A stretch of 64,000 nt of DNA, taken from Haladaptatus halobius. GTDB taxonomy: Archaea; Halobacteriota; Halobacteria; Halobacteriales; Haladaptataceae. Position 1 is the first letter of the stretch; every line of letters starts with the position of its first letter. Below, in pieces: positions 1-64,000 of the stretch. Under the pieces are notes generated by a model. The model was not told the DNA's origin. It saw only the letters and a list, made by a program, of their open reading frames with translations, and searched no databases. The stretch is taken from the NCBI RefSeq assembly GCF_020618475.1, contig NZ_CP085339.1, positions 124,001-188,000 on the forward strand, in the 5' to 3' direction. The position numbers and the translations under genes were made by a program.

Positions 1-1
1 T

Positions 2-778
2 GCAACATATCAATCGTATATTATTGAGGTATTGTATCTTCCTATAATGATACTCGGTGGTATCGCTTATCCAGTCTACTATGCGGTTATACGCGAGAAG
101 GACACTTCAGAACTTCTGCAGAGCCCTCAAACTCGATGGCTCATCATACTCATCGTATTCGGAGTCCCCGTGTTAACCCTCTTGTCAGTCTTACAATACT
201 CAACGTCGATAGCGTTCCGTCAATCACTCTTCCAGTACATTAGTGGCATCACAACCACGGGTTTCCAAAGCGCTCCTATTGGTGATTGGCCAGCTGCTGC
301 GATAGTTTTTATCGTCGCAGGAGCGATGGTTATCGGTGGTTCCGCTGGTGGGACAGTAGGTGGAATCAAAATTATCCGTGCCTATATCATCGGCAAAGGA
401 TTCACATGGAAGATTCAGAATGTATTTTTCACAGAACATGAAATTCCCGAGCTTAATCTTGGTCGAGAGCGACTCTCGCGCGAAGAGATGAATCGTGAAA
501 CTACCGAAGCGACCCTTCTCGTGCTATTCTATATTGTTACCCTCATAATTAGCCTTATCGTCTTGACCAGTGTTGTTGGAGATAAATATACGCTCGCTGA
601 CACACTCTTCGAAGTCGCCTCTGCACAGAGTACCGTTGGACTTTCTTCAGGTATTACTGATCCGACGATGCCTGTCGCTGCAGAGATCGTTCTTATTTTC
701 CAGATGTGGATTGGTCGTCTGGAAATTATTCCTGTTCTCGTGTTCTTCCGTGCACTATTTTTAGGATTTAGCCGGTGA
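2..778 (+). CDS. trkH: TrkH-type potassium uptake channel subunit, C-terminal part
   Basis: Integral membrane subunit of a Trk/Ktr potassium transporter. The frame is open to the left edge, so the N-terminal half lies outside the window; the TTG at 32 is internal, not a start. Visible are the pore-loop segment TTTGFQSAPIGDW, the conserved GGSAGGTVGGIKIIR filter/helix segment, the last pore loop SAQSTVGLSSG and the typical MWIGRLEIIPVLVFFR C-terminal helix. It converges on a TrkA gene, its expected cytosolic gating partner. The family assignment is firm; ion preference is inferred from the family. Confidence 0.93.
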   Translation, partial: ATYQSYIIEVLYLPIMILGGIAYPVYYAVIREKDTSELLQSPQTRWLIILIVFGVPVLTLLSVLQYSTSIAFRQSLFQYISGITTTGFQSAPIGDWPAAAIVFIVAGAMVIGGSAGGTVGGIKIIRAYIIGKGFTWKIQNVFFTEHEIPELNLGRERLSREEMNRETTEATLLVLFYIVTLIISLIVLTSVVGDKYTLADTLFEVASAQSTVGLSSGITDPTMPVAAEIVLIFQMWIGRLEIIPVLVFFRALFLGFSR

Positions 779-938
779 TTTGTTCACAAACTAACGCCAA
801 TGTACGGTGGAAATTGTTTATAATAACACTTGACATTGGGAGAGACAGAAGACAGAGGTATTAAAGAAAACTGTGGCCACAAATAATAGTCGTCACGGCA
901 GACAAGACTCAATTAAGTAGCATTGCTGGTGAAGTTTG

Positions 939-1613
939 CTAGACTTCGTTCTCATCCTCAAAAATCCTCATAATGTCAGATGTTGTGCCACTTTGGGAGT
1001 ATATAGTAGCGATATCGTCAGTTTTGAACGTGGTATCCTCCTGAGCGGAGATAGTCTTTCCATTTCTCTCGATAGCAATGATAAAAGAATCGGCAGGAAT
1101 GAGCCCTTCTTTTTGGGCTGAACGGATTGATTCACCGTTTATTAGCGCATTTTCTTCTACAGAAACCTCGAATATTTCTGCATCACCTTCTAACTGAAGA
1201 AAATCTTCTACGGCAGGATTTTGGATCGAATTGACTAGTCGCTTGGCAATCACCTGTTGTGGGTTCTCCATAACCGTTACACCGATTTCCTCAAAGAAAT
1301 CCATGTGCTTTGGATCATGAACAACGCTAACTAAAGTGGGAATTTCGAATCGATTAGCAAGCATCATTACCATCAGATTCGTCGCATCCTCTTCCGTTGT
1401 ACTGATGATCGCGTCGGCTTCTGTCGGGGTTGCTTCTACAAATACGTCATGGCTAGTAGCGTCGGCATTGATGACAGTCACGTCATAGTTTGACTTAGCC
1501 CATTCAGCACGCACTCGATCTTTTTCGATCACCACGACCTCATGATTCTGTCTCGTAGCTACGTCAAGCACACGAGAACCGATATCGCCAGCACCAACGC
1601 TGATCAAATACAT
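939..1613 (-). CDS. trkA: TrkA-type potassium channel regulatory subunit (RCK_N + RCK_C)
   Basis: Cytosolic 224-residue protein that gates TrkH in response to nucleotide. The N-terminal Rossmann RCK domain begins with VGAGDIGSRVLD (GxGxxG, about residues 7-12), with the acidic end of strand 2 at VVVIEKD. The RCK_C domain follows from about residue 140 to the end. The length matches the single-RCK archaeal type. It is convergent with trkH across 160 bases that hold no other gene. An ATG start is used. Potassium specificity is inferred from family and neighbour. Confidence 0.93.
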   Translation of the reverse strand: MYLISVGAGDIGSRVLDVATRQNHEVVVIEKDRVRAEWAKSNYDVTVINADATSHDVFVEATPTEADAIISTTEEDATNLMVMMLANRFEIPTLVSVVHDPKHMDFFEEIGVTVMENPQQVIAKRLVNSIQNPAVEDFLQLEGDAEIFEVSVEENALINGESIRSAQKEGLIPADSFIIAIERNGKTISAQEDTTFKTDDIATIYSQSGTTSDIMRIFEDENEV

Positions 1614-1777
1614 AATGGATCTTTAGCCGACACACTGCAAGAGTATTACGCATCTGGCCCACTCGTTGGTGACTCATCACGATAGAATTCCTATCTAATC
1701 TTTTTACCCGAAGAATGCTAATGGAGCCGAATAACTCCCCAGGGATGATTATAGATTTCACACGTGCAAGAATTTGA

Positions 1778-1939
1778 TTACACTATCGTAATCTCCTCCA
1801 TGATGCCCTCATCTTCAGTAGACGTGATCGCTAACGCCGACGTGAGAATGTCGAACTCCCCGTCAACGTCTTCCGTCACTGCATCTGTGTCCGCTTGGTC
1901 GTTTCTATCATTCTTGTCCGCTGTGTGGATCTGCGCCAT
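1778..1939 (-). CDS. Small acidic hypothetical protein
   Basis: A 53-codon frame starting MAQIHTADKND and ending EEITIV, with an in-frame TGA three codons upstream of the ATG. The composition is strongly acidic and rich in D, E and T, as expected of a haloarchaeal protein, whereas the longer frame on the opposite strand is Ser-rich and looks like its shadow. It lies 165 bases upstream of trkA on the same strand. No domain recognised; it could be a degenerate tail of a larger gene. Confidence 0.4.
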   Translation of the reverse strand: MAQIHTADKNDRNDQADTDAVTEDVDGEFDILTSALAITSTEDEGIMEEITIV

Positions 1940-2157
1940 CTGTTCCGAGAAGAATACTTCTACTCATCTTCGTCGGCCAGAGGATGTTTTTGCCGCCGTT
2001 GCTAAGCGACTAAGCCAAACGGCTGACTGAATCCGCATGTCGGTGAGAGATTTCAATAGAATAGATGAAACATTTTTGATATTGTACCCTTAGTTGATCA
2101 CTGTTTTGTTTCTCATGCGTCTTTCAGGTTCATGTTGCTCAGCGTGCTACTCTGTAC

Positions 2158-3111
2158 ATGGACTCCGAAAAAGAGACTACACAAAATATTGACCAAGCGA
2201 TCTACATTGGCGATGAAGAGTTTGACGTCCCTGACGACCAATACAATCTTCTCGTTCCAATTCTTGACACCAATCTCAAAACCCGTGAAGAAGGAGATAT
2301 TGAACGACTGCTCCAAACAGCTCACACAATCACGCGAGCCCACGACGGAGTACTATACCTCGTTAATATCGTACTCTACCCAGAACAAACACCACTTTCT
2401 CATGTTCTGAACGAAGAGCAAGTCGAAGAAGCACGCAACAACGTCACACAGCTCCTCGCCTCCGTATCTGAAGACTCTACAATTTCGATTCAGGGTCGAG
2501 TTTGTCTTGCGCATAAGGAAATTCGAGCTATTCATCAGATGCTTGATCAACGAGAGCACGATGCGATTTTCTTGGGAACTCGAAATCCAGTGAGCCAGCG
2601 ACGCCGGCTGTTTCAACGAGACACGGTTGAACAGCTTCTTAGCAATGCACCGTGTGATGTGTTCGTCGAGCGATTCGGCAGAGAACCCTTTGTTGAGGAA
2701 TTGGGATCACCATCAGAGCACGTCGAACGAATACTAACAGCCGTCGCTGATAGTCCCCACTCGGAGTTAGCCGTCGAAACAACGCGTGCTATTGCTTTGG
2801 AAACGGGTGCACGAGTCGATATTTTCCATGGAATACCGCCAGACGCATCTGAGGAAGCTGTCGAAGCAGCAAAGACAATCGTTGACGAGGCAGCAGCAAT
2901 GCTTGCTGATGTCTCTGATGTCGGCACCACCCTCGTCCGAACAGAAACCGTTGCAGAAGAACTCATTACGCGCTCAAACAATTATGATGTGACTGTTCTC
3001 GGGGCGACGCGCGAGAATCTGCTCCGGCAATTCATCTTCGGATCGCTTCCTGAACAGGTGCGGCTTGGGGCGCAAAACACAGTCCTACTGACCAAACAAA
3101 AAGCAACATAA
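2158..3111 (+). CDS. Tandem universal stress protein (two UspA domains)
   Basis: Soluble 317-residue protein with two UspA-like halves. Domain 1 covers about residues 28-165 (NLLVPIL strand, ending LGTRNPVSQRRRLFQRD with a degraded nucleotide loop). Domain 2 covers about 185-315 and ends with LGATRENLLRQFIFGSLPEQV and NTVLLT, close to the G-2x-G-9x-G ATP-binding signature. Two-domain Usp proteins are common beside ion transporters in haloarchaea, and trkH/trkA lie just upstream. The ATG start at 2158 precedes a clearly acidic N-terminus. The role in stress or transporter control is inferred. Confidence 0.85.
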   Translation: MDSEKETTQNIDQAIYIGDEEFDVPDDQYNLLVPILDTNLKTREEGDIERLLQTAHTITRAHDGVLYLVNIVLYPEQTPLSHVLNEEQVEEARNNVTQLLASVSEDSTISIQGRVCLAHKEIRAIHQMLDQREHDAIFLGTRNPVSQRRRLFQRDTVEQLLSNAPCDVFVERFGREPFVEELGSPSEHVERILTAVADSPHSELAVETTRAIALETGARVDIFHGIPPDASEEAVEAAKTIVDEAAAMLADVSDVGTTLVRTETVAEELITRSNNYDVTVLGATRENLLRQFIFGSLPEQVRLGAQNTVLLTKQKAT

Positions 3112-3130
3112 CCGCGCAACCGAAAATCCA

Positions 3131-3403
3131 GTGCCGAGGATACGCTTATCTCTAGCCACGAAAATTCAGCAACGCCTCTCGAAGATCGAGCAAATCCCAC
3201 CAGATAAACTTCGGAAGACAGACGCTGGCCTAGCTGGCACAGCCATCATGATTCTAGCCTCGACTGAGCATGATGATATCGGCATCGTAATGGATGACAA
3301 AAATGCCGAACAGACGATTCAAACCGTCCTCGCTGACACATACTACGAAGCCTATCTCCGTGTCTTCAATATTTGGAACCTCATCGAATGTATTGAAAAT
3401 TGA
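3131..3403 (+). pseudogene. C-terminal remnant of a PIN-domain-like protein
   Basis: Ninety residues from a GTG. The segment KLRKTDAGLAGTAIMILA followed by VMDDKNAEQTIQTVL resembles the last third of haloarchaeal PIN ribonucleases (conserved TDAGLAGTA then a D-D-x-A loop and a final WNLI strand). PIN domains are usually 130 residues or more; the N-terminal part with the first catalytic Asp is missing, and the frame begins 20 bases after the stop of the stress-protein gene. Probably a truncated toxin-type gene. The family call is by eye only. Confidence 0.4.
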
Positions 3404-3915
3404 TGCCGTTCTCATTGTGACGCAGTGGCCCGAGAACACTTAATATCCCCAATAGCGGTGTTGATACTCAGAAATAGAACACACCTATTGGAATATTGAA
3501 TAGACGAAAAGATAGATGTGCGGCTGAGCATCCATACTGAATTTCGTAAATTATCTATAGATCGGCTCCTCGATGCCTCCTACTGGGGAAGAGAATGTTC
3601 CGAAACTTAATTACCACTTCAGAGATATCTCGGTCAGATTGCGACGGTTACTTATCCGCAAATTCGAATATGCACATATTCAAATAGGTGTAAAGACGAA
3701 TATCTAATCTACAAAAGCTATACGAGAGGCCTTGTTGAAACTCTCAATCGGTGATAGGTTCCACAAGCCGTGATGAATACATAGCGCGTATCTTGCAATC
3801 GGTTCGGGACTGATTCTCCTGAGAGTCACAACACCGGGTTAGGGTGGCATCGCCCTGTATCCGAGAGGTGGAATTACCCATCAACATTAAATATGAGGTG
3901 TTTGAATAGTCGCCT
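3404..3915. other. Gene-free stretch containing a dispersed repeat copy
   Basis: About 510 AT-rich bases without a convincing gene. The right half holds one copy of a dispersed element (3727-3806) that also occurs at 6801-6880. A possible promoter for the lipoprotein gene lies near 3870-3905. Frames on either strand here are short or have non-haloarchaeal composition. Confidence 0.6.
3727..3806 (+). repeat. Dispersed IS-scrap repeat, copy B
   Basis: Aligns without gaps over about 75 bases with the reverse complement of 6801-6880: both have TTGTTGAAAC, then GATAGG, then TGAATA and GCGC(A/G)TAT at the same spacing. The spacing conservation argues for common origin, probably an insertion-sequence end or a non-autonomous relative. 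Confidence 0.55.
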
Positions 3916-4713
3916 ATGCATGCGTCTCCGCTCTCAGCGATCGCCGTCGTCGCCCTCCTGGTCTTCGCGGGATGTACTGGACTTTCAGGCACGGGCGGGA
4001 ACGGGCCGTCGCCCGACGAGTTCCCGAACGCGTCGGCCATCGACCAGTCGGTGTTCGACACCCACGCGACCGCGCTGGCGAACACGAGTTTCACGCTCTC
4101 AACCGAGAAAACCCGGAAGGACCGCGTTCTCCGCCCTTCAGAGAAGAACTTCACGTACATGAACGACACGGGCCGTTTTCTCGTCGAGCCCGGCGCCTCA
4201 CAGTACCTCGGACACACCACCGGCTACTTTTCGGGGAACCGTTCCATCTACTCGAACGGAAGTACGGAGTACGCCCTGTCCCGGACGGAGAACGAGTCGG
4301 TAGTGAATCCTACTCGCGCCCCGGTATTCAACGAGTCGGGCGAGCGGTATCTCTGGCGCGGATGGTTCAACAACGACAGCGGAAGCCAGCTCGCGTTTGC
4401 TGCGATTGACGCCACCTACGAGCGCGAAGGCGTCGAGACGTTCCAGGGCGTTCCGGTGATGCGTTACGAGGCCACCGGCGTTGACGCGCTGTCCGACTCG
4501 TTGGCGGGAGGCGAGAACGCGAGTTCGTGGTACGAGGAGTTCTCAGCGACACTCCTGCTCGACGAAGACGGCGTCATCCGCCACTATGAGTACGAATTCG
4601 TCTGGGCCGACTACCACACCCGGAGGATTACGAAGGCGTACACCCTGTCTGACGTGGGGAGCACCGACGTCGAGAAACCGGACTGGGCGGCGAACACGAC
4701 GGTGGGGTCGTAA
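3916..4713 (+). CDS. Haloarchaeal lipoprotein of unknown function
   Basis: A 265-residue exported protein. Residues 1-20 form a short signal peptide ending in lipobox FAGC (Cys about residue 19), followed by a Gly-rich linker, so it should be lipid-anchored on the outer face of the membrane. The body has repeated N-x-S/T sequons (NASAI, NTSFT, NGSTE, NESG, NASS) typical of N-glycosylated haloarchaeal surface proteins. It resembles the widespread haloarchaeal lipoprotein family often labelled DUF7537. Its GC content is visibly higher than that of both flanks, suggesting separate acquisition. An IS5-type element begins about 45 bases downstream. Confidence 0.8.
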   Translation: MHASPLSAIAVVALLVFAGCTGLSGTGGNGPSPDEFPNASAIDQSVFDTHATALANTSFTLSTEKTRKDRVLRPSEKNFTYMNDTGRFLVEPGASQYLGHTTGYFSGNRSIYSNGSTEYALSRTENESVVNPTRAPVFNESGERYLWRGWFNNDSGSQLAFAAIDATYEREGVETFQGVPVMRYEATGVDALSDSLAGGENASSWYEEFSATLLLDEDGVIRHYEYEFVWADYHTRRITKAYTLSDVGSTDVEKPDWAANTTVGS

Positions 4714-4759
4714 CTACTCGGCTCGATACCGACCGGGTCGCCCGGTTGATCAATCCATC

Positions 4760-5739
4760 CTCTGTATTCAGCAGCACATTCTTCTCGGACTTACGACCAA
4801 TCCCCCTCCTTGTGTGAAATGGTGAGAGCTTGCTCCAAGTTATAGACGACACACTTGATGACGAGTTCGCGGAATTGCTTCCACCAACGGCGTGACCGTA
4901 CGAACGCACCGAACTTCTGTTTGATCGCTGCTTTGACTGCCTCGTTCATGTTTCGCCGATGGTAGAGATCGCTGTCCAGCCGTGCGTTCCATGCCTTGTG
5001 GAGCGAGGTAAACTCTCGATGCTTGATGAGTGGTCGAATACCGCAATCACGGGCGAGCCGACGGAGTTTCTGGTCGTCGCACCCCTTGTCACAAGTTAAC
5101 ACCGTGACAGATTCCGCGTTCCGTTTCACCACCTGTGGCGCAATCTGCGTATCGTGTTTTCGTGTCGTCGTTACGTGAATGTCGAGCACTGCGTTGGTCG
5201 CCGTATCGACCAACAGCGTCGTTTTCAACTGCTGGATTGTGAGGTTCGTTCGCTTCGTGTAGTGGGTTGATGCATGAGCTCGCTCAAACCCGTACGAATC
5301 GATGCCGGCGACACCGTTCAGCGGCAAGTCCACAAGTGAAACGTTCAGCAGAACCCGCCAGACGGCCATCTCCAAGCGGGCGAATGCCTTGCAGAGTGTC
5401 GAGGGGACGGGAATTGAATCGAGATTGAGGGCGTCACGAATGCGAGGCATCTCGATGAGTTCATCAACGAGGTCGCGGTACGTGGTCGTCTTCTTCACCT
5501 TGAGACAAAGCAGGACGACGTGTTGGCGGAGTGTAAATTGCTTCCGTGAATAGGAGTCGAAAACCGTGCGACAGCACGGCGAGCCAGCACCATAGCCCGT
5601 TCGACGAATCGAAGGAGTCGTGACTTCGGGAGAGTATCCATCTACCCTCTAGCTACTCACCAGTCATGTTTGTCAGCGAGGATTTCAACAAGACCAAATC
5701 CTTTGCCTTTGATGGGATTCGTGTGCCGAATACAGAGAT
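4760..5739 (-). mobile_element. IS5-type insertion sequence, about 0.98 kb, inactive
   Basis: Bounded by imperfect terminal inverted repeats reading inward: CTCTGTATTCAGCA at 4760-4773 on + and TCTCTGTATTCGGCAC at 5723-5738 on -. One DDE transposase frame fills the element. The length of about 1 kb and one gene are usual for the family. I did not find an unambiguous target-site duplication. Similar terminal motifs occur singly at 6818, 27500, 29770 and 30440, so relatives of this element have moved through the region. Confidence 0.65.
4791..5641 (-). pseudogene. IS5-family DDE transposase, frameshifted
   Basis: The long frame (4791-5498) carries the DDE core: first Asp in GIDSYGFERAHAS, second in CDKGCDDQKLRRLA, Glu in NMNEAVKAAIKQKFGAF. 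The true N-terminus MDTLPKSRLLRFVERAMVLA starts at the ATG ending at 5641 but in another frame; it leads into ARRAVARF, after which the continuing sequence SYSRKQFTLRQHVVLLCLKV is read one base off. Restoring one T in the TTTT run near 5560 joins them. The usual GDKGYDD is here CDKGCDD, another sign of decay. The T run is not in a good phase for programmed slippage, so I call it broken. Confidence 0.75.
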
Positions 5740-5838
5740 TGTATGAATCACGGAGGTAGCTTTTGCTGAAAAATCGAGCTTCCAAACCACGGCGCAGTTG
5801 GTGACGATGGCCGCCGATCGAGGGTGCGAGACGTCGGC

Positions 5839-6726
5839 TCATGAGGCAATCGATTCTTCTGCTCGATAGGAGAGGCGTCCTCTGGTGAGAACTACGAGGA
5901 GTACCGCTATCGAGGAAAAAACGATTACGTTCAACGCACCACCATCAATGATGGTGGCGGCCCAGCCACCGTAGGGTAAGTCATCGAAGACCGGTGTGAG
6001 AAACCCGCTCGCTGCGTTCCCAGCAGCATGGAGGAGAATGACGATGAGGAGGCTGCCACCGGTTCCGTTGAAGACCCACGTATAAATGAACGTGGCCGCG
6101 ATGGCAGTCAGCCAAAATGCGGCAAATCCATCAACCGTAAACGGACCGAGGAACGGCGTGAAAAATCCTGGAAGGTGCCACAGGCCGTGGAGCGTGCCGA
6201 GAACGAGGGTACCCCGTACTGGGCCGTATAGCTCTTGTAATCGTGGGAGTGCAAAGCCGCGCCAGCCGGGTTCTTCACCGATCCCCGGCACGAAAATCCC
6301 CAGTAGCACGAGGGGAAGGAAGATGGTGAAGAAGAGGGGCCAGTTCTCAAGTAGCGCCCTGAGTGGATCTGCTCCGAGAACAGCGACATACCCTGCGATA
6401 TACGCGAACATAAACCCGAACAGAGCGACTACATACCAGCGAAGGCCGATTCGCCACCGTTTGATCCGTCCCAGTAATCGACGCACACTCGCCCGTCCCT
6501 CTATCACCGCAGTTACGAGAATTGCCGCGAGAGCTGGTCCTAGCGGTGCTAGCACGTACATCACGATGCCATAGGCATTCGGTAGTGTATACGGCAATAG
6601 TCCCAAGCCAACGGAATTTTCGCTCACCGACCATGGTAGAATAAATGCCCACGAGATGGCGTATGCTAATACAAAGAACACTCCCAGTGGTGAGTAGTGA
6701 ATAATAGAGTCTACTGATTGCTTCAT
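5839..6726 (-). CDS. CPBP-family intramembrane protease (Abi/CAAX-like)
   Basis: A 295-residue membrane protein with about eight hydrophobic helices. The family's active-site motifs are present: EEPGWRGFALP (EExxxR, about residues 149-159) and LHGLWHLPGFF (FxxxH-type His). In bacteria relatives act in peptide maturation or self-immunity; archaeal roles are mostly unknown. The gene stands alone beside the IS right end, and an unrelated prenyltransferase lies upstream on the same strand. Fold and motifs are certain; the substrate is unknown. Confidence 0.85.
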   Translation of the reverse strand: MKQSVDSIIHYSPLGVFFVLAYAISWAFILPWSVSENSVGLGLLPYTLPNAYGIVMYVLAPLGPALAAILVTAVIEGRASVRRLLGRIKRWRIGLRWYVVALFGFMFAYIAGYVAVLGADPLRALLENWPLFFTIFLPLVLLGIFVPGIGEEPGWRGFALPRLQELYGPVRGTLVLGTLHGLWHLPGFFTPFLGPFTVDGFAAFWLTAIAATFIYTWVFNGTGGSLLIVILLHAAGNAASGFLTPVFDDLPYGGWAATIIDGGALNVIVFSSIAVLLVVLTRGRLSYRAEESIAS

Positions 6727-6800
6727 CCAATCTGCTCATTAGCGAGACGTGGTAATAATCTACTCGCGCTAACCGACGCAGCATCACCTGGTTTCGAGTG

Positions 6801-6880
6801 CTCTTGCTGCATATGCGCCCTCTATTCAGCACACCCGTCAAAACCTATCTCCTGGTTGGGGTTTCAACAAGCCCAGGTAG
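6801..6880 (-). repeat. Dispersed IS-scrap repeat, copy A
   Basis: Contains CCCTCTATTCAGCACAC (6818-6834), close to the terminal motif of the IS5-type element at 4760, and 30 bases later TTTCAACAAG. Its reverse complement aligns gap-free with 3727-3806. It sits in the gap between the CPBP and UbiA genes. Confidence 0.55.
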
Positions 6881-6928
6881 ATAGCGATTCTTCTTTAGTG
6901 GTTTCGTGGAGGATTCTACACAGATATT

Positions 6929-7780
6929 TTACAGAAGAAGCGTCAGGCGTCCACTGATAAAGGCCACTGCTGAAATGTACATCCCATACTTCAGCAGTGA
7001 CTGACCACCCGCTGGGTCGTCAAAACTTCGATATCCAGAGTAGAGCATGACGAGAACAGCCGGTGCGACCAAGATAAGATACGCTACGCCAAACGTTCCA
7101 ATGAAATACGGCACGGGACTTGCGAGCATCCCAAGCAGTAGAACCACTATAGCAATACTGAGCGCTGGCCGTCGACCGATCGCGATCGGAAGGGTATTCA
7201 GCCCTTCTTCGCGGTCGCCCGCAAGATCCTCTACGTCCTTGATGACTTCTCGTGCGAACGTCGACAGTGCTGCTAAGAGGAACAAAATACCGACTGCTAA
7301 ACTTAGCTGGCCGACGGCTGCTGCACCGAACAGGAATGTACTCCCGCCAAGATATGACACAAGTAGATTACCGACCCCCGGTAACCCTTTGAAGAATTCT
7401 GTATACGTAACGAGCGCAACAAGATTAAGTACCGCAATACCAGTTGCCAGCAGTGGGAGCATCAAGGCGAGCACCCCAGCAACGGCAAAGAGAACCACAC
7501 TGAAGACGAGAACAGTTCTAGGGGCAACTGCACCGCGAGGAATTGGTCGCTCGGGGTTGTTGATCCGGTCAATATCGCGGTCAAAGTAGTCGTTGATCGC
7601 CATACCTGCACCCGTGGCAAGAATCGTAGTGAGAGTTGCTGCACTGACGGCTCCCATCTGATGAAGGATGCCACTGCCTTCAGCAACGAATGCACCAGTG
7701 AACGTCAGTACGCCGGAGGCGATGGCATTGCCTGGGCGGATAAGCTCTATGAGTCCTTGAATACACTCATCAAGCGACAC
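6929..7780 (-). CDS. UbiA-family prenyltransferase, likely (S)-2,3-di-O-geranylgeranylglyceryl phosphate synthase type
   Basis: Membrane enzyme of 283 residues transferring an isoprenoid chain. First Asp-rich motif NDYFDRDIDRINNPERPIP (about residues 63-81) and second motif DVEDLAGDREEGLNTLPI (about 186-203) bind the diphosphate through magnesium; hydrophobic helices fill the remainder. The N-D-x-x-D-x-x-x-D pattern with NPERPIPRG matches archaeal geranylgeranylglycerol phosphate transferases of ether-lipid synthesis, although related UbiA enzymes act on quinones or chlorin-like substrates. No pathway partner lies nearby, so the exact acceptor is inferred. Confidence 0.85.
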   Translation of the reverse strand: MSLDECIQGLIELIRPGNAIASGVLTFTGAFVAEGSGILHQMGAVSAATLTTILATGAGMAINDYFDRDIDRINNPERPIPRGAVAPRTVLVFSVVLFAVAGVLALMLPLLATGIAVLNLVALVTYTEFFKGLPGVGNLLVSYLGGSTFLFGAAAVGQLSLAVGILFLLAALSTFAREVIKDVEDLAGDREEGLNTLPIAIGRRPALSIAIVVLLLGMLASPVPYFIGTFGVAYLILVAPAVLVMLYSGYRSFDDPAGGQSLLKYGMYISAVAFISGRLTLLL

Positions 7781-7911
7781 ACCAGCGACTTTCTGTGCTC
7801 GTCCAATAAAGAGCCCGAAACATACCTAGCCAATTCGGACAAATAGACTCCATAGCACGATTCAGTAGGTGTGTGAGAAAGACCTATTATCTGTCACTAG
7901 TCCTCTCACAT

Positions 7912-8331
7912 ATGGAGATAGAAGACAATGAATTGACAGAGGGGGCAGTGCTCCCAGATGAACGAGTAGCGACGTTCGAGCAGGTACTGGAGAAGAAATC
8001 TAATTTGGAGCTCGCGGAGACGATGGCCACGGTCTGTGGGATCCATATAGCAGCATCCCGTGTATATCTCACTATTCTCGATCATCCACACAGCACAATA
8101 GCTGAAATCTCTGAAATTCTTGACCGCGATCAGAGTACGATCGGGAAACAGCTGAAACCGCTGTACGAACAGGACTTGGTGACTCGGTATCCACGCACCG
8201 TCTCTAATGGAGGCGTCAAATATCTTCACGTCGCTCAATCACTCGCAGAAACCACGGAGTGGCTACAACATGAGTTGGACAGATGGACAGATGCAACCAT
8301 GACGCAACTATCGCGACTCCACATAAACTAG
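7912..8331 (+). CDS. Winged-helix transcriptional regulator (TrmB/MarR-like)
   Basis: About 139 residues from the ATG at 7912; a GTG 39 bases upstream is possible but would add a hydrophobic, non-acidic lead. The helix-turn-helix is VYLTILDHPHSTIAEISEILDRDQSTIGKQLKPLYEQDLVTR (about residues 60-100), with a wing at RTVSNGGVKYLH and a helical C-terminus for dimerisation. It is divergent from the UbiA gene. No ligand domain is visible; the target is unknown. Confidence 0.75.
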   Translation: MEIEDNELTEGAVLPDERVATFEQVLEKKSNLELAETMATVCGIHIAASRVYLTILDHPHSTIAEISEILDRDQSTIGKQLKPLYEQDLVTRYPRTVSNGGVKYLHVAQSLAETTEWLQHELDRWTDATMTQLSRLHIN

Positions 8332-8404
8332 CATACGTTTAGATGGTGCACCCACGTTATTGCCGCTCTTCCAGGATGAGTTTGGGTATAATGCGAGTTA
8401 CGAT

Positions 8405-8580
8405 GTTAGAAGTTCGTGCGATGTTTGCGATTCTCGGAATTCGTACGATTCGCACATAACATTTATACAATCACCATGAGATGATTGGAGCAGAGGCACT
8501 CGCGAAGTTTACGAACTCCAGGATTCGGAGAATGCTAGCGATTCGTACGATCCTCACGATTCGTAAAGTTCGTAGAGTGC
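8405..8580. repeat. Putative partition centromere: repeated GATTCGTACGAT-type motifs
   Basis: The leader upstream of parA is packed with copies of (A/G)TTCGT(A/G)CGAT. Two copies contain the perfect 8-base palindrome TCGTACGA (8441-8448 and 8543-8550); a relaxed copy is at 8411-8421, and GATTCG/TTCGTA half-sites fill 8560-8577. The two clusters flank the TATA-like ATTTATA at 8461. Repeats like this directly upstream of a ParA gene are usual for plasmid centromere/operator sites; the role is inferred. Confidence 0.6.
8461..8470 (+). promoter_or_regulatory. TATA-like element of the parA operon
   Basis: ATTTATACAA lies between the two repeat clusters, about 125 bases before the parA ATG. A transcript from here would carry the second repeat cluster in its leader, which would let the partition proteins regulate their own operon. 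The promoter assignment is by sequence only. Confidence 0.4.
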
Positions 8581-8587
8581 AGGAGGA
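8581..8587 (+). promoter_or_regulatory. Strong ribosome-binding site of parA
   Basis: AGGAGGA ends six bases before the ATG at 8594. A full Shine-Dalgarno is notable in haloarchaea, where leaderless messages are frequent; it fixes the parA start and supports a leadered transcript. Confidence 0.7.
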
Positions 8588-8593
8588 TTAATC

Positions 8594-9475
8594 ATGGCAG
8601 AGGAACACAATAGCGGAGAACCGCGCGCCGTTTCTGTCGGCGTGCTCAAAGGCGGGTTCGGAAAGACAACAACGGCGATTAACCTGGCTCGTGAGTTAGC
8701 TCATCGAAACGGCTCAGCTCTTGTTGTCGACCTCGACGACAACGGCCACATGAGTCAGAATCTCGGATTCACGGACCAATATAGTGCCGAAGAGAACCAC
8801 GCCGAAGCCGTTCTCATTGACGGTGAGGAACCAACGCAATACATTCAAACAGTAACCCAGGGACTCGACATTTTCCCTGCGCACGTGCAGCTCGAAGACG
8901 TCCAGAGTGGCCTAAAGGAGGCGACGATGGGAACGACACGACTCAAGGAGAATCTCATCAATCCGCTACTCGGTGACGAGTACGATTATATCGTGGTCGA
9001 CTGTCCAGCGAACCGCGGGAAGCTGAACGACAACGCGATGTACGCGACGGGGAACATCATCATCCCCCTTCGCGCAGAGAGTGGGTACGAAAGCGGTCTC
9101 TCCAGCACCGTTCAACGGCTCGTGCAAGAAGCACGGCAGTACTTTGAATTGAACATCCTCGCAATCACACCCACAGACTTACAAGATCGTATCGATCAGG
9201 ACACGCGCGACCGTTCGCTCCTCAAGGAGATCAACAGTCGGGATGGTGTATCGAAGCTCGTGCCGAACTATGCACGTGTGACTGACGACGATTGGGTAGC
9301 GATCAACAAAGGGAAGCAAAACGGGAATCTGCCGGGGATTCGCCACCGGGCGGCGATCGACAGGGCGCACGATGAAGGCGTTCCACTTCGAGACTACGAT
9401 GAGACCTGCGATCAACTCAAAGCCTACGACGAACTCGCTGAAATCGTCGAGCGCGGAGAGGTGGTGCACGAATGA
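8594..9475 (+). CDS. parA: ParA-type partition ATPase
   Basis: A 293-residue P-loop ATPase of the MinD/ParA family. Deviant Walker A KGGFGKTTTAIN (about residues 18-29), Walker A' VVDLDDNGH (about 44-52) and Walker B YIVVDCPAN (about 134-142). It segregates low-copy replicons together with a centromere-binding partner, here the overlapping downstream gene. It starts at ATG 8594 behind AGGAGGA. The coding end overlaps the next start by four bases (ATGA). This is the clearest sign that the window is, or was, a plasmid. Confidence 0.9.
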   Translation: MAEEHNSGEPRAVSVGVLKGGFGKTTTAINLARELAHRNGSALVVDLDDNGHMSQNLGFTDQYSAEENHAEAVLIDGEEPTQYIQTVTQGLDIFPAHVQLEDVQSGLKEATMGTTRLKENLINPLLGDEYDYIVVDCPANRGKLNDNAMYATGNIIIPLRAESGYESGLSSTVQRLVQEARQYFELNILAITPTDLQDRIDQDTRDRSLLKEINSRDGVSKLVPNYARVTDDDWVAINKGKQNGNLPGIRHRAAIDRAHDEGVPLRDYDETCDQLKAYDELAEIVERGEVVHE

Positions 9476-9864
9476 CGGCGTTTGACGATCTCGAAGATGC
9501 AATCAATGAGGAAGCAGAGAAGCCACCAACTTCTAGCAGTTCGTCCGATTCTCAAGATTCGCTCGAATCGGACGAATCGCAGGAATCTCACGAATCGCAA
9601 ACATCTAAGGAGCCAAAAGATCCGCGAAAGGCGCCTGCATTCGAGTTTTCCCCAGATTTACGACGAAGTATCTACGCGCGCGAAGAGTCGTGGCAGAGGT
9701 TCGAGGATGCACGTGACCTAGAGATGACTCGGGAGTTGCGGAACGCAGGCGTTCGGAATCACGAGAGTCGTGAGGTTCATGACGCGATGGTTCGGTTGGC
9801 GGCAGAAAATCCCGAAGAGATGACACGGTTGATCCTTGACGCACGCGGTGTTGACGGAGCATAG
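9472..9864 (+). CDS. Small partition partner, probable centromere-binding protein
   Basis: A 130-residue acidic protein translationally coupled to parA. Residues 1-50 are a disordered Ser/Asp/Glu/Gln tract; residues 60-125 are predicted helical (SPDLRRSIYAREESWQRFEDARD and following), the right size for a small DNA-binding domain. No ParB N-terminal nuclease-like domain is present, so it belongs with the small, unrelated partners typical of archaeal plasmid ParA loci. The DNA for its Ser-rich tract (9540-9600) itself contains six GATTCG/CGAATC hexamers like the upstream repeats. Function inferred from position. Confidence 0.6.
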   Translation: MTAFDDLEDAINEEAEKPPTSSSSSDSQDSLESDESQESHESQTSKEPKDPRKAPAFEFSPDLRRSIYAREESWQRFEDARDLEMTRELRNAGVRNHESREVHDAMVRLAAENPEEMTRLILDARGVDGA

Positions 9865-10332
9865 ACGCAAAGTCTGAGTCGACACACCGTTCTTCCACAG
9901 TTGAAGAGTAAAGGTTGAAGCAGTAGTCGCGGATCCAGAGGTCGCTACTAAACCAGGTCGTTAGTTTCCAGCGAATACCAATGTCGAAGATAATGAAACC
10001 GTTACAAATATCCATCTCAAACAGTATTTGTACCAACTAATGCTATACGTTCTCTTGAGGGGGATTATCTCGGGGCAGACCGTAAAGTGAAGTGTCGATA
10101 ATAGGCAATGATTGATTTCGACTGGAAAATTAATGAGTGGGTGAAATCACGGTGATGAGGAGACCACTAGTGCCAGTACTGCCAATAATAGCTTCATTTA
10201 AATACCACTCTCTCTCTCCACCATTGCCAGTAAAGAAGTGAATAGACGACGGTAGTTGGCAGTGAAAACAGTTTTAGGTCTAATTCAGCAGTAATTCTAC
10301 TACCTCAATCGTTATTGCAAACTCCTCTGGTA
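9865..10332. other. Intergenic region with TGCCARTA motifs
   Basis: Convergent gap of about 470 bases. TGCCAGTA or TGCCAATA occurs at 10171, 10180 and 10225, with an inverted TTGGCAGT at 10256; the TATA-like ATTTAAATA (10197) lies among them. This could be an operator, a small-RNA promoter or part of an origin. No protein frame here looks real. Confidence 0.4.
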
Positions 10333-10800
10333 TTATACAATCGGTTCGACGATCACGTGTTCATGCTGTAGATATGGCTTCTTGGCACGACCATCCGTCT
10401 CGAAGCTGATCACACCATGGCGGGCCAGTGTTTCGAGGTCACGACTCACTTGCCCCTCATCGCGGACGAGTTGTCGTGCGAGATCACGGACGTTAAATCC
10501 TGCATTTACAGCACCGGGGAGTTGCACTTGATAGCCATTCCCTGCAATTTGGAGTGAAGCGTTTGTAACACGGTGGATCGAGACGGTGTCGAGCGCGGCT
10601 GACGTTGCGAGTTCGACGATATTCTCATCAGTGATTCGGTCGAGATCGATGACGAGGAGGAGACCGTCGAATGCGAACACGCGAATGTTTGCAAGACGAG
10701 TGGGCTCGTCGTCAGTCTCTTCAACGAGTCCAGCGGCTCGGGCAGGCTTTGTGACCTGGAGAGCGAGGCCATCGCCGGAACGTTTGATCTTATTGGGCAT
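10333..10800 (-). CDS. Plasmid-type DNA-binding regulator (AbrB-like start, winged-helix end)
   Basis: A 155-residue protein. The N-terminus MPNKIKRSGDGLALQVTKP has the look of a swapped-hairpin AbrB-type segment. The C-terminal half contains a helix-turn-helix, NVRDLARQLVRDEGQVSRDLETLARHGVISFE (about residues 103-135), with a basic wing RAKKPY. It lies between the partition and polymerase blocks on the opposite strand, which suits a copy-control or operon repressor. The domain reading is by eye; the target is unknown. Confidence 0.6.
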   Translation of the reverse strand: MPNKIKRSGDGLALQVTKPARAAGLVEETDDEPTRLANIRVFAFDGLLLVIDLDRITDENIVELATSAALDTVSIHRVTNASLQIAGNGYQVQLPGAVNAGFNVRDLARQLVRDEGQVSRDLETLARHGVISFETDGRAKKPYLQHEHVIVEPIV

Positions 10801-11131
10801 TGGTGGTTAGTATTGCGTACTAACTCAAGAACATTCGCCTTGGCGGATGCGCTCTCGGCTCGGCGTTGTTGGTGAGAAGCGTCGAGGCCGCGAATCTCCT
10901 CACGTGAATTCAGTTTCACTTCCGCTCTGGTTGGCTGACCTCTTTATCGGTCGGGTACCAAGCGTCGAGTGCAGTTAGCGTAACCCAGCAGGCGACGTGG
11001 GTTCTTGTGCTCATCCCAACCCATGCTCCCATGGCGTCTGCTTGTTCCCCTTGTCACAATGAGCCAGGTAGTGTCACGACTGGACTCTGTCCGAGGGTTT
11101 ACCTGTCGTGTCCTCGAATTTGGTAGTACGA

Positions 11132-11368
11132 ATGGGTCCAAACGAGACGTCGCCACTCACACCACTTGCGCAAGAAGCGCTTGAGGCACTCGCAAGGAGG
11201 CTCCCGGATGAGGGCGAACTCACATATGAGCACGCCTATACGATTTTGAAGGAGGAAGAAGAGCTTGAGCGACCAGCTGCCGAGGATATTATCGAACGGC
11301 TCTACATGAAAGGCCATCTCTATGAGGTCGAGGAGAAGCTCCGGCTCACTGATTACGGATCTGAATAA
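11132..11368 (+). CDS. Small winged-helix-like hypothetical protein
   Basis: About 78 residues from ATG 11132 (a GTG at 11108 would add eight). Helical and acidic: LTPLAQEALEALARRLPDEGELTYEHAYTILKEEEELERPAAEDIIERLYMKGHLYEVEEKLRLTD has the helix-helix-turn-helix-hairpin outline of a winged helix, with the YEVEEKLRLT wing at the end, but few basic residues. It may bind protein rather than DNA. It is transcribed towards a HalOD1 gene on the other strand. Confidence 0.55.
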   Translation: MGPNETSPLTPLAQEALEALARRLPDEGELTYEHAYTILKEEEELERPAAEDIIERLYMKGHLYEVEEKLRLTDYGSE

Positions 11369-11435
11369 CAAGGGCGGCCCCGGTAGTGAGGGTTAACATG
11401 GAAATACATCGTGTCAATCGAATCGCTTTTCTTGA

Positions 11436-11840
11436 TCAACTAGCCGGGCATGGGTTTCCCCCAGTACCGCGTTGTGCTCTAATCGGTTCATAGATGAGAA
11501 TGGTATTATCACTGCGGACGGTGACAAGATAGTCCTCGACCGTGAATCGCACCTCAACGTCACTCTTTTTCTCCGCGCTTGCTGTGACGATGTCTTCGAG
11601 CGCATCTGGGTTCACGTGTTCGTACAGGGAGAGCGTGGTCTGGCCTGCTGCCGGCTCAATCACGTCAATGAGTACGTCGACTACATCAACAACAAGCTCC
11701 GAACTCGATGATTCAGGGTCAATTGTCTTCAAGGCGATCAGTGCGTATTGGGGTGGTGGACTCGGTCCAGAGTGCTCTGTGGTGGAGCCAAACCAGCTGG
11801 TCGTTTTGACTCTCAGTGTATCACTGTTCATACTTTCCAT
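11436..11840 (-). CDS. HalOD1-domain protein
   Basis: About 134 residues (ATG 11840; a second ATG at 11831). The central region LVVDVVDVLIDVIEPAAGQTTLSLYEHVNPDALEDIV followed by VEVRFTVEDYLVTVRSDNTILIY matches the haloarchaeal HalOD1 output domain: helix, LYEHVNPDALE loop, then two strands ending in a VRSDxT turn. These domains are thought to act in halophile signalling, alone or fused to receivers. No receiver is present. The C-terminus is short and disordered. Confidence 0.75.
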   Translation of the reverse strand: MESMNSDTLRVKTTSWFGSTTEHSGPSPPPQYALIALKTIDPESSSSELVVDVVDVLIDVIEPAAGQTTLSLYEHVNPDALEDIVTASAEKKSDVEVRFTVEDYLVTVRSDNTILIYEPIRAQRGTGGNPCPAS

Positions 11841-12638
11841 TAGCCCTCCAGCTAGTTGAGTAACGGCCACTTACTGCAAAATTTACTCAATCGAAAGAAA
11901 ACGATGCTAAAATCGAGACCAATAAAAGTTATATGGGATTGTTTGATGGAATAGTATAATAAAATCAATCAATGTCTGACGTACTTATTTTATCCTCGAT
12001 GCCGTTAGTGGAGATACGCTCTCACCAGAGGCCAGCACGACGACACAGTCTGGCGTCATCACCCGACAGTGTCGCCGTGGCTGGTCGTGAGAGCTGACTT
12101 TCCCTCCCTAGCCTCCTTTCCGACAGGTTGTGTGAGTTCTGTTGTTCAGTGCTTGTCTGTCGAGAAGCAGGGTTTCGGAAATCCGAATCGGAAACGGATG
12201 GGACGTGTCGAATCTCGTGATCACTGTCTGGCATCTCGAATCGTGACTGACTGTAGCAGATTCGGGCACAACGCCGTTAGCTTAGGAGGAATCGAACCAT
12301 CTACACCCCTCTTCGAACTGGCCTAAAAGCGGCGTGAAATTCACCACCGACTCCGTCGACCAATTTATTCGACATCATCACGCCCTCATCGAGATTTTGC
12401 AAACGGAATGTGGAACTCAAACTGGCCAAACGTCCGGGGATATCTCGAGCTTCCGGCAGGTTTCTACCGATGAAGTGCACCAGTCTACACCAACAATTGC
12501 ATAGTGAGTATTCTCGCGTTGCTATGGCGCCCAGCACGGCAGTCACTCGCACTGGTTGAGGAGGGTCGTTCCTGTATTGGAAGCATTGGAAACGACCCTG
12601 GCTTGCCTATCTGAAACCCCAGAGAAATACCACCTGTG
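11841..12638. other. Gene-free stretch between HalOD1 and the PolB operon
   Basis: Nearly 800 bases. The AT-rich 11880-11990 part includes TATA-like AGTATAATAAAA near 11952; the 41-codon frame after it (from about 11971) has no recognisable product. 12280-12300 resembles a tRNA T-arm in reverse but cannot be folded into a tRNA. An origin of replication would suit this position next to the polymerase operon, but I see no iterons. Confidence 0.4.
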
Positions 12639-13313
12639 ATGATGCGCCAGACGCCACCAGAACTTCCCTCACTTGACTCCGGAATCACGCTGCTCAAAAC
12701 CGACGAGCGCATGACTGGGTCACTCCAATCACTCGTGCTCGACCAATTGCTCCTCGATCAGGGCTCAGCCATCTGGATCGATGCTCACGGGCACGGAACG
12801 ACGCACCCACTGACGCGAGTCACTCCTTCAATGCGCGTTCTTGATCGGATTCACATCGCGCGAGCGTTCACTCCGTGGCAACACCAGAGTCTCGTGCAGG
12901 ATCTTGCTGGCGAACTCTCGGCCGAGACCACGATTGCCGTCCTCCCGGCTCTTGACTGGTTCTACCGGTCAGAAGATCTTCCGCCGGGTGACGATAGACG
13001 GATGCTCTCGAGCGTGGCCCAGCGGGCCCAAGCACTTGCCGAACGATTTGAGATTCCGGTACTTTTGACGTTGCAGACAGACGATACGCTGACAGCACCG
13101 ATTCGCGACATCGCCGATCAGACGATTCGGTGTGAGCAAACTCAGTTTGGGCCGCGGTTCGCAGGCGAGGAGTACGAGACGTTGGTCTATCCACTTGAGA
13201 ATGGGATGGTGCAAACGACACTCGCGTATTGGAAGCGTATTCTCGCCAATCGGCATCCGGCGATCGTTGATGCTGACGTTTCACCGGAGGTGAGCGCGAA
13301 TGGGGCGCACTAA
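12639..13313 (+). CDS. RecA/RadA-superfamily-like protein lacking a Walker A motif
   Basis: About 224 residues (the GTG-ATG-ATG cluster at 12636-12644 leaves the start uncertain). The fold outline follows the RecA core: SIWIDA-like strand (AIWIDAHGHGTT), arginine-rich helix LDRIHIARAFTPWQHQSLVQDL, Walker-B-like TTIAVLPALDWFY, then VLLTLQTDDT and a C-terminal strand set. The P-loop G-x-x-x-x-GK-T is absent, so ATP binding is doubtful. It heads a three-gene overlapping operon with DNA polymerase B, suggesting an accessory role in plasmid replication or repair. Family assignment is moderate. Confidence 0.6.
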   Translation: MMRQTPPELPSLDSGITLLKTDERMTGSLQSLVLDQLLLDQGSAIWIDAHGHGTTHPLTRVTPSMRVLDRIHIARAFTPWQHQSLVQDLAGELSAETTIAVLPALDWFYRSEDLPPGDDRRMLSSVAQRAQALAERFEIPVLLTLQTDDTLTAPIRDIADQTIRCEQTQFGPRFAGEEYETLVYPLENGMVQTTLAYWKRILANRHPAIVDADVSPEVSANGAH

Positions 13314-13572
13314 CGCAACGTATCGTGATTTGCTCCGGGCGATGGAGTCACGGTGGCAAGAGTATAGGCGGGCACTCCGACACGCTGACCAGGCTGTGTT
13401 CGATCAACTCTTCGAATATGCTCGGGCTCATGCCGACGCGAGTGGGCTCCAGAACCACCAGTTCGTCGAGATACCAGCGCTCATCTCGATGGTGATCGAA
13501 CAGCAAAAACAACTGGAGGACTTGGAAGACCGACTCGATCACTTAGAGAACGATTTGAACAATCGGGGATGA
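13300..13572 (+). CDS. Small helical protein of the PolB operon
   Basis: A 90-residue all-helical protein overlapping the RecA-like gene by 14 bases and ending five bases before polB, so probably co-translated. The C-terminal third QQKQLEDLEDRLDHLENDL is a coiled coil; the middle YARAHADASGLQNHQFVEIPALISM could contact DNA or partner. No known domain. Conserved position beside a polymerase suggests a subunit or adaptor role, which is inference. Confidence 0.65.
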   Translation: MGRTNATYRDLLRAMESRWQEYRRALRHADQAVFDQLFEYARAHADASGLQNHQFVEIPALISMVIEQQKQLEDLEDRLDHLENDLNNRG

Positions 13573-13576
13573 GACG

Positions 13577-15616
13577 ATGGTGTATAAAATCGACTACGTC
13601 GACGGCGACGTGCTCACTTGGTCGGTGACCGAGACAGGTGTGAACTGTGAAGTGGATGAATCGTACACGCCAACGATCTACGTGTCGGTACATGATGATG
13701 GCGACTTTTCCACGGCACGTGCCGCACTTCGAGACCATCCTTCCGTTGTGCAGGTTGCTGTTGTTGATGAACGCGTGAGTTTTCGGCACGATCCCGAACA
13801 AGTGCTTCAGGTGGATGTGGTCAACCTCAAAGCGATTACCTCGGTGGCGCGAATGGTGAGCAAATGGGGTTCCCCCGGTGAGTATCGCTGTTACAACGTC
13901 GATTTTTCGCGGGAGTTTCGGTACTGCCTCGAACAGGGGATCGATCCACTGCCGACCCACGAACTCTCGGAGATGCAGATTGCTGTGTCAGAGACAGAAC
14001 TCGCGAGTAGGAGAGTTACCGAACTCACGATCGACGATGAGGTGGTGACTGGGAGTGGTGCGGGCGTGTTAGCAACGCTATCGGATCGAGTAGAGTCGGT
14101 TGACCCCGACGTTCTGTTCCTGAATACGAGCGACCTCATTCCAGTTCTCTTCCAGCAGGCCGATCGGCTCGATGTAGAGTTCCAGCTTGGACGGCGATCT
14201 GGATGGCAGCAGCTGGCGGGCGAATCGACCTACGAAAGCTACGGGCAAGTCCGACACTCTCCAGCACGCTACAATCTCCCGGGGCGGGTGATCATCGACG
14301 GCTCGAATACGTTCATGTGGAATCAGACGAATCTCGATGGCTGTCTGTATCTCGTTGCAAAGTCGGGCAAGCCATTGCTGGAGTTGGCATGGTCGTCGAT
14401 CGGGAACATTTTGACCGGGATTCAGATACAGGAAGCCCGTGAGCGTGATGTTTTGGTCCCGTGGCGTTCGTGGCGTCACGAGAAGTTCAAAACGATGCGT
14501 CAACTCCACGATGCCGACCGGGGTGGGTTCACGTTTTCACCGGGCGTCGGCCTGCATGAAGAAGTTCATGAACTCGACTTCTCCTCGTTGTATCCGAATA
14601 TCATCGTCACACGGAACGTGAGTCCCGAAAAGATCCGGTGTGAGTGCCATGCTGGTCGGGAGGACGTACCGGGCATCGGGTATTCGATTTGTGACGAGCG
14701 TGGGTATCTTCCGGATGTACTTGAGCCGTTGATCGAAGATCGCGATGCGATCAAAGCCGAGCTTCAAGAGACGGAGGATGAGGCTCGTCGCAAGGAATTG
14801 GAAGGCCAATCCAGTGCGATCAAGTGGATTTTGGTGTCGTGTTTCGGCTACCAGGGCTTTTCGAATGCGAAGTTCGGACGCATTGAGTGCCACGAAGCGA
14901 TCAACGCGTACGCCCGAGAGATTCTGTTAGAGACGAAAGCAGTCCTCGAGGAGCATGGCTGGCGGATTGTGCATGGCATTGTCGATAGCGTGTGGGTGAC
15001 GCCGATCGAGGGAGAGGACCAGACGTCGCTGTCCGAGCTCGCATCGGAGATTTCTAAGCAAGTGGAGATTCGGCTCGAACACGAAGCACACTACGACTGG
15101 ATTGCGTTCGTTCCGTTACGGGATTCGGATGCTGGCGCGTTGACGAAGTACTTCGGGAAGGTTGCTGGGGAAGACGAGTACAAGTATTGGGGCATCGAGT
15201 GCCGTCAGCGGAGTTCGCCGTCGTACATCGACGAGGCGCAGAAAGCGTTGATTCGAGCAGTGAATGAGTATCGTGACCCAGAGGCGGTTTATGAGGAACT
15301 GCGGTCGTGGATTGATCGACTGGAGCGTGGGGCGGTCGATCCGAATGAGTTGGTAATCACGAATCGTGTTTCGAAAAAGCGAGAGGACTACACGCAGTCC
15401 ACGCGGAGTGTGGCGGCATTAGAGCGGGCGGCAGATCTGGGGTTGTCGCGTGCGCCTGGTCGGAGTGTGTCGTATATGGTGGTTGACGATGTAAAGCAGT
15501 CGCGTGAGCGGGTGCAGTTAGCGAGTAAGGAGTTGGACGAGTATGATGTCGGGTTTTATCGAGAGTTGCTGATTCGTGCAGCAGCGAGTGTATTGGTCGC
15601 CGCTTGGGTAGCGTGA
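13577..15616 (+). CDS. polB: Family B DNA polymerase, plasmid type, C-terminally truncated
   Basis: A 679-residue polymerase. Motif A DFSSLYPNIIV (about residue 333), motif B KWILVSCFGYQGFSNAKFG (about 414) and motif C GIVDSVWV (about 467) are in order. Motif C is G-I-V-D-S rather than G-D-T-D-S, so the first Asp is missing. The N-terminal exonuclease region is degenerate; only DVLFLNTSDLIPVL resembles an Exo motif. The end is damaged: an extra G in TTGGTCGCC shifts the frame, giving VAAWVA instead of the SPMGWRESDIEQEL tail seen in the 27.7 kb copy. Even the old frame has TGG changed to TAG. About 23 residues are lost; activity is uncertain. Confidence 0.85.
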   Translation: MVYKIDYVDGDVLTWSVTETGVNCEVDESYTPTIYVSVHDDGDFSTARAALRDHPSVVQVAVVDERVSFRHDPEQVLQVDVVNLKAITSVARMVSKWGSPGEYRCYNVDFSREFRYCLEQGIDPLPTHELSEMQIAVSETELASRRVTELTIDDEVVTGSGAGVLATLSDRVESVDPDVLFLNTSDLIPVLFQQADRLDVEFQLGRRSGWQQLAGESTYESYGQVRHSPARYNLPGRVIIDGSNTFMWNQTNLDGCLYLVAKSGKPLLELAWSSIGNILTGIQIQEARERDVLVPWRSWRHEKFKTMRQLHDADRGGFTFSPGVGLHEEVHELDFSSLYPNIIVTRNVSPEKIRCECHAGREDVPGIGYSICDERGYLPDVLEPLIEDRDAIKAELQETEDEARRKELEGQSSAIKWILVSCFGYQGFSNAKFGRIECHEAINAYAREILLETKAVLEEHGWRIVHGIVDSVWVTPIEGEDQTSLSELASEISKQVEIRLEHEAHYDWIAFVPLRDSDAGALTKYFGKVAGEDEYKYWGIECRQRSSPSYIDEAQKALIRAVNEYRDPEAVYEELRSWIDRLERGAVDPNELVITNRVSKKREDYTQSTRSVAALERAADLGLSRAPGRSVSYMVVDDVKQSRERVQLASKELDEYDVGFYRELLIRAAASVLVAAWVA

Positions 15617-15724
15617 ATCAGACATCGAGCAGGAGTTAGAGCACAGTGTTGTCACTGGGGGTCGACGGTGTGAAAAAGTAAATTTCGGCTGAAAATCACT
15701 GAGCGTGATTCAGAGATCGACAGC

Positions 15725-16078
15725 TTAAATCAGGAGACCGAGACTGACGTCGATTTTCTGTTCTTGTTCAGCTTCGTTCGAAGCATCCGCGACACCGACC
15801 TGAGAGTTTTCGTTGGACTGGCTACTCGCTTGAACGGCGGTGGCGTCACCGGAACATGACTTCCAGGCAGCGGCCGAGACAGCAGTCGCGTCGTCCTGGA
15901 CGTTCACATTTGTTTGGGAAACGTCCTGATCCTGTGCGACCACAGCGGTGGCATCCTGGTCGATATCTTGGTCCTGTACGTCTATACCGTCTTGTGCGGC
16001 TGCACTACCGATGACGCCGCCGAACAATACGGTGCTGGCGACCGCCATCGCGATCAGTATTCTGAGTGTTTTCTTCAT
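15725..16078 (-). CDS. Secreted protein with DATAV repeats
   Basis: A 117-residue protein from ATG 16078, the start chosen because it opens a classic Sec signal (MKKTLRILIAMAVASTVLFG, cleavage near SAAAQDG). The mature part is rich in Q, N, D, A and S and repeats DATAV three times with Q-D/Q-S-N spacers (DQDATAVVAQDQDVSQTN, QDDATAVSAA, GDATAVQASSQSN). Such short Q/N-rich repeats recall curlin-like or beta-solenoid surface fibres. One Cys is present. It is not part of a visible operon. Function unknown. Confidence 0.7.
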   Translation of the reverse strand: MKKTLRILIAMAVASTVLFGGVIGSAAAQDGIDVQDQDIDQDATAVVAQDQDVSQTNVNVQDDATAVSAAAWKSCSGDATAVQASSQSNENSQVGVADASNEAEQEQKIDVSLGLLI

Positions 16079-16693
16079 GGTTAGCTCAGTAGTGACGGAG
16101 GGTTCAAACCACACAACGACCTCACCATTCACGGATCTTCCGTGCAATTAGACGGCCGAAATGATGATTTTTGGAAACCCTGTCCGTCTAGTGTCTGCCA
16201 ACTACGAGGTTCAATTTGAACCCCCCTTATCGTTCAGTTGTTTTAGGATGAGCTTTTGAGATGCAATTTTGAGGATCCATTTCAACGCGATTCTCCGTTT
16301 GATGGTAATTCGAGTTAAGACTAACGTGACTGCCAGCTGGGGGTCCCAGCATGCTTGTCGATTCGGACATAATATCTGTATTTTGGCACGCTATAGAAAA
16401 TGACCAAGAAGTGCGTATATTCATTTCACTAGTATCCACCTTAACGGAGGAAATAATCGTTTTCGGAGACATTTCAGGCTAGACAGGCAAATAGCAATTT
16501 CCTGTGAAAATATAATGGTTGTAGTATAATGTTTCTGAATCAACTCTTATTGTTGATTCTCATCGTTGACTATCTGATTTGGCTCGGAAATGTCATTAAG
16601 TGTTGGTAATCTTAATGAGCGGAGACCTGTCGTTCACTAATTGTAAACGTGGAATCGTAGTGGTAAGTACTGGACGCTCCGGAAGCGATGGTG
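16079..16693. other. Gene-free AT-rich stretch
   Basis: About 610 bases upstream of the DATAV gene. Frames on both strands are short with non-haloarchaeal composition. A possible promoter for the secreted protein lies in 16085-16150. Nothing else seen. Confidence 0.5.
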
Positions 16694-16837
16694 TTACTCA
16701 TTGGCACGCACCTCCGCTGGGGCTACAGCGTCGTCATCGGGCGTGGAGAGGCGCGGAAAGTGAGCGATGGTGGTAAGCGTCCCGATACAACGCGCGGTCG
16801 TGTCACTGGCGGTGTGCGTGTACTCGATGACCGTCAT
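16694..16837 (-). pseudogene. Copy 1 of a recurring 47-codon plasmid gene end
   Basis: Encodes MTVIEYTHTASDTTARCIG and on to RANE, 47 residues, nearly identical to the last 47 residues of the 135-residue protein at 36420-36827 and to 32345-32488. As in the other copies, the stop overlaps the ATG of the next gene (MSNTIASGASS at 16701), but that gene is lost after about 11 codons. It is therefore a displaced fragment of a two-gene plasmid junction; the ATG-started 47-codon form could still be translated. Confidence 0.7.
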
Positions 16838-16916
16838 GGACAACTGAGTGGACTATTTCGTCTGATCAATTATCTACACTATTCATAAATAGCTGAGAGC
16901 GAGAATGGAATACTAC

Positions 16917-18206
16917 TCAGTCGTCTACGCCACAATAGTCAACAGCAATCCCAGCAATCGTTTTTGCTGTCTCAAGCAATGCAGGAACCGTAGTATGCTC
17001 ATCGGCACCGTGGAGATTCCACCCCTCTGGACCGACTGAAACTGCATTAATATCGTAGTAGAGTGCGTAGAATCGCTCATCGAGCGCTGCATTGCCGCCC
17101 ACAAAGGAACCAGACTGTTCCGTAATCCGTTCGGCATTCTGCTTTGAGATCTGTGCGATTTCAGCATCTGGACTGATTTCATGTGGGACAGCCTGCCATC
17201 CAAACCACTCGATTAATGGCTGATTGTCTTTGAGCCATGGATCATCATTTGCTACCTCTTGAATCGCACTCTCGATCTGTTCTCGCACGTCTTTGCGACT
17301 TTCACCTGGTGGCCACCCGACACGGCCCTGAAGAATCGCCTTTCCTGGGAGAGTCGATGGCCAATCGCCAGCTTCAATCATGCCGATATTGATATTCGTT
17401 ACGTTCCCTTCGAGATCTGGATCACTTTGATAGGCAGGCTCATAGTCAATCTCGGCTTTTCGTTGTTGATCGAGCTCTTCAATCGCATGGTAGATTTTCG
17501 TTGCATTGCCAATTGCATTGACGCCTTGATGTCCCCATGCAGCATGAACGCTTTTTCCAGGCACCTCCACTCGGAAATACATGACTCCTGCACTCGCGAT
17601 GCCAATATTCGGGATGTTGAATGGTTCAGCAATTACGGCTGCATCAGGGACGTAGCCGCGTTCGAGGGTTGACAAAGCACCACCAATGCCACCATCCTCT
17701 TCCTCAATAGTGCTTTGGAAGATGAGATCGCCACCGAGTTCTACCCCACTATTCTCAAGTGCTTCGATCGCAAGCAGAACGGCTGCCAATCCCCCCTTCA
17801 TGTCGGCCACCCCGCGTCCATAAAGAGTGTCTCCCTCTTGAGTAACCGTCCACGGTTCTCGCTCCCACTCGCTTTCGGTCACATCAACAACATCGATATG
17901 GCCACCGAGCGTGAGTGTTGGCCCATCACCACCCTCGATTCGGACAGCGACATTTGGTCGTCCGTCGTATCCAACAGCGTCGTACGAGGAAGTTTGAAAA
18001 TACCCCTCGTGATCTGTGAGTTCGTCTGGCGATGGTTCCCAGACATCTGGTTGGTAGCCAATCGACTCAAGCCGGTCAATAACAACGGCTTGTCCAGGCT
18101 TTTCGTTGCCGGTTACCGTTTGGGCCTCGACGAGTTCAGTTACCAATTCTATGAGATCCGATTCTTTGGAGTCGATCGTTTCTTCGAGTGTAGCTTTAGT
18201 GGACAT
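16917..18206 (-). CDS. M20-family metallopeptidase (ArgE/DapE/ACY1 type)
   Basis: A 429-residue soluble di-zinc amidohydrolase. Metal ligands are visible: His in GGHIDVVD (about residue 104), bridging Asp in GRGVADMKGG (about 137), the EEEDGG pair (about 170), Glu in AEPFN and the C-terminal His in NLHGADEH. Relatives deacylate N-acyl or N-succinyl amino acids or dipeptides. It ends the leftward set of transport and hydrolase genes; with the amidase and carbamoylase it would release amino acids from N-substituted substrates. Exact substrate unknown. Confidence 0.88.
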   Translation of the reverse strand: MSTKATLEETIDSKESDLIELVTELVEAQTVTGNEKPGQAVVIDRLESIGYQPDVWEPSPDELTDHEGYFQTSSYDAVGYDGRPNVAVRIEGGDGPTLTLGGHIDVVDVTESEWEREPWTVTQEGDTLYGRGVADMKGGLAAVLLAIEALENSGVELGGDLIFQSTIEEEDGGIGGALSTLERGYVPDAAVIAEPFNIPNIGIASAGVMYFRVEVPGKSVHAAWGHQGVNAIGNATKIYHAIEELDQQRKAEIDYEPAYQSDPDLEGNVTNINIGMIEAGDWPSTLPGKAILQGRVGWPPGESRKDVREQIESAIQEVANDDPWLKDNQPLIEWFGWQAVPHEISPDAEIAQISKQNAERITEQSGSFVGGNAALDERFYALYYDINAVSVGPEGWNLHGADEHTTVPALLETAKTIAGIAVDYCGVDD

Positions 18207-18354
18207 TATTTGTGTATCGTGAGTGTTGATCGTAGTTCTTCGTTGCTAGCTCTCCTCGCTGTTCAACAGGCAATGGTATCTAATTACAAGTCACATGGCG
18301 GCGGCCAACACTCTCCTCCGAACCGAGTATAACCACTGATTCGAAATCCCATCC

Positions 18355-19347
18355 TCATCGGTCGAACAACTCTTGGAAACGGGATCGAATTCCGAAGTCA
18401 CTCCCTGCAAGCCCATTCGGGAAGAACAGTGTCACGATGACCAACAACGCTCCCCAAATGATCAGCCGAACTTCGCCGACATCACGAAGCATTTCTGAGA
18501 GACCAAAGACAGCAACGCCGCCAAAAATGGCACCACCGATCATCCGTGGTCCCCCAATGATACCCATTGCCATTACCTCAATCATCTGGGACAGTTGGAG
18601 CATCGGCGGCGAGATAATGAGCAGTGTATATGCTTGCAGTGCACCAGCAACACCAGCGATTGCTGATCCAATGATGAACCCAGAGAGCTTATAGCGTGGG
18701 ACGTTATTCCCGAGCATTTCTGCAGCTTCTTCTGATTCGCGAATTGCACGGGCAACGAGCCCAAACCGGTTTACAAGAAACCCGTATTGAACACCCATGA
18801 GTAACACGACGATACCCACGACGAAGTAATACATGAGCAGCTGATCGCCACCGAAGAGGGGTGAGAAATTCGTATACCCTGTCGGACCGCCGGTCACATC
18901 CCGAAGAATGATTGTTCCTCGGTAGATGATTTCTGCATAGGCCAACGTCACCATCCCGACATAGGCACCCTTGAGTCGCAGTACTGGATACGCGATCGGA
19001 AGGCAGAACACACTTGCTGCAAGCCCTGCGATGAGGATCGATACAAGTGGCGGTACGCCAAGTTCTCCCGCAAACAGTACCGCTGCATACGCTCCAACGC
19101 CATACAATGCAACGTGGGCGAACGTGAAGATCCCAAAGTACCCTGCAATGAAAATCCAACTCCCAACCAATAGCACGATTATGAATAGCTGCATGAGGAT
19201 CTCAATCCCATAGGATGTAAAGATCAGTGGAGCAATCGCAGCAATGAATCCACCAAGAAGGAAGAGTACCCCATTTCGAGTTCGGGCGTCTTCTCTGAGT
19301 CGCGTCGTAGTTCGTTCGAACGCAGCACGGAGTGATTGGGCAATCAT
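18355..19347 (-). CDS. livM: Branched-chain-amino-acid-type ABC permease LivM
   Basis: About 330 residues from the ATG at 19347, which overlaps the LivH stop as ATGA; the frame is open further upstream but that stretch only shadows livH. It has about ten hydrophobic helices and the family landmarks GAYAAVLFAGELG, LKGAYVGMVTLAYAEIIYR, VARAIRESEEAAEMLG and GGPRMIGGAIFGG. With LivH it forms the membrane channel of a HAAT-family importer. Confidence 0.92.
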   Translation of the reverse strand: MIAQSLRAAFERTTTRLREDARTRNGVLFLLGGFIAAIAPLIFTSYGIEILMQLFIIVLLVGSWIFIAGYFGIFTFAHVALYGVGAYAAVLFAGELGVPPLVSILIAGLAASVFCLPIAYPVLRLKGAYVGMVTLAYAEIIYRGTIILRDVTGGPTGYTNFSPLFGGDQLLMYYFVVGIVVLLMGVQYGFLVNRFGLVARAIRESEEAAEMLGNNVPRYKLSGFIIGSAIAGVAGALQAYTLLIISPPMLQLSQMIEVMAMGIIGGPRMIGGAIFGGVAVFGLSEMLRDVGEVRLIIWGALLVIVTLFFPNGLAGSDFGIRSRFQELFDR

Positions 19348-20219
19348 CCGCTGATCCACCCTCCGATACCGTCCGGCGTGGCGACTAGAATGACGATCAT
19401 GATCACAAAGAGGATGATCATTGCCGTTTCGCTCGCTACCCAGATCATGCTGATACTCCGAATCACCGCAAGCCCTATCGCCGCTATAAGTGTTCCACGG
19501 ACACTCCCAAGCCCACCGACCATCACGACGATAAACGCGAGCAGAAATGGATACCATCCGACTGATGGATAGATCGCAAAGAGTGGTGCAAGCAGCACTC
19601 CTGCTAGCCCCGCAAGAGCTGCGCTCACGCCGAAGGTAATCGCATAGATTCGTTTCGGGCGTACCCCCATGAGGAGTGCTGTTTGACTATCCTGCGAGAC
19701 TGCCCGAATAGCGAGCCCCAATTTCGTTCGCGTGATGACCAAAAAAAGCAGGCTTAGCGCAACAACCGAGATCAAAAAGATCAGAAGCCGCTGTGCATTC
19801 ACGGTTATCCCCGCTATTTCCCATGCTGCATTTGTTATCTGTGGAAATGCCCGCCGACTTGAGCCGATCCCCACGAGAATCGTGTTTTCAATGAAAATCG
19901 CAAACCCGAGTGTGATCACCATTGAAGCGATATCGAACTCCTCTCGATCCCGCAATGGCTCGATCAGTGAATATTCGATAATCCACCCAACGATGAAAAC
20001 GACGAGAATCGCACTGAGAATCGCCACGAAAATACTGCCAGATATCCTCAGAGCGAAAAACCCGACAAATCCGCCGATCATAAACATCGCTCCATGGGAA
20101 AAGTTGAGGACACGAGCGACACCCCAAATAAGAGTCAGCCCAACCGCGATCAGTGCAAGTTGCCCACCAAAGAATACTCCATTAACGATTTGCTGTACAA
20201 CGAGTTCAAGACTGACCAT
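19344..20219 (-). CDS. livH: Branched-chain-amino-acid-type ABC permease LivH
   Basis: A 291-residue membrane protein. LivH signatures include QQIVNGVFFGGQLALIAVGL, VLNFSHGAMFMIGGF, GLAIRAVSQDSQTALLMG (EAA-like loop) and GGLGSVRGTLIAAIGL. It is co-translated with livM by a four-base overlap. The livF and livG ATPases lie upstream on the same strand, and the binding protein further upstream. Confidence 0.93.
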   Translation of the reverse strand: MVSLELVVQQIVNGVFFGGQLALIAVGLTLIWGVARVLNFSHGAMFMIGGFVGFFALRISGSIFVAILSAILVVFIVGWIIEYSLIEPLRDREEFDIASMVITLGFAIFIENTILVGIGSSRRAFPQITNAAWEIAGITVNAQRLLIFLISVVALSLLFLVITRTKLGLAIRAVSQDSQTALLMGVRPKRIYAITFGVSAALAGLAGVLLAPLFAIYPSVGWYPFLLAFIVVMVGGLGSVRGTLIAAIGLAVIRSISMIWVASETAMIILFVIMIVILVATPDGIGGWISG

Positions 20220-20300
20220 ATTAGCTCACGCTCCTGCTCACTACTGCGTGAGCACTCTCCACCTTGTAGATGTCTATGATTAGATCATCTATTTGCCAGT

Positions 20301-21020
20301 TCATTTGTGACGCTCTCCAATGTACATTTTCATGATTTCATCCTCATTCTGTAGTTCATCTGTCCACCCTTCGAACACGACTCTTCCCTGATCAAGGACG
20401 TACACGTACTCAGCGGTGTTGAGGACTTTTCGAATATTTTGCTCGACAATTATCATATCTCGTCCTTCCTCTTTGAGCCTGGCTACTTGTTCAAAGACAA
20501 GTTCAACGAGATCTGGAGCAAGTCCTGCACTCGGTTCGTCGAGGAGCAAGATTTTCGGATCTGACATCAGTGCACGGCCAAACGCGACCATCATTTGTTG
20601 GCCACCGCTGAGTTCTCCAGCTCGTTGGCTCCGTTTCTCCTTGAGAACCGGAAACATCTCGAACACTGTCTCATATTGATTCTCCAAAAACTCCTTATCA
20701 TCGACTAAGAAGGCTCCAATCCGAAGATTTTCTTGGACCGTCATCTCCGGAAAGACATTTCCGCCTTGGGGTAGCATGATTGCCCCCTGTTCGATAACGT
20801 CATGTGGATGGGCGTTTGTCACATCATGGTCTCGAATCCGAATCAACCCATCCCAAACCTCAACAAGTCCACAAATCGTTTTTAGAAGCGTTGATTTGCC
20901 AGATCCATTTGGGCCAATAATACAGTTGACACGGTCAAGTTCAATATCGAGGGTAATATCATGTAGCACCTGGTTTTCATCATACCCTGTATTGACTGAC
21001 TCTAAATTGACTAAAGACAC
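20301..21020 (-). CDS. livF: ABC transporter ATP-binding protein LivF
   Basis: About 239 residues. I place the start at the GTG ending at 21020, one base after the livG stop, because upstream residues shadow livG. Walker A GPNGSGKST, signature ELSGGQQMM and Walker B KILLLDEPSAGLAPDLVE are intact, with the LivF-type GGNVFPEMTVQENL Q-loop region and C-terminal GEWTDEL-like switch region. One of the two nucleotide-binding subunits of the importer. Confidence 0.92.
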   Translation of the reverse strand: MSLVNLESVNTGYDENQVLHDITLDIELDRVNCIIGPNGSGKSTLLKTICGLVEVWDGLIRIRDHDVTNAHPHDVIEQGAIMLPQGGNVFPEMTVQENLRIGAFLVDDKEFLENQYETVFEMFPVLKEKRSQRAGELSGGQQMMVAFGRALMSDPKILLLDEPSAGLAPDLVELVFEQVARLKEEGRDMIIVEQNIRKVLNTAEYVYVLDQGRVVFEGWTDELQNEDEIMKMYIGERHK

Positions 21021-21021
21021 G

Positions 21022-21759
21022 TTATGTCCCCCCGAGATAGGCTTCACGAACTTGGTCATCAGCTTGAACCTCTTCAAATGTCCCTGTCATCACCTGTCGT
21101 CCGGCGTTCATAACAATAACCCGTTCACAAAGTTCACTGATAACTGACATATCGTGTTCAATTACGAGAATAGCGGTTCCTCGACTGTTGATTCGTTTGA
21201 TGTCTGCGATAATCTCATCCATAAGTGCTGGATTGACACCCGCAGCCGGCTCATCGAGAAGGATCAGCTCTGGCTCGAGCATTAGCACACGAGCAAGTTC
21301 GAGGAGTTTCTTTTGTCCTCCGCTGAGTTCATCAGCACGGTTTTCAGCAACCTGATCAAGATGCAACTCTTCCAGTAGTTCCCAGATCCGTTCGTCACGC
21401 TCATCCGGTTCCACCGACACATTTGGAACCATCATATTTTCTACGACGGTTAGTCGTCCGAATGGCTTCGAAATCTGGAATGTTCGACCGACACCAAGTG
21501 TGGATACCTCATATGGTTTCTTGGTCGTGATGTCCTCGCCATCGAATACGATTTCTCCTTCGCTCGGCGATAGAAATCCGGTGATGAGATTCAGTGTTGT
21601 CGTCTTTCCGGATCCATTTGGGCCAATTAATCCGACTAACTCGCCGGATTTAATCGACATGTCGAGACCATCGACTGCCATCACACCTCCAAATGCCTTC
21701 TTGAGGCCATCTGTTGCAAGGACCTGCTTTCCGTTTACGTGTCGAGTCTGTCCTGACAT
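21022..21759 (-). CDS. livG: ABC transporter ATP-binding protein LivG
   Basis: A 245-residue ATPase. Walker A GPNGSGKTTTLN, LivG-type GVGRTFQISKPFGRLTVVENM, signature ELSGGQKKLLELAR and Walker B LILLDEPAAGVNP, then IEHDMSVISELCERVIVMNAG. The ATG overlaps the end of the amidase gene by one base, so amidase and transporter ATPases are one transcription unit, linking uptake to hydrolysis. Confidence 0.93.
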   Translation of the reverse strand: MSGQTRHVNGKQVLATDGLKKAFGGVMAVDGLDMSIKSGELVGLIGPNGSGKTTTLNLITGFLSPSEGEIVFDGEDITTKKPYEVSTLGVGRTFQISKPFGRLTVVENMMVPNVSVEPDERDERIWELLEELHLDQVAENRADELSGGQKKLLELARVLMLEPELILLDEPAAGVNPALMDEIIADIKRINSRGTAILVIEHDMSVISELCERVIVMNAGRQVMTGTFEEVQADDQVREAYLGGT

Positions 21760-23228
21760 TACTCGTCACTCTCCGTGATAGCTGTTGGCGGATAGAATCC
21801 ATCCCAGGGCAGTGTTTGTTCAACAAATGAACTGGCCATGAGTACGGTTTGGTCATCGAAGCGAGATCCAATCAATTGCATTCCGATTGGGAGTCCCTCG
21901 TCTGAGAATCCAATTGGTACTGACGCAGCTGGATTTCCACTCAAGTTAAGGAGCCACGTGAGAGTCCATCCATGCATTGGATGCACCGTGACGCCGTCGA
22001 CAGTGGGGTGATCTGTATCTAGCTCAAACGCGGTTCGTCCAAGTGTTGGCGTTGCAAGGATGTCGAAGTGAGAAACTGCCTCTTGGATTTCCCGGAATAT
22101 TGAGGTTCTAACCCGCCGTGCTTCGGCGAGTTCTCGAGTACCGATTTGAAGACCCTTCTGAATGCGAGAGCGAACTTCTGGGGTGACCTCGGTATCATCT
22201 GCAAGTAGATCGATGTCTGGATCTCGCTTTAGATTCTCGTAGAGTCCAACATACCGGGATTGGAGAATCAGTTCAAGTGCATCGTGTCGTTCTTCCCATG
22301 TTCCTTCAAACGAGATATTTGCCGCTTCAACAATTGCACTGGTCTGTGAGAGACGTTCGAGTGCGCTTTCTACTGCACTCTGAACCTCTGTGCTGATAAC
22401 TGATTCACCGAAGTCAATCGAATACCCAATTGACAGATTCGAAATTTCTTCCTCGAGACTGTCTCGATACGATGTATTAGTCTCTGGAAGACTGAATGGA
22501 TCATTCGAATCAGGGCCAGTGATCACATCCATCATCAACGCTGCATCACCCACCGTCCGAGCAATTGGTCCGAGGTACGTGTACGGTAAGCTGTTTTCGT
22601 ATGCGTCTACATTGGACGAACCGTGTGGTACTCGACCAAAATCAGGCATCAATCCATATACACCGCAGGCACTGGATGGGATTCGTATCGAACCTGCTGC
22701 ATCAGACCCAAGTGCGAGCGGTGCAAGTCCTGCAGCAACAGCCGCGGCGCTGCCACCGGATGAGCCACCAGTTGTACGTGTGAGATCCCATGGGTTGGTT
22801 GATGCTCCGAAAACCGGATTTTCAGTTACGGTTTTGCGACCGAATTCGGGTGTATTTGTTTTTCCGAGGATGATCGCCCCTGCGTCTCGCAGCCGTGTAA
22901 CAACTGTATCATCAGCGGTAGGGATATATTCGGCAAACGAAGGCGAACCAAACGTTGTGCGAACTCCGTTGACTCGAGTGAGATCTTTGATGGCGATTGG
23001 AATACCATGGAGTGGGCCCAGTTTATCACCTCGTTCAACGGCTTGCTCGGCTAACACTGCCTCCGAGCGAGCGCTCTCTTCACAAACTGTGACGTAGGCT
23101 GTGAGGTGGTCGTTGATCCGATCAATCCGATCAAGGAATGCATCAATGACAGTAACAGGGGAAAGATCACCTGTCTGAATACGGTCTGCAAGTTCAGTAG
23201 CAGGGGTGAAACACAAGTCATCACTCAT
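21759..23228 (-). CDS. Amidase-signature family hydrolase
   Basis: A 489-residue Ser-cisSer-Lys amidase. The catalytic Lys lies in IPIAIKDLTRVNG (about residue 79), the cis-Ser in TTGGSSGGSAAAVAAG (about 153) and the nucleophile in GSDAAGSIRIPSSACG (about 177). GatA would need GatB/C neighbours, which are absent, so this is a catabolic amidase that hydrolyses amides to acid plus ammonia. It is fused in an operon with the Liv transporter, implying that the imported solute or its product is its substrate. Confidence 0.9.
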   Translation of the reverse strand: MSDDLCFTPATELADRIQTGDLSPVTVIDAFLDRIDRINDHLTAYVTVCEESARSEAVLAEQAVERGDKLGPLHGIPIAIKDLTRVNGVRTTFGSPSFAEYIPTADDTVVTRLRDAGAIILGKTNTPEFGRKTVTENPVFGASTNPWDLTRTTGGSSGGSAAAVAAGLAPLALGSDAAGSIRIPSSACGVYGLMPDFGRVPHGSSNVDAYENSLPYTYLGPIARTVGDAALMMDVITGPDSNDPFSLPETNTSYRDSLEEEISNLSIGYSIDFGESVISTEVQSAVESALERLSQTSAIVEAANISFEGTWEERHDALELILQSRYVGLYENLKRDPDIDLLADDTEVTPEVRSRIQKGLQIGTRELAEARRVRTSIFREIQEAVSHFDILATPTLGRTAFELDTDHPTVDGVTVHPMHGWTLTWLLNLSGNPAASVPIGFSDEGLPIGMQLIGSRFDDQTVLMASSFVEQTLPWDGFYPPTAITESDE

Positions 23229-23367
23229 TCGAATCAGCCTCCGTTATCATTGCGTGAACCCCCATCCCGTGACAATTCGTCTACTGACAGGGTTTCGTGA
23301 CCATTTGTGGGATCCACCAGGCACTATTTCTCGTTCAAACTTGGACAGAGTCTTTCTAGGTGCTGAC

Positions 23368-23799
23368 TTAGTCGAGATCATATTTGAATGAGTAACAGTA
23401 TTTTTCGTATCCCAGCTGCTCATAAAACCGATGAGCGTCGTCTCGCCACAGTCCTGATTCGAGTTCAACAGCAGCGCATCCCTGTTGTTTAGCCCAATCG
23501 TGTACGAACGACAGAAGTTGCTCACCAAATCCTTCAGAACGACGCGATTCGGTTGTTACGAGGTCATAGACGTACGCATGTCGCCCCAAATAAAAATTCG
23601 CTGAGATTGTAACGCCAGCAACTGCAACTGGGTCACTCTCTTCATAGCCTACGAAGAGTCGATACCCTTCATCGACCATCTCAGCATATAGATCATCGAA
23701 TGAGTCTTCAGTGAGATGAGATCGTAGCTCCCGAAGGATAGGGAAGGCTTCTCGACGTTCCTTGGCTGTTTCAGCATGCCGAATATCCACTTTGATCAC
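23368..23799 (-). CDS. GNAT-family N-acetyltransferase
   Basis: A 143-residue acyl-CoA-dependent transferase with GTG start. Motif A is RRSEGFGEQLLSFVHDWAKQQG (R-x-x-G-x-G for pyrophosphate, about residues 87-108); the strand before it (AYVYDLVTTES) and the C-terminal AHRFYEQLGYEKYCYSF end are typical. It lies between the binding-protein and amidase genes on the same strand. The acetyl acceptor is unknown; it could detoxify or store the imported amine. Confidence 0.85.
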   Translation of the reverse strand: MIKVDIRHAETAKERREAFPILRELRSHLTEDSFDDLYAEMVDEGYRLFVGYEESDPVAVAGVTISANFYLGRHAYVYDLVTTESRRSEGFGEQLLSFVHDWAKQQGCAAVELESGLWRDDAHRFYEQLGYEKYCYSFKYDLD

Positions 23800-23846
23800 C
23801 TACTAAGGGGAGAAAGTCAACTACTATGCTCAATTCTTTCATTGTG

Positions 23847-25139
23847 TTAGTAGACACTCCCGTCGATTTGTTTCGCTGCTAGCTTCGGAGGCCAGACGAA
23901 ATTGAGGTTTCCATCGATGATTTGATAGCCAAGTGCAGACTGTGTTTCTGGGCTTCCCCATGCTGCTTGATGGTTTTTCTGGTATTTGATATAACCAGTT
24001 CCTCCTTTGATCGGATTATGATTGAGGACTTTGTTGGCCCACTGATCATTACTTGCCGATCTAAATGCCTCTAAATCATTGAACGAACGGACATACTCTG
24101 CAATTAGTTTGATATTTTGATATGAGAGCGCTGCACTCCCAGTCATTTCAGCATCGTATTTATTATTCCATGCCTGGAGCACTCCTTGTTGTTTGAGCAA
24201 TTTATCGACACGACCTGCATTCAGTAGTGTAATCGCCCCATTCGCGGCGTTACCAGCTGTCTTCCGTGCTTGTTCGATCGTAAGCCCATAGTTGTGGAAA
24301 AAATGTGTGTTTTCAAACCCTGCTCCAGCAAACTGCTTTGCAAGGTTACCAGCACCGGATGATGATGTTTGGACGCCCCATACGATATCTGGGTTATTCT
24401 GCTTGATTCGCGAAAGGAGAGAGGTAAAGTCGGTTTCGTCTAATCCAACTTCATCTTCCGAAATGACATTCCATCCAATTTTATTCAACTCGTCTTTCAT
24501 CAAATCCATGATGGAGAGCCCATATGACGTGTCTTCGCCAATCAACGCGATTTTCTTACTTTGATATGGGAAATAGCCGATCTTTTGTTTTTGAAATTGA
24601 GAGATGAGCTGTCGCCACCCTACGGCATACGCTTCCGAGGGGGGTGCCGTCTTAAAGACATTTGTGAGGTCGTTTTTGTTGATTTTCGCAACTATTTCAC
24701 TCGACACCGCTTCGTCGATGATCTGTGGCACATCATGTTGGTTGGTCACATCAATTGTTGTCAGTGCGACGTCGCTGTGAAATCCACCACCCATTGCATC
24801 GACTTGTTCTTCTTGAATAAGCCGACTAACTTCGTTCCGACCTCCTGATGGTTGTGATTCTGAATCTCCGAATGCCAGTGTAATATCCTGGCCACCAACA
24901 CCACCGTCTTTGTTTATCATCTCACGGGCAAGATTCGCTGCCATCTTCTTTTGTTGCCCTATGTTTGAAGCTGGCCCCGAAAATGGCCCGTAAAACCCGA
25001 TTTTCAGGCCACCTTCGCCTTTGCTTCCGCCTCCTCCAAACCCTTTGAGACATCCAGCTAATGCTCCAACAGCTCCTGCCCCACAAACACGGAGAAATCC
25101 CCGGCGTGTGTTGGCACGCGACGTGTTGCTCATACTCAT
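23847..25139 (-). CDS. livK: LivK-like ABC substrate-binding lipoprotein
   Basis: About 430 residues from ATG 25139 (a second ATG lies two codons on). Twin-arginine start NTRRGFLRVCGAGAVG leads to lipobox LAGC, then a Gly-rich linker, so it is exported folded and lipid-anchored. The periplasmic-binding-protein type 1 fold opens with LKIGFYGPFSGPASNIGQQ and shows GQDITLAFGDSES, as in branched-chain amino acid and amide/urea binders. It supplies substrate to LivHMGF downstream. Confidence 0.9.
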   Translation of the reverse strand: MSMSNTSRANTRRGFLRVCGAGAVGALAGCLKGFGGGGSKGEGGLKIGFYGPFSGPASNIGQQKKMAANLAREMINKDGGVGGQDITLAFGDSESQPSGGRNEVSRLIQEEQVDAMGGGFHSDVALTTIDVTNQHDVPQIIDEAVSSEIVAKINKNDLTNVFKTAPPSEAYAVGWRQLISQFQKQKIGYFPYQSKKIALIGEDTSYGLSIMDLMKDELNKIGWNVISEDEVGLDETDFTSLLSRIKQNNPDIVWGVQTSSSGAGNLAKQFAGAGFENTHFFHNYGLTIEQARKTAGNAANGAITLLNAGRVDKLLKQQGVLQAWNNKYDAEMTGSAALSYQNIKLIAEYVRSFNDLEAFRSASNDQWANKVLNHNPIKGGTGYIKYQKNHQAAWGSPETQSALGYQIIDGNLNFVWPPKLAAKQIDGSVY

Positions 25140-25159
25140 GGTACTGTACTCAGAGACGG

Positions 25160-25172
25160 GATATAAATAATT
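25160..25172 (-). promoter_or_regulatory. TATA box of the livK operon
   Basis: TTATTTATATC on the minus strand about 23-28 bases before the livK ATG at 25139. That spacing puts the transcript start at or near the ATG, so the message is probably leaderless. The region faces a divergent carbamoylase gene 146 bases away, where the Lrp-type regulator is the natural candidate to bind. Confidence 0.6.
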
Positions 25173-25285
25173 ACTGGTTAGGATGGCAATTTGTCCCAAT
25201 CTTGATTTCAGCAACGGGACTCTGTTCGAGAATTAGAAGCTGTTCTAGACAAGATGTAAGTAGAGAGAGTGAGATTACCACGCAT

Positions 25286-26530
25286 ATGTTGGAAATCAAT
25301 TCGAAAAGATTTCGCGAAACGTTCGAACGGTACTCAAAAATCGGTGGGACGGCGAATGATGGTCTTCACCGATTAGCACTGTCGACAACCGATGGAGAGG
25401 TGAGAGATGAGTTCGTCTCGGATTTAGAGGCGCTTGGATTGTCTGTCCGTATTGATGAAGTTGGGAATATTTTCGGACGCCTGCCAGGCGCTGATCAAGC
25501 AGCGGCCCCAATTCTTATCGGCTCTCATTTAGACTCACAGCCAAAAGGCGGACGATATGATGGACAACTCGGTGTTCTCACAGCCCTTGAGACTATTCGA
25601 GCCTTCGATGATTCGGACATAGAAACGCAACGTCCTGTCGAGATCGTCAATTGGACGAATGAAGAAGGATCGCGCTTTAAACCAGCGTTGATGGGGAGTG
25701 GTGCCTGGGTTGGCATACATGACGTCGATAAAATCCTCTCCACCACCGATGAGCAGGGAACAACTGTTGAAGATGCACTTAAAGAAATCGGTTATGATGG
25801 CACCACTCCATGTGACCCGAATGAGATTCCTCATGCGTACTTAGAGCTTCATGTAGAGCAAGGCCCGGTGCTCGAAGAGCATGGACGAGAAATTGGAATT
25901 GTCGAAGGAATTCTTGGTATGGCATGGCTCGAAGCAACGATCTACGGTGAAGCCGATCATGCTGGCCCCTCACCAATGCATACTCGATCAGATTCACTGG
26001 TCGCAGCAGCAGACGTGGTTACGGGGGTTCGACGCCTAAGTACCCATCTTGCAGACGATGTGGTAACGACTGTTGGAGAATTGATCGTCGAACCCAACTC
26101 GGTGAACGTAATTCCATCCAAAACCAGTTTTACTATCGATCTCCGTTCCTACGATAATGAAGTTGTCAATCGTGGTATCGATCAGATCGAAGCCGAATTA
26201 TCATCTGCCTGTGCTCGGGAGGGAACCAAGTATGATCTCGAGGAACTATGGAAGATCCCGCATACAGAATTCTCACAGCAGATCTGCACTCGCCTTGATA
26301 CCATTGCCAACGAACTCGGACGATCACATGAACGTATGATCGGTGGTGCCGGTCATGATGCCTCATATTTAGCGGATTTGACTGAAACAGGGCTTGTCTT
26401 TGTTCCCAGTGTCGATGGTAAAACGCACAACGAGCAGGAATTCACCGAGTGGGATGATGCCGTCGCTGGAGCAGAGGTGTTTGCCAATACCGTCTTGCAA
26501 CTCGCTGAGTCAGAGGAGACGTCACAATGA
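25286..26530 (+). CDS. Zn-dependent N-carbamoyl-amino-acid hydrolase / allantoate amidohydrolase family (M20)
   Basis: About 414 residues from ATG 25286; upstream in-frame codons shadow livK and are not used. Metal ligands in the HyuC/AllC order are GSHLDSQPKGGRYDGQLG (His and Asp), NEEGSRFKPALMGSG (Glu pair), LELHVEQGP (His) and GAGHDASY (His). The family cleaves ureido groups from N-carbamoyl amino acids or ureidoglycolate-type substrates. It is divergent from the Liv operon and followed by an Lrp regulator, fitting a pathway for hydantoin-derived or ureido compounds. Confidence 0.88.
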   Translation: MLEINSKRFRETFERYSKIGGTANDGLHRLALSTTDGEVRDEFVSDLEALGLSVRIDEVGNIFGRLPGADQAAAPILIGSHLDSQPKGGRYDGQLGVLTALETIRAFDDSDIETQRPVEIVNWTNEEGSRFKPALMGSGAWVGIHDVDKILSTTDEQGTTVEDALKEIGYDGTTPCDPNEIPHAYLELHVEQGPVLEEHGREIGIVEGILGMAWLEATIYGEADHAGPSPMHTRSDSLVAAADVVTGVRRLSTHLADDVVTTVGELIVEPNSVNVIPSKTSFTIDLRSYDNEVVNRGIDQIEAELSSACAREGTKYDLEELWKIPHTEFSQQICTRLDTIANELGRSHERMIGGAGHDASYLADLTETGLVFVPSVDGKTHNEQEFTEWDDAVAGAEVFANTVLQLAESEETSQ

Positions 26531-26591
26531 GTGCTGTTTATGTTCTTCTCTCTACAACTAAGATATTGACTGAAGACAGATTCGGGAGGCA

Positions 26592-27080
26592 ATGACAATG
26601 GATTCTCGTGATATTGAAATTCTCAAGACAGTATTCGAGCTTGGTGATCCTAGCCCACGACGAATCGGAGAGAAAATTGGTATACCAAAGTCAACTGTTC
26701 ATTATCGACTTTCCAAGCTCCAAGAGCAAGGTGTCCTTCAAAACGATCTCTATGAATTTAATTCGAAAGTTGCAGGATTCAACATCACTGTAATCACAGA
26801 AGTTCTCGCAGAGTATGAGCCAAACTATCAACAACGCGTTGGCGAAGAACTCTCTGAGATAGAAGGTGTTTCTGAAGTCCATTTCATGATGGGTGATACT
26901 GATTTTATCGTTGTGGCACATCTTCCCAACAGTGACCATATTCAGCGTTTAATTAACGAATACGAGGTGATTGAGGGGGTTGAGCGAACTAGCTCCAAAT
27001 TCGTGATTTCGACAATTAAGTACGAACCAAATGCCATGCGAAACTATGATCGTGAAACACTCATCGAGATCTTAGGGTAG
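26592..27080 (+). CDS. Lrp/AsnC-family transcriptional regulator
   Basis: A 162-residue regulator. The N-terminal winged helix is DSRDIEILKTVFELGDPSPRRIGEKIGIPKSTVHYRLSKLQEQGVL (about residues 4-50); the C-terminal ligand domain has EIEGVSEVHFMMGDTDFIVVAHLPN, the RAM-type beta-alpha sandwich. It probably senses an amino acid released by the hydrolases and controls this island. It sits 62 bases downstream of the carbamoylase, possibly co-transcribed. Confidence 0.9.
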   Translation: MTMDSRDIEILKTVFELGDPSPRRIGEKIGIPKSTVHYRLSKLQEQGVLQNDLYEFNSKVAGFNITVITEVLAEYEPNYQQRVGEELSEIEGVSEVHFMMGDTDFIVVAHLPNSDHIQRLINEYEVIEGVERTSSKFVISTIKYEPNAMRNYDRETLIEILG

Positions 27081-27109
27081 CTGATGCTGATGACGAAGCA
27101 TAATATTGA

Positions 27110-27302
27110 GTGAACAAACGCGATATACAAAATCTCGAACATGATGACCAGTTGCGTGCCCAGATTCAAGAAGCCCTTCCCAATACCGAAGTGTTCGTCT
27201 TGGGGTTAGAGTAGTTGAACGGCTCTTCAACCGAACAGCGGATAACATCACGATCAGTCGGCTGCTGATCGATCAGGTCACCATCTTGGACAGTTCGGTG
27301 TA
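27110..27302 (+). pseudogene. Small broken gene of unknown function
   Basis: A GTG-started frame encodes 34 residues (MNKRDIQNLEHDDQLRAQIQ to VFVLGLE) and stops at 27214; the next frame continues as VVERLFNRTADNITISRLLI to LDSSV and stops at 27302. Both halves are acidic and plausible as one protein of about 65 residues split by a single-base change near 27210. Not recognised. Confidence 0.35.
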
Positions 27303-27498
27303 AGAGAACTACTGACGGGATGATACAAAGAAAGCCGTGTTTGGGAGAGGCTTCGACAATGGTATCGTCGTGATCGCCCGACGGCTGATGGCGACGGGAG
27401 TACCGGCTGCTGACGCCTCCACTGGCGACGAATAATGATGATCGTCGAACGTTCGTACGCGAAGACCGACCTCAGTTTTCGAATTGGTGTGCAATACA

Positions 27499-27540
27499 TG
27501 CTCTATATCTGGCATACCGTTCCTAATAGATGATTAGAGT
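27499..27540 (+). repeat. IS-terminus-like repeat, copy G
   Basis: CTCTATATCTGGCATACCGT then TCCTAATAGATGA matches the copies at 29770 and 30440 and, in its first part, the terminal repeat of the IS5-type element at 4760. It marks a recombination scar just before the polB fragment. Confidence 0.5.
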
Positions 27541-27644
27541 ATGACATTCAGCTGCTGACTCGTCAGTGTGGAATACTCGACACATTCTCAATCATGTCGT
27601 CCTCGACTGACGCAATTGGGGGGATGTCAATTACAATATTGTAA

Positions 27645-28150
27645 TAGACGAGTACAAGTATTGGAGGATCGAGTGTCGGTAACGGAGTACGCCGTCGTAT
27701 CTCGACGATGCGTAGAAAGCGTTGATTCGAGCGGTGAATGAGGACCGTGATCCAGAAGCTGTTTGTGAGGAATTACGGTCGTGGGTTAATCGACTTGAGC
27801 GTGGAGCGATCGATCCGAATGAGTTGGTGATCACAAATTGTGTCTCGAAACACCGGGAGGACTACACGCAATCGACGCGAAGTGTGGCAGCACTGGAGCG
27901 AGCGGCGGATTTGGGGTTAGCACGTGCGCCTGGTAAGAGTGTGTCGTATGTGGTAGTCGACGATGCAAAGCACTCGCTCTCGCGACTGCTGTTGGCAAGT
28001 GAGGAGTTGGACGAGTATGATACCGAGTTCTATCGGAAATTGTTGATTCGTGCCGCAGCGAGTGTACTGTCGCCAATGGGTTGGCGAGAATCAGATATTG
28101 AGCAGGAATTGGGGAAGTATACCGAGTCGAGTTTGGCGTCATTCAGATAA
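27645..28150 (+). pseudogene. C-terminal fragment of a second family B DNA polymerase gene
   Basis: From GACGAGTACAAGTATTGG (27645) onward the DNA matches the 3' end of polB (from about 15175), with CAG changed to TAG near 27715, so the first codons are not in an open frame. From 27722 it encodes 142 residues highly similar to the polymerase tail. It retains the intact end LLIRAAASVLSPMGWRESDIEQELGKY to SSLASFR that the 13.6 kb gene has lost. No polymerase motif A or B remains, so it is a remnant of duplication or of a second replicon. Confidence 0.85.
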
Positions 28151-28340
28151 TATTTAGGTACTGCTGCGGATTTTCACCAGTCACACTATAGTGAAGGATC
28201 CGGGTAGGTCAGGAGCGACCGTCCAAGATACAGAGCGCATAGTCAGCACGTTCCGACCGCAATCGAGGAGCAGGGCCGATTGCTTACTACTGAGAAAATC
28301 TGTATCTTTGGCGCCGTCGAACAGGGTGTAGTGACTGGAA

Positions 28341-28814
28341 TCACTCCTCGCGTTTACCGTATGTTTCCTCACCCCAACCATAGTCTGACGCTTCGTCGTT
28401 CCGTTCGAGGTAGTCCTCCAGTACCTCTTGTACCGTTTGGCCGAGATCCTCTAACTCACCGTCAATCATTGAAACCGTGCTCGAATCGAGCGATTCAGTC
28501 GCGTTTCGCTCCCTCCAGTCGTCCGAAATCATTGGGGCGTCGAAGCGAAGGCGGTCTTCGGTTGGGTCCCAGTAGAAGTCGAACGCTTGGAACAGGCCGA
28601 GGTCGCTGACAATTCGAACGTGCTCTTCATCGAGATTTGTGTACTCGGTCCACTCGTTGAATCCCTCCTTCCATGCACCCTCCTGGAGCAGGTCTTCGAT
28701 GTCCTCGCGGTAGAAGTCCTCTGACCCGAGCGTCTCTTCTTGCCACTCGAACTCGCGCGGCATTCCTCGGTTCGAGAGGTCTGGTGGTTCCGGGACCTCT
28801 ATATCGAGCGCCAT
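28341..28814 (-). CDS. Acidic hypothetical protein
   Basis: A 157-residue soluble protein, very rich in Glu and Asp with several Trp residues (EFEWQEETLGSEDF, FNEWTEYTNL, FYWDPTEDRL, SDYGWGEETYG). No signal peptide or membrane segment. The C-terminal half is helical (TVSMIDGELEDLGQTVQEVLEDYLE). Not recognised; the composition and absence of frame breaks support a real gene. It stands alone among repeat scraps. Confidence 0.65.
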   Translation of the reverse strand: MALDIEVPEPPDLSNRGMPREFEWQEETLGSEDFYREDIEDLLQEGAWKEGFNEWTEYTNLDEEHVRIVSDLGLFQAFDFYWDPTEDRLRFDAPMISDDWRERNATESLDSSTVSMIDGELEDLGQTVQEVLEDYLERNDEASDYGWGEETYGKREE

Positions 28815-28978
28815 ACCAATGGTTTCACTGGTAACACAATAAAGCCTATAGCAGTTCCAAATGAGACGGAATGAGACGCCTCTCCCAAGAGAACATCCCG
28901 TTACTGGATAGAGGGCGCGTATCGGTCACGCTTGGAGCTTGACAGCAGTCATGGCAACAATCGCCCGTGATCGTCGGT

Positions 28979-29578
28979 CTATATCCCGAGCCACTCGTCG
29001 TTTCGGACCTGATATCCGTTCGCTCGACAGAACTTCGCCGCTTCTCGGCGTACCGCCCGGGACGTCGGGAGCGTTTCTTTGTCGCGGATTCGCTCGACGA
29101 TCCAGTCGCTGATAACTTGGACCCCTTCATCGTCGTCATCGGCGTCGATCGCTTTGAGTTCCTGGAAGGTCTTCTCGTAAGCCTTGCGCTGTGTCCAACT
29201 GAAATCCGTATTCCGAAGCGTCTTGCTGGCTTCCACGACCCGTTTCATGGCCGCGGCAACTGTCGGCCGCTGTACCTGCACCCGGAGGGCAGCTGGAGAG
29301 TCGAACGTCTCCTCGTCAGTCTCCGGTACTAGTTCCTCGATACTGTAGCTCCCCTCAACCGATTCGATCTCACGATCGCCGATCGCCGCGACGACCTCGA
29401 TCCCCGTCGCCGGGAATGTCAGCTCTTCGAGTTCCGCCTTAAAATCGGCGAGTTCCTCCGCTTCCACCGGTGGCTCTATTTCGTCCTCGCGCTCCAGTTC
29501 TGTGGCGATCTCACGCTCTTGCTGGCGTCTTTCAGCGTCGTGTGCTTGCTTGTCTCGACCGCGCTTATCGTCTGCCAT
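28979..29578 (-). CDS. Hypothetical protein, helical and acidic
   Basis: About 199 residues from the internal ATG at 29578, chosen because MADDKRGRDKQAHDAERRQQ is a typical charged haloarchaeal start; the upstream codons are less acidic. The middle LTFPATGIEVVAAIGDREIESVEG to YSIEELVP looks like a small beta domain; the rest is helical with SWTQRKAYEKTFQELKAIDADDDDEG. It resembles haloarchaeal orphans of the DUF5789 kind, but I am not certain. Confidence 0.6.
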   Translation of the reverse strand: MADDKRGRDKQAHDAERRQQEREIATELEREDEIEPPVEAEELADFKAELEELTFPATGIEVVAAIGDREIESVEGSYSIEELVPETDEETFDSPAALRVQVQRPTVAAAMKRVVEASKTLRNTDFSWTQRKAYEKTFQELKAIDADDDDEGVQVISDWIVERIRDKETLPTSRAVRREAAKFCRANGYQVRNDEWLGI

Positions 29579-29767
29579 TCTAGGATTTTGACTCTCCAGC
29601 CGAATAGCTCTGTGGTCGATAACAGGTACTCCCAAACGTTTACGCCAGCTATTAAAATCGAGTTTTTGCTCGTCAGGAAGTCATCCAGTGAGACAGTCTG
29701 ACTCCTATATCTTTCTAAAATGTTGATCGAGAGCCGGAATTTCAGGTGAACTATTTCTCCCACACTC

Positions 29768-29812
29768 TGCTGAGTATATCCTCTCTATTCAGCACGCCGT
29801 TCCTGACAGCAA
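29768..29812 (+). repeat. IS-terminus-like repeat, copy C
   Basis: CCTCTCTATTCAGCACGCCG then TTCCTGACAGC. It shares about 30 bases with the copies at 27499 and 30433 and the 14-base core of the IS terminal repeat at 4760. Confidence 0.55.
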
Positions 29813-29889
29813 TCGATCAGCGAAGTCAAAATACATGTCTTGTTATGGGGTGCCTCTGGTACGACCCGACGCTATCTTTCGCAAGCCTT

Positions 29890-30348
29890 TCAGATAGCAC
29901 GCACTTCGTCGGTTTCAAGGATGGTCTTCAGATTCTCGCCTTCCTCTCTCATGTGCGTCCGGACAGCATCGAATTCACGCCGGTTGAGCCACGCACCGAT
30001 CGGGCCGGTTCGTACCTTGATCCGTTGAGTGAGATCACAGCCGTTCTCGTGGGGCTCAATCGTAAAACTGATCGACGGCATAAGTATCCCGACCAGCCGT
30101 GAGGTGGGTTTGAACTCGATGTGTCGGTCGGGGACGACCTCCGTGAACTGGACCGTCTTTTTCTGCCTCTTTCCCGCGATTCGTTCCTCGAAGTAGCCGA
30201 TCGCCCCTTGTTCTAACCCGTCTCCAGTATTCCATCGGAACACGATATGATCGGGATGCCACCGTTGGTAGTTCACATCCATCGTTTCGAAGAAGTGGTA
30301 GACCTCCTCCGGAGATGCGTTCACTCGCGTAGTTTCCTCTAAGATCAT
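29890..30348 (-). CDS. SRPBCC-fold (START/polyketide cyclase-like) protein
   Basis: A 152-residue helix-grip protein. Opening ILEETTRVNASPEEVYHFF is the diagnostic first strand and helix; DHIVFRWNTGDGLEQGAIGYFEE and VQFTEVVPDRHIEFKPT are the central strands; the long C-terminal helix DAVRTHMREEGENLKTILE closes the cavity. The family binds hydrophobic ligands or acts as cyclase or hydratase; the ligand is unknown. A single gene with ATG start. Confidence 0.85.
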   Translation of the reverse strand: MILEETTRVNASPEEVYHFFETMDVNYQRWHPDHIVFRWNTGDGLEQGAIGYFEERIAGKRQKKTVQFTEVVPDRHIEFKPTSRLVGILMPSISFTIEPHENGCDLTQRIKVRTGPIGAWLNRREFDAVRTHMREEGENLKTILETDEVRAI

Positions 30349-30432
30349 CTCTGTCTCTATAATTGTCTACGCAGACGATAGCTGTTTGTTCATGAAGTGG
30401 GTAGTTTCCCGTATTGTCCTACGATGATGGAC

Positions 30433-30470
30433 TCGTCCTCTCTATCTAGCACATCATTTCTAACAGATGA
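30433..30470 (+). repeat. IS-terminus-like repeat, copy D, at the broken end of hepT
   Basis: CCTCTCTATCTAGCACATCA then TTTCTAACAGATGA. The hepT reading frame meets its stop inside this repeat, so insertion or excision of an element here removed the rest of the toxin gene. Confidence 0.6.
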
Positions 30471-30612
30471 CTTGGGGGTAACGTTCAACTGCTCGCTGTC
30501 TTATCATATCGTTCAGATACTGCTCCCTCGACTGTCCGCGCATCTGCCGCAAATCGTCTGTATATTGGTTGATGTACTGGAGCTTGTCGACGAAAATTTC
30601 CTCGTCAACCAT
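30460..30612 (-). pseudogene. hepT: HEPN toxin HepT, N-terminal fragment
   Basis: Fifty residues beginning MVDEEIFVDKLQYINQYTDD, the usual start of DUF86/HepT helix 1-2, directly adjacent to the mntA stop. The full family length is about 130-140 residues; the R-x4-6-H catalytic motif near the C-terminus is missing because the frame ends in repeat copy D. The toxin is therefore inactive, leaving its antidote orphaned. Confidence 0.75.
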
Positions 30613-31047
30613 TCAGACGTCACCGCTCGCAAGCCGGTCGATGAATTCCTGACGTTCTCGCTGTCGCTCATCAGCGGTGGCCCCATACTCACGCTCGATC
30701 TGCTCGCGATAGTCGTTCACGGCCGTTTCATCCCCAACAAGGAGTATTCCGTCACGGACGATTGAATGAACGACATTCAATGGGAGCTGTTCGATGTCAC
30801 TTACGTCCACAAAGCCCTCGGCATATGCTTGAAGGTCAGCATCGATGCGATTCCGTCGTTGGAATCGCTCACGGGCGTCAAGCTGGTCTGGAAACTGGAG
30901 CGCAATATCGACATCGGATGCCGGTGTTGCCGTCCCACGGGCGTGAGAGCCAAATAAAAGAGCGAACGTAACCTCTGTCTGCGAAAGATATGACTGGAGC
31001 CGAGTGACATCAATGCCGTCGATGTCCATGTCGCTCGTCCGCTTCAT
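30613..31047 (-). CDS. mntA: MntA-type minimal nucleotidyltransferase antitoxin
   Basis: A 144-residue nucleotidyltransferase with the signature FGSHARGTATPASDVDIAL (about residues 32-50): GS helix start and D-x-D metal pair. A third acidic residue is in FVDVSDIEQLP. In known MNT/HEPN modules the enzyme AMPylates and silences HepT. A second ATG at 31029 may be the true start. Its hepT partner immediately downstream is truncated. Confidence 0.88.
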   Translation of the reverse strand: MKRTSDMDIDGIDVTRLQSYLSQTEVTFALLFGSHARGTATPASDVDIALQFPDQLDARERFQRRNRIDADLQAYAEGFVDVSDIEQLPLNVVHSIVRDGILLVGDETAVNDYREQIEREYGATADERQRERQEFIDRLASGDV

Positions 31048-31440
31048 GGGTTAGTGTTTGCGAGCGATGACTAATATACTTACGTTGGTTCCATCCCGGA
31101 CGAGTGCAAACGATACAGAACACGGGAAGGTGGATCTCTTCTGTGATCTCTTCCAAGCAGAAGACGCGAACACGGTCGTCAGAACCAAATCGAACTCTCC
31201 TGACGGTGACTTCTCGGTTGATTCAATCACGCGGTTCCGACCACAAACGCGGTGGCCGGTACCACCTCACCCCCTCCCGCTGGCTTTGAGCCGATAGACG
31301 CCGATACAACTGCCGTACTTACGAGTAGCCGTACGGCGTCTGTCCCAAACTGTGTCAATTCGGGACGTCCAATTCCGCGTTCGTGATGGTGTTCGTGTTA
31401 GATTCGTGTCCCTCTCGGCCGTGATTTGGTCCCGACCACG
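31048..31440. other. Gene-free stretch
   Basis: About 390 bases between mntA and the coiled-coil plasmid gene. Only short frames of implausible composition on both strands. Probably old mobile-element debris; no repeat clearly identified. Confidence 0.45.
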
Positions 31441-32352
31441 CTACTCTCCGGCACCCTCGTCTGTGGCCGGACTATCGTTTGCGTCTCTGTTCGTCACCTC
31501 GCCGGGAAGTTCGACGTCTGCCTTCAACACGAGACGCGTTTCCTGATAGCTCAATCCGTCTTTGGATCGCTGGCGTTTGATCTTCCCGAGGCGTCCATTC
31601 GAGAGTTCGTGCATCGCGTCCATTGTCCGCCGAGCAAGTTCCTGACTATATTTCTTGCTCACGCCGGACTCCTTGAGTCGAATCCATTCGGCGAGATCTG
31701 AGGCATCGAGATAGGCACGGATCTCCCCACTGCCCTTCGACCAGAGTGAATACCGGCCTGCTTCGTCGCGTTCACGCCACGCTTTTCCCGCGAGTTCGTC
31801 GGGTTTGCGATTCGTGACGGACGCGAGCATGCCGTCGTCATAGCGAGCAAGCCGCTGAATTGGCAAGAGATCCGCCGTCGAATAGGCGACTGCACCACCG
31901 CGACCGAGGGAATCTTCCTCACCCGGAAGTCGGAAGTAGGTGTTGCCGTCGTCTTTCGTGATGCGTTCGAGTTTGTTGCCATCGACGAAGATCCGGTCAG
32001 CGTCAACGTTGTCGGCGAGTAGGTGGGCACCTTTCTCGAACTCGCGGGCTTGGAGTTCATCGATCCGTTCGTCACGTGCCTGCGTCTTGCGGGCAAGTGC
32101 CTTCCGGTGGGCTTTCGCTTTGGCTGCCTTGTCTGCTACATCTTCTACTCGCGCTTCAAGCTCGTCGATTCGGGTATCCTTCTCCTCAATATCTGCGTGG
32201 AGATCTGCGATCTGTCTGTCTTTCTCGGCGACTTTTCTTTCAAGATCGTCAATACGGTCAGTGAGCGACTGGACGTGCTTTGTGAGGTCGCTGACTGAGA
32301 CGCTGCTTTCATTGAGCGCATTGGACGCTCCGGAAGCGGTGGTGTTACTCAT
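31441..32352 (-). CDS. Coiled-coil plasmid protein, fused form
   Basis: A 303-residue protein from ATG 32352 (MSNTTASGASNALNESSVSV), whose ATG overlaps the preceding 47-codon frame by eight bases. Residues 20-110 are a long coiled coil (SLTDRIDDLERKVAEKDRQI and on). The C-terminal half (about 165-285) is globular, with WSKGSGEIRAYLDASDLAEWI and a basic SNGRLGKIKRQRSKDG segment. Start and coiled coil are shared with the 61-residue protein at 36242 and the C-terminal half resembles that of the protein at 35376. Probably a plasmid maintenance or DNA-organising protein; function unknown. Confidence 0.7.
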   Translation of the reverse strand: MSNTTASGASNALNESSVSVSDLTKHVQSLTDRIDDLERKVAEKDRQIADLHADIEEKDTRIDELEARVEDVADKAAKAKAHRKALARKTQARDERIDELQAREFEKGAHLLADNVDADRIFVDGNKLERITKDDGNTYFRLPGEEDSLGRGGAVAYSTADLLPIQRLARYDDGMLASVTNRKPDELAGKAWRERDEAGRYSLWSKGSGEIRAYLDASDLAEWIRLKESGVSKKYSQELARRTMDAMHELSNGRLGKIKRQRSKDGLSYQETRLVLKADVELPGEVTNRDANDSPATDEGAGE

Positions 32353-32488
32353 TGGCAGACACCTCCGCTGTGACCGCCATGTCGTCTGTTGGGGTAGAGA
32401 TCCGGAGGAAGTGCGCAATCGTGGTGAGCGAACCGATACAGCGGGCGGTCGTGTCAGTAGCGGTGTGGGTGTACTCGGGAACAGTCAT
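32345..32488 (-). pseudogene. Copy 2 of the recurring 47-codon plasmid gene end
   Basis: Encodes MTVPEYTHTATDTTARCIG to VSANE, 47 residues, matching the C-terminus of the 135-residue protein at 36420-36827. Upstream the similarity persists for a few codons (CTAKHSNSP against CTASHAGSP) and then is replaced by a repeat scrap near 32519-32540. The stop overlaps the start of the downstream coiled-coil gene, preserving translational coupling. Confidence 0.7.
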
Positions 32489-32638
32489 AGGCGAATTGGA
32501 GTGCTTGGCAGTGCAATTAGTGCAGGGCGCGTATCTTGCAGAAACAGGAAATTTCGATCGGGGCTATTGAATTGGCCGATGCAGGTAGGTACTTGTTATC
32601 CGCTTGCGGACTTCGCTAATCAAACCAGTGGTGGTCCC

Positions 32639-32959
32639 CTACACGAGTGGGATCGCATCATCACCGAACCCACTCCCATATGTCTCGACGACTTCCGTAA
32701 CGGTGACCTCATACGCATCGTACCACTCCGTCCACCGCTGTTTTGCGCGTTTGTGGTCCGCATCCGTTCCAAACGACTCGATTGCGTCCAACGACTCCCA
32801 GTAGTAGACGACTAGAACCTCCTCACTATCCGGCGCATGCCACGTTTGCTTGCCCACATATCCCTCCATGTCCTCGGCAGCCGCTTGTATCGCGTCATTC
32901 AACTCATGAAACTCCGCATCATACTCACCCGGAGCGAGGCGGAACGTTACCAAATACAT
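32639..32959 (-). CDS. Antibiotic-biosynthesis-monooxygenase (ABM) domain protein
   Basis: A 106-residue ferredoxin-like protein. MYLVTFRLAPGEYDAEFHELNDAIQ, GYVGKQTWHAPDSEEVLVVYYWESLDAIESF and HKRAKQRWTEWYDAYEVTVTEV match the dimeric ABM fold, with the conserved strand-helix WES(L)DAI. Members range from heme-degrading enzymes to small monooxygenases. No redox partner nearby; function unassigned. Confidence 0.8.
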   Translation of the reverse strand: MYLVTFRLAPGEYDAEFHELNDAIQAAAEDMEGYVGKQTWHAPDSEEVLVVYYWESLDAIESFGTDADHKRAKQRWTEWYDAYEVTVTEVVETYGSGFGDDAIPLV

Positions 32960-33168
32960 CAGGACTATTCACTCGTCCACGCGAACAAGACGCTTCCCCT
33001 CGGAGCATACAACGGTTAGCAACCAACGACTCGCTGACCCATGCCCAAGTCGGGTTTGGGTTTCTGGCCACCCTCGCCGGGACCTTCACGCCTATCCTTC
33101 GTAACGGAGAACATTCCTATGAACACCCCTCTAAATCGGGTCCGAGTGGGTCCCATGGTGAGTATCTG

Positions 33169-34353
33169 ATGACACGACACAATAGCCAGTCCGACAGGAA
33201 TCGATTCGCAACCATCGCAGTCGGCGCAGCTGAAACCGAAACGCATCCTCACAGAGATGGAACGAACGATGTCGTCCCGCCGATTCACCTTTCGACTACG
33301 TTCGAGTGGGCCAGCGGGGAGGACGCCAATGAACACGACTATTCGCGCGAGAGCAATCCGACGCGAGCAACTCTCGAAGAGCAGTTAGCCCGCCTCGAAG
33401 GCGGCGAGTATGGGTTGGCGTTCGCCTCCGGAATGGCTGCCACATCGACGACGATGCTGTCACTGGTCCCCCCGGGAGGCCACGTCGTCTCCTCGGACAC
33501 CATCTATAGCGGAACCGAAAAACTGCTCACGGAACACATGGCCGGACATCTCGGCGTTGACATCGACTTTGTTGACGCCCGTGACCCCGACAACGTCGCC
33601 GATGCAGTCAACGTGGACACTGACTTGATCTGGGCAGAAACACCGTCGAATCCCTTGATTAGATTGTGCGATATTCAAACAATAGCCGACATCGCCGATG
33701 ACCATGATGCTCTGTTCGGCGTGGACAGTACCTTTGCGAGTCCGTACTACCAAGCCCCACTCGAACTGGGTGCTGACGTCGTCGTTCACAGCACCACCAA
33801 GTATCTCAACGGGCACTCCGACTCGATCGGCGGTGCCGTTATCACCAACGACAGTGGGGTTTTCGAGCAATTGGCGTTCGCGCAGCGGGTTGGGCTCGGG
33901 AATATGCTTTCGCCATTCGACTGCTACCTCGTTGCGCGAGGTATCAAGACGCTGCCCGCGCGGATGGAACATCATGAGAAGAACGCGATGGCAGTTGCCC
34001 GGTTCCTCGAAAGCAACAATCGGGTCGCTCGTGTCCACTATCCGGGTCTTGAGAGCCACCCGCAACACGATCTTGCGAGTGAGCAGATGTCGGGGTACAG
34101 CGGGATGCTGTCCTTCGAGTTTGATGGCACACTCATCGAACTTGAGGCGTTCATCGAGGGACTTGAGGTATTCACGCCGGGAGCTAGTCTCGGTGGGGTC
34201 GAGAGCCTTGTTGAGGTACCGTCACTAATGATTCCCGACGAGTTCAGTCGTAGTGAGGATTCAGCGGAGATTCCCGAGACGTTGGTCCGGGTATCTGTTG
34301 GCCTCGAAGACGCCGATGACCTCTGCGAGGACCTCCGGAAGGCACTACCGTAG
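33169..34353 (+). CDS. Cystathionine gamma-synthase/lyase family PLP enzyme
   Basis: A 394-residue enzyme from ATG 33169; upstream codons in this frame are antisense to the ABM gene and unlikely to be used. The PLP lysine is in HSTTKYLNGHSD; other family marks are ESNPTRATLEEQLARLEGG, FASGMAAT and the phosphate-binding DTIYSGT loop, with WAETPSNPLIRLCDI and GVDSTFASPYYQ-type segments. It works in sulfur amino acid metabolism, either building cystathionine from cysteine or cleaving it. It lies alone, so direction cannot be settled. Confidence 0.9.
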   Translation: MTRHNSQSDRNRFATIAVGAAETETHPHRDGTNDVVPPIHLSTTFEWASGEDANEHDYSRESNPTRATLEEQLARLEGGEYGLAFASGMAATSTTMLSLVPPGGHVVSSDTIYSGTEKLLTEHMAGHLGVDIDFVDARDPDNVADAVNVDTDLIWAETPSNPLIRLCDIQTIADIADDHDALFGVDSTFASPYYQAPLELGADVVVHSTTKYLNGHSDSIGGAVITNDSGVFEQLAFAQRVGLGNMLSPFDCYLVARGIKTLPARMEHHEKNAMAVARFLESNNRVARVHYPGLESHPQHDLASEQMSGYSGMLSFEFDGTLIELEAFIEGLEVFTPGASLGGVESLVEVPSLMIPDEFSRSEDSAEIPETLVRVSVGLEDADDLCEDLRKALP

Positions 34354-34466
34354 GCGCACGTTCCCCCTTTCTCCCGACGTCCCGATCCGCAAGCGGGGTC
34401 GATTGTCCATCAGATCTGGCAGCCGCAAGCGGGAATACGAACTATTTCTAAACGAGAGAGTGCGGA

Positions 34467-34958
34467 TTATTCGAGCGGTTCGATTACGTCTCCGGGGCGA
34501 ATCATCCCATCTTCGAGAATGTCCGCTCGGAGCCCACCTCGGTGAGTGAGTGCCTGCAATACGCCGTCCTGAGTGATATGCTGAAGATGATTACAGGGTT
34601 CACACAGTCGATCTCCTCGACAGATGGCGTCACCGACTCGGAATCGTTGTCCAACGAGATGATTGAGTGCGACATCACGGGTTTCGATATTTCGTCGGTG
34701 TTCTCCCGGTGCGAGTTCGATTCCCGCTTCACGTTCGATTGCCGTTACAGCCTCTTGCTCGATCAACGTGAGGTCGTACCCATCGTGGCGTTCCTCATCT
34801 GGCTCCCACTCGACGAAGGTTCCCGTCTCAATCTCCCTAAAGTAGCGATCACCTCGGAGTCCCTTTCCGGCAACTGCTTCAACGTCAGTCTCTTCTTCCA
34901 TCTCCGCTTCGGCTTCAGGTGCGATAAAAATCCGTTCGACAGTGCCACTCCCGGTCAT
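34467..34958 (-). CDS. MOSC-domain protein
   Basis: A 163-residue protein with the MOSC fold: VERIFIAPEAEAEMEE, GLRGDRYF, LTLIEQEAVTAIER, HRRNIETRDVALNHLVGQRFRVGDA, and the conserved Cys region GDRLCEPCNHLQ (about residues 113-124). MOSC domains bind molybdenum cofactor or transfer sulfur. Here it is stand-alone, like YiiM-type detoxifying proteins. The second Cys in CEPC is the likely functional residue. Confidence 0.88.
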   Translation of the reverse strand: MTGSGTVERIFIAPEAEAEMEEETDVEAVAGKGLRGDRYFREIETGTFVEWEPDEERHDGYDLTLIEQEAVTAIEREAGIELAPGEHRRNIETRDVALNHLVGQRFRVGDAICRGDRLCEPCNHLQHITQDGVLQALTHRGGLRADILEDGMIRPGDVIEPLE

Positions 34959-35375
34959 GTGTGCTATGCGCGTTTAGCACAGTATAAACACTCGGGTGTT
35001 GTTTGACAAGGTAACTCAGCGGTATATCCGCAGTAGCTACCTCACGGTTGTTTCAGTAGGTAAGAAGTCGCACCAACAGGATTTCAACAGAGCCACTGAT
35101 TCTCTTATCGAATTGACCGCGATCGCGTCGGCGATTCGATAAAACATCACGGATTTGATGAGTCACACCCGTTGTGACCGGACACGAGAGCGAAACCACG
35201 AGGTAGCCGTAATATACCGACACACTACTACTGAACAAAAAGGGCCTTCTTCCGTAGTTGTGACTCGAGTACAAAGCGTCGGAGACGTGAGGAACCGCGC
35301 CAAGCTATGGCCAGGGGCGGTCTACACGTCACGTCCCGTCCAATGTGTCACCATGGTTTTGTTTTCTCGCCGTTC
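34959..35375. other. Gene-free stretch
   Basis: About 415 bases between the MOSC gene start and the end of the plasmid operon. Holds GGATTTCAACAGAGCC (near 35080), reminiscent of IS scraps at 5680 and 6860. No frame with plausible composition. Confidence 0.45.
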
Positions 35376-36242
35376 TCACACCCCGCTACCATTACGCCCG
35401 GTCACAACGGGTGTGACGCCACCGGTGACCGCGCCATCCTCGAGAAGATCGAATTCGTGATACCGCATTTCATTCAGCCCTTCCGCCGTGTCAATGTCCA
35501 TCGCCACAATCTCGACGTTCTCCTGTTTCTGACTCACGCGGCGCTCTTTCTCGGTCACGTCCGAGCCACCAAGCTCGACAAGCTTCTCCCAGACACGGGT
35601 AATCGTCGTTCCGTGCGGTTTCTCGCCATCGATGGCGGTGATCGCTTCCTTCAGATCTGCACGCGTCCAGAAGACGCCCGAGCCGTTTTTCCGCCACGTG
35701 GCGAATTCGTCCCATCGCCGGGCAGCTGTCACCGCGCGCCACGAGTTCTTTTTGTGCTTCTTGTCTACGAGCCGCTTTTTCACTTGATATGGCGAACAGT
35801 TCGCGTACAGATCCAGCAGGGACGTGGCTGGATCGACGCCACCCGGCAGGCCAGTGGTGGTCGACGATTCGTCGTCGTCTTCGATCTCGGCTTCGAGTTG
35901 GTTCACCTTTGCCGTGGCTGCTTTTGAGATCTCCCGCGCGTTCTCTGCGTTTTCTTTCGCTTCGTGTGCGTTTGCGGTTAGATCCTTCCGTGCCGTGCTG
36001 GCTTTCTCGGCGTCCGCTTCGAGTTCACCAACGCGCTCCTCAAGCGCACCGATCTGCTCGGCCTGCTGCTGAATCACCGCCCACATCGTTTCCCGGCTTG
36101 GTAGCTTCTGCTTGGGATCTGGCTCGGCCGTGCTCGCGTTCGACGTGCTCGGCTCGGCCATGTCCATTCCCATTGTGGCGGCAAAGTCTTCGTCCGATAC
36201 CGCGTTTTCATCGACTTCTTCGAGCGATAGTCCGACAGCCAT
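35376..36242 (-). CDS. Coiled-coil plasmid protein, split form, large part
   Basis: About 288 residues from ATG 36242, which overlaps the preceding stop (TGATG); a TTG one codon earlier is possible. The acidic N-terminus is followed by a coiled coil (about 50-120: QQQAEQIGALEERVGELEAD and on), then a globular part with KNSWRAVTAARRWDEFATW and GSGVFWTRADLKEAITAI, basic enough for DNA contact. The globular part parallels the C-terminal half of the protein at 31441. Last gene of a five-gene overlapping operon; function unknown. Confidence 0.7.
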   Translation of the reverse strand: MAVGLSLEEVDENAVSDEDFAATMGMDMAEPSTSNASTAEPDPKQKLPSRETMWAVIQQQAEQIGALEERVGELEADAEKASTARKDLTANAHEAKENAENAREISKAATAKVNQLEAEIEDDDESSTTTGLPGGVDPATSLLDLYANCSPYQVKKRLVDKKHKKNSWRAVTAARRWDEFATWRKNGSGVFWTRADLKEAITAIDGEKPHGTTITRVWEKLVELGGSDVTEKERRVSQKQENVEIVAMDIDTAEGLNEMRYHEFDLLEDGAVTGGVTPVVTGRNGSGV

Positions 36243-36427
36243 CAATTCTCACCTCCGAAATCTGTCTCCACATACTGTTGGAGCGACTCGATCTGCTCGT
36301 CTTTCTCAGTGACTTCCTGTTCGAGGTCGTCAATTCGGTTGGTAAGCGACTGAACGTGTTTGGCGAGGTCGGTGACCGAGACGTTTTCGAGAGTACTAGA
36401 CGCTCCGGAAGTAGTGGTGTTACTCAT
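36242..36427 (-). CDS. Short coiled-coil plasmid protein, split form, small part
   Basis: Sixty-one residues beginning MSNTTTSGASSTLENVSVTD with a coiled coil (LAKHVQSLTNRIDDLEQEVTE). It corresponds to the first 60 residues of the fused protein at 31441-32352 but stops at GGEN and hands over to the 288-residue protein by a TGATG overlap. Its own ATG overlaps the upstream gene by eight bases. It could be a subunit that pairs with its neighbour through the coiled coils. Confidence 0.6.
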   Translation of the reverse strand: MSNTTTSGASSTLENVSVTDLAKHVQSLTNRIDDLEQEVTEKDEQIESLQQYVETDFGGEN

Positions 36428-36827
36428 TGGCAGACACCCCCGCTGGAGCTACGGCGGCGTCGTCTGGCGTGGAGAGCCGGGGGAAGTGTGCGATGGTGGT
36501 GAGTGAACCGATACAGCGAGCAGTCGTGTCGCTAGCAGTGTGGGTGTACTCGAGAACAGTCATCGGCGAACCGGCGTGGCTTGCTGTGCAGTGGTAGGTG
36601 GCTTGTTGCAGTTCGTCCTGTGCCGTCGTCGTAATCGGTGGGGCCGTCAGCACCAGTTGTGGTGCCTGACTCGGTACGGGGTGTGTTTCTCTGACGGTTA
36701 GAATCGTCCGTGGCAGGTCGGTCGTCGTGATGCGAACGCGATCACCGGGCGAGAGTTGCCGGACGAGTATTGCTGAATCGCGGGGATTCAATGGCTTCGG
36801 AATGACCGAACGCTCGTCGGTACTCAC
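36420..36827 (-). CDS. Plasmid-operon protein, intact source of the 47-codon repeats
   Basis: A 135-residue protein. The N-terminal half RDSAILVRQLSPGDRVRITTT to RTILTVRETHPVPSQAPQLVLTAPP has alternating strands like a small beta-barrel; the C-terminal half from MTVLEYTHTASDTTARCIGS is the piece found twice more in the window. It overlaps the upstream gene by four bases (ATGA) and the downstream one by eight. Little can be said of function; co-translation suggests a complex. Confidence 0.65.
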   Translation of the reverse strand: MSTDERSVIPKPLNPRDSAILVRQLSPGDRVRITTTDLPRTILTVRETHPVPSQAPQLVLTAPPITTTAQDELQQATYHCTASHAGSPMTVLEYTHTASDTTARCIGSLTTIAHFPRLSTPDDAAVAPAGVSANE

Positions 36828-37156
36828 GCCTGCTCACCTCCCGTCGGGTTAGTGATGCACTCGACACGCGCACCCGTCCGAAGCCAGGTGTAGCGCCCAG
36901 TTGGTGAGAGATCGTAGTGCTCGAGCGTTGTCTTGGTGTGCTCAATCTCGTCGTAGTAAGCATACTGCAGCCGGTACAGATCGTGTGTTGGTGTCGCAAC
37001 GTACAGCACGTGCTCGCCGGGCTCTGGCCCGCGACAGGAGAGTTCGGGTTCGCAGTGCTCATACTGATAGATGACGCCTGTGAGCGTGCGATGGTCAGTA
37101 CAGATTTGGATTGGATCTGCACACGCCAGTGCGAGAACCGTCTCTCGGTCGGTCAT
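36824..37156 (-). CDS. Plasmid-operon hypothetical protein
   Basis: A 110-residue protein with a beta-rich look: ETVLALACADPIQICTDHRTLTGVIYQYEHCE, GEHVLYVATPTHDLYRLQYAYYDE, TWLRTGARVECITNP. Three or four Cys residues but no clear metal cluster. Four-base overlaps on both sides (ATGA) place it firmly in the operon. The 36420 protein downstream also has the strand pattern of a small barrel, so the two may be distant paralogues. Confidence 0.65.
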   Translation of the reverse strand: MTDRETVLALACADPIQICTDHRTLTGVIYQYEHCEPELSCRGPEPGEHVLYVATPTHDLYRLQYAYYDEIEHTKTTLEHYDLSPTGRYTWLRTGARVECITNPTGGEQA

Positions 37157-37587
37157 TGGTCGGTTTCCCGATTATGGCGAATGCGTTCACAGCGCTGGCA
37201 GGGCGCTTGGAGTTGGTCGTGTGCATCCGCTCGTGCGAGGGTGACGAACGAGTTGTCGGTTCGGGTCGAACAGAGCGGTTTGTCCTCGTTGTTTGGTTCG
37301 TGGTAGGCGTAGGCCCTGCTCGTCGGCTGGTCGAGGATAAGCACTGGATCGTCGTCGGGGAAGGGGTTAGCCTCGATGCGACGGCGACGTTCCGACTCAT
37401 CTGAATGGGGCTGGTATTCAGCTGGGATGCAGGAGTGTGAGCCGTTGCACCGAACAATGTACGTGCCGCAATGGGGACATCGATCGAACGTTGCTTCAAT
37501 ATCGTCGGTGGTGATCTCCTCGTCTGGTGACCACGATCCATTGTCGGTAGTCGTGGCGGGGGGCGTGTTGCAGTTGTGGTCGCCCAT
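37153..37587 (-). CDS. Zinc-cluster plasmid-operon protein
   Basis: About 144 residues. I take ATG 37587 as start because GGAGG lies eight bases before it; a GTG three codons earlier is weaker. Two Cys/His groups are visible: CPHCGTYIVRCNGSHSC (about residues 38-54) and CSTRTD to CQRCERIRH at the C-terminus, enough for one or two zinc sites. First gene of the overlapping operon running to 35376. Likely a nucleic-acid or protein-binding adaptor; unnamed. Confidence 0.65.
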   Translation of the reverse strand: MGDHNCNTPPATTTDNGSWSPDEEITTDDIEATFDRCPHCGTYIVRCNGSHSCIPAEYQPHSDESERRRRIEANPFPDDDPVLILDQPTSRAYAYHEPNNEDKPLCSTRTDNSFVTLARADAHDQLQAPCQRCERIRHNRETDQ

Positions 37588-37985
37588 CAGCACCACCTCC
37601 GATCGTGCCGGTAGGTGTGCTGGATTATGGTCCGGGCGGTGTTATGTTCGGTGGCGCGGTCGCAGCAGCTGGAGTTACGTCTTGGGGTGGGGTTCCGGGT
37701 TGTATGTTTCATGGGATGGAACCAGGTGGTTTTGGGTGGGTGCTTGCATGCGGTACTGGAGGACACCAGGTCATGCTCTCGTCTTAGGATTGACGAGGAG
37801 GCCCGGTGGGTCACATGGATGTCATGCCATACAGTCACACCCAGAAAGTGAGGGGTAATTAATTTAATGCACGCAACACTATTAATTTGAAATAACATAT
37901 ACCGGCGACTGAATGTGTATCCGTCGTGATCTACTAGCCTGCCGACAGCTAGCGCTGGTCGGCGAGGGCGTCCTGTCGGGTGCAT
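37588..37985. other. Gap in the plasmid operon block
   Basis: Almost 400 bases between the zinc-cluster gene and the gene ending at 37986. GC-rich near the former and AT-rich at 37850-37905 (TTAATTTAATGCACG, AATAACATATA), where a leftward promoter could lie. Open frames exist on both strands, but His/Thr/Arg- or Gly/Trp-rich compositions argue against coding. Confidence 0.45.
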
Positions 37986-38483
37986 TTACGCACGCACCTC
38001 AGTTGTGGTGGTGTGAGTGATGGCGTCGATGCCGTAGCACCGATTGAGGATCTGTTGGTAGTGCTGGCGGGTTTCTGCAGTGGTTTCGCCCGGTGGTGTC
38101 GAGGGGAGTTGTGGATTGCCTGTTTTGGTGGTGGCGACCGAGCGGTAGGTGTCGGTGTCGTCGGGAATCTGGAAGCCATCCTTGCCGTAGTTGATCGGGA
38201 GGCGACGTTCGAAAAATCGCTGGCAGTCGGCGGTGGCGTAGATGCAGTACAGGTAGGTCTCTTGGCTGGTGGTCTTGGTTCGGGTTTCAAAGCCCACTCT
38301 GAGTTCGACGAGGTATGCGCGAGTGATTGCCTCGTCGGTGGTTTCGGGAGCGGGTTGGTCGGGGTCGTGGATGGCAGTTTCGGGTGTGGGTTCGAGGCGC
38401 TTGACCGGTTCGAAGACTGTCTTGCCGAGGGTTGCCTCGACTGAGAGAGCGCCGCCGTTCGGCTTCTCGTCGAAGGACGCCAT
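37986..38483 (-). CDS. Plasmid hypothetical protein
   Basis: A 165-residue acidic protein. An N-terminal beta-rich part (GALSVEATLGKTVFEPVKRLEP, AYLVELRVGFETRTKTTSQETYLYCIYATADCQRFFERRLP) is followed by a Thr-rich tail. SD-like GGAGG precedes the start. It is divergent from a leader-peptide/winged-helix unit at 38662-38987 with a palindrome between, so the regulator probably controls it. Not recognised. Confidence 0.6.
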   Translation of the reverse strand: MASFDEKPNGGALSVEATLGKTVFEPVKRLEPTPETAIHDPDQPAPETTDEAITRAYLVELRVGFETRTKTTSQETYLYCIYATADCQRFFERRLPINYGKDGFQIPDDTDTYRSVATTKTGNPQLPSTPPGETTAETRQHYQQILNRCYGIDAITHTTTTEVRA

Positions 38484-38661
38484 TAGTGGTATCCTCCGAA
38501 ACGAAGTGGTTGGTAGTCGATGCGTTTTTCTACGGCAGGGGTATTGCTAGTCATGCTTCTGTGGAGTGCAGAAGCGCGGTCGGTGTCATCACCACCGGCC
38601 TTTCTGCGAAGGTATCCCGCGCTTCTATAGACCTATATCTATTCTCCAGGAGGATAAAACT

Positions 38662-38742
38662 ATGTATTGCACAGTGCAATTACTGGCTCAAAGTAAAGTA
38701 TTTTGCATATCATCTCATCTTTTGTACTGTACTACACTATGA
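38662..38742 (+). CDS. Leader peptide coupled to the winged-helix gene
   Basis: ATG 38662 follows a full AGGAGGA (38649-38655) at seven bases and opens 26 codons (MYCTVQLLAQSKVFCISSHL to CTTL) ending in TGA, which overlaps the ATG of the regulator at 38739 (ATGA). Such strong ribosome binding in front of a short Cys/Leu-rich frame, plus the stop-start overlap, suggests a translated leader that governs the regulator's translation. Short, so chance cannot be excluded. Confidence 0.45.
   Translation: MYCTVQLLAQSKVFCISSHLLYCTTL
38666..38680. promoter_or_regulatory. Perfect palindrome, putative operator
   Basis: ATTGCACAGTGCAAT is a perfect 7+1+7 palindrome in the divergent region between the genes starting at 38483 and 38739, and inside the leader frame. 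It is the right size for a dimeric winged-helix protein; autoregulation by the adjacent gene product is inferred. Confidence 0.55.
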
Positions 38743-38987
38743 GTTGCATAGAAATGGTTAACGAGAACTTTGTTCCCTCCGAAGATTGCGACCGTGTCCT
38801 AAGCGTATTTAAAGAAGGACAAGGGGGTAATAAGCCATGGGGACGTGCAAACCCTCGATACATCATTGATCAAACTGGGATTGAGAAATCTAATGTTGAG
38901 TTCCATCTTCGACGACTTCGGGACGCTGGTTGGATTACCAGGTGTGCTCGCGGACTCTACGAGTATGTTGAGGATCCAAGAGAGTAG
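38739..38987 (+). CDS. Small winged-helix regulator
   Basis: About 82 residues from ATG 38739 (ATG 38754 is an alternative). The helix-turn-helix ANPRYIIDQTGIEKSNVEFHLRRLRDAGWITRCARGLYEYVED is a complete winged helix whose recognition helix starts at KSNVEFHLRRL. The size fits haloarchaeal plasmid repressors. It is divergent from the plasmid gene at 37986-38483, with a perfect palindrome in its leader. Confidence 0.75.
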   Translation: MSCIEMVNENFVPSEDCDRVLSVFKEGQGGNKPWGRANPRYIIDQTGIEKSNVEFHLRRLRDAGWITRCARGLYEYVEDPRE

Positions 38988-39222
38988 ATAGACTAGTAGA
39001 GATTCCTAAAGAAAACGTCCTCCTTGGGGGTTGTAGAACGCGAGAAACGAATCCGCGAAATTGCACACAGCCATAGCGAGTATCGTGTGTAAATCGAGTC
39101 GGTCGCGATCGGTTCGACACCGTTTCGATTGGACTGATCGAACGACTTTCGGAGTTCTTTATATCTGGTCGGTGTTTCAGTTACCCGATAAAACTAGGTT
39201 TCCAGGGAACGTGTGCAAAAAT

Positions 39223-39495
39223 ATGCGTCTTCGAATGACCGACACGCGGGAACGGCGGATGGAGTATCTCCTCGAGGCGACTGGTGAGAAGAGTAAGGTA
39301 CTCGACCGCGCCGCCGAATTCTATCTCCAGATGCGAGGGGACACGGCGGCTGTTCCCAATGGTGCGTTCGTCGACCTGATGGAGAAAGCCGAGCAGCAGG
39401 GGAGTGTGACAGCGGAAGAGATCGCAGCGGTACTCGATACCGAGGAGTTGCCTGTTAAAGCTCAAATGAGTTGGTCTGTTGGACAAATAGATTAG
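39223..39495 (+). CDS. Small haloarchaeal protein, CopG-like start (DUF7386-like)
   Basis: Ninety residues from ATG 39223; upstream in-frame codons are basic and not typical. MRLRMTDTRERRMEYLLEATGEKSKVLDRAAEFYLQMRGDT has a short strand followed by two helices, like ribbon-helix-helix proteins; the C-terminal half is a helical EQQGSVTAEEIAAVLDTEELPV hairpin. Common on haloarchaeal plasmids; probably DNA-binding. Confidence 0.65.
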   Translation: MRLRMTDTRERRMEYLLEATGEKSKVLDRAAEFYLQMRGDTAAVPNGAFVDLMEKAEQQGSVTAEEIAAVLDTEELPVKAQMSWSVGQID

Positions 39496-40143
39496 TAGTC
39501 GATATACTGAATTTGAATCGGTAATTGAAATTCAGGGTCTGTTGGGATCATCAGAACGTCACAAGAATGGCGTGTTGCATACAGAGGATGTAATCAGCAA
39601 AACCCACGTTATTCATTCCTTCCTATTCTTCGAGGAATCGCCCGCGTGTTGGCAGTGACAGTCTCGGCGATTTCGCAGGGCTGCTCACCAGTTAGTCTTC
39701 ACGAGTGAGGATATTCTCGACCGCCTCAACAAGGCCGACTACATCGTCACAGGCGAACGCTGCGGTGTTTTCTTATTCACTTTGTAGTAGTCGGCAGCGC
39801 CTTGATTGGGTCATAACACTACTCGTTGCCTTCACCCGTGCGAATTCAAATCGACTTCGGCGTCTCCGATTGTGGAGCCATGCTCGTGAACACGACCCGG
39901 ATTCCTAGTATTCTCCGGTTACTGAAACGTCGATTGCCTATAAAAGACGCGTGGAGACTGGTGTGATCGGTGTGCTCAAGGGAGTGATCATGAACACGAG
40001 TTAGGACCGGTTCGTGTTCATATTGGGGCGAGCTGTATTCGCTACGTGAATCCCCTAGGGGTCTGGGAGGAAATATTGAGATAATATTTGACTGTTCATA
40101 TAGACAAAAACCAGCGTGCATTACCTTCGTCATAGATGTTCTC
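39496..40143. other. Gene-free stretch left of the defence island
   Basis: About 650 bases. A short translated scrap on + near 39712 (DILDRLNKADYIVTGERCG) looks like a decayed gene. A TATA-like CTATAAAAG lies at 39937-39945 and a 10-bp perfect hairpin follows at 39990-40021. No intact protein gene. Confidence 0.5.
39990..40021 (+). other. Perfect 10-bp hairpin downstream of a TATA box
   Basis: ATGAACACGA and TCGTGTTCAT are exact complements with a 12-base loop. The hairpin lies about 50 bases after CTATAAAAG and ends 120 bases from the nuclease gene, reading the other way. It may be part of a small RNA, a terminator or a protein-binding palindrome. Confidence 0.45.
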
Positions 40144-41091
40144 TTAGCAAAAATAATCTTTAATAAGTTCCGGATGTTGTGAAATTCTTGATTTCATCTC
40201 CACACCATTCCAAACGTCAAGAAATTTCATATCTGGTAGGAAATCATCGCTTGCTAGTTTTGTTTCTAAATCTCCGGTCGTTTTTATCGTAGCGACAAGG
40301 AGTCCAGTACAACCATGGCTATTCGCATTCATCTTCATTCTATTAAGATCTCGAGCATTAATTCCACTTCCTTCGTTGTTGAACTTATCTTGAACCATTA
40401 TCTTCACTGTTCTTCTCCCGATATTTTGGTAGCAAAAGCCATCCTTTCCCTGATCTGCGCCCGTACCACCAGGAGAGATGTTACTGAATGAGTCATTTAA
40501 CCTCAACAATTGATAGACAAGTTCTTGGAAGTCGTCGCCTTCGGAATCAAGTTTGTTCCATTGAACAATATTACTGGTCAATTCTTCGATCTCATCCACT
40601 AATCGGTCACAACCCGTGGTCGAATAGACTTCTGATAACCGATTTATTGGCGCAACAGCGATTTTACCTGTAGATTCGTAGAGAGAGAGTTTCGCCTGGT
40701 CTGGAGTAAAGAAAATAACTTTCTCGGTGACTTTATCAACTTCGATGAATTTTTTGTTCTCAATAAGATCAATATTGTATGAGCAGCTCGAAGGATTAGG
40801 TAGTTCAATATTTCGTGCTAGTTCAAACCCTTCTGTCTGTTTCGATGAAGAAATTTTAACTGGAGTTTGTTGAGCAGTACAGATAATTTCGTTTGGCTTC
40901 ACTTTATGGTGCATTCCGCAATTATCACAGTAAAATCGTACTCTTTTTCTAATCCATGGCATTTCCTTACAATATGCCAATTCGTCATGAACTAGCGATG
41001 ATTTGTCAATAAAGTCGCCACTTATCCCTTTGACTAATGTTGGAACAAATGCTGCTTCTCCTATGATTTCTGATTTATTGATCTCAACCAT
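40144..41091 (-). CDS. Zinc-cluster + Mrr-like PD-(D/E)XK nuclease
   Basis: A 315-residue protein. A Cys/His cluster FYCDNCGMHHKVKPNEIIC (C55, C58, H61/H62, C71) lies in the N-terminal half. The C-terminal third shows the restriction-endonuclease fold: helix DDFQELVYQLLRL (E190), GADQGKDG (D213/D217), then VKIMVQDKFN (Q234-x-K236), as in Mrr-type catalytic domains. It overlaps the upstream 349-residue gene by eight bases, so the two are co-translated. AT-rich codons set both apart from their neighbours. Probably a defence nuclease; the fold is by eye and the partner unrecognised. Confidence 0.65.
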   Translation of the reverse strand: MVEINKSEIIGEAAFVPTLVKGISGDFIDKSSLVHDELAYCKEMPWIRKRVRFYCDNCGMHHKVKPNEIICTAQQTPVKISSSKQTEGFELARNIELPNPSSCSYNIDLIENKKFIEVDKVTEKVIFFTPDQAKLSLYESTGKIAVAPINRLSEVYSTTGCDRLVDEIEELTSNIVQWNKLDSEGDDFQELVYQLLRLNDSFSNISPGGTGADQGKDGFCYQNIGRRTVKIMVQDKFNNEGSGINARDLNRMKMNANSHGCTGLLVATIKTTGDLETKLASDDFLPDMKFLDVWNGVEMKSRISQHPELIKDYFC

Positions 41092-42133
41092 TTATATTCT
41101 TAATTATGTACTCGACAGTCTTCCTATGGTCTTCTGGAGTCAATTTCTTCTGATAGATTCGAAAAGCATTGTTAGCTGGCGAGAGTTGGAAGGTCACACG
41201 TCCAACCCCATCAATATCGAAAACCATGTTTTTGAAGTTGTGAGGACGATCCTCTGGATAAGCTTCGTCCTCACTAATTTCATCTTTACTGGTCCATTTT
41301 GATATCGACCGGCCAGTATGTTCAGCATGAGTTGCCTTCACGAAATCGCTTAGTTCCAAGAAATTTCTCACGTCGTCGTCAGTTATCGTCATTTCGTTCC
41401 CGGTAAACGACAGCTCATTATCGAATAGTTCTTCAATAGTCGATTTTACCGATGTTATATCGCTCTCAGACAGATCTCTCTCGCGAATTTCAGCAATTTC
41501 TTCATCAAGATGAATTCGGACAAAAGCTTTTCCTATGTCAGGAAACGTAATATTCCTACCCTCTCGTGGATGGTATTTGGTCTCTTCGGAGTTTTTTACC
41601 CAGAAGTCAAGATAGACATGGTCCGAATCCTCAACCTCTCCCAATCTCAATTTTGGGACAGCATCTAAAGACTTCCAAATATTGTTCCCTGTGGTCGAAA
41701 ATGCCTTTTGAAATTCTTCGATATCTGAATCAGAAAGGAAGTCCTCTAGCTCATCTCCATCCATCTGTTTTACTATCTTCAAATCAGACTCACCCCCGTC
41801 TGATTGAAGCGCATTTATTTCAAAAAGATGTAGATTTGTTTCCAGTGCACCATTATTCATTGCGGACTCGTAATAAGACAGTTCTCTGTAGCTGGTTTCA
41901 TCAAAAATACTTTTTCCAGCCTTGACAAATATTTGTTCCTTAAGTATAGACCAATTATCTGGCCAATCGTCCATCGCTCTCTTAATATTACGCTTTCCAG
42001 CCATTAAGAGATCATCTACGGTTTCGTCGGTGAACTCATCATACTCCTCCTCAATCTCATTAAACTGCTTTAGAGGTAATATATCTCGAAGATATTCTAC
42101 TTGCTCTGGTGCACTGAGTGAATCAAATACCAT
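41084..42133 (-). CDS. Unrecognised protein coupled to the Mrr-like nuclease
   Basis: A 349-residue acidic soluble protein, first gene of a two-gene AT-rich operon. Residues 1-60 are helical (SAPEQVEYLRDILPLKQFNEI); the middle (about 165-235) alternates strands (LRLGEVEDSDHVYLDFWVKN, GKAFVRIHLDEEIAEI); the C-terminus ends in a possible helical pack (NNAFRIYQKKLTPEDHRKTVEYII). No nuclease, ATPase or membrane motif found. By position it could be the sensor or regulator of the downstream nuclease. I do not recognise the family. Confidence 0.6.
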   Translation of the reverse strand: MVFDSLSAPEQVEYLRDILPLKQFNEIEEEYDEFTDETVDDLLMAGKRNIKRAMDDWPDNWSILKEQIFVKAGKSIFDETSYRELSYYESAMNNGALETNLHLFEINALQSDGGESDLKIVKQMDGDELEDFLSDSDIEEFQKAFSTTGNNIWKSLDAVPKLRLGEVEDSDHVYLDFWVKNSEETKYHPREGRNITFPDIGKAFVRIHLDEEIAEIRERDLSESDITSVKSTIEELFDNELSFTGNEMTITDDDVRNFLELSDFVKATHAEHTGRSISKWTSKDEISEDEAYPEDRPHNFKNMVFDIDGVGRVTFQLSPANNAFRIYQKKLTPEDHRKTVEYIIKNING

Positions 42134-42144
42134 AAGGAAGAAAG

Positions 42145-42774
42145 ATGATCGCAGACATATATATCTTTCTGAAATTCGGGACGACTATCAAATTGGTCTT
42201 CGGACTCCCGATTCCAGATCCCAAGGAGAATGACGATGGGGTTGTCGACAAGGTGATTTCGTTGTCGAGAGACCTGCACGAACTCGCCGAGCGCTATCAG
42301 GATGCGAAAGCTGATGTGTCTTCACCGGAGGAGATTCTCAAAAGGTATGAAGTGAATTCGCTGTCGTTCGCTGTCTATATCCAGAGTATTGGTTTGGGTG
42401 ACGAGGATGGTGAGGTGTCTCCTTCGCAGGATGGGACGACAGTTCGAGTGAACGTGCAGTCATCGGTGGAGTTTGTTTCTGAAGAGGCTGCGGCAGCGTT
42501 CACAACGCTAATTCGTAAGTTAGACGTGGAGTCAGTTGAGGAACTGGAGAGCCTTGAGCTTCCGACGAGTGCTGATGAGTTGGTGGCCGTCGCTGAAGAA
42601 TACGAAGAGGCGCAGTCGGTTGTTGAGTCGGCACCTGATGAAGCCCGTAAATTGGAGAAGAAGTTAAATCAGCAGGTGTACTCGCTGTACAGCCTGAATA
42701 CCGAGGCAAGGGATCTTGTGGATGAGCGCGTAGATAAGCCAGAGAACCCGCTTGAGGCGAAAGTACGGAAGTAA
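42145..42774 (+). pseudogene. C-terminal remnant of an Eco57I/PglX-like methylase-specificity protein
   Basis: A 209-residue frame. From about residue 27 (KENDDGVVDKVISLSRDLHELAERYQ) it resembles the tails of large haloarchaeal Eco57I-type proteins: a helical DELVAVAEEYEEAQSVVE segment and a closing LEKKLNQQVYSLYSLNTEARDLVDERV. The first 26 codons read like noise out of the junction with the AT-rich nuclease operon. No methylase motif remains. It looks like the stump of a restriction gene displaced by that operon. Confidence 0.5.
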
Positions 42775-42814
42775 ATTGAAGTATTACCAAACAGAGTTAC
42801 TCACTCGGTTTCAA

Positions 42815-43229
42815 TCAGCCCAGTACAAGATTCTCCAACGCAGGATATTGACCAAGGGTCTCAAATTCCCCAAACGCTTCCAAGTCGATCCAAACTAGCT
42901 GATCGTGTTCCCACGAAAGATCTTCATCACAAAGCTCCTCGGCCTCTGAACAAGGCATCTCGATCAAGATTGGATGCAAATGGAATCGCTCATTCACACT
43001 ACTTGGATACGACGCTCCAATTTCTTTGATCTCCACAATTCTCGGAGAAACAGATATAAGTTCCTCATCCAATTCTCGCTTTGCAGTCTCGCGAATCGAT
43101 CATCGCTCTCTCGCTTTCCTCCGATAAACTCCCAGTACTCATCCTCAGTTTGCCGAGCAAGCAAGTACCAGTAGCTATCATCTCTTTAGCGCGTATCACT
43201 AACTGCGCGACATTCACGATATCAGCCAT
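42815..43229 (-). pseudogene. Nudix hydrolase with two frameshifts
   Basis: Joining three frames restores one Nudix protein. Frame a is MADIVNVAQLVIRAKE; frame b is DDSYWYLLARQTEDEYWEF then IGGKRESDDRFA; frame c is ETAKRELDEELISVSPR to the end at NLVLG. The Nudix box GGKRESDDRFA-ETAKRELDEEL is complete across b and c. Single-base losses near 43190 and 43115 explain the breaks. The gene is dead as it stands. Confidence 0.75.
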
Positions 43230-44051
43230 TGCATAGATACTCCCAACCTCACGACTCTCGTGTTTAGCTTCGAGCTGCTCGATGAGTCGCTGATTGAACT
43301 CGTCCTTGTCAGCTCCATTGTGGGATCGTCGATGGCAGTTCGGACAAAGCGCAATCACTGATTCAGGATCATCAGGACCACCATCACTGAGTCGGTGCAC
43401 ATGGTGGACCTCCAACTAAGGGTCGCCGTTCGAAGTTTCGAATGGTGCAGGCTGATTACAACCTTGGCACGTTCCGTCTGCCCAAGCGAGCGCGTATTCT
43501 CTTACCTCGGATGCACGACGATGGGTTTCAGTGACAGACGTCGTGGTCGCTGGCTCAGAGCTGCTCGCTGCCTTTGCTCGCTCGTACAATTCTACCTCGT
43601 TGAGGCTTGTTTCCGTTCCAAATGGTCCATCCTCTCCCATCTCGTTGGAGACTGGTGCGAGGACAAATCGGATCCCACGTCGAAGGTTTTTGTTCGTATC
43701 TGGGAGTTGCTGTTCGAAGTGATCGACGTATTCGTACTGTCCAACGTATTCAACCATTCCCTTGCCGAGCATTTTGAAGAGATGCAGCTGGCGACCATCC
43801 GATTGGTGCTGAAGAATGGCTTTGTTCCCCTGATCATACGTCATGTCCCCCTCCCGGCCCTCACCCGTGTAGATTACTGTGCCATCATCTTTGAACTCAT
43901 CTTGGTAGCCATGATCTTCCCCGGATCCGCCCGTGAACAGGAAGACATAGGGTGAATTGCCACACGGTGAAATCCCATGCTGGCGACGACCGCCGAATTC
44001 ATCGTGAATTCCTTGGCGAGCGTATTGTTCGCCACTTTCGAATAGCGTCAT
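43230..44051 (-). pseudogene. SRA/YDG-like + HNH endonuclease with a nonsense codon
   Basis: The 5' part (211 codons, 44051-43416) has an N-terminal domain with RQGIHDEFGGRRQHGISPCG and YTGEGREGDMTYDQGNKAI, the signature of SRA-like modified-DNA readers, then the first Cys pair of an HNH finger (CQGCNQPAPF). TAG at 43416-43418 interrupts it; the same frame resumes as LEVHHVHRLSDGGPDDPES and ALCPNCHRRSH, the HNH core. One changed base (TAT/TAC to TAG) would repair it. In life it would have cut modified foreign DNA (McrA-like). Confidence 0.75.
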
Positions 44052-44253
44052 TTGACTAACTCATCATTCTCAGTCCGGACCATAGATACTGAGGGAGATT
44101 GAATGTATGATCTATTGAATTCAAGGCAGGGATTAAGTGGTGTGTGTCTGCGAAATACCGTATAACTAGCGCTGCGAACACAGAGCTGATCGACATTTTC
44201 GAACAGTTCTATCGTGAATACTATGAGTTAAAATATCGAAATTTACGTCAACG

Positions 44254-47200
44254 TTAGGTACCCTCGAAGGGACCGAAGAACGGTCGATCATCTCGCCACT
44301 GCTGGCCTCGTTCGATTATCTCAACCCATGGATGATCCGCGATTTTCTCAAGTTCTCGGACTATCACACCGCTTTGGAGCGACTCAACCACATCAGTCGC
44401 AGTCGCGAACAACCCTTCTCGTTCACAGAAGGCATCGATGATCTCCTGCTCGTTGGCGCTTTTTAGATGATCACAATACCATTCTATGAAATTGATATCG
44501 TGATCGTCTAGCACGGTCGAAATTAGTTCGACAAGATCTGTTTCCAACGGCTGTTCGGCGACATTGCGCAGGTACAGTTCATAAGTCAAAGCGTTCGCCA
44601 TGCTTTGGAATTCAGCATATGGTTCTTGCGCCGAGGGGAGTGAATCGTACTCCATCGCAACCCCAGTAATTGCTAAGAGTCCATACAGATCCTCAAGTAC
44701 TGACTGATCAACTTCGGAGAGATCTCCGGGAAGGACGAGATTGTCAAGGAAGTACGCGTCGAAGTGCATGTCGCGGATTGCACGATTGAAGATGGAGAAG
44801 TAGACAAACCAATTCACGAACTGGGTGTTCAAGAGTACAGCTAGCGCTGGGAGAGAAAGGTTAGCGTCGTCGGGCACAACGATATTCGTCACCGTCTCAA
44901 AGTTGTAGGTTTCAACTGGATCATAGACCGCCGCGATGAGTAGGTGATCATACGGATTTTTCTTATGTGCGAGGATATTCTGTGCCATTACCTTCGGCGT
45001 CTCTACCCGCTGCCTGGTCGCATTTGAGATATTATCCGCTTTGATATGATGTTCAGGCGCCCGGGTGAAGTACCGTTGTACTTGTTTCCCGTTATAGCCA
45101 ATGGGGGCAGAGTTATCGGTGATCCTATTGGTGGTACTTGCACCCCGACCGGCGTCAACACCTATCTCACCCATCGTTGGGAAATCAGCGGCGGCGAGCC
45201 CAGCAGCGACAGTCTGGTGCTTCGCCGAGAAACTAACCGGAAGGGTTCCAAGAGTTTCCGCGAATGAGCGGGACACCGCCGCTGTATCGTCCAGGTGGTA
45301 CGCACCATCGGGCAATTGGCCGCAGTCGTAGTGATCATTGGTTACTGTCTGCGAGAGGTGCACTGTCACCTGTTCGTGATCAACGTTCCTAAACGCCTTC
45401 CCGAGATCAACACCCCGGTATAGCTTATCGAGACAGAACGCACGGAAGTCTTCCCAATTTGAGTTGTAGGTACTTGGCTTTGGAACTATATAACTCAATT
45501 CGCCACCAGTGAGTTCCCAGCTACGCTCAAGAAACATTTTCGCAACTTCGCGACTTCCTTCGATCAGGGAGTATCGCTTCTCGAGGAGGGATTTTTCAAG
45601 TGAACCCGGAGAGCTGCCGTGAGGCGGATTTCCGATGACAACATCAAACATTTCACCACTCTCATTGGTTGGTGCGAAGGCCATCGGGAACTCGAAAATC
45701 CAGTGGAATGGGTCTAGGTCTTCGATGTCGGATGGGCTTATCGGCCGCTCTACGCTGATAGTTCCCTGGTCCTCCATCAGTTCGAATATTCTCGTTACGC
45801 TTTCGGCGTTGGCTTGACGGATATCCTGGTGGTATGCCGTTGTGGGCCAGTTTACTTGTTCGCGGAAACCTGCGTCGGAAACCTGGTGGCGCACATCATC
45901 GGTCATCGCCGAATCGAAATCGAGGTTGCACTTGATCCGCCCAGTCACGTCATCGATAATATCAGTGAACTCTTGGTACGAGCCAATGTCCTCTTCAACA
46001 ATAACGTCGCTCTGCTGGGCGAGAATATCGGTAAATTCTTTCTGGAGGATCTGTCGCTGAGTAGTGAGTTCCTCCAATAATTCGTCAGCAGTTTCTCCTG
46101 ATGCGGTCTGATATTCCAGGATATTTTCCCGATAGTCGTTGACCGCTTCTGGGTATTTCTTCTGCTCTCCGTCAGTCCACTCGAATTCAAATTGGACAAT
46201 GAGGGAGTCGTAGGCGGGTCGTACAATTCCGACGAGGCTGTTTCCTTGACGTATATTGAAGTCGATGTTCGGAAGCGTCTCAATTTCTGGCTCACCCTGA
46301 CTTAGGTCGACTGAGGTCGCACTAATCAGCCATAACCATAGCCGGAGCTTACAAACTTCAACCGCTCCATCAAGGAGATCAACGCCGTACAAAGACTTGC
46401 GAATAATCTCTCGACGGAGTTCATAGCGTGACTTCTCTGTCGTGGCTTGGTGGCGCCACGTCTCAAGAATTTCCCCGCATGCCATCAGAAATGCGCCACT
46501 CCCAGCGGCTGGATCAAGGACGGTTATATCAGTTAGCACCTCTTCAAGTTGGTTGCGTTCAACTGGAATCGACGAGTCGTCGGCGTATACTTCCTTGAAG
46601 AATTGATCCGCCGACGGGATTTGCTCTGGTGAAATATTGTGTTTATTGGTGAGTACAGCTCGAACGCGGTTCCATAGTGTTTCCCGTGTATTCTCGTAGG
46701 CGATGTAGTTAGGCGTGTAATAAGCCCCGACTTTCCTGTTCCCCTTAAGCATCTGCTCGCCGCTTGCAGAGACGTCCATTTCGTCAAGTTCCGCAAGTGA
46801 GAGGAGCTCATCGTCCGATAGCTCACTGACAGTGATAACGAATTTCTCGAAGATGTGGCCGAGAACAGCCGGTGAAAGTTTGTTTGGCGAATCTGCTTCC
46901 GTTTCGTCGGGCGGGGACTGCTCGACCAACCAGTTGTATTTATTCAACTCGTCAATCAGGGCCGACCAATTGTAAGCTGTGCCGTCCAGCTCTCGTTCCT
47001 GGAGTTCGTCCCCATCTTCTGTGGGGATTCGGTGGTTTCGGAATAATCCGCCGTTAAGGTAAGGATAGGCTATCGAAACAGTGTCGGTTACTTCATACTC
47101 TGTCCAGCCACTTGTGTTCAGATGGTCGAAGAACGTCTCCATGAGGAACGTGTAGAATTCGTCATCATCGAGTACGCTCTTAAATAATTCCCCGGGCGAC

Positions 47201-47778
47201 AGCTGGAGGCGGTTTCCAGCGTCGTCGATACCATGAATAATATCCTTTTCAACGAGGAAGTAACAAAAGATTAGCCGGTCGATTGTTCGTTGGGCAGCCA
47301 TGAGTCGTTCCTCATCGCTGATGTCGGTTTCCCCAGGTACCTCGAACGCTCGTGCAATATCAAGGCGGATATCCCATAGATTTCGGTAGAACTGGTCAAC
47401 GACATCCCGAATGTCGAAAAGTGTCTCCAAACCCTCGTCAATTCTATTGAGCTTGCTTTCCTTACTATCGCGGACGTCGGTACTGTGTCCAATCGATTGG
47501 TTGTAGATAAACCATTTATGTTCCCCGTATCGATTGTAGACGGCTACTCGCTCCGAATCCGGGTTCCAGAACCAGTAAAAGTCGAAGTTTCGGCCGAGAA
47601 AGCGAAGTTCGGAGACGACTCCCGCCTGGCGATCAGGAGCGACGGCTTCAAAGTATGCAAGACGAGTGTCAGGATCGAAGTCAAACTCGATTTCCTTCCC
47701 ATCAACGGTTGCCGAATCACTCCCTCTATGTGTGAAATACCCCCTATTTTCCAGGAAGTCCTGATTATACGTACCCAT
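44254..47778 (-). CDS. Eco57I-type DNA adenine methyltransferase, large R-M subunit
   Basis: A 1174-residue protein. SAM-binding motif I VLDPAAGSGAFLMACGEIL (about residue 420) and catalytic motif IV DVVIGNPPHGSSPG (about 717) identify a gamma-class N6-adenine methylase; motif IV is NPPH instead of the usual NPPY/F. A long N-terminal helical region and a C-terminal recognition-like region (about 800-1174) flank it. Motif X-like GAYYTPNYIAYENTRETLW precedes motif I. The gene lies 49 bases downstream of a PLD-helicase gene on the same strand, forming a two-gene modification/cleavage unit. Confidence 0.85.
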   Translation of the reverse strand: MGTYNQDFLENRGYFTHRGSDSATVDGKEIEFDFDPDTRLAYFEAVAPDRQAGVVSELRFLGRNFDFYWFWNPDSERVAVYNRYGEHKWFIYNQSIGHSTDVRDSKESKLNRIDEGLETLFDIRDVVDQFYRNLWDIRLDIARAFEVPGETDISDEERLMAAQRTIDRLIFCYFLVEKDIIHGIDDAGNRLQLSPGELFKSVLDDDEFYTFLMETFFDHLNTSGWTEYEVTDTVSIAYPYLNGGLFRNHRIPTEDGDELQERELDGTAYNWSALIDELNKYNWLVEQSPPDETEADSPNKLSPAVLGHIFEKFVITVSELSDDELLSLAELDEMDVSASGEQMLKGNRKVGAYYTPNYIAYENTRETLWNRVRAVLTNKHNISPEQIPSADQFFKEVYADDSSIPVERNQLEEVLTDITVLDPAAGSGAFLMACGEILETWRHQATTEKSRYELRREIIRKSLYGVDLLDGAVEVCKLRLWLWLISATSVDLSQGEPEIETLPNIDFNIRQGNSLVGIVRPAYDSLIVQFEFEWTDGEQKKYPEAVNDYRENILEYQTASGETADELLEELTTQRQILQKEFTDILAQQSDVIVEEDIGSYQEFTDIIDDVTGRIKCNLDFDSAMTDDVRHQVSDAGFREQVNWPTTAYHQDIRQANAESVTRIFELMEDQGTISVERPISPSDIEDLDPFHWIFEFPMAFAPTNESGEMFDVVIGNPPHGSSPGSLEKSLLEKRYSLIEGSREVAKMFLERSWELTGGELSYIVPKPSTYNSNWEDFRAFCLDKLYRGVDLGKAFRNVDHEQVTVHLSQTVTNDHYDCGQLPDGAYHLDDTAAVSRSFAETLGTLPVSFSAKHQTVAAGLAAADFPTMGEIGVDAGRGASTTNRITDNSAPIGYNGKQVQRYFTRAPEHHIKADNISNATRQRVETPKVMAQNILAHKKNPYDHLLIAAVYDPVETYNFETVTNIVVPDDANLSLPALAVLLNTQFVNWFVYFSIFNRAIRDMHFDAYFLDNLVLPGDLSEVDQSVLEDLYGLLAITGVAMEYDSLPSAQEPYAEFQSMANALTYELYLRNVAEQPLETDLVELISTVLDDHDINFIEWYCDHLKSANEQEIIDAFCEREGLFATATDVVESLQSGVIVRELEKIADHPWVEIIERGQQWRDDRPFFGPFEGT

Positions 47779-47827
47779 GATGATCCTTCATTAGGGAATC
47801 TAAAGCAGTTTCTATTATGGTTTCGAA

Positions 47828-50800
47828 TTACTCCTCAATGTACTTCGCAATCGCAATTGGAGCGACGTTGACACCGTCATCACTTCCGTCACCAGCACTT
47901 TCAACGAGGGATTTGAGGCGTTGCCAACTTTCGCGTTGTGCCACACTCTCATCGATGTTCCGTACCATGGTTGGATAGTCAAGTATCGTCTCGCAAGTCG
48001 TCTTTACAGCATCTTCTTCTTCGGGTCGAAATGTGTTGTTCTCAAGCCCAGTCAGGACATCGGTTAATACGACCCGCATGTCTCCATCTGTAAGCCTATC
48101 GCGAGCGTCACGAACAAGTGCATGAATCTCTCCCGTTCGACCGAGATTTCCTTGCGTGGTTTGCTCACGTAACACCGCTGCTTCCCGCTCTTCGACGAGA
48201 TCTTCCAGCGCCGTCCAATCTGCATCAGTAAGTCCTCGAACACTGGACGAACCTGAAACACTCCTTTGAAATGAACTCCAAACGGCCGTCGTATTGCCTA
48301 TCTGGCCGATGACGCCAAGACCAGACGATTCTGCTTGTTGGAGCGTCGTATAGATCGGTTTTGAATTCGGAATCGGCACTCGGTCAATCAAAGAGGCGTC
48401 GATGTTGTGTTCCTCGATCGCTTGTTCCAGTGCGATATCGATTGGATCTCGTGCTGAACGTTCATCGTCGAGTGTTTCACTAGGATTGGCACTACTCAAC
48501 GATTGTTTGTATTCTTGCAAGTGTTCCAGATATTCTTCTTGCTCCTGAGATCGCATACTGTCGATTCGTTCCTCGTCCATCATCCAGACGACGAAGTCTA
48601 GACCAGCGATTTGGACGATATTCTCAAGGCGGGCGTCTAACGTATCATACAGTTCAAGTTCACGATCGATTGAGCCGGTGGGTGTGAAATTTCGTACGTA
48701 GATCTGTTTTGGATTCGTGATCCGAAGTGCACGTCCTAAACGCTGGATGAGTGCTGTCGGATTGTACGGCAAGTCGTAGTTGATAACGACATCCGCCCGC
48801 GGTAGGTTAACCCCCTCCGCAAGCAGTTCGGTTGTGATTGCCACATCGTATTCTCCTGATTGAAACGCATCGACGAAATTTTCTTTAGATTGGTTCGTTT
48901 GGCCATGGATCGCCCCAACATTGACGTCCGGTAGCTCCTCTTGTACGACCTCAGCGAGATACTCAACCGTCGCGACGAACTCCGAGAAGACTAGTATTGG
49001 CTGATCCTGGTCAACGGCGTCAGCTATGAGCCTGACGAACTGCTCAGCTTTCGTGTCGTTATTCCTGGGCACTGTTGTCGCATCACCCGCATAGCGTTCG
49101 ACGCGTTCCATCATTTCCCGTACCCGTTCAACGTCGGCACTCATCCGGCGTAGAATCTCTTCTCTTGTATCCTCCGTGACGGACTCAAACCCTTCGGTAA
49201 ATCGGTGAAGTCGATCCAGATCACCACCAAGGAGATGGTTGACGCGATCCCTCGATAGATCCTCAACGAGTTCCGCTGGTGTCTCTGCGGTAAGCGCCTG
49301 CCGGTTTCGGAGAGTGGCGTGATACAGTCGCGTCCGATCATAGAGGTTGCGCAGCCCCTCGTCAAATGCCACGATGCTACTCTCAAGTTGCTTGTAAAGC
49401 CGCCATTTGCGGAAGAAGATGACGTTTTTGTCGGGATCGTACGTATCTCCCCCAGCCAGCTTTGCAGATTCGTAGTTGAGGTCTTCGAGGAACGGAACAA
49501 TTTCATCGAAGATGTTGCGTCGGTATGAATGCGGATATGAGTAGGGAACCTCCTCGACTGCAGGCTCATAGTATGCCACATCCTCACCGCCGAGAGCCCG
49601 CAAATCATGTTCGTACTCGTTTGCAAGAATTCGCCACGTAAGTTTGAGCGAGAGTTCGTGTTCGATTTGCCGGATATCGTTCAACAGCGACCGATCAAAG
49701 TCCTCGTAATCGTCAAGCCCTTTGAATCGGGCTCGTGTCTCGATATAGTGCTGGTGTAGTTCGTGTTTCTCAAAGCGATTTTGCCTGGCGCCGTTTCGAA
49801 ACAGGTCTATTAACTGGAACAGATCATTCGGACTGAGGTTGATAGGGGTAGCAGAGAGCAACAATACCCGGGCTGCCGGATTTGATCGGATCACACGCTC
49901 GAGGTTGTTCCGGCGATTTGAATTATTGCGATAATTGTGTGCCTCGTCGACGATGATCAGGCGGTACTCCTCCGAGTACGATCGTTCATCAAACGTCGGG
50001 ACTGAGCCGTCGGCTTCAGATCGGTGTGTCTTCTGGAACTGACCCATACTAATGACATCAACCTCGTCCTGGATTTCGAATTCAGCGAGCGTATCGTTCC
50101 ATTCTTCGATCACCGTATTCGGAACGACAGCGAGAACGCGTCCTTCAGTGTCGGGGCCAACCCGTCTCGATCGAAGGTATGTCTTGGCGACTTGGCCGGC
50201 GACATATGTCTTTCCGGTTCCTACACTGTTGGCCAAGATATATCCTCCATATGTCTCTAACCGACTCATCACAATCCGATAGCTGAAATCTTGAAAATCG
50301 AGTAACTGTTCCTTGGAGGTACCCGGCGCGTCTTCGAGGAGATAGTCCTTATCGAGAACAGCGATGATTGCAGCGAAAAACGTCTTCGGAGAATAGTAGA
50401 TACTTCGACCCTCTTGGGCTTCATTAAGCGTTTCGAGGATGTCGAGATCAGGCGTCGCCTTCTCCCAAAGTTTGTCGAACCATGATCGGATCCGACGACG
50501 GCTCTCGAAGGTTGTTTGCACTGGCATCGACAATTCGATATTCCTTGATAATCCGCTGCTGGAGAAGTTTGCGCTACCATTCCAAGTATCGTCAGGATTT
50601 GGGCCATCGGTTAGATAAAAATTGTAAATCTTGGCGTGGAACCGTTCGTCTTCTACGACCCGAATCTCGAGGAATTCGTTCTCTAAGAGTTCTCTCAATA
50701 CATTGGCGGCGTCTGAATCATACATACCCAGACTCCCACGAAGGAGATCCTGAAGAATCTGTTTCGTATATCGGTCTGTCTGCTGGCCCATGACGACACG

Positions 50801-51082
50801 AATAGGCGCACAAGTGCCCCAGTTCATGTCGTCACAAGTTGAAAGTGAATTAGACTCTATTAGTGCCCGAAAGACATCGCTTGTTGCTTCAAACCCGGAG
50901 AAGAATACGAACCCAGACCCAATGTCCATCCGGAAAATCGGTTCCGAAAGTTCGCCAGTAGCAAATTGACAGTAACTCTTGATGACGTCCCGCATTGACC
51001 CGGACTGGTCTTCTGGAAGAAATCCAGAATTATTATCAATAATCTTGGAGTCGAGATCCGAAATCGGAATTCCATCAGGCAT
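47828..51082 (-). CDS. PLD-nuclease-SNF2-type helicase, restriction subunit
   Basis: A 1084-residue fusion. The N-terminal PLD-type domain has RFHAKIYNF and 17 residues later NGSANFSSSGLSRN (H149, K151, N168, S170), a single HKD-like half that would dimerise. The helicase core begins at ANSVGTGKTYVAG (K291), with VDEAHNYRN, LLLSATPINLS, GAIHGQTNQSK and LLAEGVNLPRADVVINYDLPYNP before QRLGRALR. A helical C-terminus (about 840-1084) follows. Paired with the adenine methylase downstream, it should translocate on and cut unmodified DNA. I do not match the pair to a named system with certainty. Confidence 0.85.
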   Translation of the reverse strand: MPDGIPISDLDSKIIDNNSGFLPEDQSGSMRDVIKSYCQFATGELSEPIFRMDIGSGFVFFSGFEATSDVFRALIESNSLSTCDDMNWGTCAPIRVVMGQQTDRYTKQILQDLLRGSLGMYDSDAANVLRELLENEFLEIRVVEDERFHAKIYNFYLTDGPNPDDTWNGSANFSSSGLSRNIELSMPVQTTFESRRRIRSWFDKLWEKATPDLDILETLNEAQEGRSIYYSPKTFFAAIIAVLDKDYLLEDAPGTSKEQLLDFQDFSYRIVMSRLETYGGYILANSVGTGKTYVAGQVAKTYLRSRRVGPDTEGRVLAVVPNTVIEEWNDTLAEFEIQDEVDVISMGQFQKTHRSEADGSVPTFDERSYSEEYRLIIVDEAHNYRNNSNRRNNLERVIRSNPAARVLLLSATPINLSPNDLFQLIDLFRNGARQNRFEKHELHQHYIETRARFKGLDDYEDFDRSLLNDIRQIEHELSLKLTWRILANEYEHDLRALGGEDVAYYEPAVEEVPYSYPHSYRRNIFDEIVPFLEDLNYESAKLAGGDTYDPDKNVIFFRKWRLYKQLESSIVAFDEGLRNLYDRTRLYHATLRNRQALTAETPAELVEDLSRDRVNHLLGGDLDRLHRFTEGFESVTEDTREEILRRMSADVERVREMMERVERYAGDATTVPRNNDTKAEQFVRLIADAVDQDQPILVFSEFVATVEYLAEVVQEELPDVNVGAIHGQTNQSKENFVDAFQSGEYDVAITTELLAEGVNLPRADVVINYDLPYNPTALIQRLGRALRITNPKQIYVRNFTPTGSIDRELELYDTLDARLENIVQIAGLDFVVWMMDEERIDSMRSQEQEEYLEHLQEYKQSLSSANPSETLDDERSARDPIDIALEQAIEEHNIDASLIDRVPIPNSKPIYTTLQQAESSGLGVIGQIGNTTAVWSSFQRSVSGSSSVRGLTDADWTALEDLVEEREAAVLREQTTQGNLGRTGEIHALVRDARDRLTDGDMRVVLTDVLTGLENNTFRPEEEDAVKTTCETILDYPTMVRNIDESVAQRESWQRLKSLVESAGDGSDDGVNVAPIAIAKYIEE

Positions 51083-51308
51083 AATCAGTTCTTGACTTTG
51101 AGATGCAAAATATGTGGCGGAGTTTTAAATTCATTATGAATAGACAGTAGACTATCTGTATGTCGCGCTGGATCAGGAGAGTAAGAAACGGTATATGACG
51201 AGATTCTCCGAGCTGTGTAATCTGAGTGCTGAGTTTGAAGGCAATTGATGAGAGAGAATACCGGTATTCTTCACACTGTGATATTAATTTATAATATTAT
51301 ATTTGGTA

Positions 51309-52412
51309 TTAATGTTCACCTTTGGAATAGCGATCATGGATGGATTCAATGGTGTAGCTCCGAAGGCCTTTTTGCGCAATTTCAATAGACTCCGTGAAAA
51401 GTTCTCTTCCTAGTTGTCGCCGAGCCCCAAACGGCTGAAGATAGTCACCCTCAATTTCGATATTGAAATCCTTACACACTTTTTTGAATCGTATTCTTCC
51501 TCCCTTTTTCGAAAGAGCTGGTGGGATAATGTCGTACTTATGAAACAGAGACATAGTAGGATGCTCCGACCGGAGGTTACTAATTTCATCCTCGTCGTAA
51601 CTACGTTCTTGAAGCCCCTCCACGACTCTTTTGACCATTGACGGTGCATGATGAGAAGTGAACACTGGCCATTTACCCGATTCAGGTGATTGAATCTCTT
51701 TTAATGTTTCAATTGGTTCTTTTGCCTGGCGTGGAAGCGGAATACCTTCGTAATTCTGGCTTTGCCCAAGTACTTGGATAGTGTTTCTATCAAAGTCAAT
51801 GTCGTTCCATGTGATTCCTGTTCGACGATCATCAGAGGGATCTCTCAATATCTCTGCGGAACGGGCACCTGAAAAGGCAATAAGATAGACTAGAGCACGG
51901 TCTCGGTTAGCTGAAAGTTTTTTATCTGGGTTTGCGATGATAGCTCTCTTATCAACGGCTTCTAGGAGTCGCATACGCTTTTCTTCAGACCAAAATTGGC
52001 GTTCTTCCTCTTTGATTTCGTCTGGTAAACAATCTTGAACTTCTGGGTAGGTTGCGGGGTTAGTAGTGATTAAATCCTTATTCCTACACCAAGTTAAAAC
52101 AGCAGAAACAATATGGAAGTAGCTTTGTGCTGTCGAAGGGACGATCTCATCATCTTCGGTAAGTTGTGAGAGGTGAGTTGCATACTGTTTCAGAACTTTT
52201 CGATCTAGTTGATGAATAGAAGTAATACTATGTTCTATTAACCATGGCTTCCACCGATGATTGAGAAATGATTCCGCGTTAGAACGATAATTGCCGGAAG
52301 CTCCTTCCTTCGCTTTGTCCTCTAAATAACCTTCGATTGCAGCAGCAATGGAAGAGAAGTCTTCAATACCGGTTTGCTCGCTTATTTCATCTGTAAAACC
52401 TTTTTCTGTCAT
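51309..52412 (-). CDS. Tyrosine recombinase/integrase
   Basis: A 367-residue integrase. The N-terminal SAM-like domain is about 20-110 (YLEDKAKEGASGNYRSNAES); the catalytic domain has Arg I in FSGARSAEILRD (about 190), Arg II in QPFGARRQLGRELF (about 330; the usual His before it is replaced) and nucleophile Tyr in ESIHDRYSKGEH near the C-terminus. It lies at the right edge of the defence island, with an AT-rich 226-base gap to the helicase gene; it may have brought the island in. No att repeat or tRNA was identified. Confidence 0.85.
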   Translation of the reverse strand: MTEKGFTDEISEQTGIEDFSSIAAAIEGYLEDKAKEGASGNYRSNAESFLNHRWKPWLIEHSITSIHQLDRKVLKQYATHLSQLTEDDEIVPSTAQSYFHIVSAVLTWCRNKDLITTNPATYPEVQDCLPDEIKEEERQFWSEEKRMRLLEAVDKRAIIANPDKKLSANRDRALVYLIAFSGARSAEILRDPSDDRRTGITWNDIDFDRNTIQVLGQSQNYEGIPLPRQAKEPIETLKEIQSPESGKWPVFTSHHAPSMVKRVVEGLQERSYDEDEISNLRSEHPTMSLFHKYDIIPPALSKKGGRIRFKKVCKDFNIEIEGDYLQPFGARRQLGRELFTESIEIAQKGLRSYTIESIHDRYSKGEH

Positions 52413-52537
52413 CGAACACGTATATCATGAGTGCTCACAAATATAAACTATTGGCTAAGACTGAAAGTAGTCCAATTAAACTATCCACCGGTCTCTTTTC
52501 CAGCACTAATGTAAGGAGTAACAGTGACGACTAATAT

Positions 52538-52798
52538 TCAGCAATACAATTGTGTGGATGTACCGTCTAATAAACTACCAAGCTGCCATCCGAGATTCTG
52601 CCAGGTGAGTTCATCGAGAATATCGTCATATCCTTCTCCATCGATAGCGTCATTCCAGCCGACCTTGAACCGTCCTCGCCGCCGGTTCTTCTCAGGATCT
52701 TCAATACGGACATCCTCGTCATAGGCCAGGGGGATCGTAAGCCATCGGATCGCGTAGACGTGCTGTACCGATAAAAACTCACCACACAATAATACCAA
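52538..52798 (-). CDS. Small hypothetical protein
   Basis: Eighty-six residues. IRWLTIPLAYDEDVRIEDPEKNRRRGRFKVGWNDAIDGEGYDDILDELTWQNLGWQLGSLL has plausible haloarchaeal composition with a Trp-rich helical end; the first 15 residues are less typical. It starts three bases before a divergent small gene. Possibly the tail of a longer protein. Not recognised. Confidence 0.45.
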   Translation of the reverse strand: MVLLCGEFLSVQHVYAIRWLTIPLAYDEDVRIEDPEKNRRRGRFKVGWNDAIDGEGYDDILDELTWQNLGWQLGSLLDGTSTQLYC

Positions 52799-52804
52799 AC
52801 ATCA

Positions 52805-53053
52805 ATGAAAGATGTACCCCAACCTGCGAACGACCCCTACCAACTGGACGACGACGTACAGGTCTACGTGTCTGAGACCAATCCAGACAGCGTACACCAT
52901 GAGAAAGAAGGCACCATTACGGACGTCTTGCAGGACACTCTCGGAGACGAGACTGGGCGCGAACTGGACTCCTATAGCTACCGCATCGAAACCGATGGTG
53001 AGGAAATCGATGTCTGATTCCGGCATCGTGACTTGGTACCGGTATCAAAGTAG
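52805..53053 (+). CDS. Small SH3-barrel-like haloarchaeal protein with an internal TGA
   Basis: The open frame gives 70 residues (MKDVPQPANDPYQLDDDVQV to GEEIDV) and stops at TGA 53015-53017. The same frame continues FRHRDLVPVSK to TAG at 53053, which looks like the normal end of this small family (a final basic W/FRxRDL strand). The core QVYVSETNPDSVHHEKEGTITDVLQD to RIETDGE is a beta-barrel-like set of strands. The TGA is either a nonsense mutation or a natural early stop. Confidence 0.55.
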
Positions 53054-53367
53054 CTAATTACCGATACTCCATTGCAACGGGCGATAACGAACGCAAGCCA
53101 ACGTGGCCACAGATCCGAGATGCACTCGAAGTCAACGAGAATCGCCTTTGCAGTGCGTGGCTCATGGGACGTTTTGTGAACCCGACGAAGGAAATCGCCC
53201 AAGAGAGTGACGTCGATGGTGTCCTCGCATTCGAGAGCTTCGATGCTATGGACGAATTCGACTATAACGGACACTCTCCGGAGACGATCGAGGTCAGTGG
53301 CAGCACCCGAGAGCGACTTATAGACGCAATCATTGCTGGCAAGAGAAATTATCTAACGATTCAATGA
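53032..53367 (+). pseudogene. Unrecognised gene, 5'-truncated
   Basis: The frame is open from 53032 but has no ATG, GTG or TTG before ATG 53164, although the residues before it (NYRYSIATGDNERKPTWPQI, RDALEVNENRLCSAWLMGRF) look coding. The product ends ETIEVSGSTRERLIDAIIAGKRNYLTIQ. Either a start was lost or translation begins at 53164 (67 residues). Not recognised. It overlaps the end of the C69 peptidase gene by a few bases. Confidence 0.4.
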
Positions 53368-54797
53368 GTGAGCATCTGTGTCATTCGGTCTATTTCTCTA
53401 CGAACTTCTGAGACACAGGATTCGGTGAACGATGCCAACACATCTTTTCCCTCCTCGACCCGCCCCTCGTCGTAAAGTTCACGCGCTTTCGTTTCTCTAT
53501 CATTAACTCGATTTTGAAATTTCTTTTCTAGCTCGTCGAAACGACTTCGAACAATTTTCTGGTTCATTTTGAAACCCCGACCGTATTCATCACCCTTCGC
53601 TGTCTCCAGTAGGCGCTTGAATTCCCACCAGTATGATCCGTCTTCGTATTCATCTTCGGTCGCCTCGGTCGGGTGTATTACCTCTCGAGATGCTGTTCCA
53701 GCCTTTGAAACGACTGTTGGAACAGCTTCACTCTCGATGTAGAAGGGCACATACACTCCGATACATGGGGGTCCTGGTGTCCACCACATTTTCGCAAATC
53801 CGTCGTCATCGGATGGTAACTCGAAAATAGCTGAACTGACGCTATCACCCCAAGTAAATTCGGCTGGTGATGAGTGCATACAAATTGTTAGGAAATCCGG
53901 CAGTGCCGCATTGAATTTCGGGCCCTCAAGAAATGTCTCTTCATAATGGTCTCTGAGAATTTGCTGCATTGAATCAATATTGAAATTTCCGTTGTCGGTG
54001 AGATTATTTAGTAGATCTTGTGAACGCTTGTATCTGATACGAGATACTTGGAGTGCGGTCGAGTGATCAGTATACGCATCAGCGAAATCGAACGGTTCTC
54101 GATCATTTGGCCACCAGCCCTGTGTTTTAGCATTGGCAATCAAATCGTCCGACCCTTTCGTCCATGAATGGCGAATCGATAATTCGTTCGAAATCGATTC
54201 TGATCCGGTCGAAATTCGCTTCGCTGCCCACCGATAACCGGCCGTTTCCAGGATCCACGCTTCATCTGGGTCAGCAATGAGATACGAGTTGTCGTATGCT
54301 CCGTCCTCGATATCGTCATCCGCGACTGCTGAACCGAACTGTCCATACTCTTCGAGTAAATTGCTGACAACTTCGACCGCTTCTTCAGCAGTCGTCGCTC
54401 GCTCAAGGCCAAGGCGTACATATTCCATCCCTAAAATTCCTTTCTCGGGCGATTCACCCCGATCAACAGTGTCAAGCGCTTCCCTCCAGGGTTCCGTAAA
54501 GACGGCCTCGTTCCCCATGACGACATTATGTTCGTTGATACCAAGCTCATAGCCCCAACACCAGTATGGGGCAGTTCCGAGTGTCGCATAGGTTTTCGAC
54601 GGTTGTGCAAGTTCGCAATTTGCGAGCTTCAGAGTTGCTTCTGAAGACGGTTTCTTTGCATCTCCGTAGATCATCGGTTGACACTCGAACGCGGGTCGAT
54701 CACTGTTTTTCCCGAAAATTACGTTCCCGGAGCTTGTCATGTCGGATAATGCGACGGCGTTATCACAGCCAAGCGGTCTGTTTATGGGTTCGGACAT
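53361..54797 (-). CDS. C69-family dipeptidase / secernin-like Ntn hydrolase
   Basis: About 478 residues from ATG 54797. GCDNAVALSDMTSSGNVIFGKNSDRP near the N-terminus is the secernin/C69 signature with Cys about residue 10 as expected nucleophile. YWCWGYELGINEHNVVMGNEAVF, YLIADPDEAWILETAGYRWAAKRI and FLTICMHSS are further family marks. The C-terminal quarter is helical. Relatives are dipeptidases of peptide catabolism; archaeal substrates are not known. It stands alone. Confidence 0.85.
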   Translation of the reverse strand: MSEPINRPLGCDNAVALSDMTSSGNVIFGKNSDRPAFECQPMIYGDAKKPSSEATLKLANCELAQPSKTYATLGTAPYWCWGYELGINEHNVVMGNEAVFTEPWREALDTVDRGESPEKGILGMEYVRLGLERATTAEEAVEVVSNLLEEYGQFGSAVADDDIEDGAYDNSYLIADPDEAWILETAGYRWAAKRISTGSESISNELSIRHSWTKGSDDLIANAKTQGWWPNDREPFDFADAYTDHSTALQVSRIRYKRSQDLLNNLTDNGNFNIDSMQQILRDHYEETFLEGPKFNAALPDFLTICMHSSPAEFTWGDSVSSAIFELPSDDDGFAKMWWTPGPPCIGVYVPFYIESEAVPTVVSKAGTASREVIHPTEATEDEYEDGSYWWEFKRLLETAKGDEYGRGFKMNQKIVRSRFDELEKKFQNRVNDRETKARELYDEGRVEEGKDVLASFTESCVSEVRREIDRMTQMLTH

Positions 54798-54970
54798 GGG
54801 TTCAGAGTGAACTATCGGAATCAACGTTTAAATCCCTGTGCTATGGGCACTTTTCACATATTCTCGCATTATTCAGACATTCACCTCAGGGGTTCAATGA
54901 TCGGCAAACGCGTGAAAAGATGCCAAACACACTCTGGTTTCCACTGATTAATCTGGCAGTTCCTGAATGA

Positions 54971-55192
54971 CTATTCCTCTAGAATCCACCAAATAACCAC
55001 CCGCGGACTCAACTTCCCACGCTCCACCGCACCATCCTCATGCAACTCCTCAAGGCGTCGATGCGCAGAGGGCCGTTCAATCCCAAGCGTATCCGCCACC
55101 CACCGAGCGGTCACCGCCGGAAACTCTGACTCACGTATCACCCCGAGAATACCACCGTCAGTGGTTTCCTTCATGAATCGAATGGTGTTCAT
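54971..55192 (-). CDS. Small winged-helix DNA-binding protein
   Basis: Seventy-three residues: MNTIRFMKETTDGGILGVIRES, then FPAVTARWVADTLGIERPSAHRRLEELHEDGAVERGKLSPRVVIW, a complete winged helix with recognition helix ERPSAHRRLEEL. A common haloarchaeal type. It lies upstream of the Opu-type ABC operon on the opposite side of 70 bases but on the same strand, downstream of it in transcription, so it may belong to the same leftward unit or act alone. Confidence 0.75.
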   Translation of the reverse strand: MNTIRFMKETTDGGILGVIRESEFPAVTARWVADTLGIERPSAHRRLEELHEDGAVERGKLSPRVVIWWILEE

Positions 55193-55260
55193 CGCTTTAT
55201 CTCGTACCTGCTATGGTAGCCGTGGTTCTCCTTTCACGCCCCATCCGACACAACTCTTGG

Positions 55261-55935
55261 TTACCCAGTTACAACTGACTGGTCTTGTAGCGTATCGCTA
55301 CCGAGATGCCGTTCGAGAAGTGCGAATAGCGAATCTAGACTGATTGCCAAGAGGGCACCTGGGATCGCCCCAGCAAGCAACTGTGGCGTGTTAAACAGGT
55401 AGATTCCCGTTATCACCCAGACACCGAGTCCGCCTCCACCTATGAAGAACGCAAGGTAGGCAGTACCGACATTGAGAACGGCACTCGTTCGAATTCCGGC
55501 GAAGATAACAGGGAGTGCAAGCGGGAGTTTGATCTTCCGGAGGATCTGATTCTCGGTCATTCCCATGCCACGCGCCGCCGCGACCGTACTCTCATCAACG
55601 TTTTCGAGGCCCGTCACCGTGTTCGTGAGAATTGGCAATAGTGCGTAGGCGAATAGACCAACAAGTGAAGGGAGAAACCCAAGTCCCAAGAGCGGAAAGA
55701 CGAGGGCGATAATTGCGAGCGTCGGTATTGTCTGTGCGACGTTACCGATACCTAATACCATCCGCTTAACGTGCTCATTACGCGTTGCAGCGATACCCAG
55801 CGGAACGGCGACGATGATTGCGAGTGCAACTGACACGAGGACAAGTGTTAAATGCTCCTGTAAGAGCCCAAGGAAGGTGTCAAAGTGCGAGAGGAGGTAC
55901 GAGAGTGCCGCACCCAGTGTCTCGATAACACCCAT
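55261..55935 (-). CDS. Opu/ProW-type quaternary-amine ABC permease
   Basis: A 224-residue membrane protein with about six helices. The EAA-type loop DESTVAAARGMGMTENQILRKIKLPLALPVIFAGIRT is the glycine betaine/carnitine/choline permease signature. It ends the four-gene leftward ABC operon (binding protein, permease, ATPase, permease). Two different permeases suggest an OpuC/OpuB-like heteromeric importer for compatible solutes or related amines. Confidence 0.9.
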   Translation of the reverse strand: MGVIETLGAALSYLLSHFDTFLGLLQEHLTLVLVSVALAIIVAVPLGIAATRNEHVKRMVLGIGNVAQTIPTLAIIALVFPLLGLGFLPSLVGLFAYALLPILTNTVTGLENVDESTVAAARGMGMTENQILRKIKLPLALPVIFAGIRTSAVLNVGTAYLAFFIGGGGLGVWVITGIYLFNTPQLLAGAIPGALLAISLDSLFALLERHLGSDTLQDQSVVTG

Positions 55936-55937
55936 TT

Positions 55938-56987
55938 CTACATCCCCTCCTCAGTTGCGGTTCGATAGCTACGGATATCTCGTTCTGTGACCTTCCCCAC
56001 AACATCGCCATCGTCGATTACTTGCAATGCCTCAGTGTCTTTCTCAATCATTCGCGACAGAGCGATATCCGCCCCATCGGTTGGGGAAACGTGAACATCT
56101 GTGGCAGTCGTGACCTCAGATACTTTCTCTCCACCATCGACTGCAGCTGCGTGGGTTTCTTGTTCGACACCGGCTGGTTGCATAATTTCTTCGACGTGGG
56201 TTATCTGAAGTTCCTTGAGCGTTCGGTCTGAGCCGATGAACTCCTCGACGAAATCGTTTGCAGGGTTCGCCAAGACTTCTTGTGGCGTCCCATACTGGAC
56301 GAGTTCGCCAACGTCGAATATGGCGATTTTATCACCCATTTTCAACGCCTCGTTGATATCGTGCGTAACGAAGAGAATCGTCGTGTCGATACGATCTTGG
56401 ATCTCAAGGAACTCATCTTGCAGTTCCGAACGAGTGATTGGGTCGAGCGCACCGAACGGTTCGTCCATCAGTATTACGTCGGGATCTGCAGCAAGCGCCC
56501 GTGCGACGCCGACACGTTGCTGTTGGCCGCCCGAGAGTGCCGTTGGGTACTGGTCACGGTATGCTTCAGGTGGCAGATCCATCAGCGCGAGGAGTTCGTC
56601 AATGCGGTCGTCGATGCGCCCCTGCTCCCAGCCTTTGAGTTCGGGTACTGTCGCGATATTTTCACCGACGGTCATATGATCGAACAGCCCGATTTCTTGG
56701 ATGACATAGCCAATGTCGCGTCGGAGTTCTACCTTGTCCAATTCCTGAATGTCGGTTCCGTCGTAGTAGACCGTCCCCTCGGTCGGCTCTTCAAGTTGAT
56801 TGACGAGCGTCATCGTTGTTGTTTTTCCACATCCCGACGGCCCGACGAACACCGTCGTGGTTCCTCGCTCGACTTCGAAACTAATGTTTTCAATTGCGAC
56901 TGTTTGATCTGGATAGACTTTCGTGACGTTGTCGAATGTAATCATACTTGGTGACTCCTGTTCTGGTGTATGGGATTTTTCGTTCAT
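55938..56987 (-). CDS. Opu-type ABC transporter ATPase with CBS-like tail
   Basis: A 349-residue ATPase. Walker A GPSGCGKTTTMTLVNQL, Q-loop VIQEIGLFDHMTVGENI, signature LSGGQQQRVGVARAL, Walker B VILMDEPFGALDPI, H-loop FVTHDINEAL. The C-terminal 80 residues (VHVSPTDGADIALSRMIEKD, ALQVIDDGDVVGKVTERDI) resemble one CBS domain, which in OpuA senses ionic strength. Its start overlaps the neighbouring permease stop by four bases. Confidence 0.92.
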   Translation of the reverse strand: MNEKSHTPEQESPSMITFDNVTKVYPDQTVAIENISFEVERGTTTVFVGPSGCGKTTTMTLVNQLEEPTEGTVYYDGTDIQELDKVELRRDIGYVIQEIGLFDHMTVGENIATVPELKGWEQGRIDDRIDELLALMDLPPEAYRDQYPTALSGGQQQRVGVARALAADPDVILMDEPFGALDPITRSELQDEFLEIQDRIDTTILFVTHDINEALKMGDKIAIFDVGELVQYGTPQEVLANPANDFVEEFIGSDRTLKELQITHVEEIMQPAGVEQETHAAAVDGGEKVSEVTTATDVHVSPTDGADIALSRMIEKDTEALQVIDDGDVVGKVTERDIRSYRTATEEGM

Positions 56988-57715
56988 GCTATCGACCGCC
57001 GGATGATGCGCGTGAGGAGGGCAGGTTCAATGGTCTCGCCATTTCGAAGTCGGAATAGTTGCTCCAACACGCCGAAGCCGTAGTCGAACGTGAGTGCAAG
57101 CAACGAGACAATGACGGTCGAAACGACAATTGCCGACGGATACGCCTCGCTGATACCGTTGAAGATGGGATTACCGAGGTTGTTCGCGCCAATGAATGCG
57201 CCGATAGCAGCGATGCCGATGAGGATGACTACGGCGTTCCGGACGCCGGCCATGATGACGGGAACCGCTTGCGGGAATTGGAGACGCCAAAGGCGTTGTC
57301 GTCGTGTCATCCCCATCCCTCGCCCGGCCTCAATAGTTGCTGAATCGACTTGCGTCAGACCAACGTAGGTGTTCCGGACAATGGGGAGTTGTGCGTAGAG
57401 GACAAGCGCAATAACAACTGGAATCTCGCCGATACCAACGAACGGTATGAGGAGGCCAAACAGAGCAATACTCGGTACTGTCATCAGCATCCCTGCCGTC
57501 CAGAGGACGACCTTCCCAAGACGGTCGTCGAATGTGGCGACTACACCGAGTGGGATTCCAATGACGAGTGCGAGCCATACTGAGTCCACGACTACGATGA
57601 CGTGATTGACGAGAAGATCCCACAGAAGTGACTGATTTTTTGCCATGTACTCGAAGTAGCTTTCGAGCAGTAACGGTGCGACCGATTGTGAAACTGTGAA
57701 TTGAACTCCAACCAT
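56984..57715 (-). CDS. Opu-type ABC permease, second subunit
   Basis: About 243 residues from ATG 57715, five bases before the end of the binding-protein gene; longer upstream codons shadow that gene. EAA loop SATIEAGRGMGMTRRQRLWRLQFPQAVPVIMAGVRNAV and the following ILIGIAAIGAFIGANNLG are standard. Pairs with the permease at 55261. Confidence 0.9.
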   Translation of the reverse strand: MVGVQFTVSQSVAPLLLESYFEYMAKNQSLLWDLLVNHVIVVVDSVWLALVIGIPLGVVATFDDRLGKVVLWTAGMLMTVPSIALFGLLIPFVGIGEIPVVIALVLYAQLPIVRNTYVGLTQVDSATIEAGRGMGMTRRQRLWRLQFPQAVPVIMAGVRNAVVILIGIAAIGAFIGANNLGNPIFNGISEAYPSAIVVSTVIVSLLALTFDYGFGVLEQLFRLRNGETIEPALLTRIIRRSIA

Positions 57716-57719
57716 TGGT

Positions 57720-58673
57720 TTAGAGTATCTCTTTTCGTTGCAGGTACTCCCGTGCGACCGTCTGTGGGTTCTTTCTCTCAAGAGCCACTTGCTTGTTGAG
57801 ACGTCGCATCACGTCAGTCGTGAGCCCCTTACTGGCGGCGTTTAGTGGAGGTCGAATCGATGGATTGGTTTCCAGCGTTGCACTATCCACAAGTGGTGCG
57901 GCATTGTATACCGGGAAATAGCCCTTGTCATCCGTGAGTACTCGCAGACCAAACTGGATAATTCGTGGATCGGTGTTGAACCCGACACCGATATCGGCCG
58001 ACCCCTTACCAATGACCTGGTACAGAAGACCGGAACCGATGTTGTTCACGGTGACATTGCCGAGGTCGTCAGCAAATCCGTAATGTTTGCTTAACCCCGG
58101 CCATCCGTCGGCCCGACTTTGAAACTCTGCGTTCAACGCGACCGTCAGTTTCGAGCCATTTTCTTCTAAGAACGTGGCGAAATCAGACAGCGTCTTAACG
58201 CCAGTCTTTTTCGCCCAATCTGGGTTGGCGAGAATGACGTAGGTGTTGTTGAGTTTTGCACGTTGGAGAAATGTCAATCCATGTTTCTGTTTGAACTCGG
58301 CTTTCACTTTCCGGTAGAGCTTCTGGGGGTCAGAAATGACAGTGTCGTGCTGTGGCGGAAGTGTTTGCCATGCTGTGCCCGTGTACTCCCAATACAATTG
58401 TACCTCTCCAGTGTCGAGGGCGCGGAAGTTCGTCGTCGTTCCACCGAGTCCGACTTGGTCACTGACGTTTAGGTCGGTGTTTGACGAGAGTGCCTCGTAC
58501 GCAATGTAGCCGAGAACCTCCTGTTCGGTGAATCGTTTTGAACTGATTTTGATTGAGTTACCGCTGAGTTGTGTTGCCAGGGTAAGACAGCCCGACAGCC
58601 CTCCGACACCGGCAGCGCCAGCGAGACCACCTCCTGTTTTGAGGAGTCTTCGCCGCGTGACTGGCCTTGGCAT
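57720..58673 (-). CDS. Opu-type substrate-binding lipoprotein (OpuAC/OsmF family)
   Basis: About 317 residues from ATG 58673. Twin-arginine TRRRLLKTGGGLAGAAG, lipobox LSGC, then the binding domain: IKISSKRFTEQEVLGYIAYE, VGLGGTTTNFRALDTGEVQLYWEYTGT (the DxYxEYTGT-type box), GSGLLYQVIGKGSADIGVGF and YNAAPLVDSATLETNPSIRPPL. The usual Trp cage of betaine binders cannot be judged by eye. First gene of the transporter operon. Confidence 0.9.
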   Translation of the reverse strand: MPRPVTRRRLLKTGGGLAGAAGVGGLSGCLTLATQLSGNSIKISSKRFTEQEVLGYIAYEALSSNTDLNVSDQVGLGGTTTNFRALDTGEVQLYWEYTGTAWQTLPPQHDTVISDPQKLYRKVKAEFKQKHGLTFLQRAKLNNTYVILANPDWAKKTGVKTLSDFATFLEENGSKLTVALNAEFQSRADGWPGLSKHYGFADDLGNVTVNNIGSGLLYQVIGKGSADIGVGFNTDPRIIQFGLRVLTDDKGYFPVYNAAPLVDSATLETNPSIRPPLNAASKGLTTDVMRRLNKQVALERKNPQTVAREYLQRKEIL

Positions 58674-58748
58674 ACCACATGATAATACAAAGAGGGGCCT
58701 AATGTTTGACCCGTAGTAGTTCATCATTTATAAGCCGAATCGGACGGG

Positions 58749-59198
58749 CTACTCGCTCAGGCTCGCTGGAACGACGGTCACTGGAACTGGAGCATTGAGA
58801 AGCACTCGCTGAAGTGTACTTCCAAACACTGCCTTGCCGGTCTGACTGCGCTTTCGTCCATACAAATAAAGACGGTCCATGTCGGCTTCGTCGACCATCG
58901 AAAGGATACCGTCAGCCGGTTCGCCAACATGCTCTATGCCACGTATTTCAACGCCGATGTTCACATCTTCCAGTATCTTTTTTGCCGTCGTGATACTAGA
59001 TTTCCTCGCCGCGAGACCGTCTACCGTCATTGAGCCGTCAGAATCGATGTTCTCACGAGTCGACGATAGTTCGTCATCATCGAAGACATGGAGGAGGAGT
59101 GCCGTGGTATTCTGAGATTCAATTTCTGCGGCGGCGGTTGCGACCATCTGGGCCCATGGCCGGTAAGTGCGTAATGAAAGCAGTATCCTGTCGCTCAT
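58749..59198 (-). CDS. Universal stress protein (UspA)
   Basis: About 149 residues from ATG 59198 (MSDRILLSLRTYRPWAQMVA), preferred over the upstream ATG because it begins the first strand. HVGEPADGILSMVDEADMDRLYLYGRKRSQTGKAVFGSTLQRVLLNAPVPVTVVP carries the C-terminal nucleotide-loop pattern G-R-K-x-x-x-G-K-x-x-x-GS. It lies upstream of the Opu operon on the same strand; possible stress-linked control. Confidence 0.85.
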   Translation of the reverse strand: MSDRILLSLRTYRPWAQMVATAAAEIESQNTTALLLHVFDDDELSSTRENIDSDGSMTVDGLAARKSSITTAKKILEDVNIGVEIRGIEHVGEPADGILSMVDEADMDRLYLYGRKRSQTGKAVFGSTLQRVLLNAPVPVTVVPASLSE

Positions 59199-59299
59199 AT
59201 AGTGATCGAAGGGCAACCATCCGATAATCAGTTCGTCGCACATGGATGGCTATTAAATACCTCTGCGCCGCCAGCGGCGAACTCAATGCCTGTCTCTGG

Positions 59300-60061
59300 C
59301 TACTTTCTATGCTTCCAAACTGGGTTTTTTTGACGGGCCTGTGCGAGCGTCTCGGGGCTGATTGTCGTAGAGACGGCTGCGGTACCGTCAGTGGTTTTTG
59401 CCACGATGTCACCACGCGGGCTAGCGATACAGCTCTCGCCTGCATGCTGGCGACCAGACTGTGTTCCGACATGGTTGGAGCCGACTATGTAGCAAAGCCC
59501 ATCAAATGCGCGCGCACGACAGAGCAGTTGCCAATCTCGTTCGAACGATTGCCGCCACGCCGCACTCACTGCGAGCAAGTCACAGCCATTGTTCGCGTAC
59601 TCAAGCAAAAGTTCTGGAAAATTCAGATCGTAACACAACAGCAGTCCCAGCGTCCCGACCGATGTTTCGACGGTAACCGATGTTGTTCCGGCGTTGAATT
59701 GGTCTGCTTCGTCGTCCCAGAGTTTTTGTTTCCGATAAGTCGCCTCCACACCACTTTCGGAGATGTAGATGAGTGAATTATAGACTGAGTCACCGTCAGC
59801 CTCTGGGAGTCCAACGACGAGATCTGTCTCGGTGGCGTGGGCGACTTCTGAGAGACGCTCCGTCATCGATCCTGGAATCGAGAACTGTTGCGTCTGAACG
59901 ATATCAAGATCGTAGCCGGTCACACAAAGTTCAGGGAACACCGTGAATTCGACTGCGTCCGGCAGATCACGCGCAAGCTTTTCAATAGATGCAATGTTTG
60001 AGTCGGTGTCGCCGACTGCTGGTTCGAACTGACATGTGGCGACCTGTTGTATCCTCATCAT
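59300..60061 (-). CDS. Carbon-nitrogen hydrolase (nitrilase superfamily)
   Basis: A 253-residue enzyme with the Glu-Lys-Cys triad: Glu in TVFPELCVTGYD (about residue 44), Lys in YRKQKLWDDEADQF (about 110) and Cys in GLLLCYDLNFPELL (about 144). The family hydrolyses amides, nitriles or carbamoyl groups without metal. It is divergent from an amidohydrolase gene and probably works in the same catabolic pathway. Starts at 60061 or the adjacent ATG 60058. Confidence 0.9.
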   Translation of the reverse strand: MMRIQQVATCQFEPAVGDTDSNIASIEKLARDLPDAVEFTVFPELCVTGYDLDIVQTQQFSIPGSMTERLSEVAHATETDLVVGLPEADGDSVYNSLIYISESGVEATYRKQKLWDDEADQFNAGTTSVTVETSVGTLGLLLCYDLNFPELLLEYANNGCDLLAVSAAWRQSFERDWQLLCRARAFDGLCYIVGSNHVGTQSGRQHAGESCIASPRGDIVAKTTDGTAAVSTTISPETLAQARQKNPVWKHRK

Positions 60062-60171
60062 GGTATTGACTCCGCTTCTGTTTGGTACATAGACGTTTGT
60101 AGGCAGGGAGTTGAAGTAGCCCTTCGCACCTACATCTCAAGGCATTATACGACCCATCGCGAGATGGAGGG

Positions 60172-60183
60172 GGGATTTATATC
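60172..60183 (+). promoter_or_regulatory. TATA box of the amidohydrolase operon
   Basis: GGATTTATATCC lies about 60 bases before ATG 60240 in the 178-base divergent region. An obvious archaeal TATA core; the regulator at 63254 closes the operon and may act here. Confidence 0.5.
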
Positions 60184-60239
60184 CGTTACAAGTTCGCCCT
60201 GACCTATAACCTGATTTGACGAGTCGTTTGTTACAATCG

Positions 60240-61346
60240 ATGACGAGACGACGAACTCGACAATCCACCGATGGGAAACCGTCACTCATCGACTGTGATA
60301 TCCATCAACGGTGGAAAGACGAATCAGAGGTCATTCAGTACCTCCCCGACCGGTACAAAGAGAGGGGTATTCAGGCACCCGAAATCCTCTACGACAACGT
60401 TGCAGAGTTTTCCCGGCGAGATGCAATTCCTGATGATGGGAGTAAACCAGGGTCGGACATCCCGAAGATGAAAGAACAACATCTCGAGGAATTCGGCGTT
60501 GATTACGCCATCCTGACGGGGAACTCATATCTCAACCTTACTGCACTCCCGAATGACGACTATGCTGCTGAACTCGCGATTGCAAGTAACAAATGGGCTA
60601 TCGACCGATGGCTTTCCGAGGGCGGTCCATTTGTCGGTTCGCTGTTGGCAGCACCGCAGAAGCCAAAACGGATGGCCGAAATGATTCGGAATCTTGGCCA
60701 ACATCCGCGCGTCGTGCAGATTGTGATGCCGATGGCGGCCCAACTTCCCTACGGTCACGAATACTACTGGCCAATGTATGAAGCTGCGGAGGAAGTAGGG
60801 CTTCCGATCGCCATGCACCCCTACACGGAGGGTCACGGCGTTACTCGGCCGCCAACTGGAGCCGGATATCCGCGTACCTATTTCGAGTGGCATACGCTCC
60901 TCGGAACCTACGCGATGGGCCAACTCGTTAGTCTCGTCGCTGAGGGTGTCCTCCCAACCTTCCCCGATCTCAACTTTGTTGTCATAGAGGGTGGTCTCAG
61001 CTGGGTTCCACACTTCCTCTGGCGAATGGATAAAGACTGGAAGGCGCTCCGCGCACAGGTTCCGTATCTCGAGAAGCCGCCAAGCGAGTACATTAAAGAG
61101 CAGGTTCGGTTTACGACACAACCCATCGAAGAGCCGGACAATCCACAGCATCTCCTCCAGATTTTGGAGATGATGAATGCCGAGGAGACGGTGATGTTCG
61201 CCAGCGACTACCCACACTGGGATACAGACTCACCGCTGTACGCTCTCCCACCAATGCCCGACGAAATGGAAGACGGTGTGATGGCCAGAAATGCCCAAGA
61301 ACTGTACGGACTTCCGGACGATCCGGCGAATCTCCCGACCAACTAA
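60240..61346 (+). CDS. Amidohydrolase_2-family metal-dependent hydrolase/decarboxylase
   Basis: About 368 residues. D-x-H metal motif SLIDCDIHQRW (about residue 20), the His in PIAMHPYTEGHG (about 200), and Asp in FASDYPHWDTDSP (about 320) form the zinc site of the ACMSD/amidohydrolase_2 group. Relatives are non-oxidative decarboxylases of aromatic acids or hydrolases. Followed by a Rieske protein and an MmgE/PrpD protein, a set pointing to breakdown of an organic acid or aromatic compound. Confidence 0.88.
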   Translation: MTRRRTRQSTDGKPSLIDCDIHQRWKDESEVIQYLPDRYKERGIQAPEILYDNVAEFSRRDAIPDDGSKPGSDIPKMKEQHLEEFGVDYAILTGNSYLNLTALPNDDYAAELAIASNKWAIDRWLSEGGPFVGSLLAAPQKPKRMAEMIRNLGQHPRVVQIVMPMAAQLPYGHEYYWPMYEAAEEVGLPIAMHPYTEGHGVTRPPTGAGYPRTYFEWHTLLGTYAMGQLVSLVAEGVLPTFPDLNFVVIEGGLSWVPHFLWRMDKDWKALRAQVPYLEKPPSEYIKEQVRFTTQPIEEPDNPQHLLQILEMMNAEETVMFASDYPHWDTDSPLYALPPMPDEMEDGVMARNAQELYGLPDDPANLPTN

Positions 61347-61355
61347 GTTGTCACT

Positions 61356-61829
61356 ATGAAAAATCGATTTGAGATATGTCCGGCGACAGAACTTCCCCCA
61401 GGAGAGCGAAAGATCACCAAATTAAACGGTGTTTCGGTAGGCGTGTTTAACGTCGACGGTGACTACTATGCGCTGAAAAATGACTGCCCACATCAGCGTG
61501 CGCCGTTGTGTATGGGGAAAGTAACCGGTACAACAACGACAGACGGTTCTGGAACGGTGGATTGGAAGGACGAGGGGCACATCCTGCGGTGTCCATGGCA
61601 TGGCTGGGAATTCGACATCGAGACCGGCCAATCGGTCTTCAACCCTCACAAGGTTCGTGCTCGGTCATTCGAGACAGCTGTTGAGTCTACTAGTGACAAC
61701 GCACACGAGGACGACTCTGAGGCCAATCTGATGTCTAATAGCTGTGATTGTGGCGTGAGCGGTGACGAACCTCCGGTTGACACCTACGAGGTGGCGGTCG
61801 AAAACGAAGTTGTTGTCGTCTACCTTTAA
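61356..61829 (+). CDS. Rieske [2Fe-2S] protein
   Basis: A 157-residue single-domain ferredoxin. Cluster ligands are CPHQRAPLC (Cys-x-His, about residue 42) and LRCPWHGWEFD (Cys-x2-His, about 79). An insert of about 40 residues in the C-terminal part (ESTSDNAHEDDSEANLMSNSCDCGVSGDE) carries extra Cys residues, unusual for a plain Rieske ferredoxin. Its stop is directly followed by the PrpD-family ATG. It could supply electrons to an oxygenase encoded elsewhere. Confidence 0.88.
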   Translation: MKNRFEICPATELPPGERKITKLNGVSVGVFNVDGDYYALKNDCPHQRAPLCMGKVTGTTTTDGSGTVDWKDEGHILRCPWHGWEFDIETGQSVFNPHKVRARSFETAVESTSDNAHEDDSEANLMSNSCDCGVSGDEPPVDTYEVAVENEVVVVYL

Positions 61830-61830
61830 A

Positions 61831-63150
61831 ATGTCACATCATCAGGTCGGTACAGATGATGCAGTCGAGTTCATTCAATCTGCAACGCTACAAAACGCAC
61901 CGTCGGCAGTCAAGGGACAGGTTAGAATTCGGGTGCTCGACACGTTTGCCGCAATGATAGCTGGCTATCGACAGGATGGTATCGATATTATTCGTGATTA
62001 CGCGATAGACCGCTTCGGTGGCGAGAAAAAGGCAGTAGCAACCCTCCTCAATGGAAACGGGGTAAGAGTTCATGCGGAGGGTGCAACGCTCGCCAACGCG
62101 ACGGCAGCGAACGCTCTTGATATCGACGATGGCCATCGCGAGGTGAAAGGACATCCGGCCGCTGTCGTTGTCCCAGCAGCACTCGCTACGGCTGAACTTG
62201 TTGACGCAACCGTCGATGAGTTTCTTGACGCTGTCTATGTCGGCTATGAAATTGGTGTACGAGCCGGATTGGCAATTCACGAGACGGATGATGTTTACAC
62301 TGGTACCGGGTCATGGGGTGCACTTGGTGCTGCGGCCGCCGGTGCCCGCCTTCGCCAGTTTTCCCAAGAACAGACGGCGCACGCGCTCGGAATTGCAGAG
62401 TATCACGCTCCACGGACACCGATCATGCGTGGTGTCGAACGGCCAGGCATGACCAAAGACGGAATTGGCTGGGGTGCATATGTCGGTACGGTATCAGCAA
62501 CCCTCGCCGAAGCCGGATTTACAGGGTCGGGAACGGTGTTCGACGAGGAAAATGTCACTGCTACTGTCTCGCTTGGCGATCGGTTTCACGTCACAGAGGG
62601 ATACCTCAAACCGTACCCCTGTTGTCGTTGGGCTCAACCTGGCGTAGCAGCCGTGCTTTCGATGTCGGAGTCTATCGATCCGAAGAATATTCAGGCGATT
62701 CATGTCCACACGTTCGAGACGGCGACGCATCTCCACACTCGTGCACCTGATTCGCCTGAGGAAGCACAGTATTCCTATCCATTCCCTGTTGCGGCGGCGC
62801 TCGTCCGTGGCCAGTTCACGCAAGCAGAGCACGCGCCAGACGCGCTGGCCGATCCCGAAATACTAGCACTCTCGGAGGTAGTCGAAGTTCACACTGACGA
62901 AGCATTGGACGACCGATTCCCGAGCGAATGTCTCGCTCGCGTCGAACTCAAGACCAGAGATGATACATACGTTTCAGACGTTACTCGGTCGCCGGGCGCT
63001 CGAATGCAACCACTTTCGGATGATACAAGATACGAGAAAGCCCGTCGCCTTGTTTCGCCCACGCTTTCTGAGTCGGCCATCGAAAAGACCGAACGATGTC
63101 TTGGTAGTGAGGAACCGGTGAGAGAATTAGTTGCTCTATGGCAGACATAG
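61831..63150 (+). CDS. MmgE/PrpD-family protein
   Basis: A 439-residue protein from ATG 61831, one base after the Rieske stop. Family marks: VLDTFAAMIAG, ANATAANALDIDDGHREVKGHPAAVVVPAALA, GYEIGVRAG, GALGAAAAGARL, and KPYPCCRWAQPGVAAVL. Members include 2-methylcitrate dehydratase, cis-aconitate decarboxylase and iminodisuccinate epimerase, so substrate cannot be read from sequence. Co-transcribed with amidohydrolase and Rieske genes. Confidence 0.9.
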   Translation: MSHHQVGTDDAVEFIQSATLQNAPSAVKGQVRIRVLDTFAAMIAGYRQDGIDIIRDYAIDRFGGEKKAVATLLNGNGVRVHAEGATLANATAANALDIDDGHREVKGHPAAVVVPAALATAELVDATVDEFLDAVYVGYEIGVRAGLAIHETDDVYTGTGSWGALGAAAAGARLRQFSQEQTAHALGIAEYHAPRTPIMRGVERPGMTKDGIGWGAYVGTVSATLAEAGFTGSGTVFDEENVTATVSLGDRFHVTEGYLKPYPCCRWAQPGVAAVLSMSESIDPKNIQAIHVHTFETATHLHTRAPDSPEEAQYSYPFPVAAALVRGQFTQAEHAPDALADPEILALSEVVEVHTDEALDDRFPSECLARVELKTRDDTYVSDVTRSPGARMQPLSDDTRYEKARRLVSPTLSESAIEKTERCLGSEEPVRELVALWQT

Positions 63151-63253
63151 CAGGTTAGTAAGGCGGGAACAACACGATGCAGATCAACCATTGGAATATT
63201 GGAGGTTGGTGACAGCAAGCGCTTATGAGGAGTCGCTTCATGGTTTCAGTACG

Positions 63254-63949
63254 ATGTTGACTGCGGAAGTGCGTGTCCGGTACGACGGTGACTGGACTGC
63301 TAAACTTGCTGAGTTCGATGTCTTTGGAGAATTTATTGCGTCCACGTTTCGCAATCACCGGTACATTGGAATGCTGGCACTGGAAACCAGCGAATACGAG
63401 GCGACACTCGACATCATTCGCTCACATGAGATGGTCGACAGCGTCGATGTTGTCGAACAGTACGAAACGCCCGAAGGACGGTGTGCGGCAACAGTGTTAC
63501 TTCGCGGCCGTCTAACCGAACTCACCCCTTTGCAGGCGCTAATGTACGAAGGATATCTCCCTATTGGGCCGACGAAGTTGAAAAACGGTTGTGAACACTT
63601 CAATCTACTCTTGGGTGACCGTGACGAACTCTCGAAGGCTATTGAATTACTCTCTGAGTTTGGGAGCGTATCTGTCGAACGCATCACAAAGGATTTTCGA
63701 CGTGAGATCACACCAAGTCGTGCAGAATGGCAGGAGCTTCTTTCGTCAATTCCGACGCGACAACGCGAGTTTCTAAATGTGGCAGTCGAGATGGGATACT
63801 TCGAAATCCCCCGAGCAGTGACGCTCGAAGAACTCGCCGAGGAATTAGGAATCACAAAGACGACCGCTTCGACCCATCTTCGGAAAGTGGAACGGAAACT
63901 TATCACATTCCTGTTGCCATACATTAATCTTGCCGTCAAAGACGAATAA
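63254..63949 (+). CDS. Bacterio-opsin-activator-type HTH regulator
   Basis: About 231 residues from ATG 63254. The N-terminal ACT/GAF-like sensor part (MLTAEVRVRYDGDWTAKL to ATVLLRGRL) is followed by FLNVAVEMGYFEIPRAVTLEELAEELGITKTTASTHLRKVERKLI, the HTH_10 domain that ends all haloarchaeal Bat-type regulators. It probably activates the upstream catabolic genes or the divergent nitrilase/Opu genes. Confidence 0.9.
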   Translation: MLTAEVRVRYDGDWTAKLAEFDVFGEFIASTFRNHRYIGMLALETSEYEATLDIIRSHEMVDSVDVVEQYETPEGRCAATVLLRGRLTELTPLQALMYEGYLPIGPTKLKNGCEHFNLLLGDRDELSKAIELLSEFGSVSVERITKDFRREITPSRAEWQELLSSIPTRQREFLNVAVEMGYFEIPRAVTLEELAEELGITKTTASTHLRKVERKLITFLLPYINLAVKDE

Positions 63950-64000
63950 CCAGTTTTAACACGTCCAATAGGTATGAAGATGCGACGAGATACAGTACTC

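Follow-up and report, generated by a model that had tools for sequence, protein, structure and literature searches.

A rare haloarchaeal gene pair combines an undescribed protein family with Mrr-type or FokI-like nuclease domains, probably for defence

Within a stretch of 64,000 nucleotides from Haladaptatus halobius (hereafter the window), two adjoining genes, A and B, belong to what appears to be a rare unit of haloarchaea. In the reading preferred here, A recognises a trigger or licenses its partner and B cuts, with defence somewhat favoured as the purpose. Five further genomes carry the pair, the cutting domain being of a different sort in three of these, and this recurrence points to a rare, undescribed two-gene system that is probably antiviral. 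The initial annotation had been unable to match the pair to a named system, and searches of both genes against Pfam, NCBIfam and PADLOC lead to the same result: neither A nor B finds a match in PADLOC-DB 2.0 at E ≤ 1, and no named system fits.

Both genes lie on the minus strand and begin with ATG. According to the ORF calls, which confirm the positions, lengths, strand and overlap first assigned to them, A occupies 42133-41084 (349 aa) and B 41091-40144 (315 aa), the end of A and the start of B sharing 8 bp (41084-41091). Their GC contents of 40.1% (A) and 38.3% (B) compare with a window average of 51%. The codons had been described as AT-rich and unlike those of all neighbours. The first part holds, with GC3 values of 0.38 for A and 0.34 for B against 0.47-0.64 for most other genes of the window; the second is overstated, since the integrase gene at 51309-52412 is as AT-rich as the pair (GC3 0.35). 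All six A+B pairs known from this work are AT-rich relative to their own locus. Within 42134-42180 on the minus strand, some 25-30 nt upstream of the ATG of A, the TATA-like sequence AGATATATATG is a possible archaeal promoter, compatible with a leaderless transcript. The ORF at 42145-42774, which starts 11 bp away from A in the opposite direction, was excluded from the unit because it stands beside none of the other pairs.

The case for a single unit comes from recurrence. A search with B across 295 genomes of the order returned two more B genes (L002/L004 and L003/L005), each directly preceded by an orthologue of A, the two overlaps measuring 17 and 23 bp. Both proteins are 32-40% identical to their counterparts in these two genomes, and because the genes have stayed linked at such distances, the pairing is not a matter of chance. 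A B profile run over 394 genomes of the class picked out the window genome and these two alone. More distant A genes are followed by a longer nuclease gene in three further genomes (L018, L019 and L021). The Mrr-type B (B1) is accompanied by A in all three genomes that carry it, the longer version (B2) likewise in all three, and no full-length B without A was found in the 394 genomes. A comes first in every pair, and the junctions of the five other pairs are overlaps of 23, 17 or 4 bp or a gap of 1 bp. The identities of A and B over the six pairs rise and fall together (Spearman 0.925; Mantel 1/720, a value reached by the true labelling alone), a congruence driven in part by the split into an Mrr and a FokI-like group. 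The best explanation of these sequence patterns is that A and B work together as a single functional unit. That the two make up a genuine two-gene unit is thus borne out by the tight A-first junctions and by the presence of A with every full-length B; as for the pair being absent elsewhere, an outcome named at the outset as one that would count against it, five other genomes were found to carry it. Halogeometricum limi was the sole find when 84,980 genomes were scanned with a single narrow pattern, so that bacterial carriers may have been missed.

Gene B (40144-41091, minus strand) joins an N-terminal zinc-cluster module to a C-terminal domain that is, on the Pfam score of an orthologue, an Mrr-type PD-(D/E)XK nuclease domain. 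The window copy has no match in Pfam, NCBIfam or PADLOC at E ≤ 1, and its orthologue P0006 matches Mrr_cat (PF04471) over residues 185-269 with 24.6 bits, above the gathering cut-off of 21 bits, in agreement with the Mrr-like nuclease proposed from the window alone. The cluster C55-x2-C58-x3-H62-x8-C71 (40879-40929, minus strand) is invariant in the alignment of three B orthologues and presumably binds zinc. The putative catalytic core (residues 186-236; 40384-40536, minus strand) comprises a DDFQE helix, the motif GADQGKDG with D213 and D217, and VQDK with Q234 and K236. These four residues are likewise invariant, so that most of the positions singled out in the initial annotation stand; E190, listed with them, does not, as position 190 reads E/E/K in the three orthologues. 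Position 189 reads Q/E/E, and in the window copy the place of the usual 'FE' glutamate in helix 1 of Mrr-type domains is taken by Q189. B is predicted to be an active nuclease. An AF2 model of B alone was unusable (pLDDT 33).

The unit is broader than A plus an Mrr nuclease, because in other genomes the partner of a related A is a FokI-like nuclease. Immediately after the distant A of L018, L019 and L021 comes B2, a protein of 454-477 aa, across a 4-bp overlap or a 1-bp gap. The B2 proteins of L019 and L021 match FokI_cleav_dom (PF09254) with E values of 1.8e-4 and 2.1e-4, below the curated Pfam cut-off, and all three keep PDG...V-E-[SA]-K, which aligns with the FokI active site PDG...V-D/E-x-K. 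Full-length B2 occurs in exactly these three of the 394 genomes; weaker class-wide matches to its profile are not B proteins, the seven that were read being TFB-like zinc ribbons. Different nuclease domains thus stand behind a similar N-terminus. The Cys cluster of B2 lies at the same N-terminal position as that of B, and the local alignment score of B1 with B2 over the first 80-odd residues is reached by none of 1000 shuffles, a result that holds when the cysteines are masked. By profile comparison the similarity is weak: hhalign aligns the two N-termini in the same register (E 0.0058) but with a probability of only 6%, and in a ranking against decoys just one of the three B2 proteins stood above them all, the remaining two taking seventh and forty-second place. 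Taken together, these comparisons make it likely, if short of proven, that the N-terminal modules of B1 and B2 share ancestry. A DUF7845 gene on the same strand immediately precedes A at L018 (4104-5723) and L021 (7606-9753), two of the three FokI-like loci; it may mark a shared insertion site or represent a third component.

Gene A (41084-42133, minus strand), the constant partner in every linked pair, belongs to an undescribed family. The window protein has no match in Pfam, NCBIfam or PADLOC at E ≤ 1, its profile finds none among all PDB chains at E ≤ 5, Argonautes included, and a comparison with PHROGs gave nothing below E 0.02. The orthologues in L004 and L005 are 37-40% identical to it, and their start codons agree with that of the window gene. 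The A profile recovered six more distant homologues of 400-458 aa in further haloarchaea of the 394-genome set, and a broader profile added none; an HMM match in L024 was rejected as a response regulator. The family is thus rare, being present in 9 of 394 genomes of the haloarchaeal class. An AF2 model of A with one relative was unusable (pLDDT 39), and a possible duplicated beta-beta-alpha unit was set aside as too weak to claim (score 15.8 against a shuffled maximum of 15.7).

The surroundings of the pair had been described as a defence island, which in the window applies to one side alone. On the right lie an HNH endonuclease gene (43065-44051, minus strand), an Eco57I-type methylase of 1174 aa (44254-47778, minus strand) and a PLD-SNF2 helicase of 1084 aa (47828-51082, minus strand). 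The HNH gene, which weakly matches type IV methyl-directed restriction enzymes, is probably a pseudogene, as its frame is broken by a stop codon shortly ahead of the LEVHHV motif. Methylase and helicase remotely resemble BREX, DISARM, Dpd and phospholipase-D anti-phage proteins, scoring far below the curated cut-offs, and are possibly an unnamed system of the restriction-modification (RM) type. The integrase gene follows 9 kb from the pair, with ordinary metabolism genes beyond it. Between the integrase and peptidase genes, a segment at about 52740-53321 recurs as many scattered DNA copies across the genus, in the manner of a mobile repeat. Comparison with nine genomes of the genus yields DNA matches for the left flank up to about 40063; among the matches listed, a list that ended at weak ones, none outside the window itself falls between about 40142 and 43000, and on this basis the pair looks strain-specific in the window genome. 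Elsewhere, McrB and McrC genes stand next to the L005 pair and are followed by a DUF1156-type methylase gene, and the neighbours of the L004 pair are TraC- and TraD-like genes and an integrase gene, with a generic methylase-like gene 3 kb away. RM, McrBC or conjugative-type surroundings are thus seen at three of the six pairs, the window pair included; no recognised defence gene was found among the flanking genes scanned at the other three (L018, L019 and L021), which tells against the defence reading.

Three A homologues (L020, 5661-6524; L022, 4900-6106; L023, 7715-9026) have no B nearby and stand beside a divergent TrmB-type gene, which in L022 and L023 is overlapped by a SocA_Panacea gene. 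A can therefore act without B and is not bound to a nuclease everywhere, and this is the main fact left unexplained by a simple reading of the pair as sensor plus nuclease. The same loci lend some colour to the idea of a toxin-antitoxin or addiction module, in which B would be a toxic nuclease restrained by A and the pair would stabilise its carrier element instead of fighting viruses: TrmB regulators accompany the solitary A genes, and the Panacea-domain genes of two of them are antitoxin-like. A tight junction with A in first place and a mobile, strain-specific carriage would suit such a module as well. However, with 349-458 aa A would be an unusually big antitoxin, its occurrence without a nuclease in three genomes is hard to reconcile with that role, and the nuclease domains are of restriction type, so that we regard an addiction module as unlikely.

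Known enzymes with FokI or Mrr cleavage domains rely on a separate recognition part, and A and B might accordingly be the halves of a split type II or type IV restriction enzyme, with A as the DNA-specificity subunit and B as the cleavage subunit acting at unmodified or, for type IV, modified sites. RM or McrBC neighbours at two loci and a conserved unit that lacks a methylase are in keeping with this. Type II RM would call for a cognate methylase in the unit, but none lies directly beside the pair across all loci, and that of the window (44254-47778) adjoins its own helicase and is no part of the A+B unit. What speaks against a specificity subunit is that Pfam and PDB searches reveal no recognisable target-recognition, SRA or winged-helix family in A. 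A split restriction enzyme in this strict sense seems quite improbable; it is, moreover, a special case of recognition by A and cutting by B and inseparable from it here.

Homing, transfer or replication of a carrier element as the task of the nuclease pair, in place of immunity, is suggested by the conjugation-type genes and integrase beside the L004 pair and by the integrase 9 kb away in the window, but is very unlikely, as the carriers vary between loci, RM or McrBC genes adjoin other pairs, and no copies were found in IMG/VR, PLSDB or INPHARED (viral contigs, plasmids and phages) with the queries tried.

We therefore return to a defence unit in which A recognises and B cuts. A most probably recognises a trigger, be it foreign or modified DNA or a signal of invasion, and would then license or position B, which would cut DNA. 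The N-terminal module of B, with its zinc cluster, might bind DNA or the partner and would carry the cutting domain, of Mrr type in the window B and its two orthologues and FokI-like in the three relatives. As the unit has no dedicated methylase, the selectivity of A or B, and not a modification partner, would have to protect self DNA, as in type IV restriction or other nuclease-effector defences. From these features we infer a recognition function for A and an antiviral role for the unit. In a wider and more tentative reading, which we consider plausible without favouring it, the family would represent an archaeal immune system, seen so far in haloarchaea alone, that combines a new recognition family with different cutting domains mounted on a common adaptor N-terminus.

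Beyond CRISPR and RM, the picture of archaeal immunity is sparse. When 7747 archaeal genomes were surveyed in 2026 on the basis of existing models, nearly a third showed no system other than these two (PMC12988326). PADLOC models detect neither gene of the present pair, leaving the unit invisible to existing models. Existing haloarchaeal virus-host models make it amenable to experiment.

Among known systems, Mrr-type restriction endonucleases (PF04471, type IV) share with B the C-terminal domain and its GxDG...QxK motifs, although the window copy itself scores below detection for Mrr_cat; unlike them, B adds an N-terminal zinc-cluster module and always has A as partner. The distant relatives in L019 and L021 match the cleavage domain of FokI (PF09254), which is absent from the window B, whereas the recognition domains of FokI are missing and the unit is without a methylase. 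The only PADLOC match among the orthologues is that of P0006 to PDC-S02, a single-gene phage-defence candidate; it is weak (E 0.013) and covers mostly the nuclease part (residues 147-270), and the unit described here comprises two genes. Panacea (SocA-like) toxin-antitoxin modules come into view through the two solitary A homologues that adjoin TrmB and SocA_Panacea genes, but no Panacea gene is seen near any A+B pair. Short Argonaute systems, as outlined in the accounts of PMC6299218 and PMC10810196, couple a recognition gene with nuclease-APAZ partners whose effector domains vary. No MID-PIWI protein is recognisable in A by sequence in PDB and Pfam searches, and the likeness is one of organisation alone: a two-gene operon in which a constant gene meets varied effectors. 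If the reading proposed here is true, the A+B unit would provide an archaeal example of the swap-the-effector logic of Argonaute systems.
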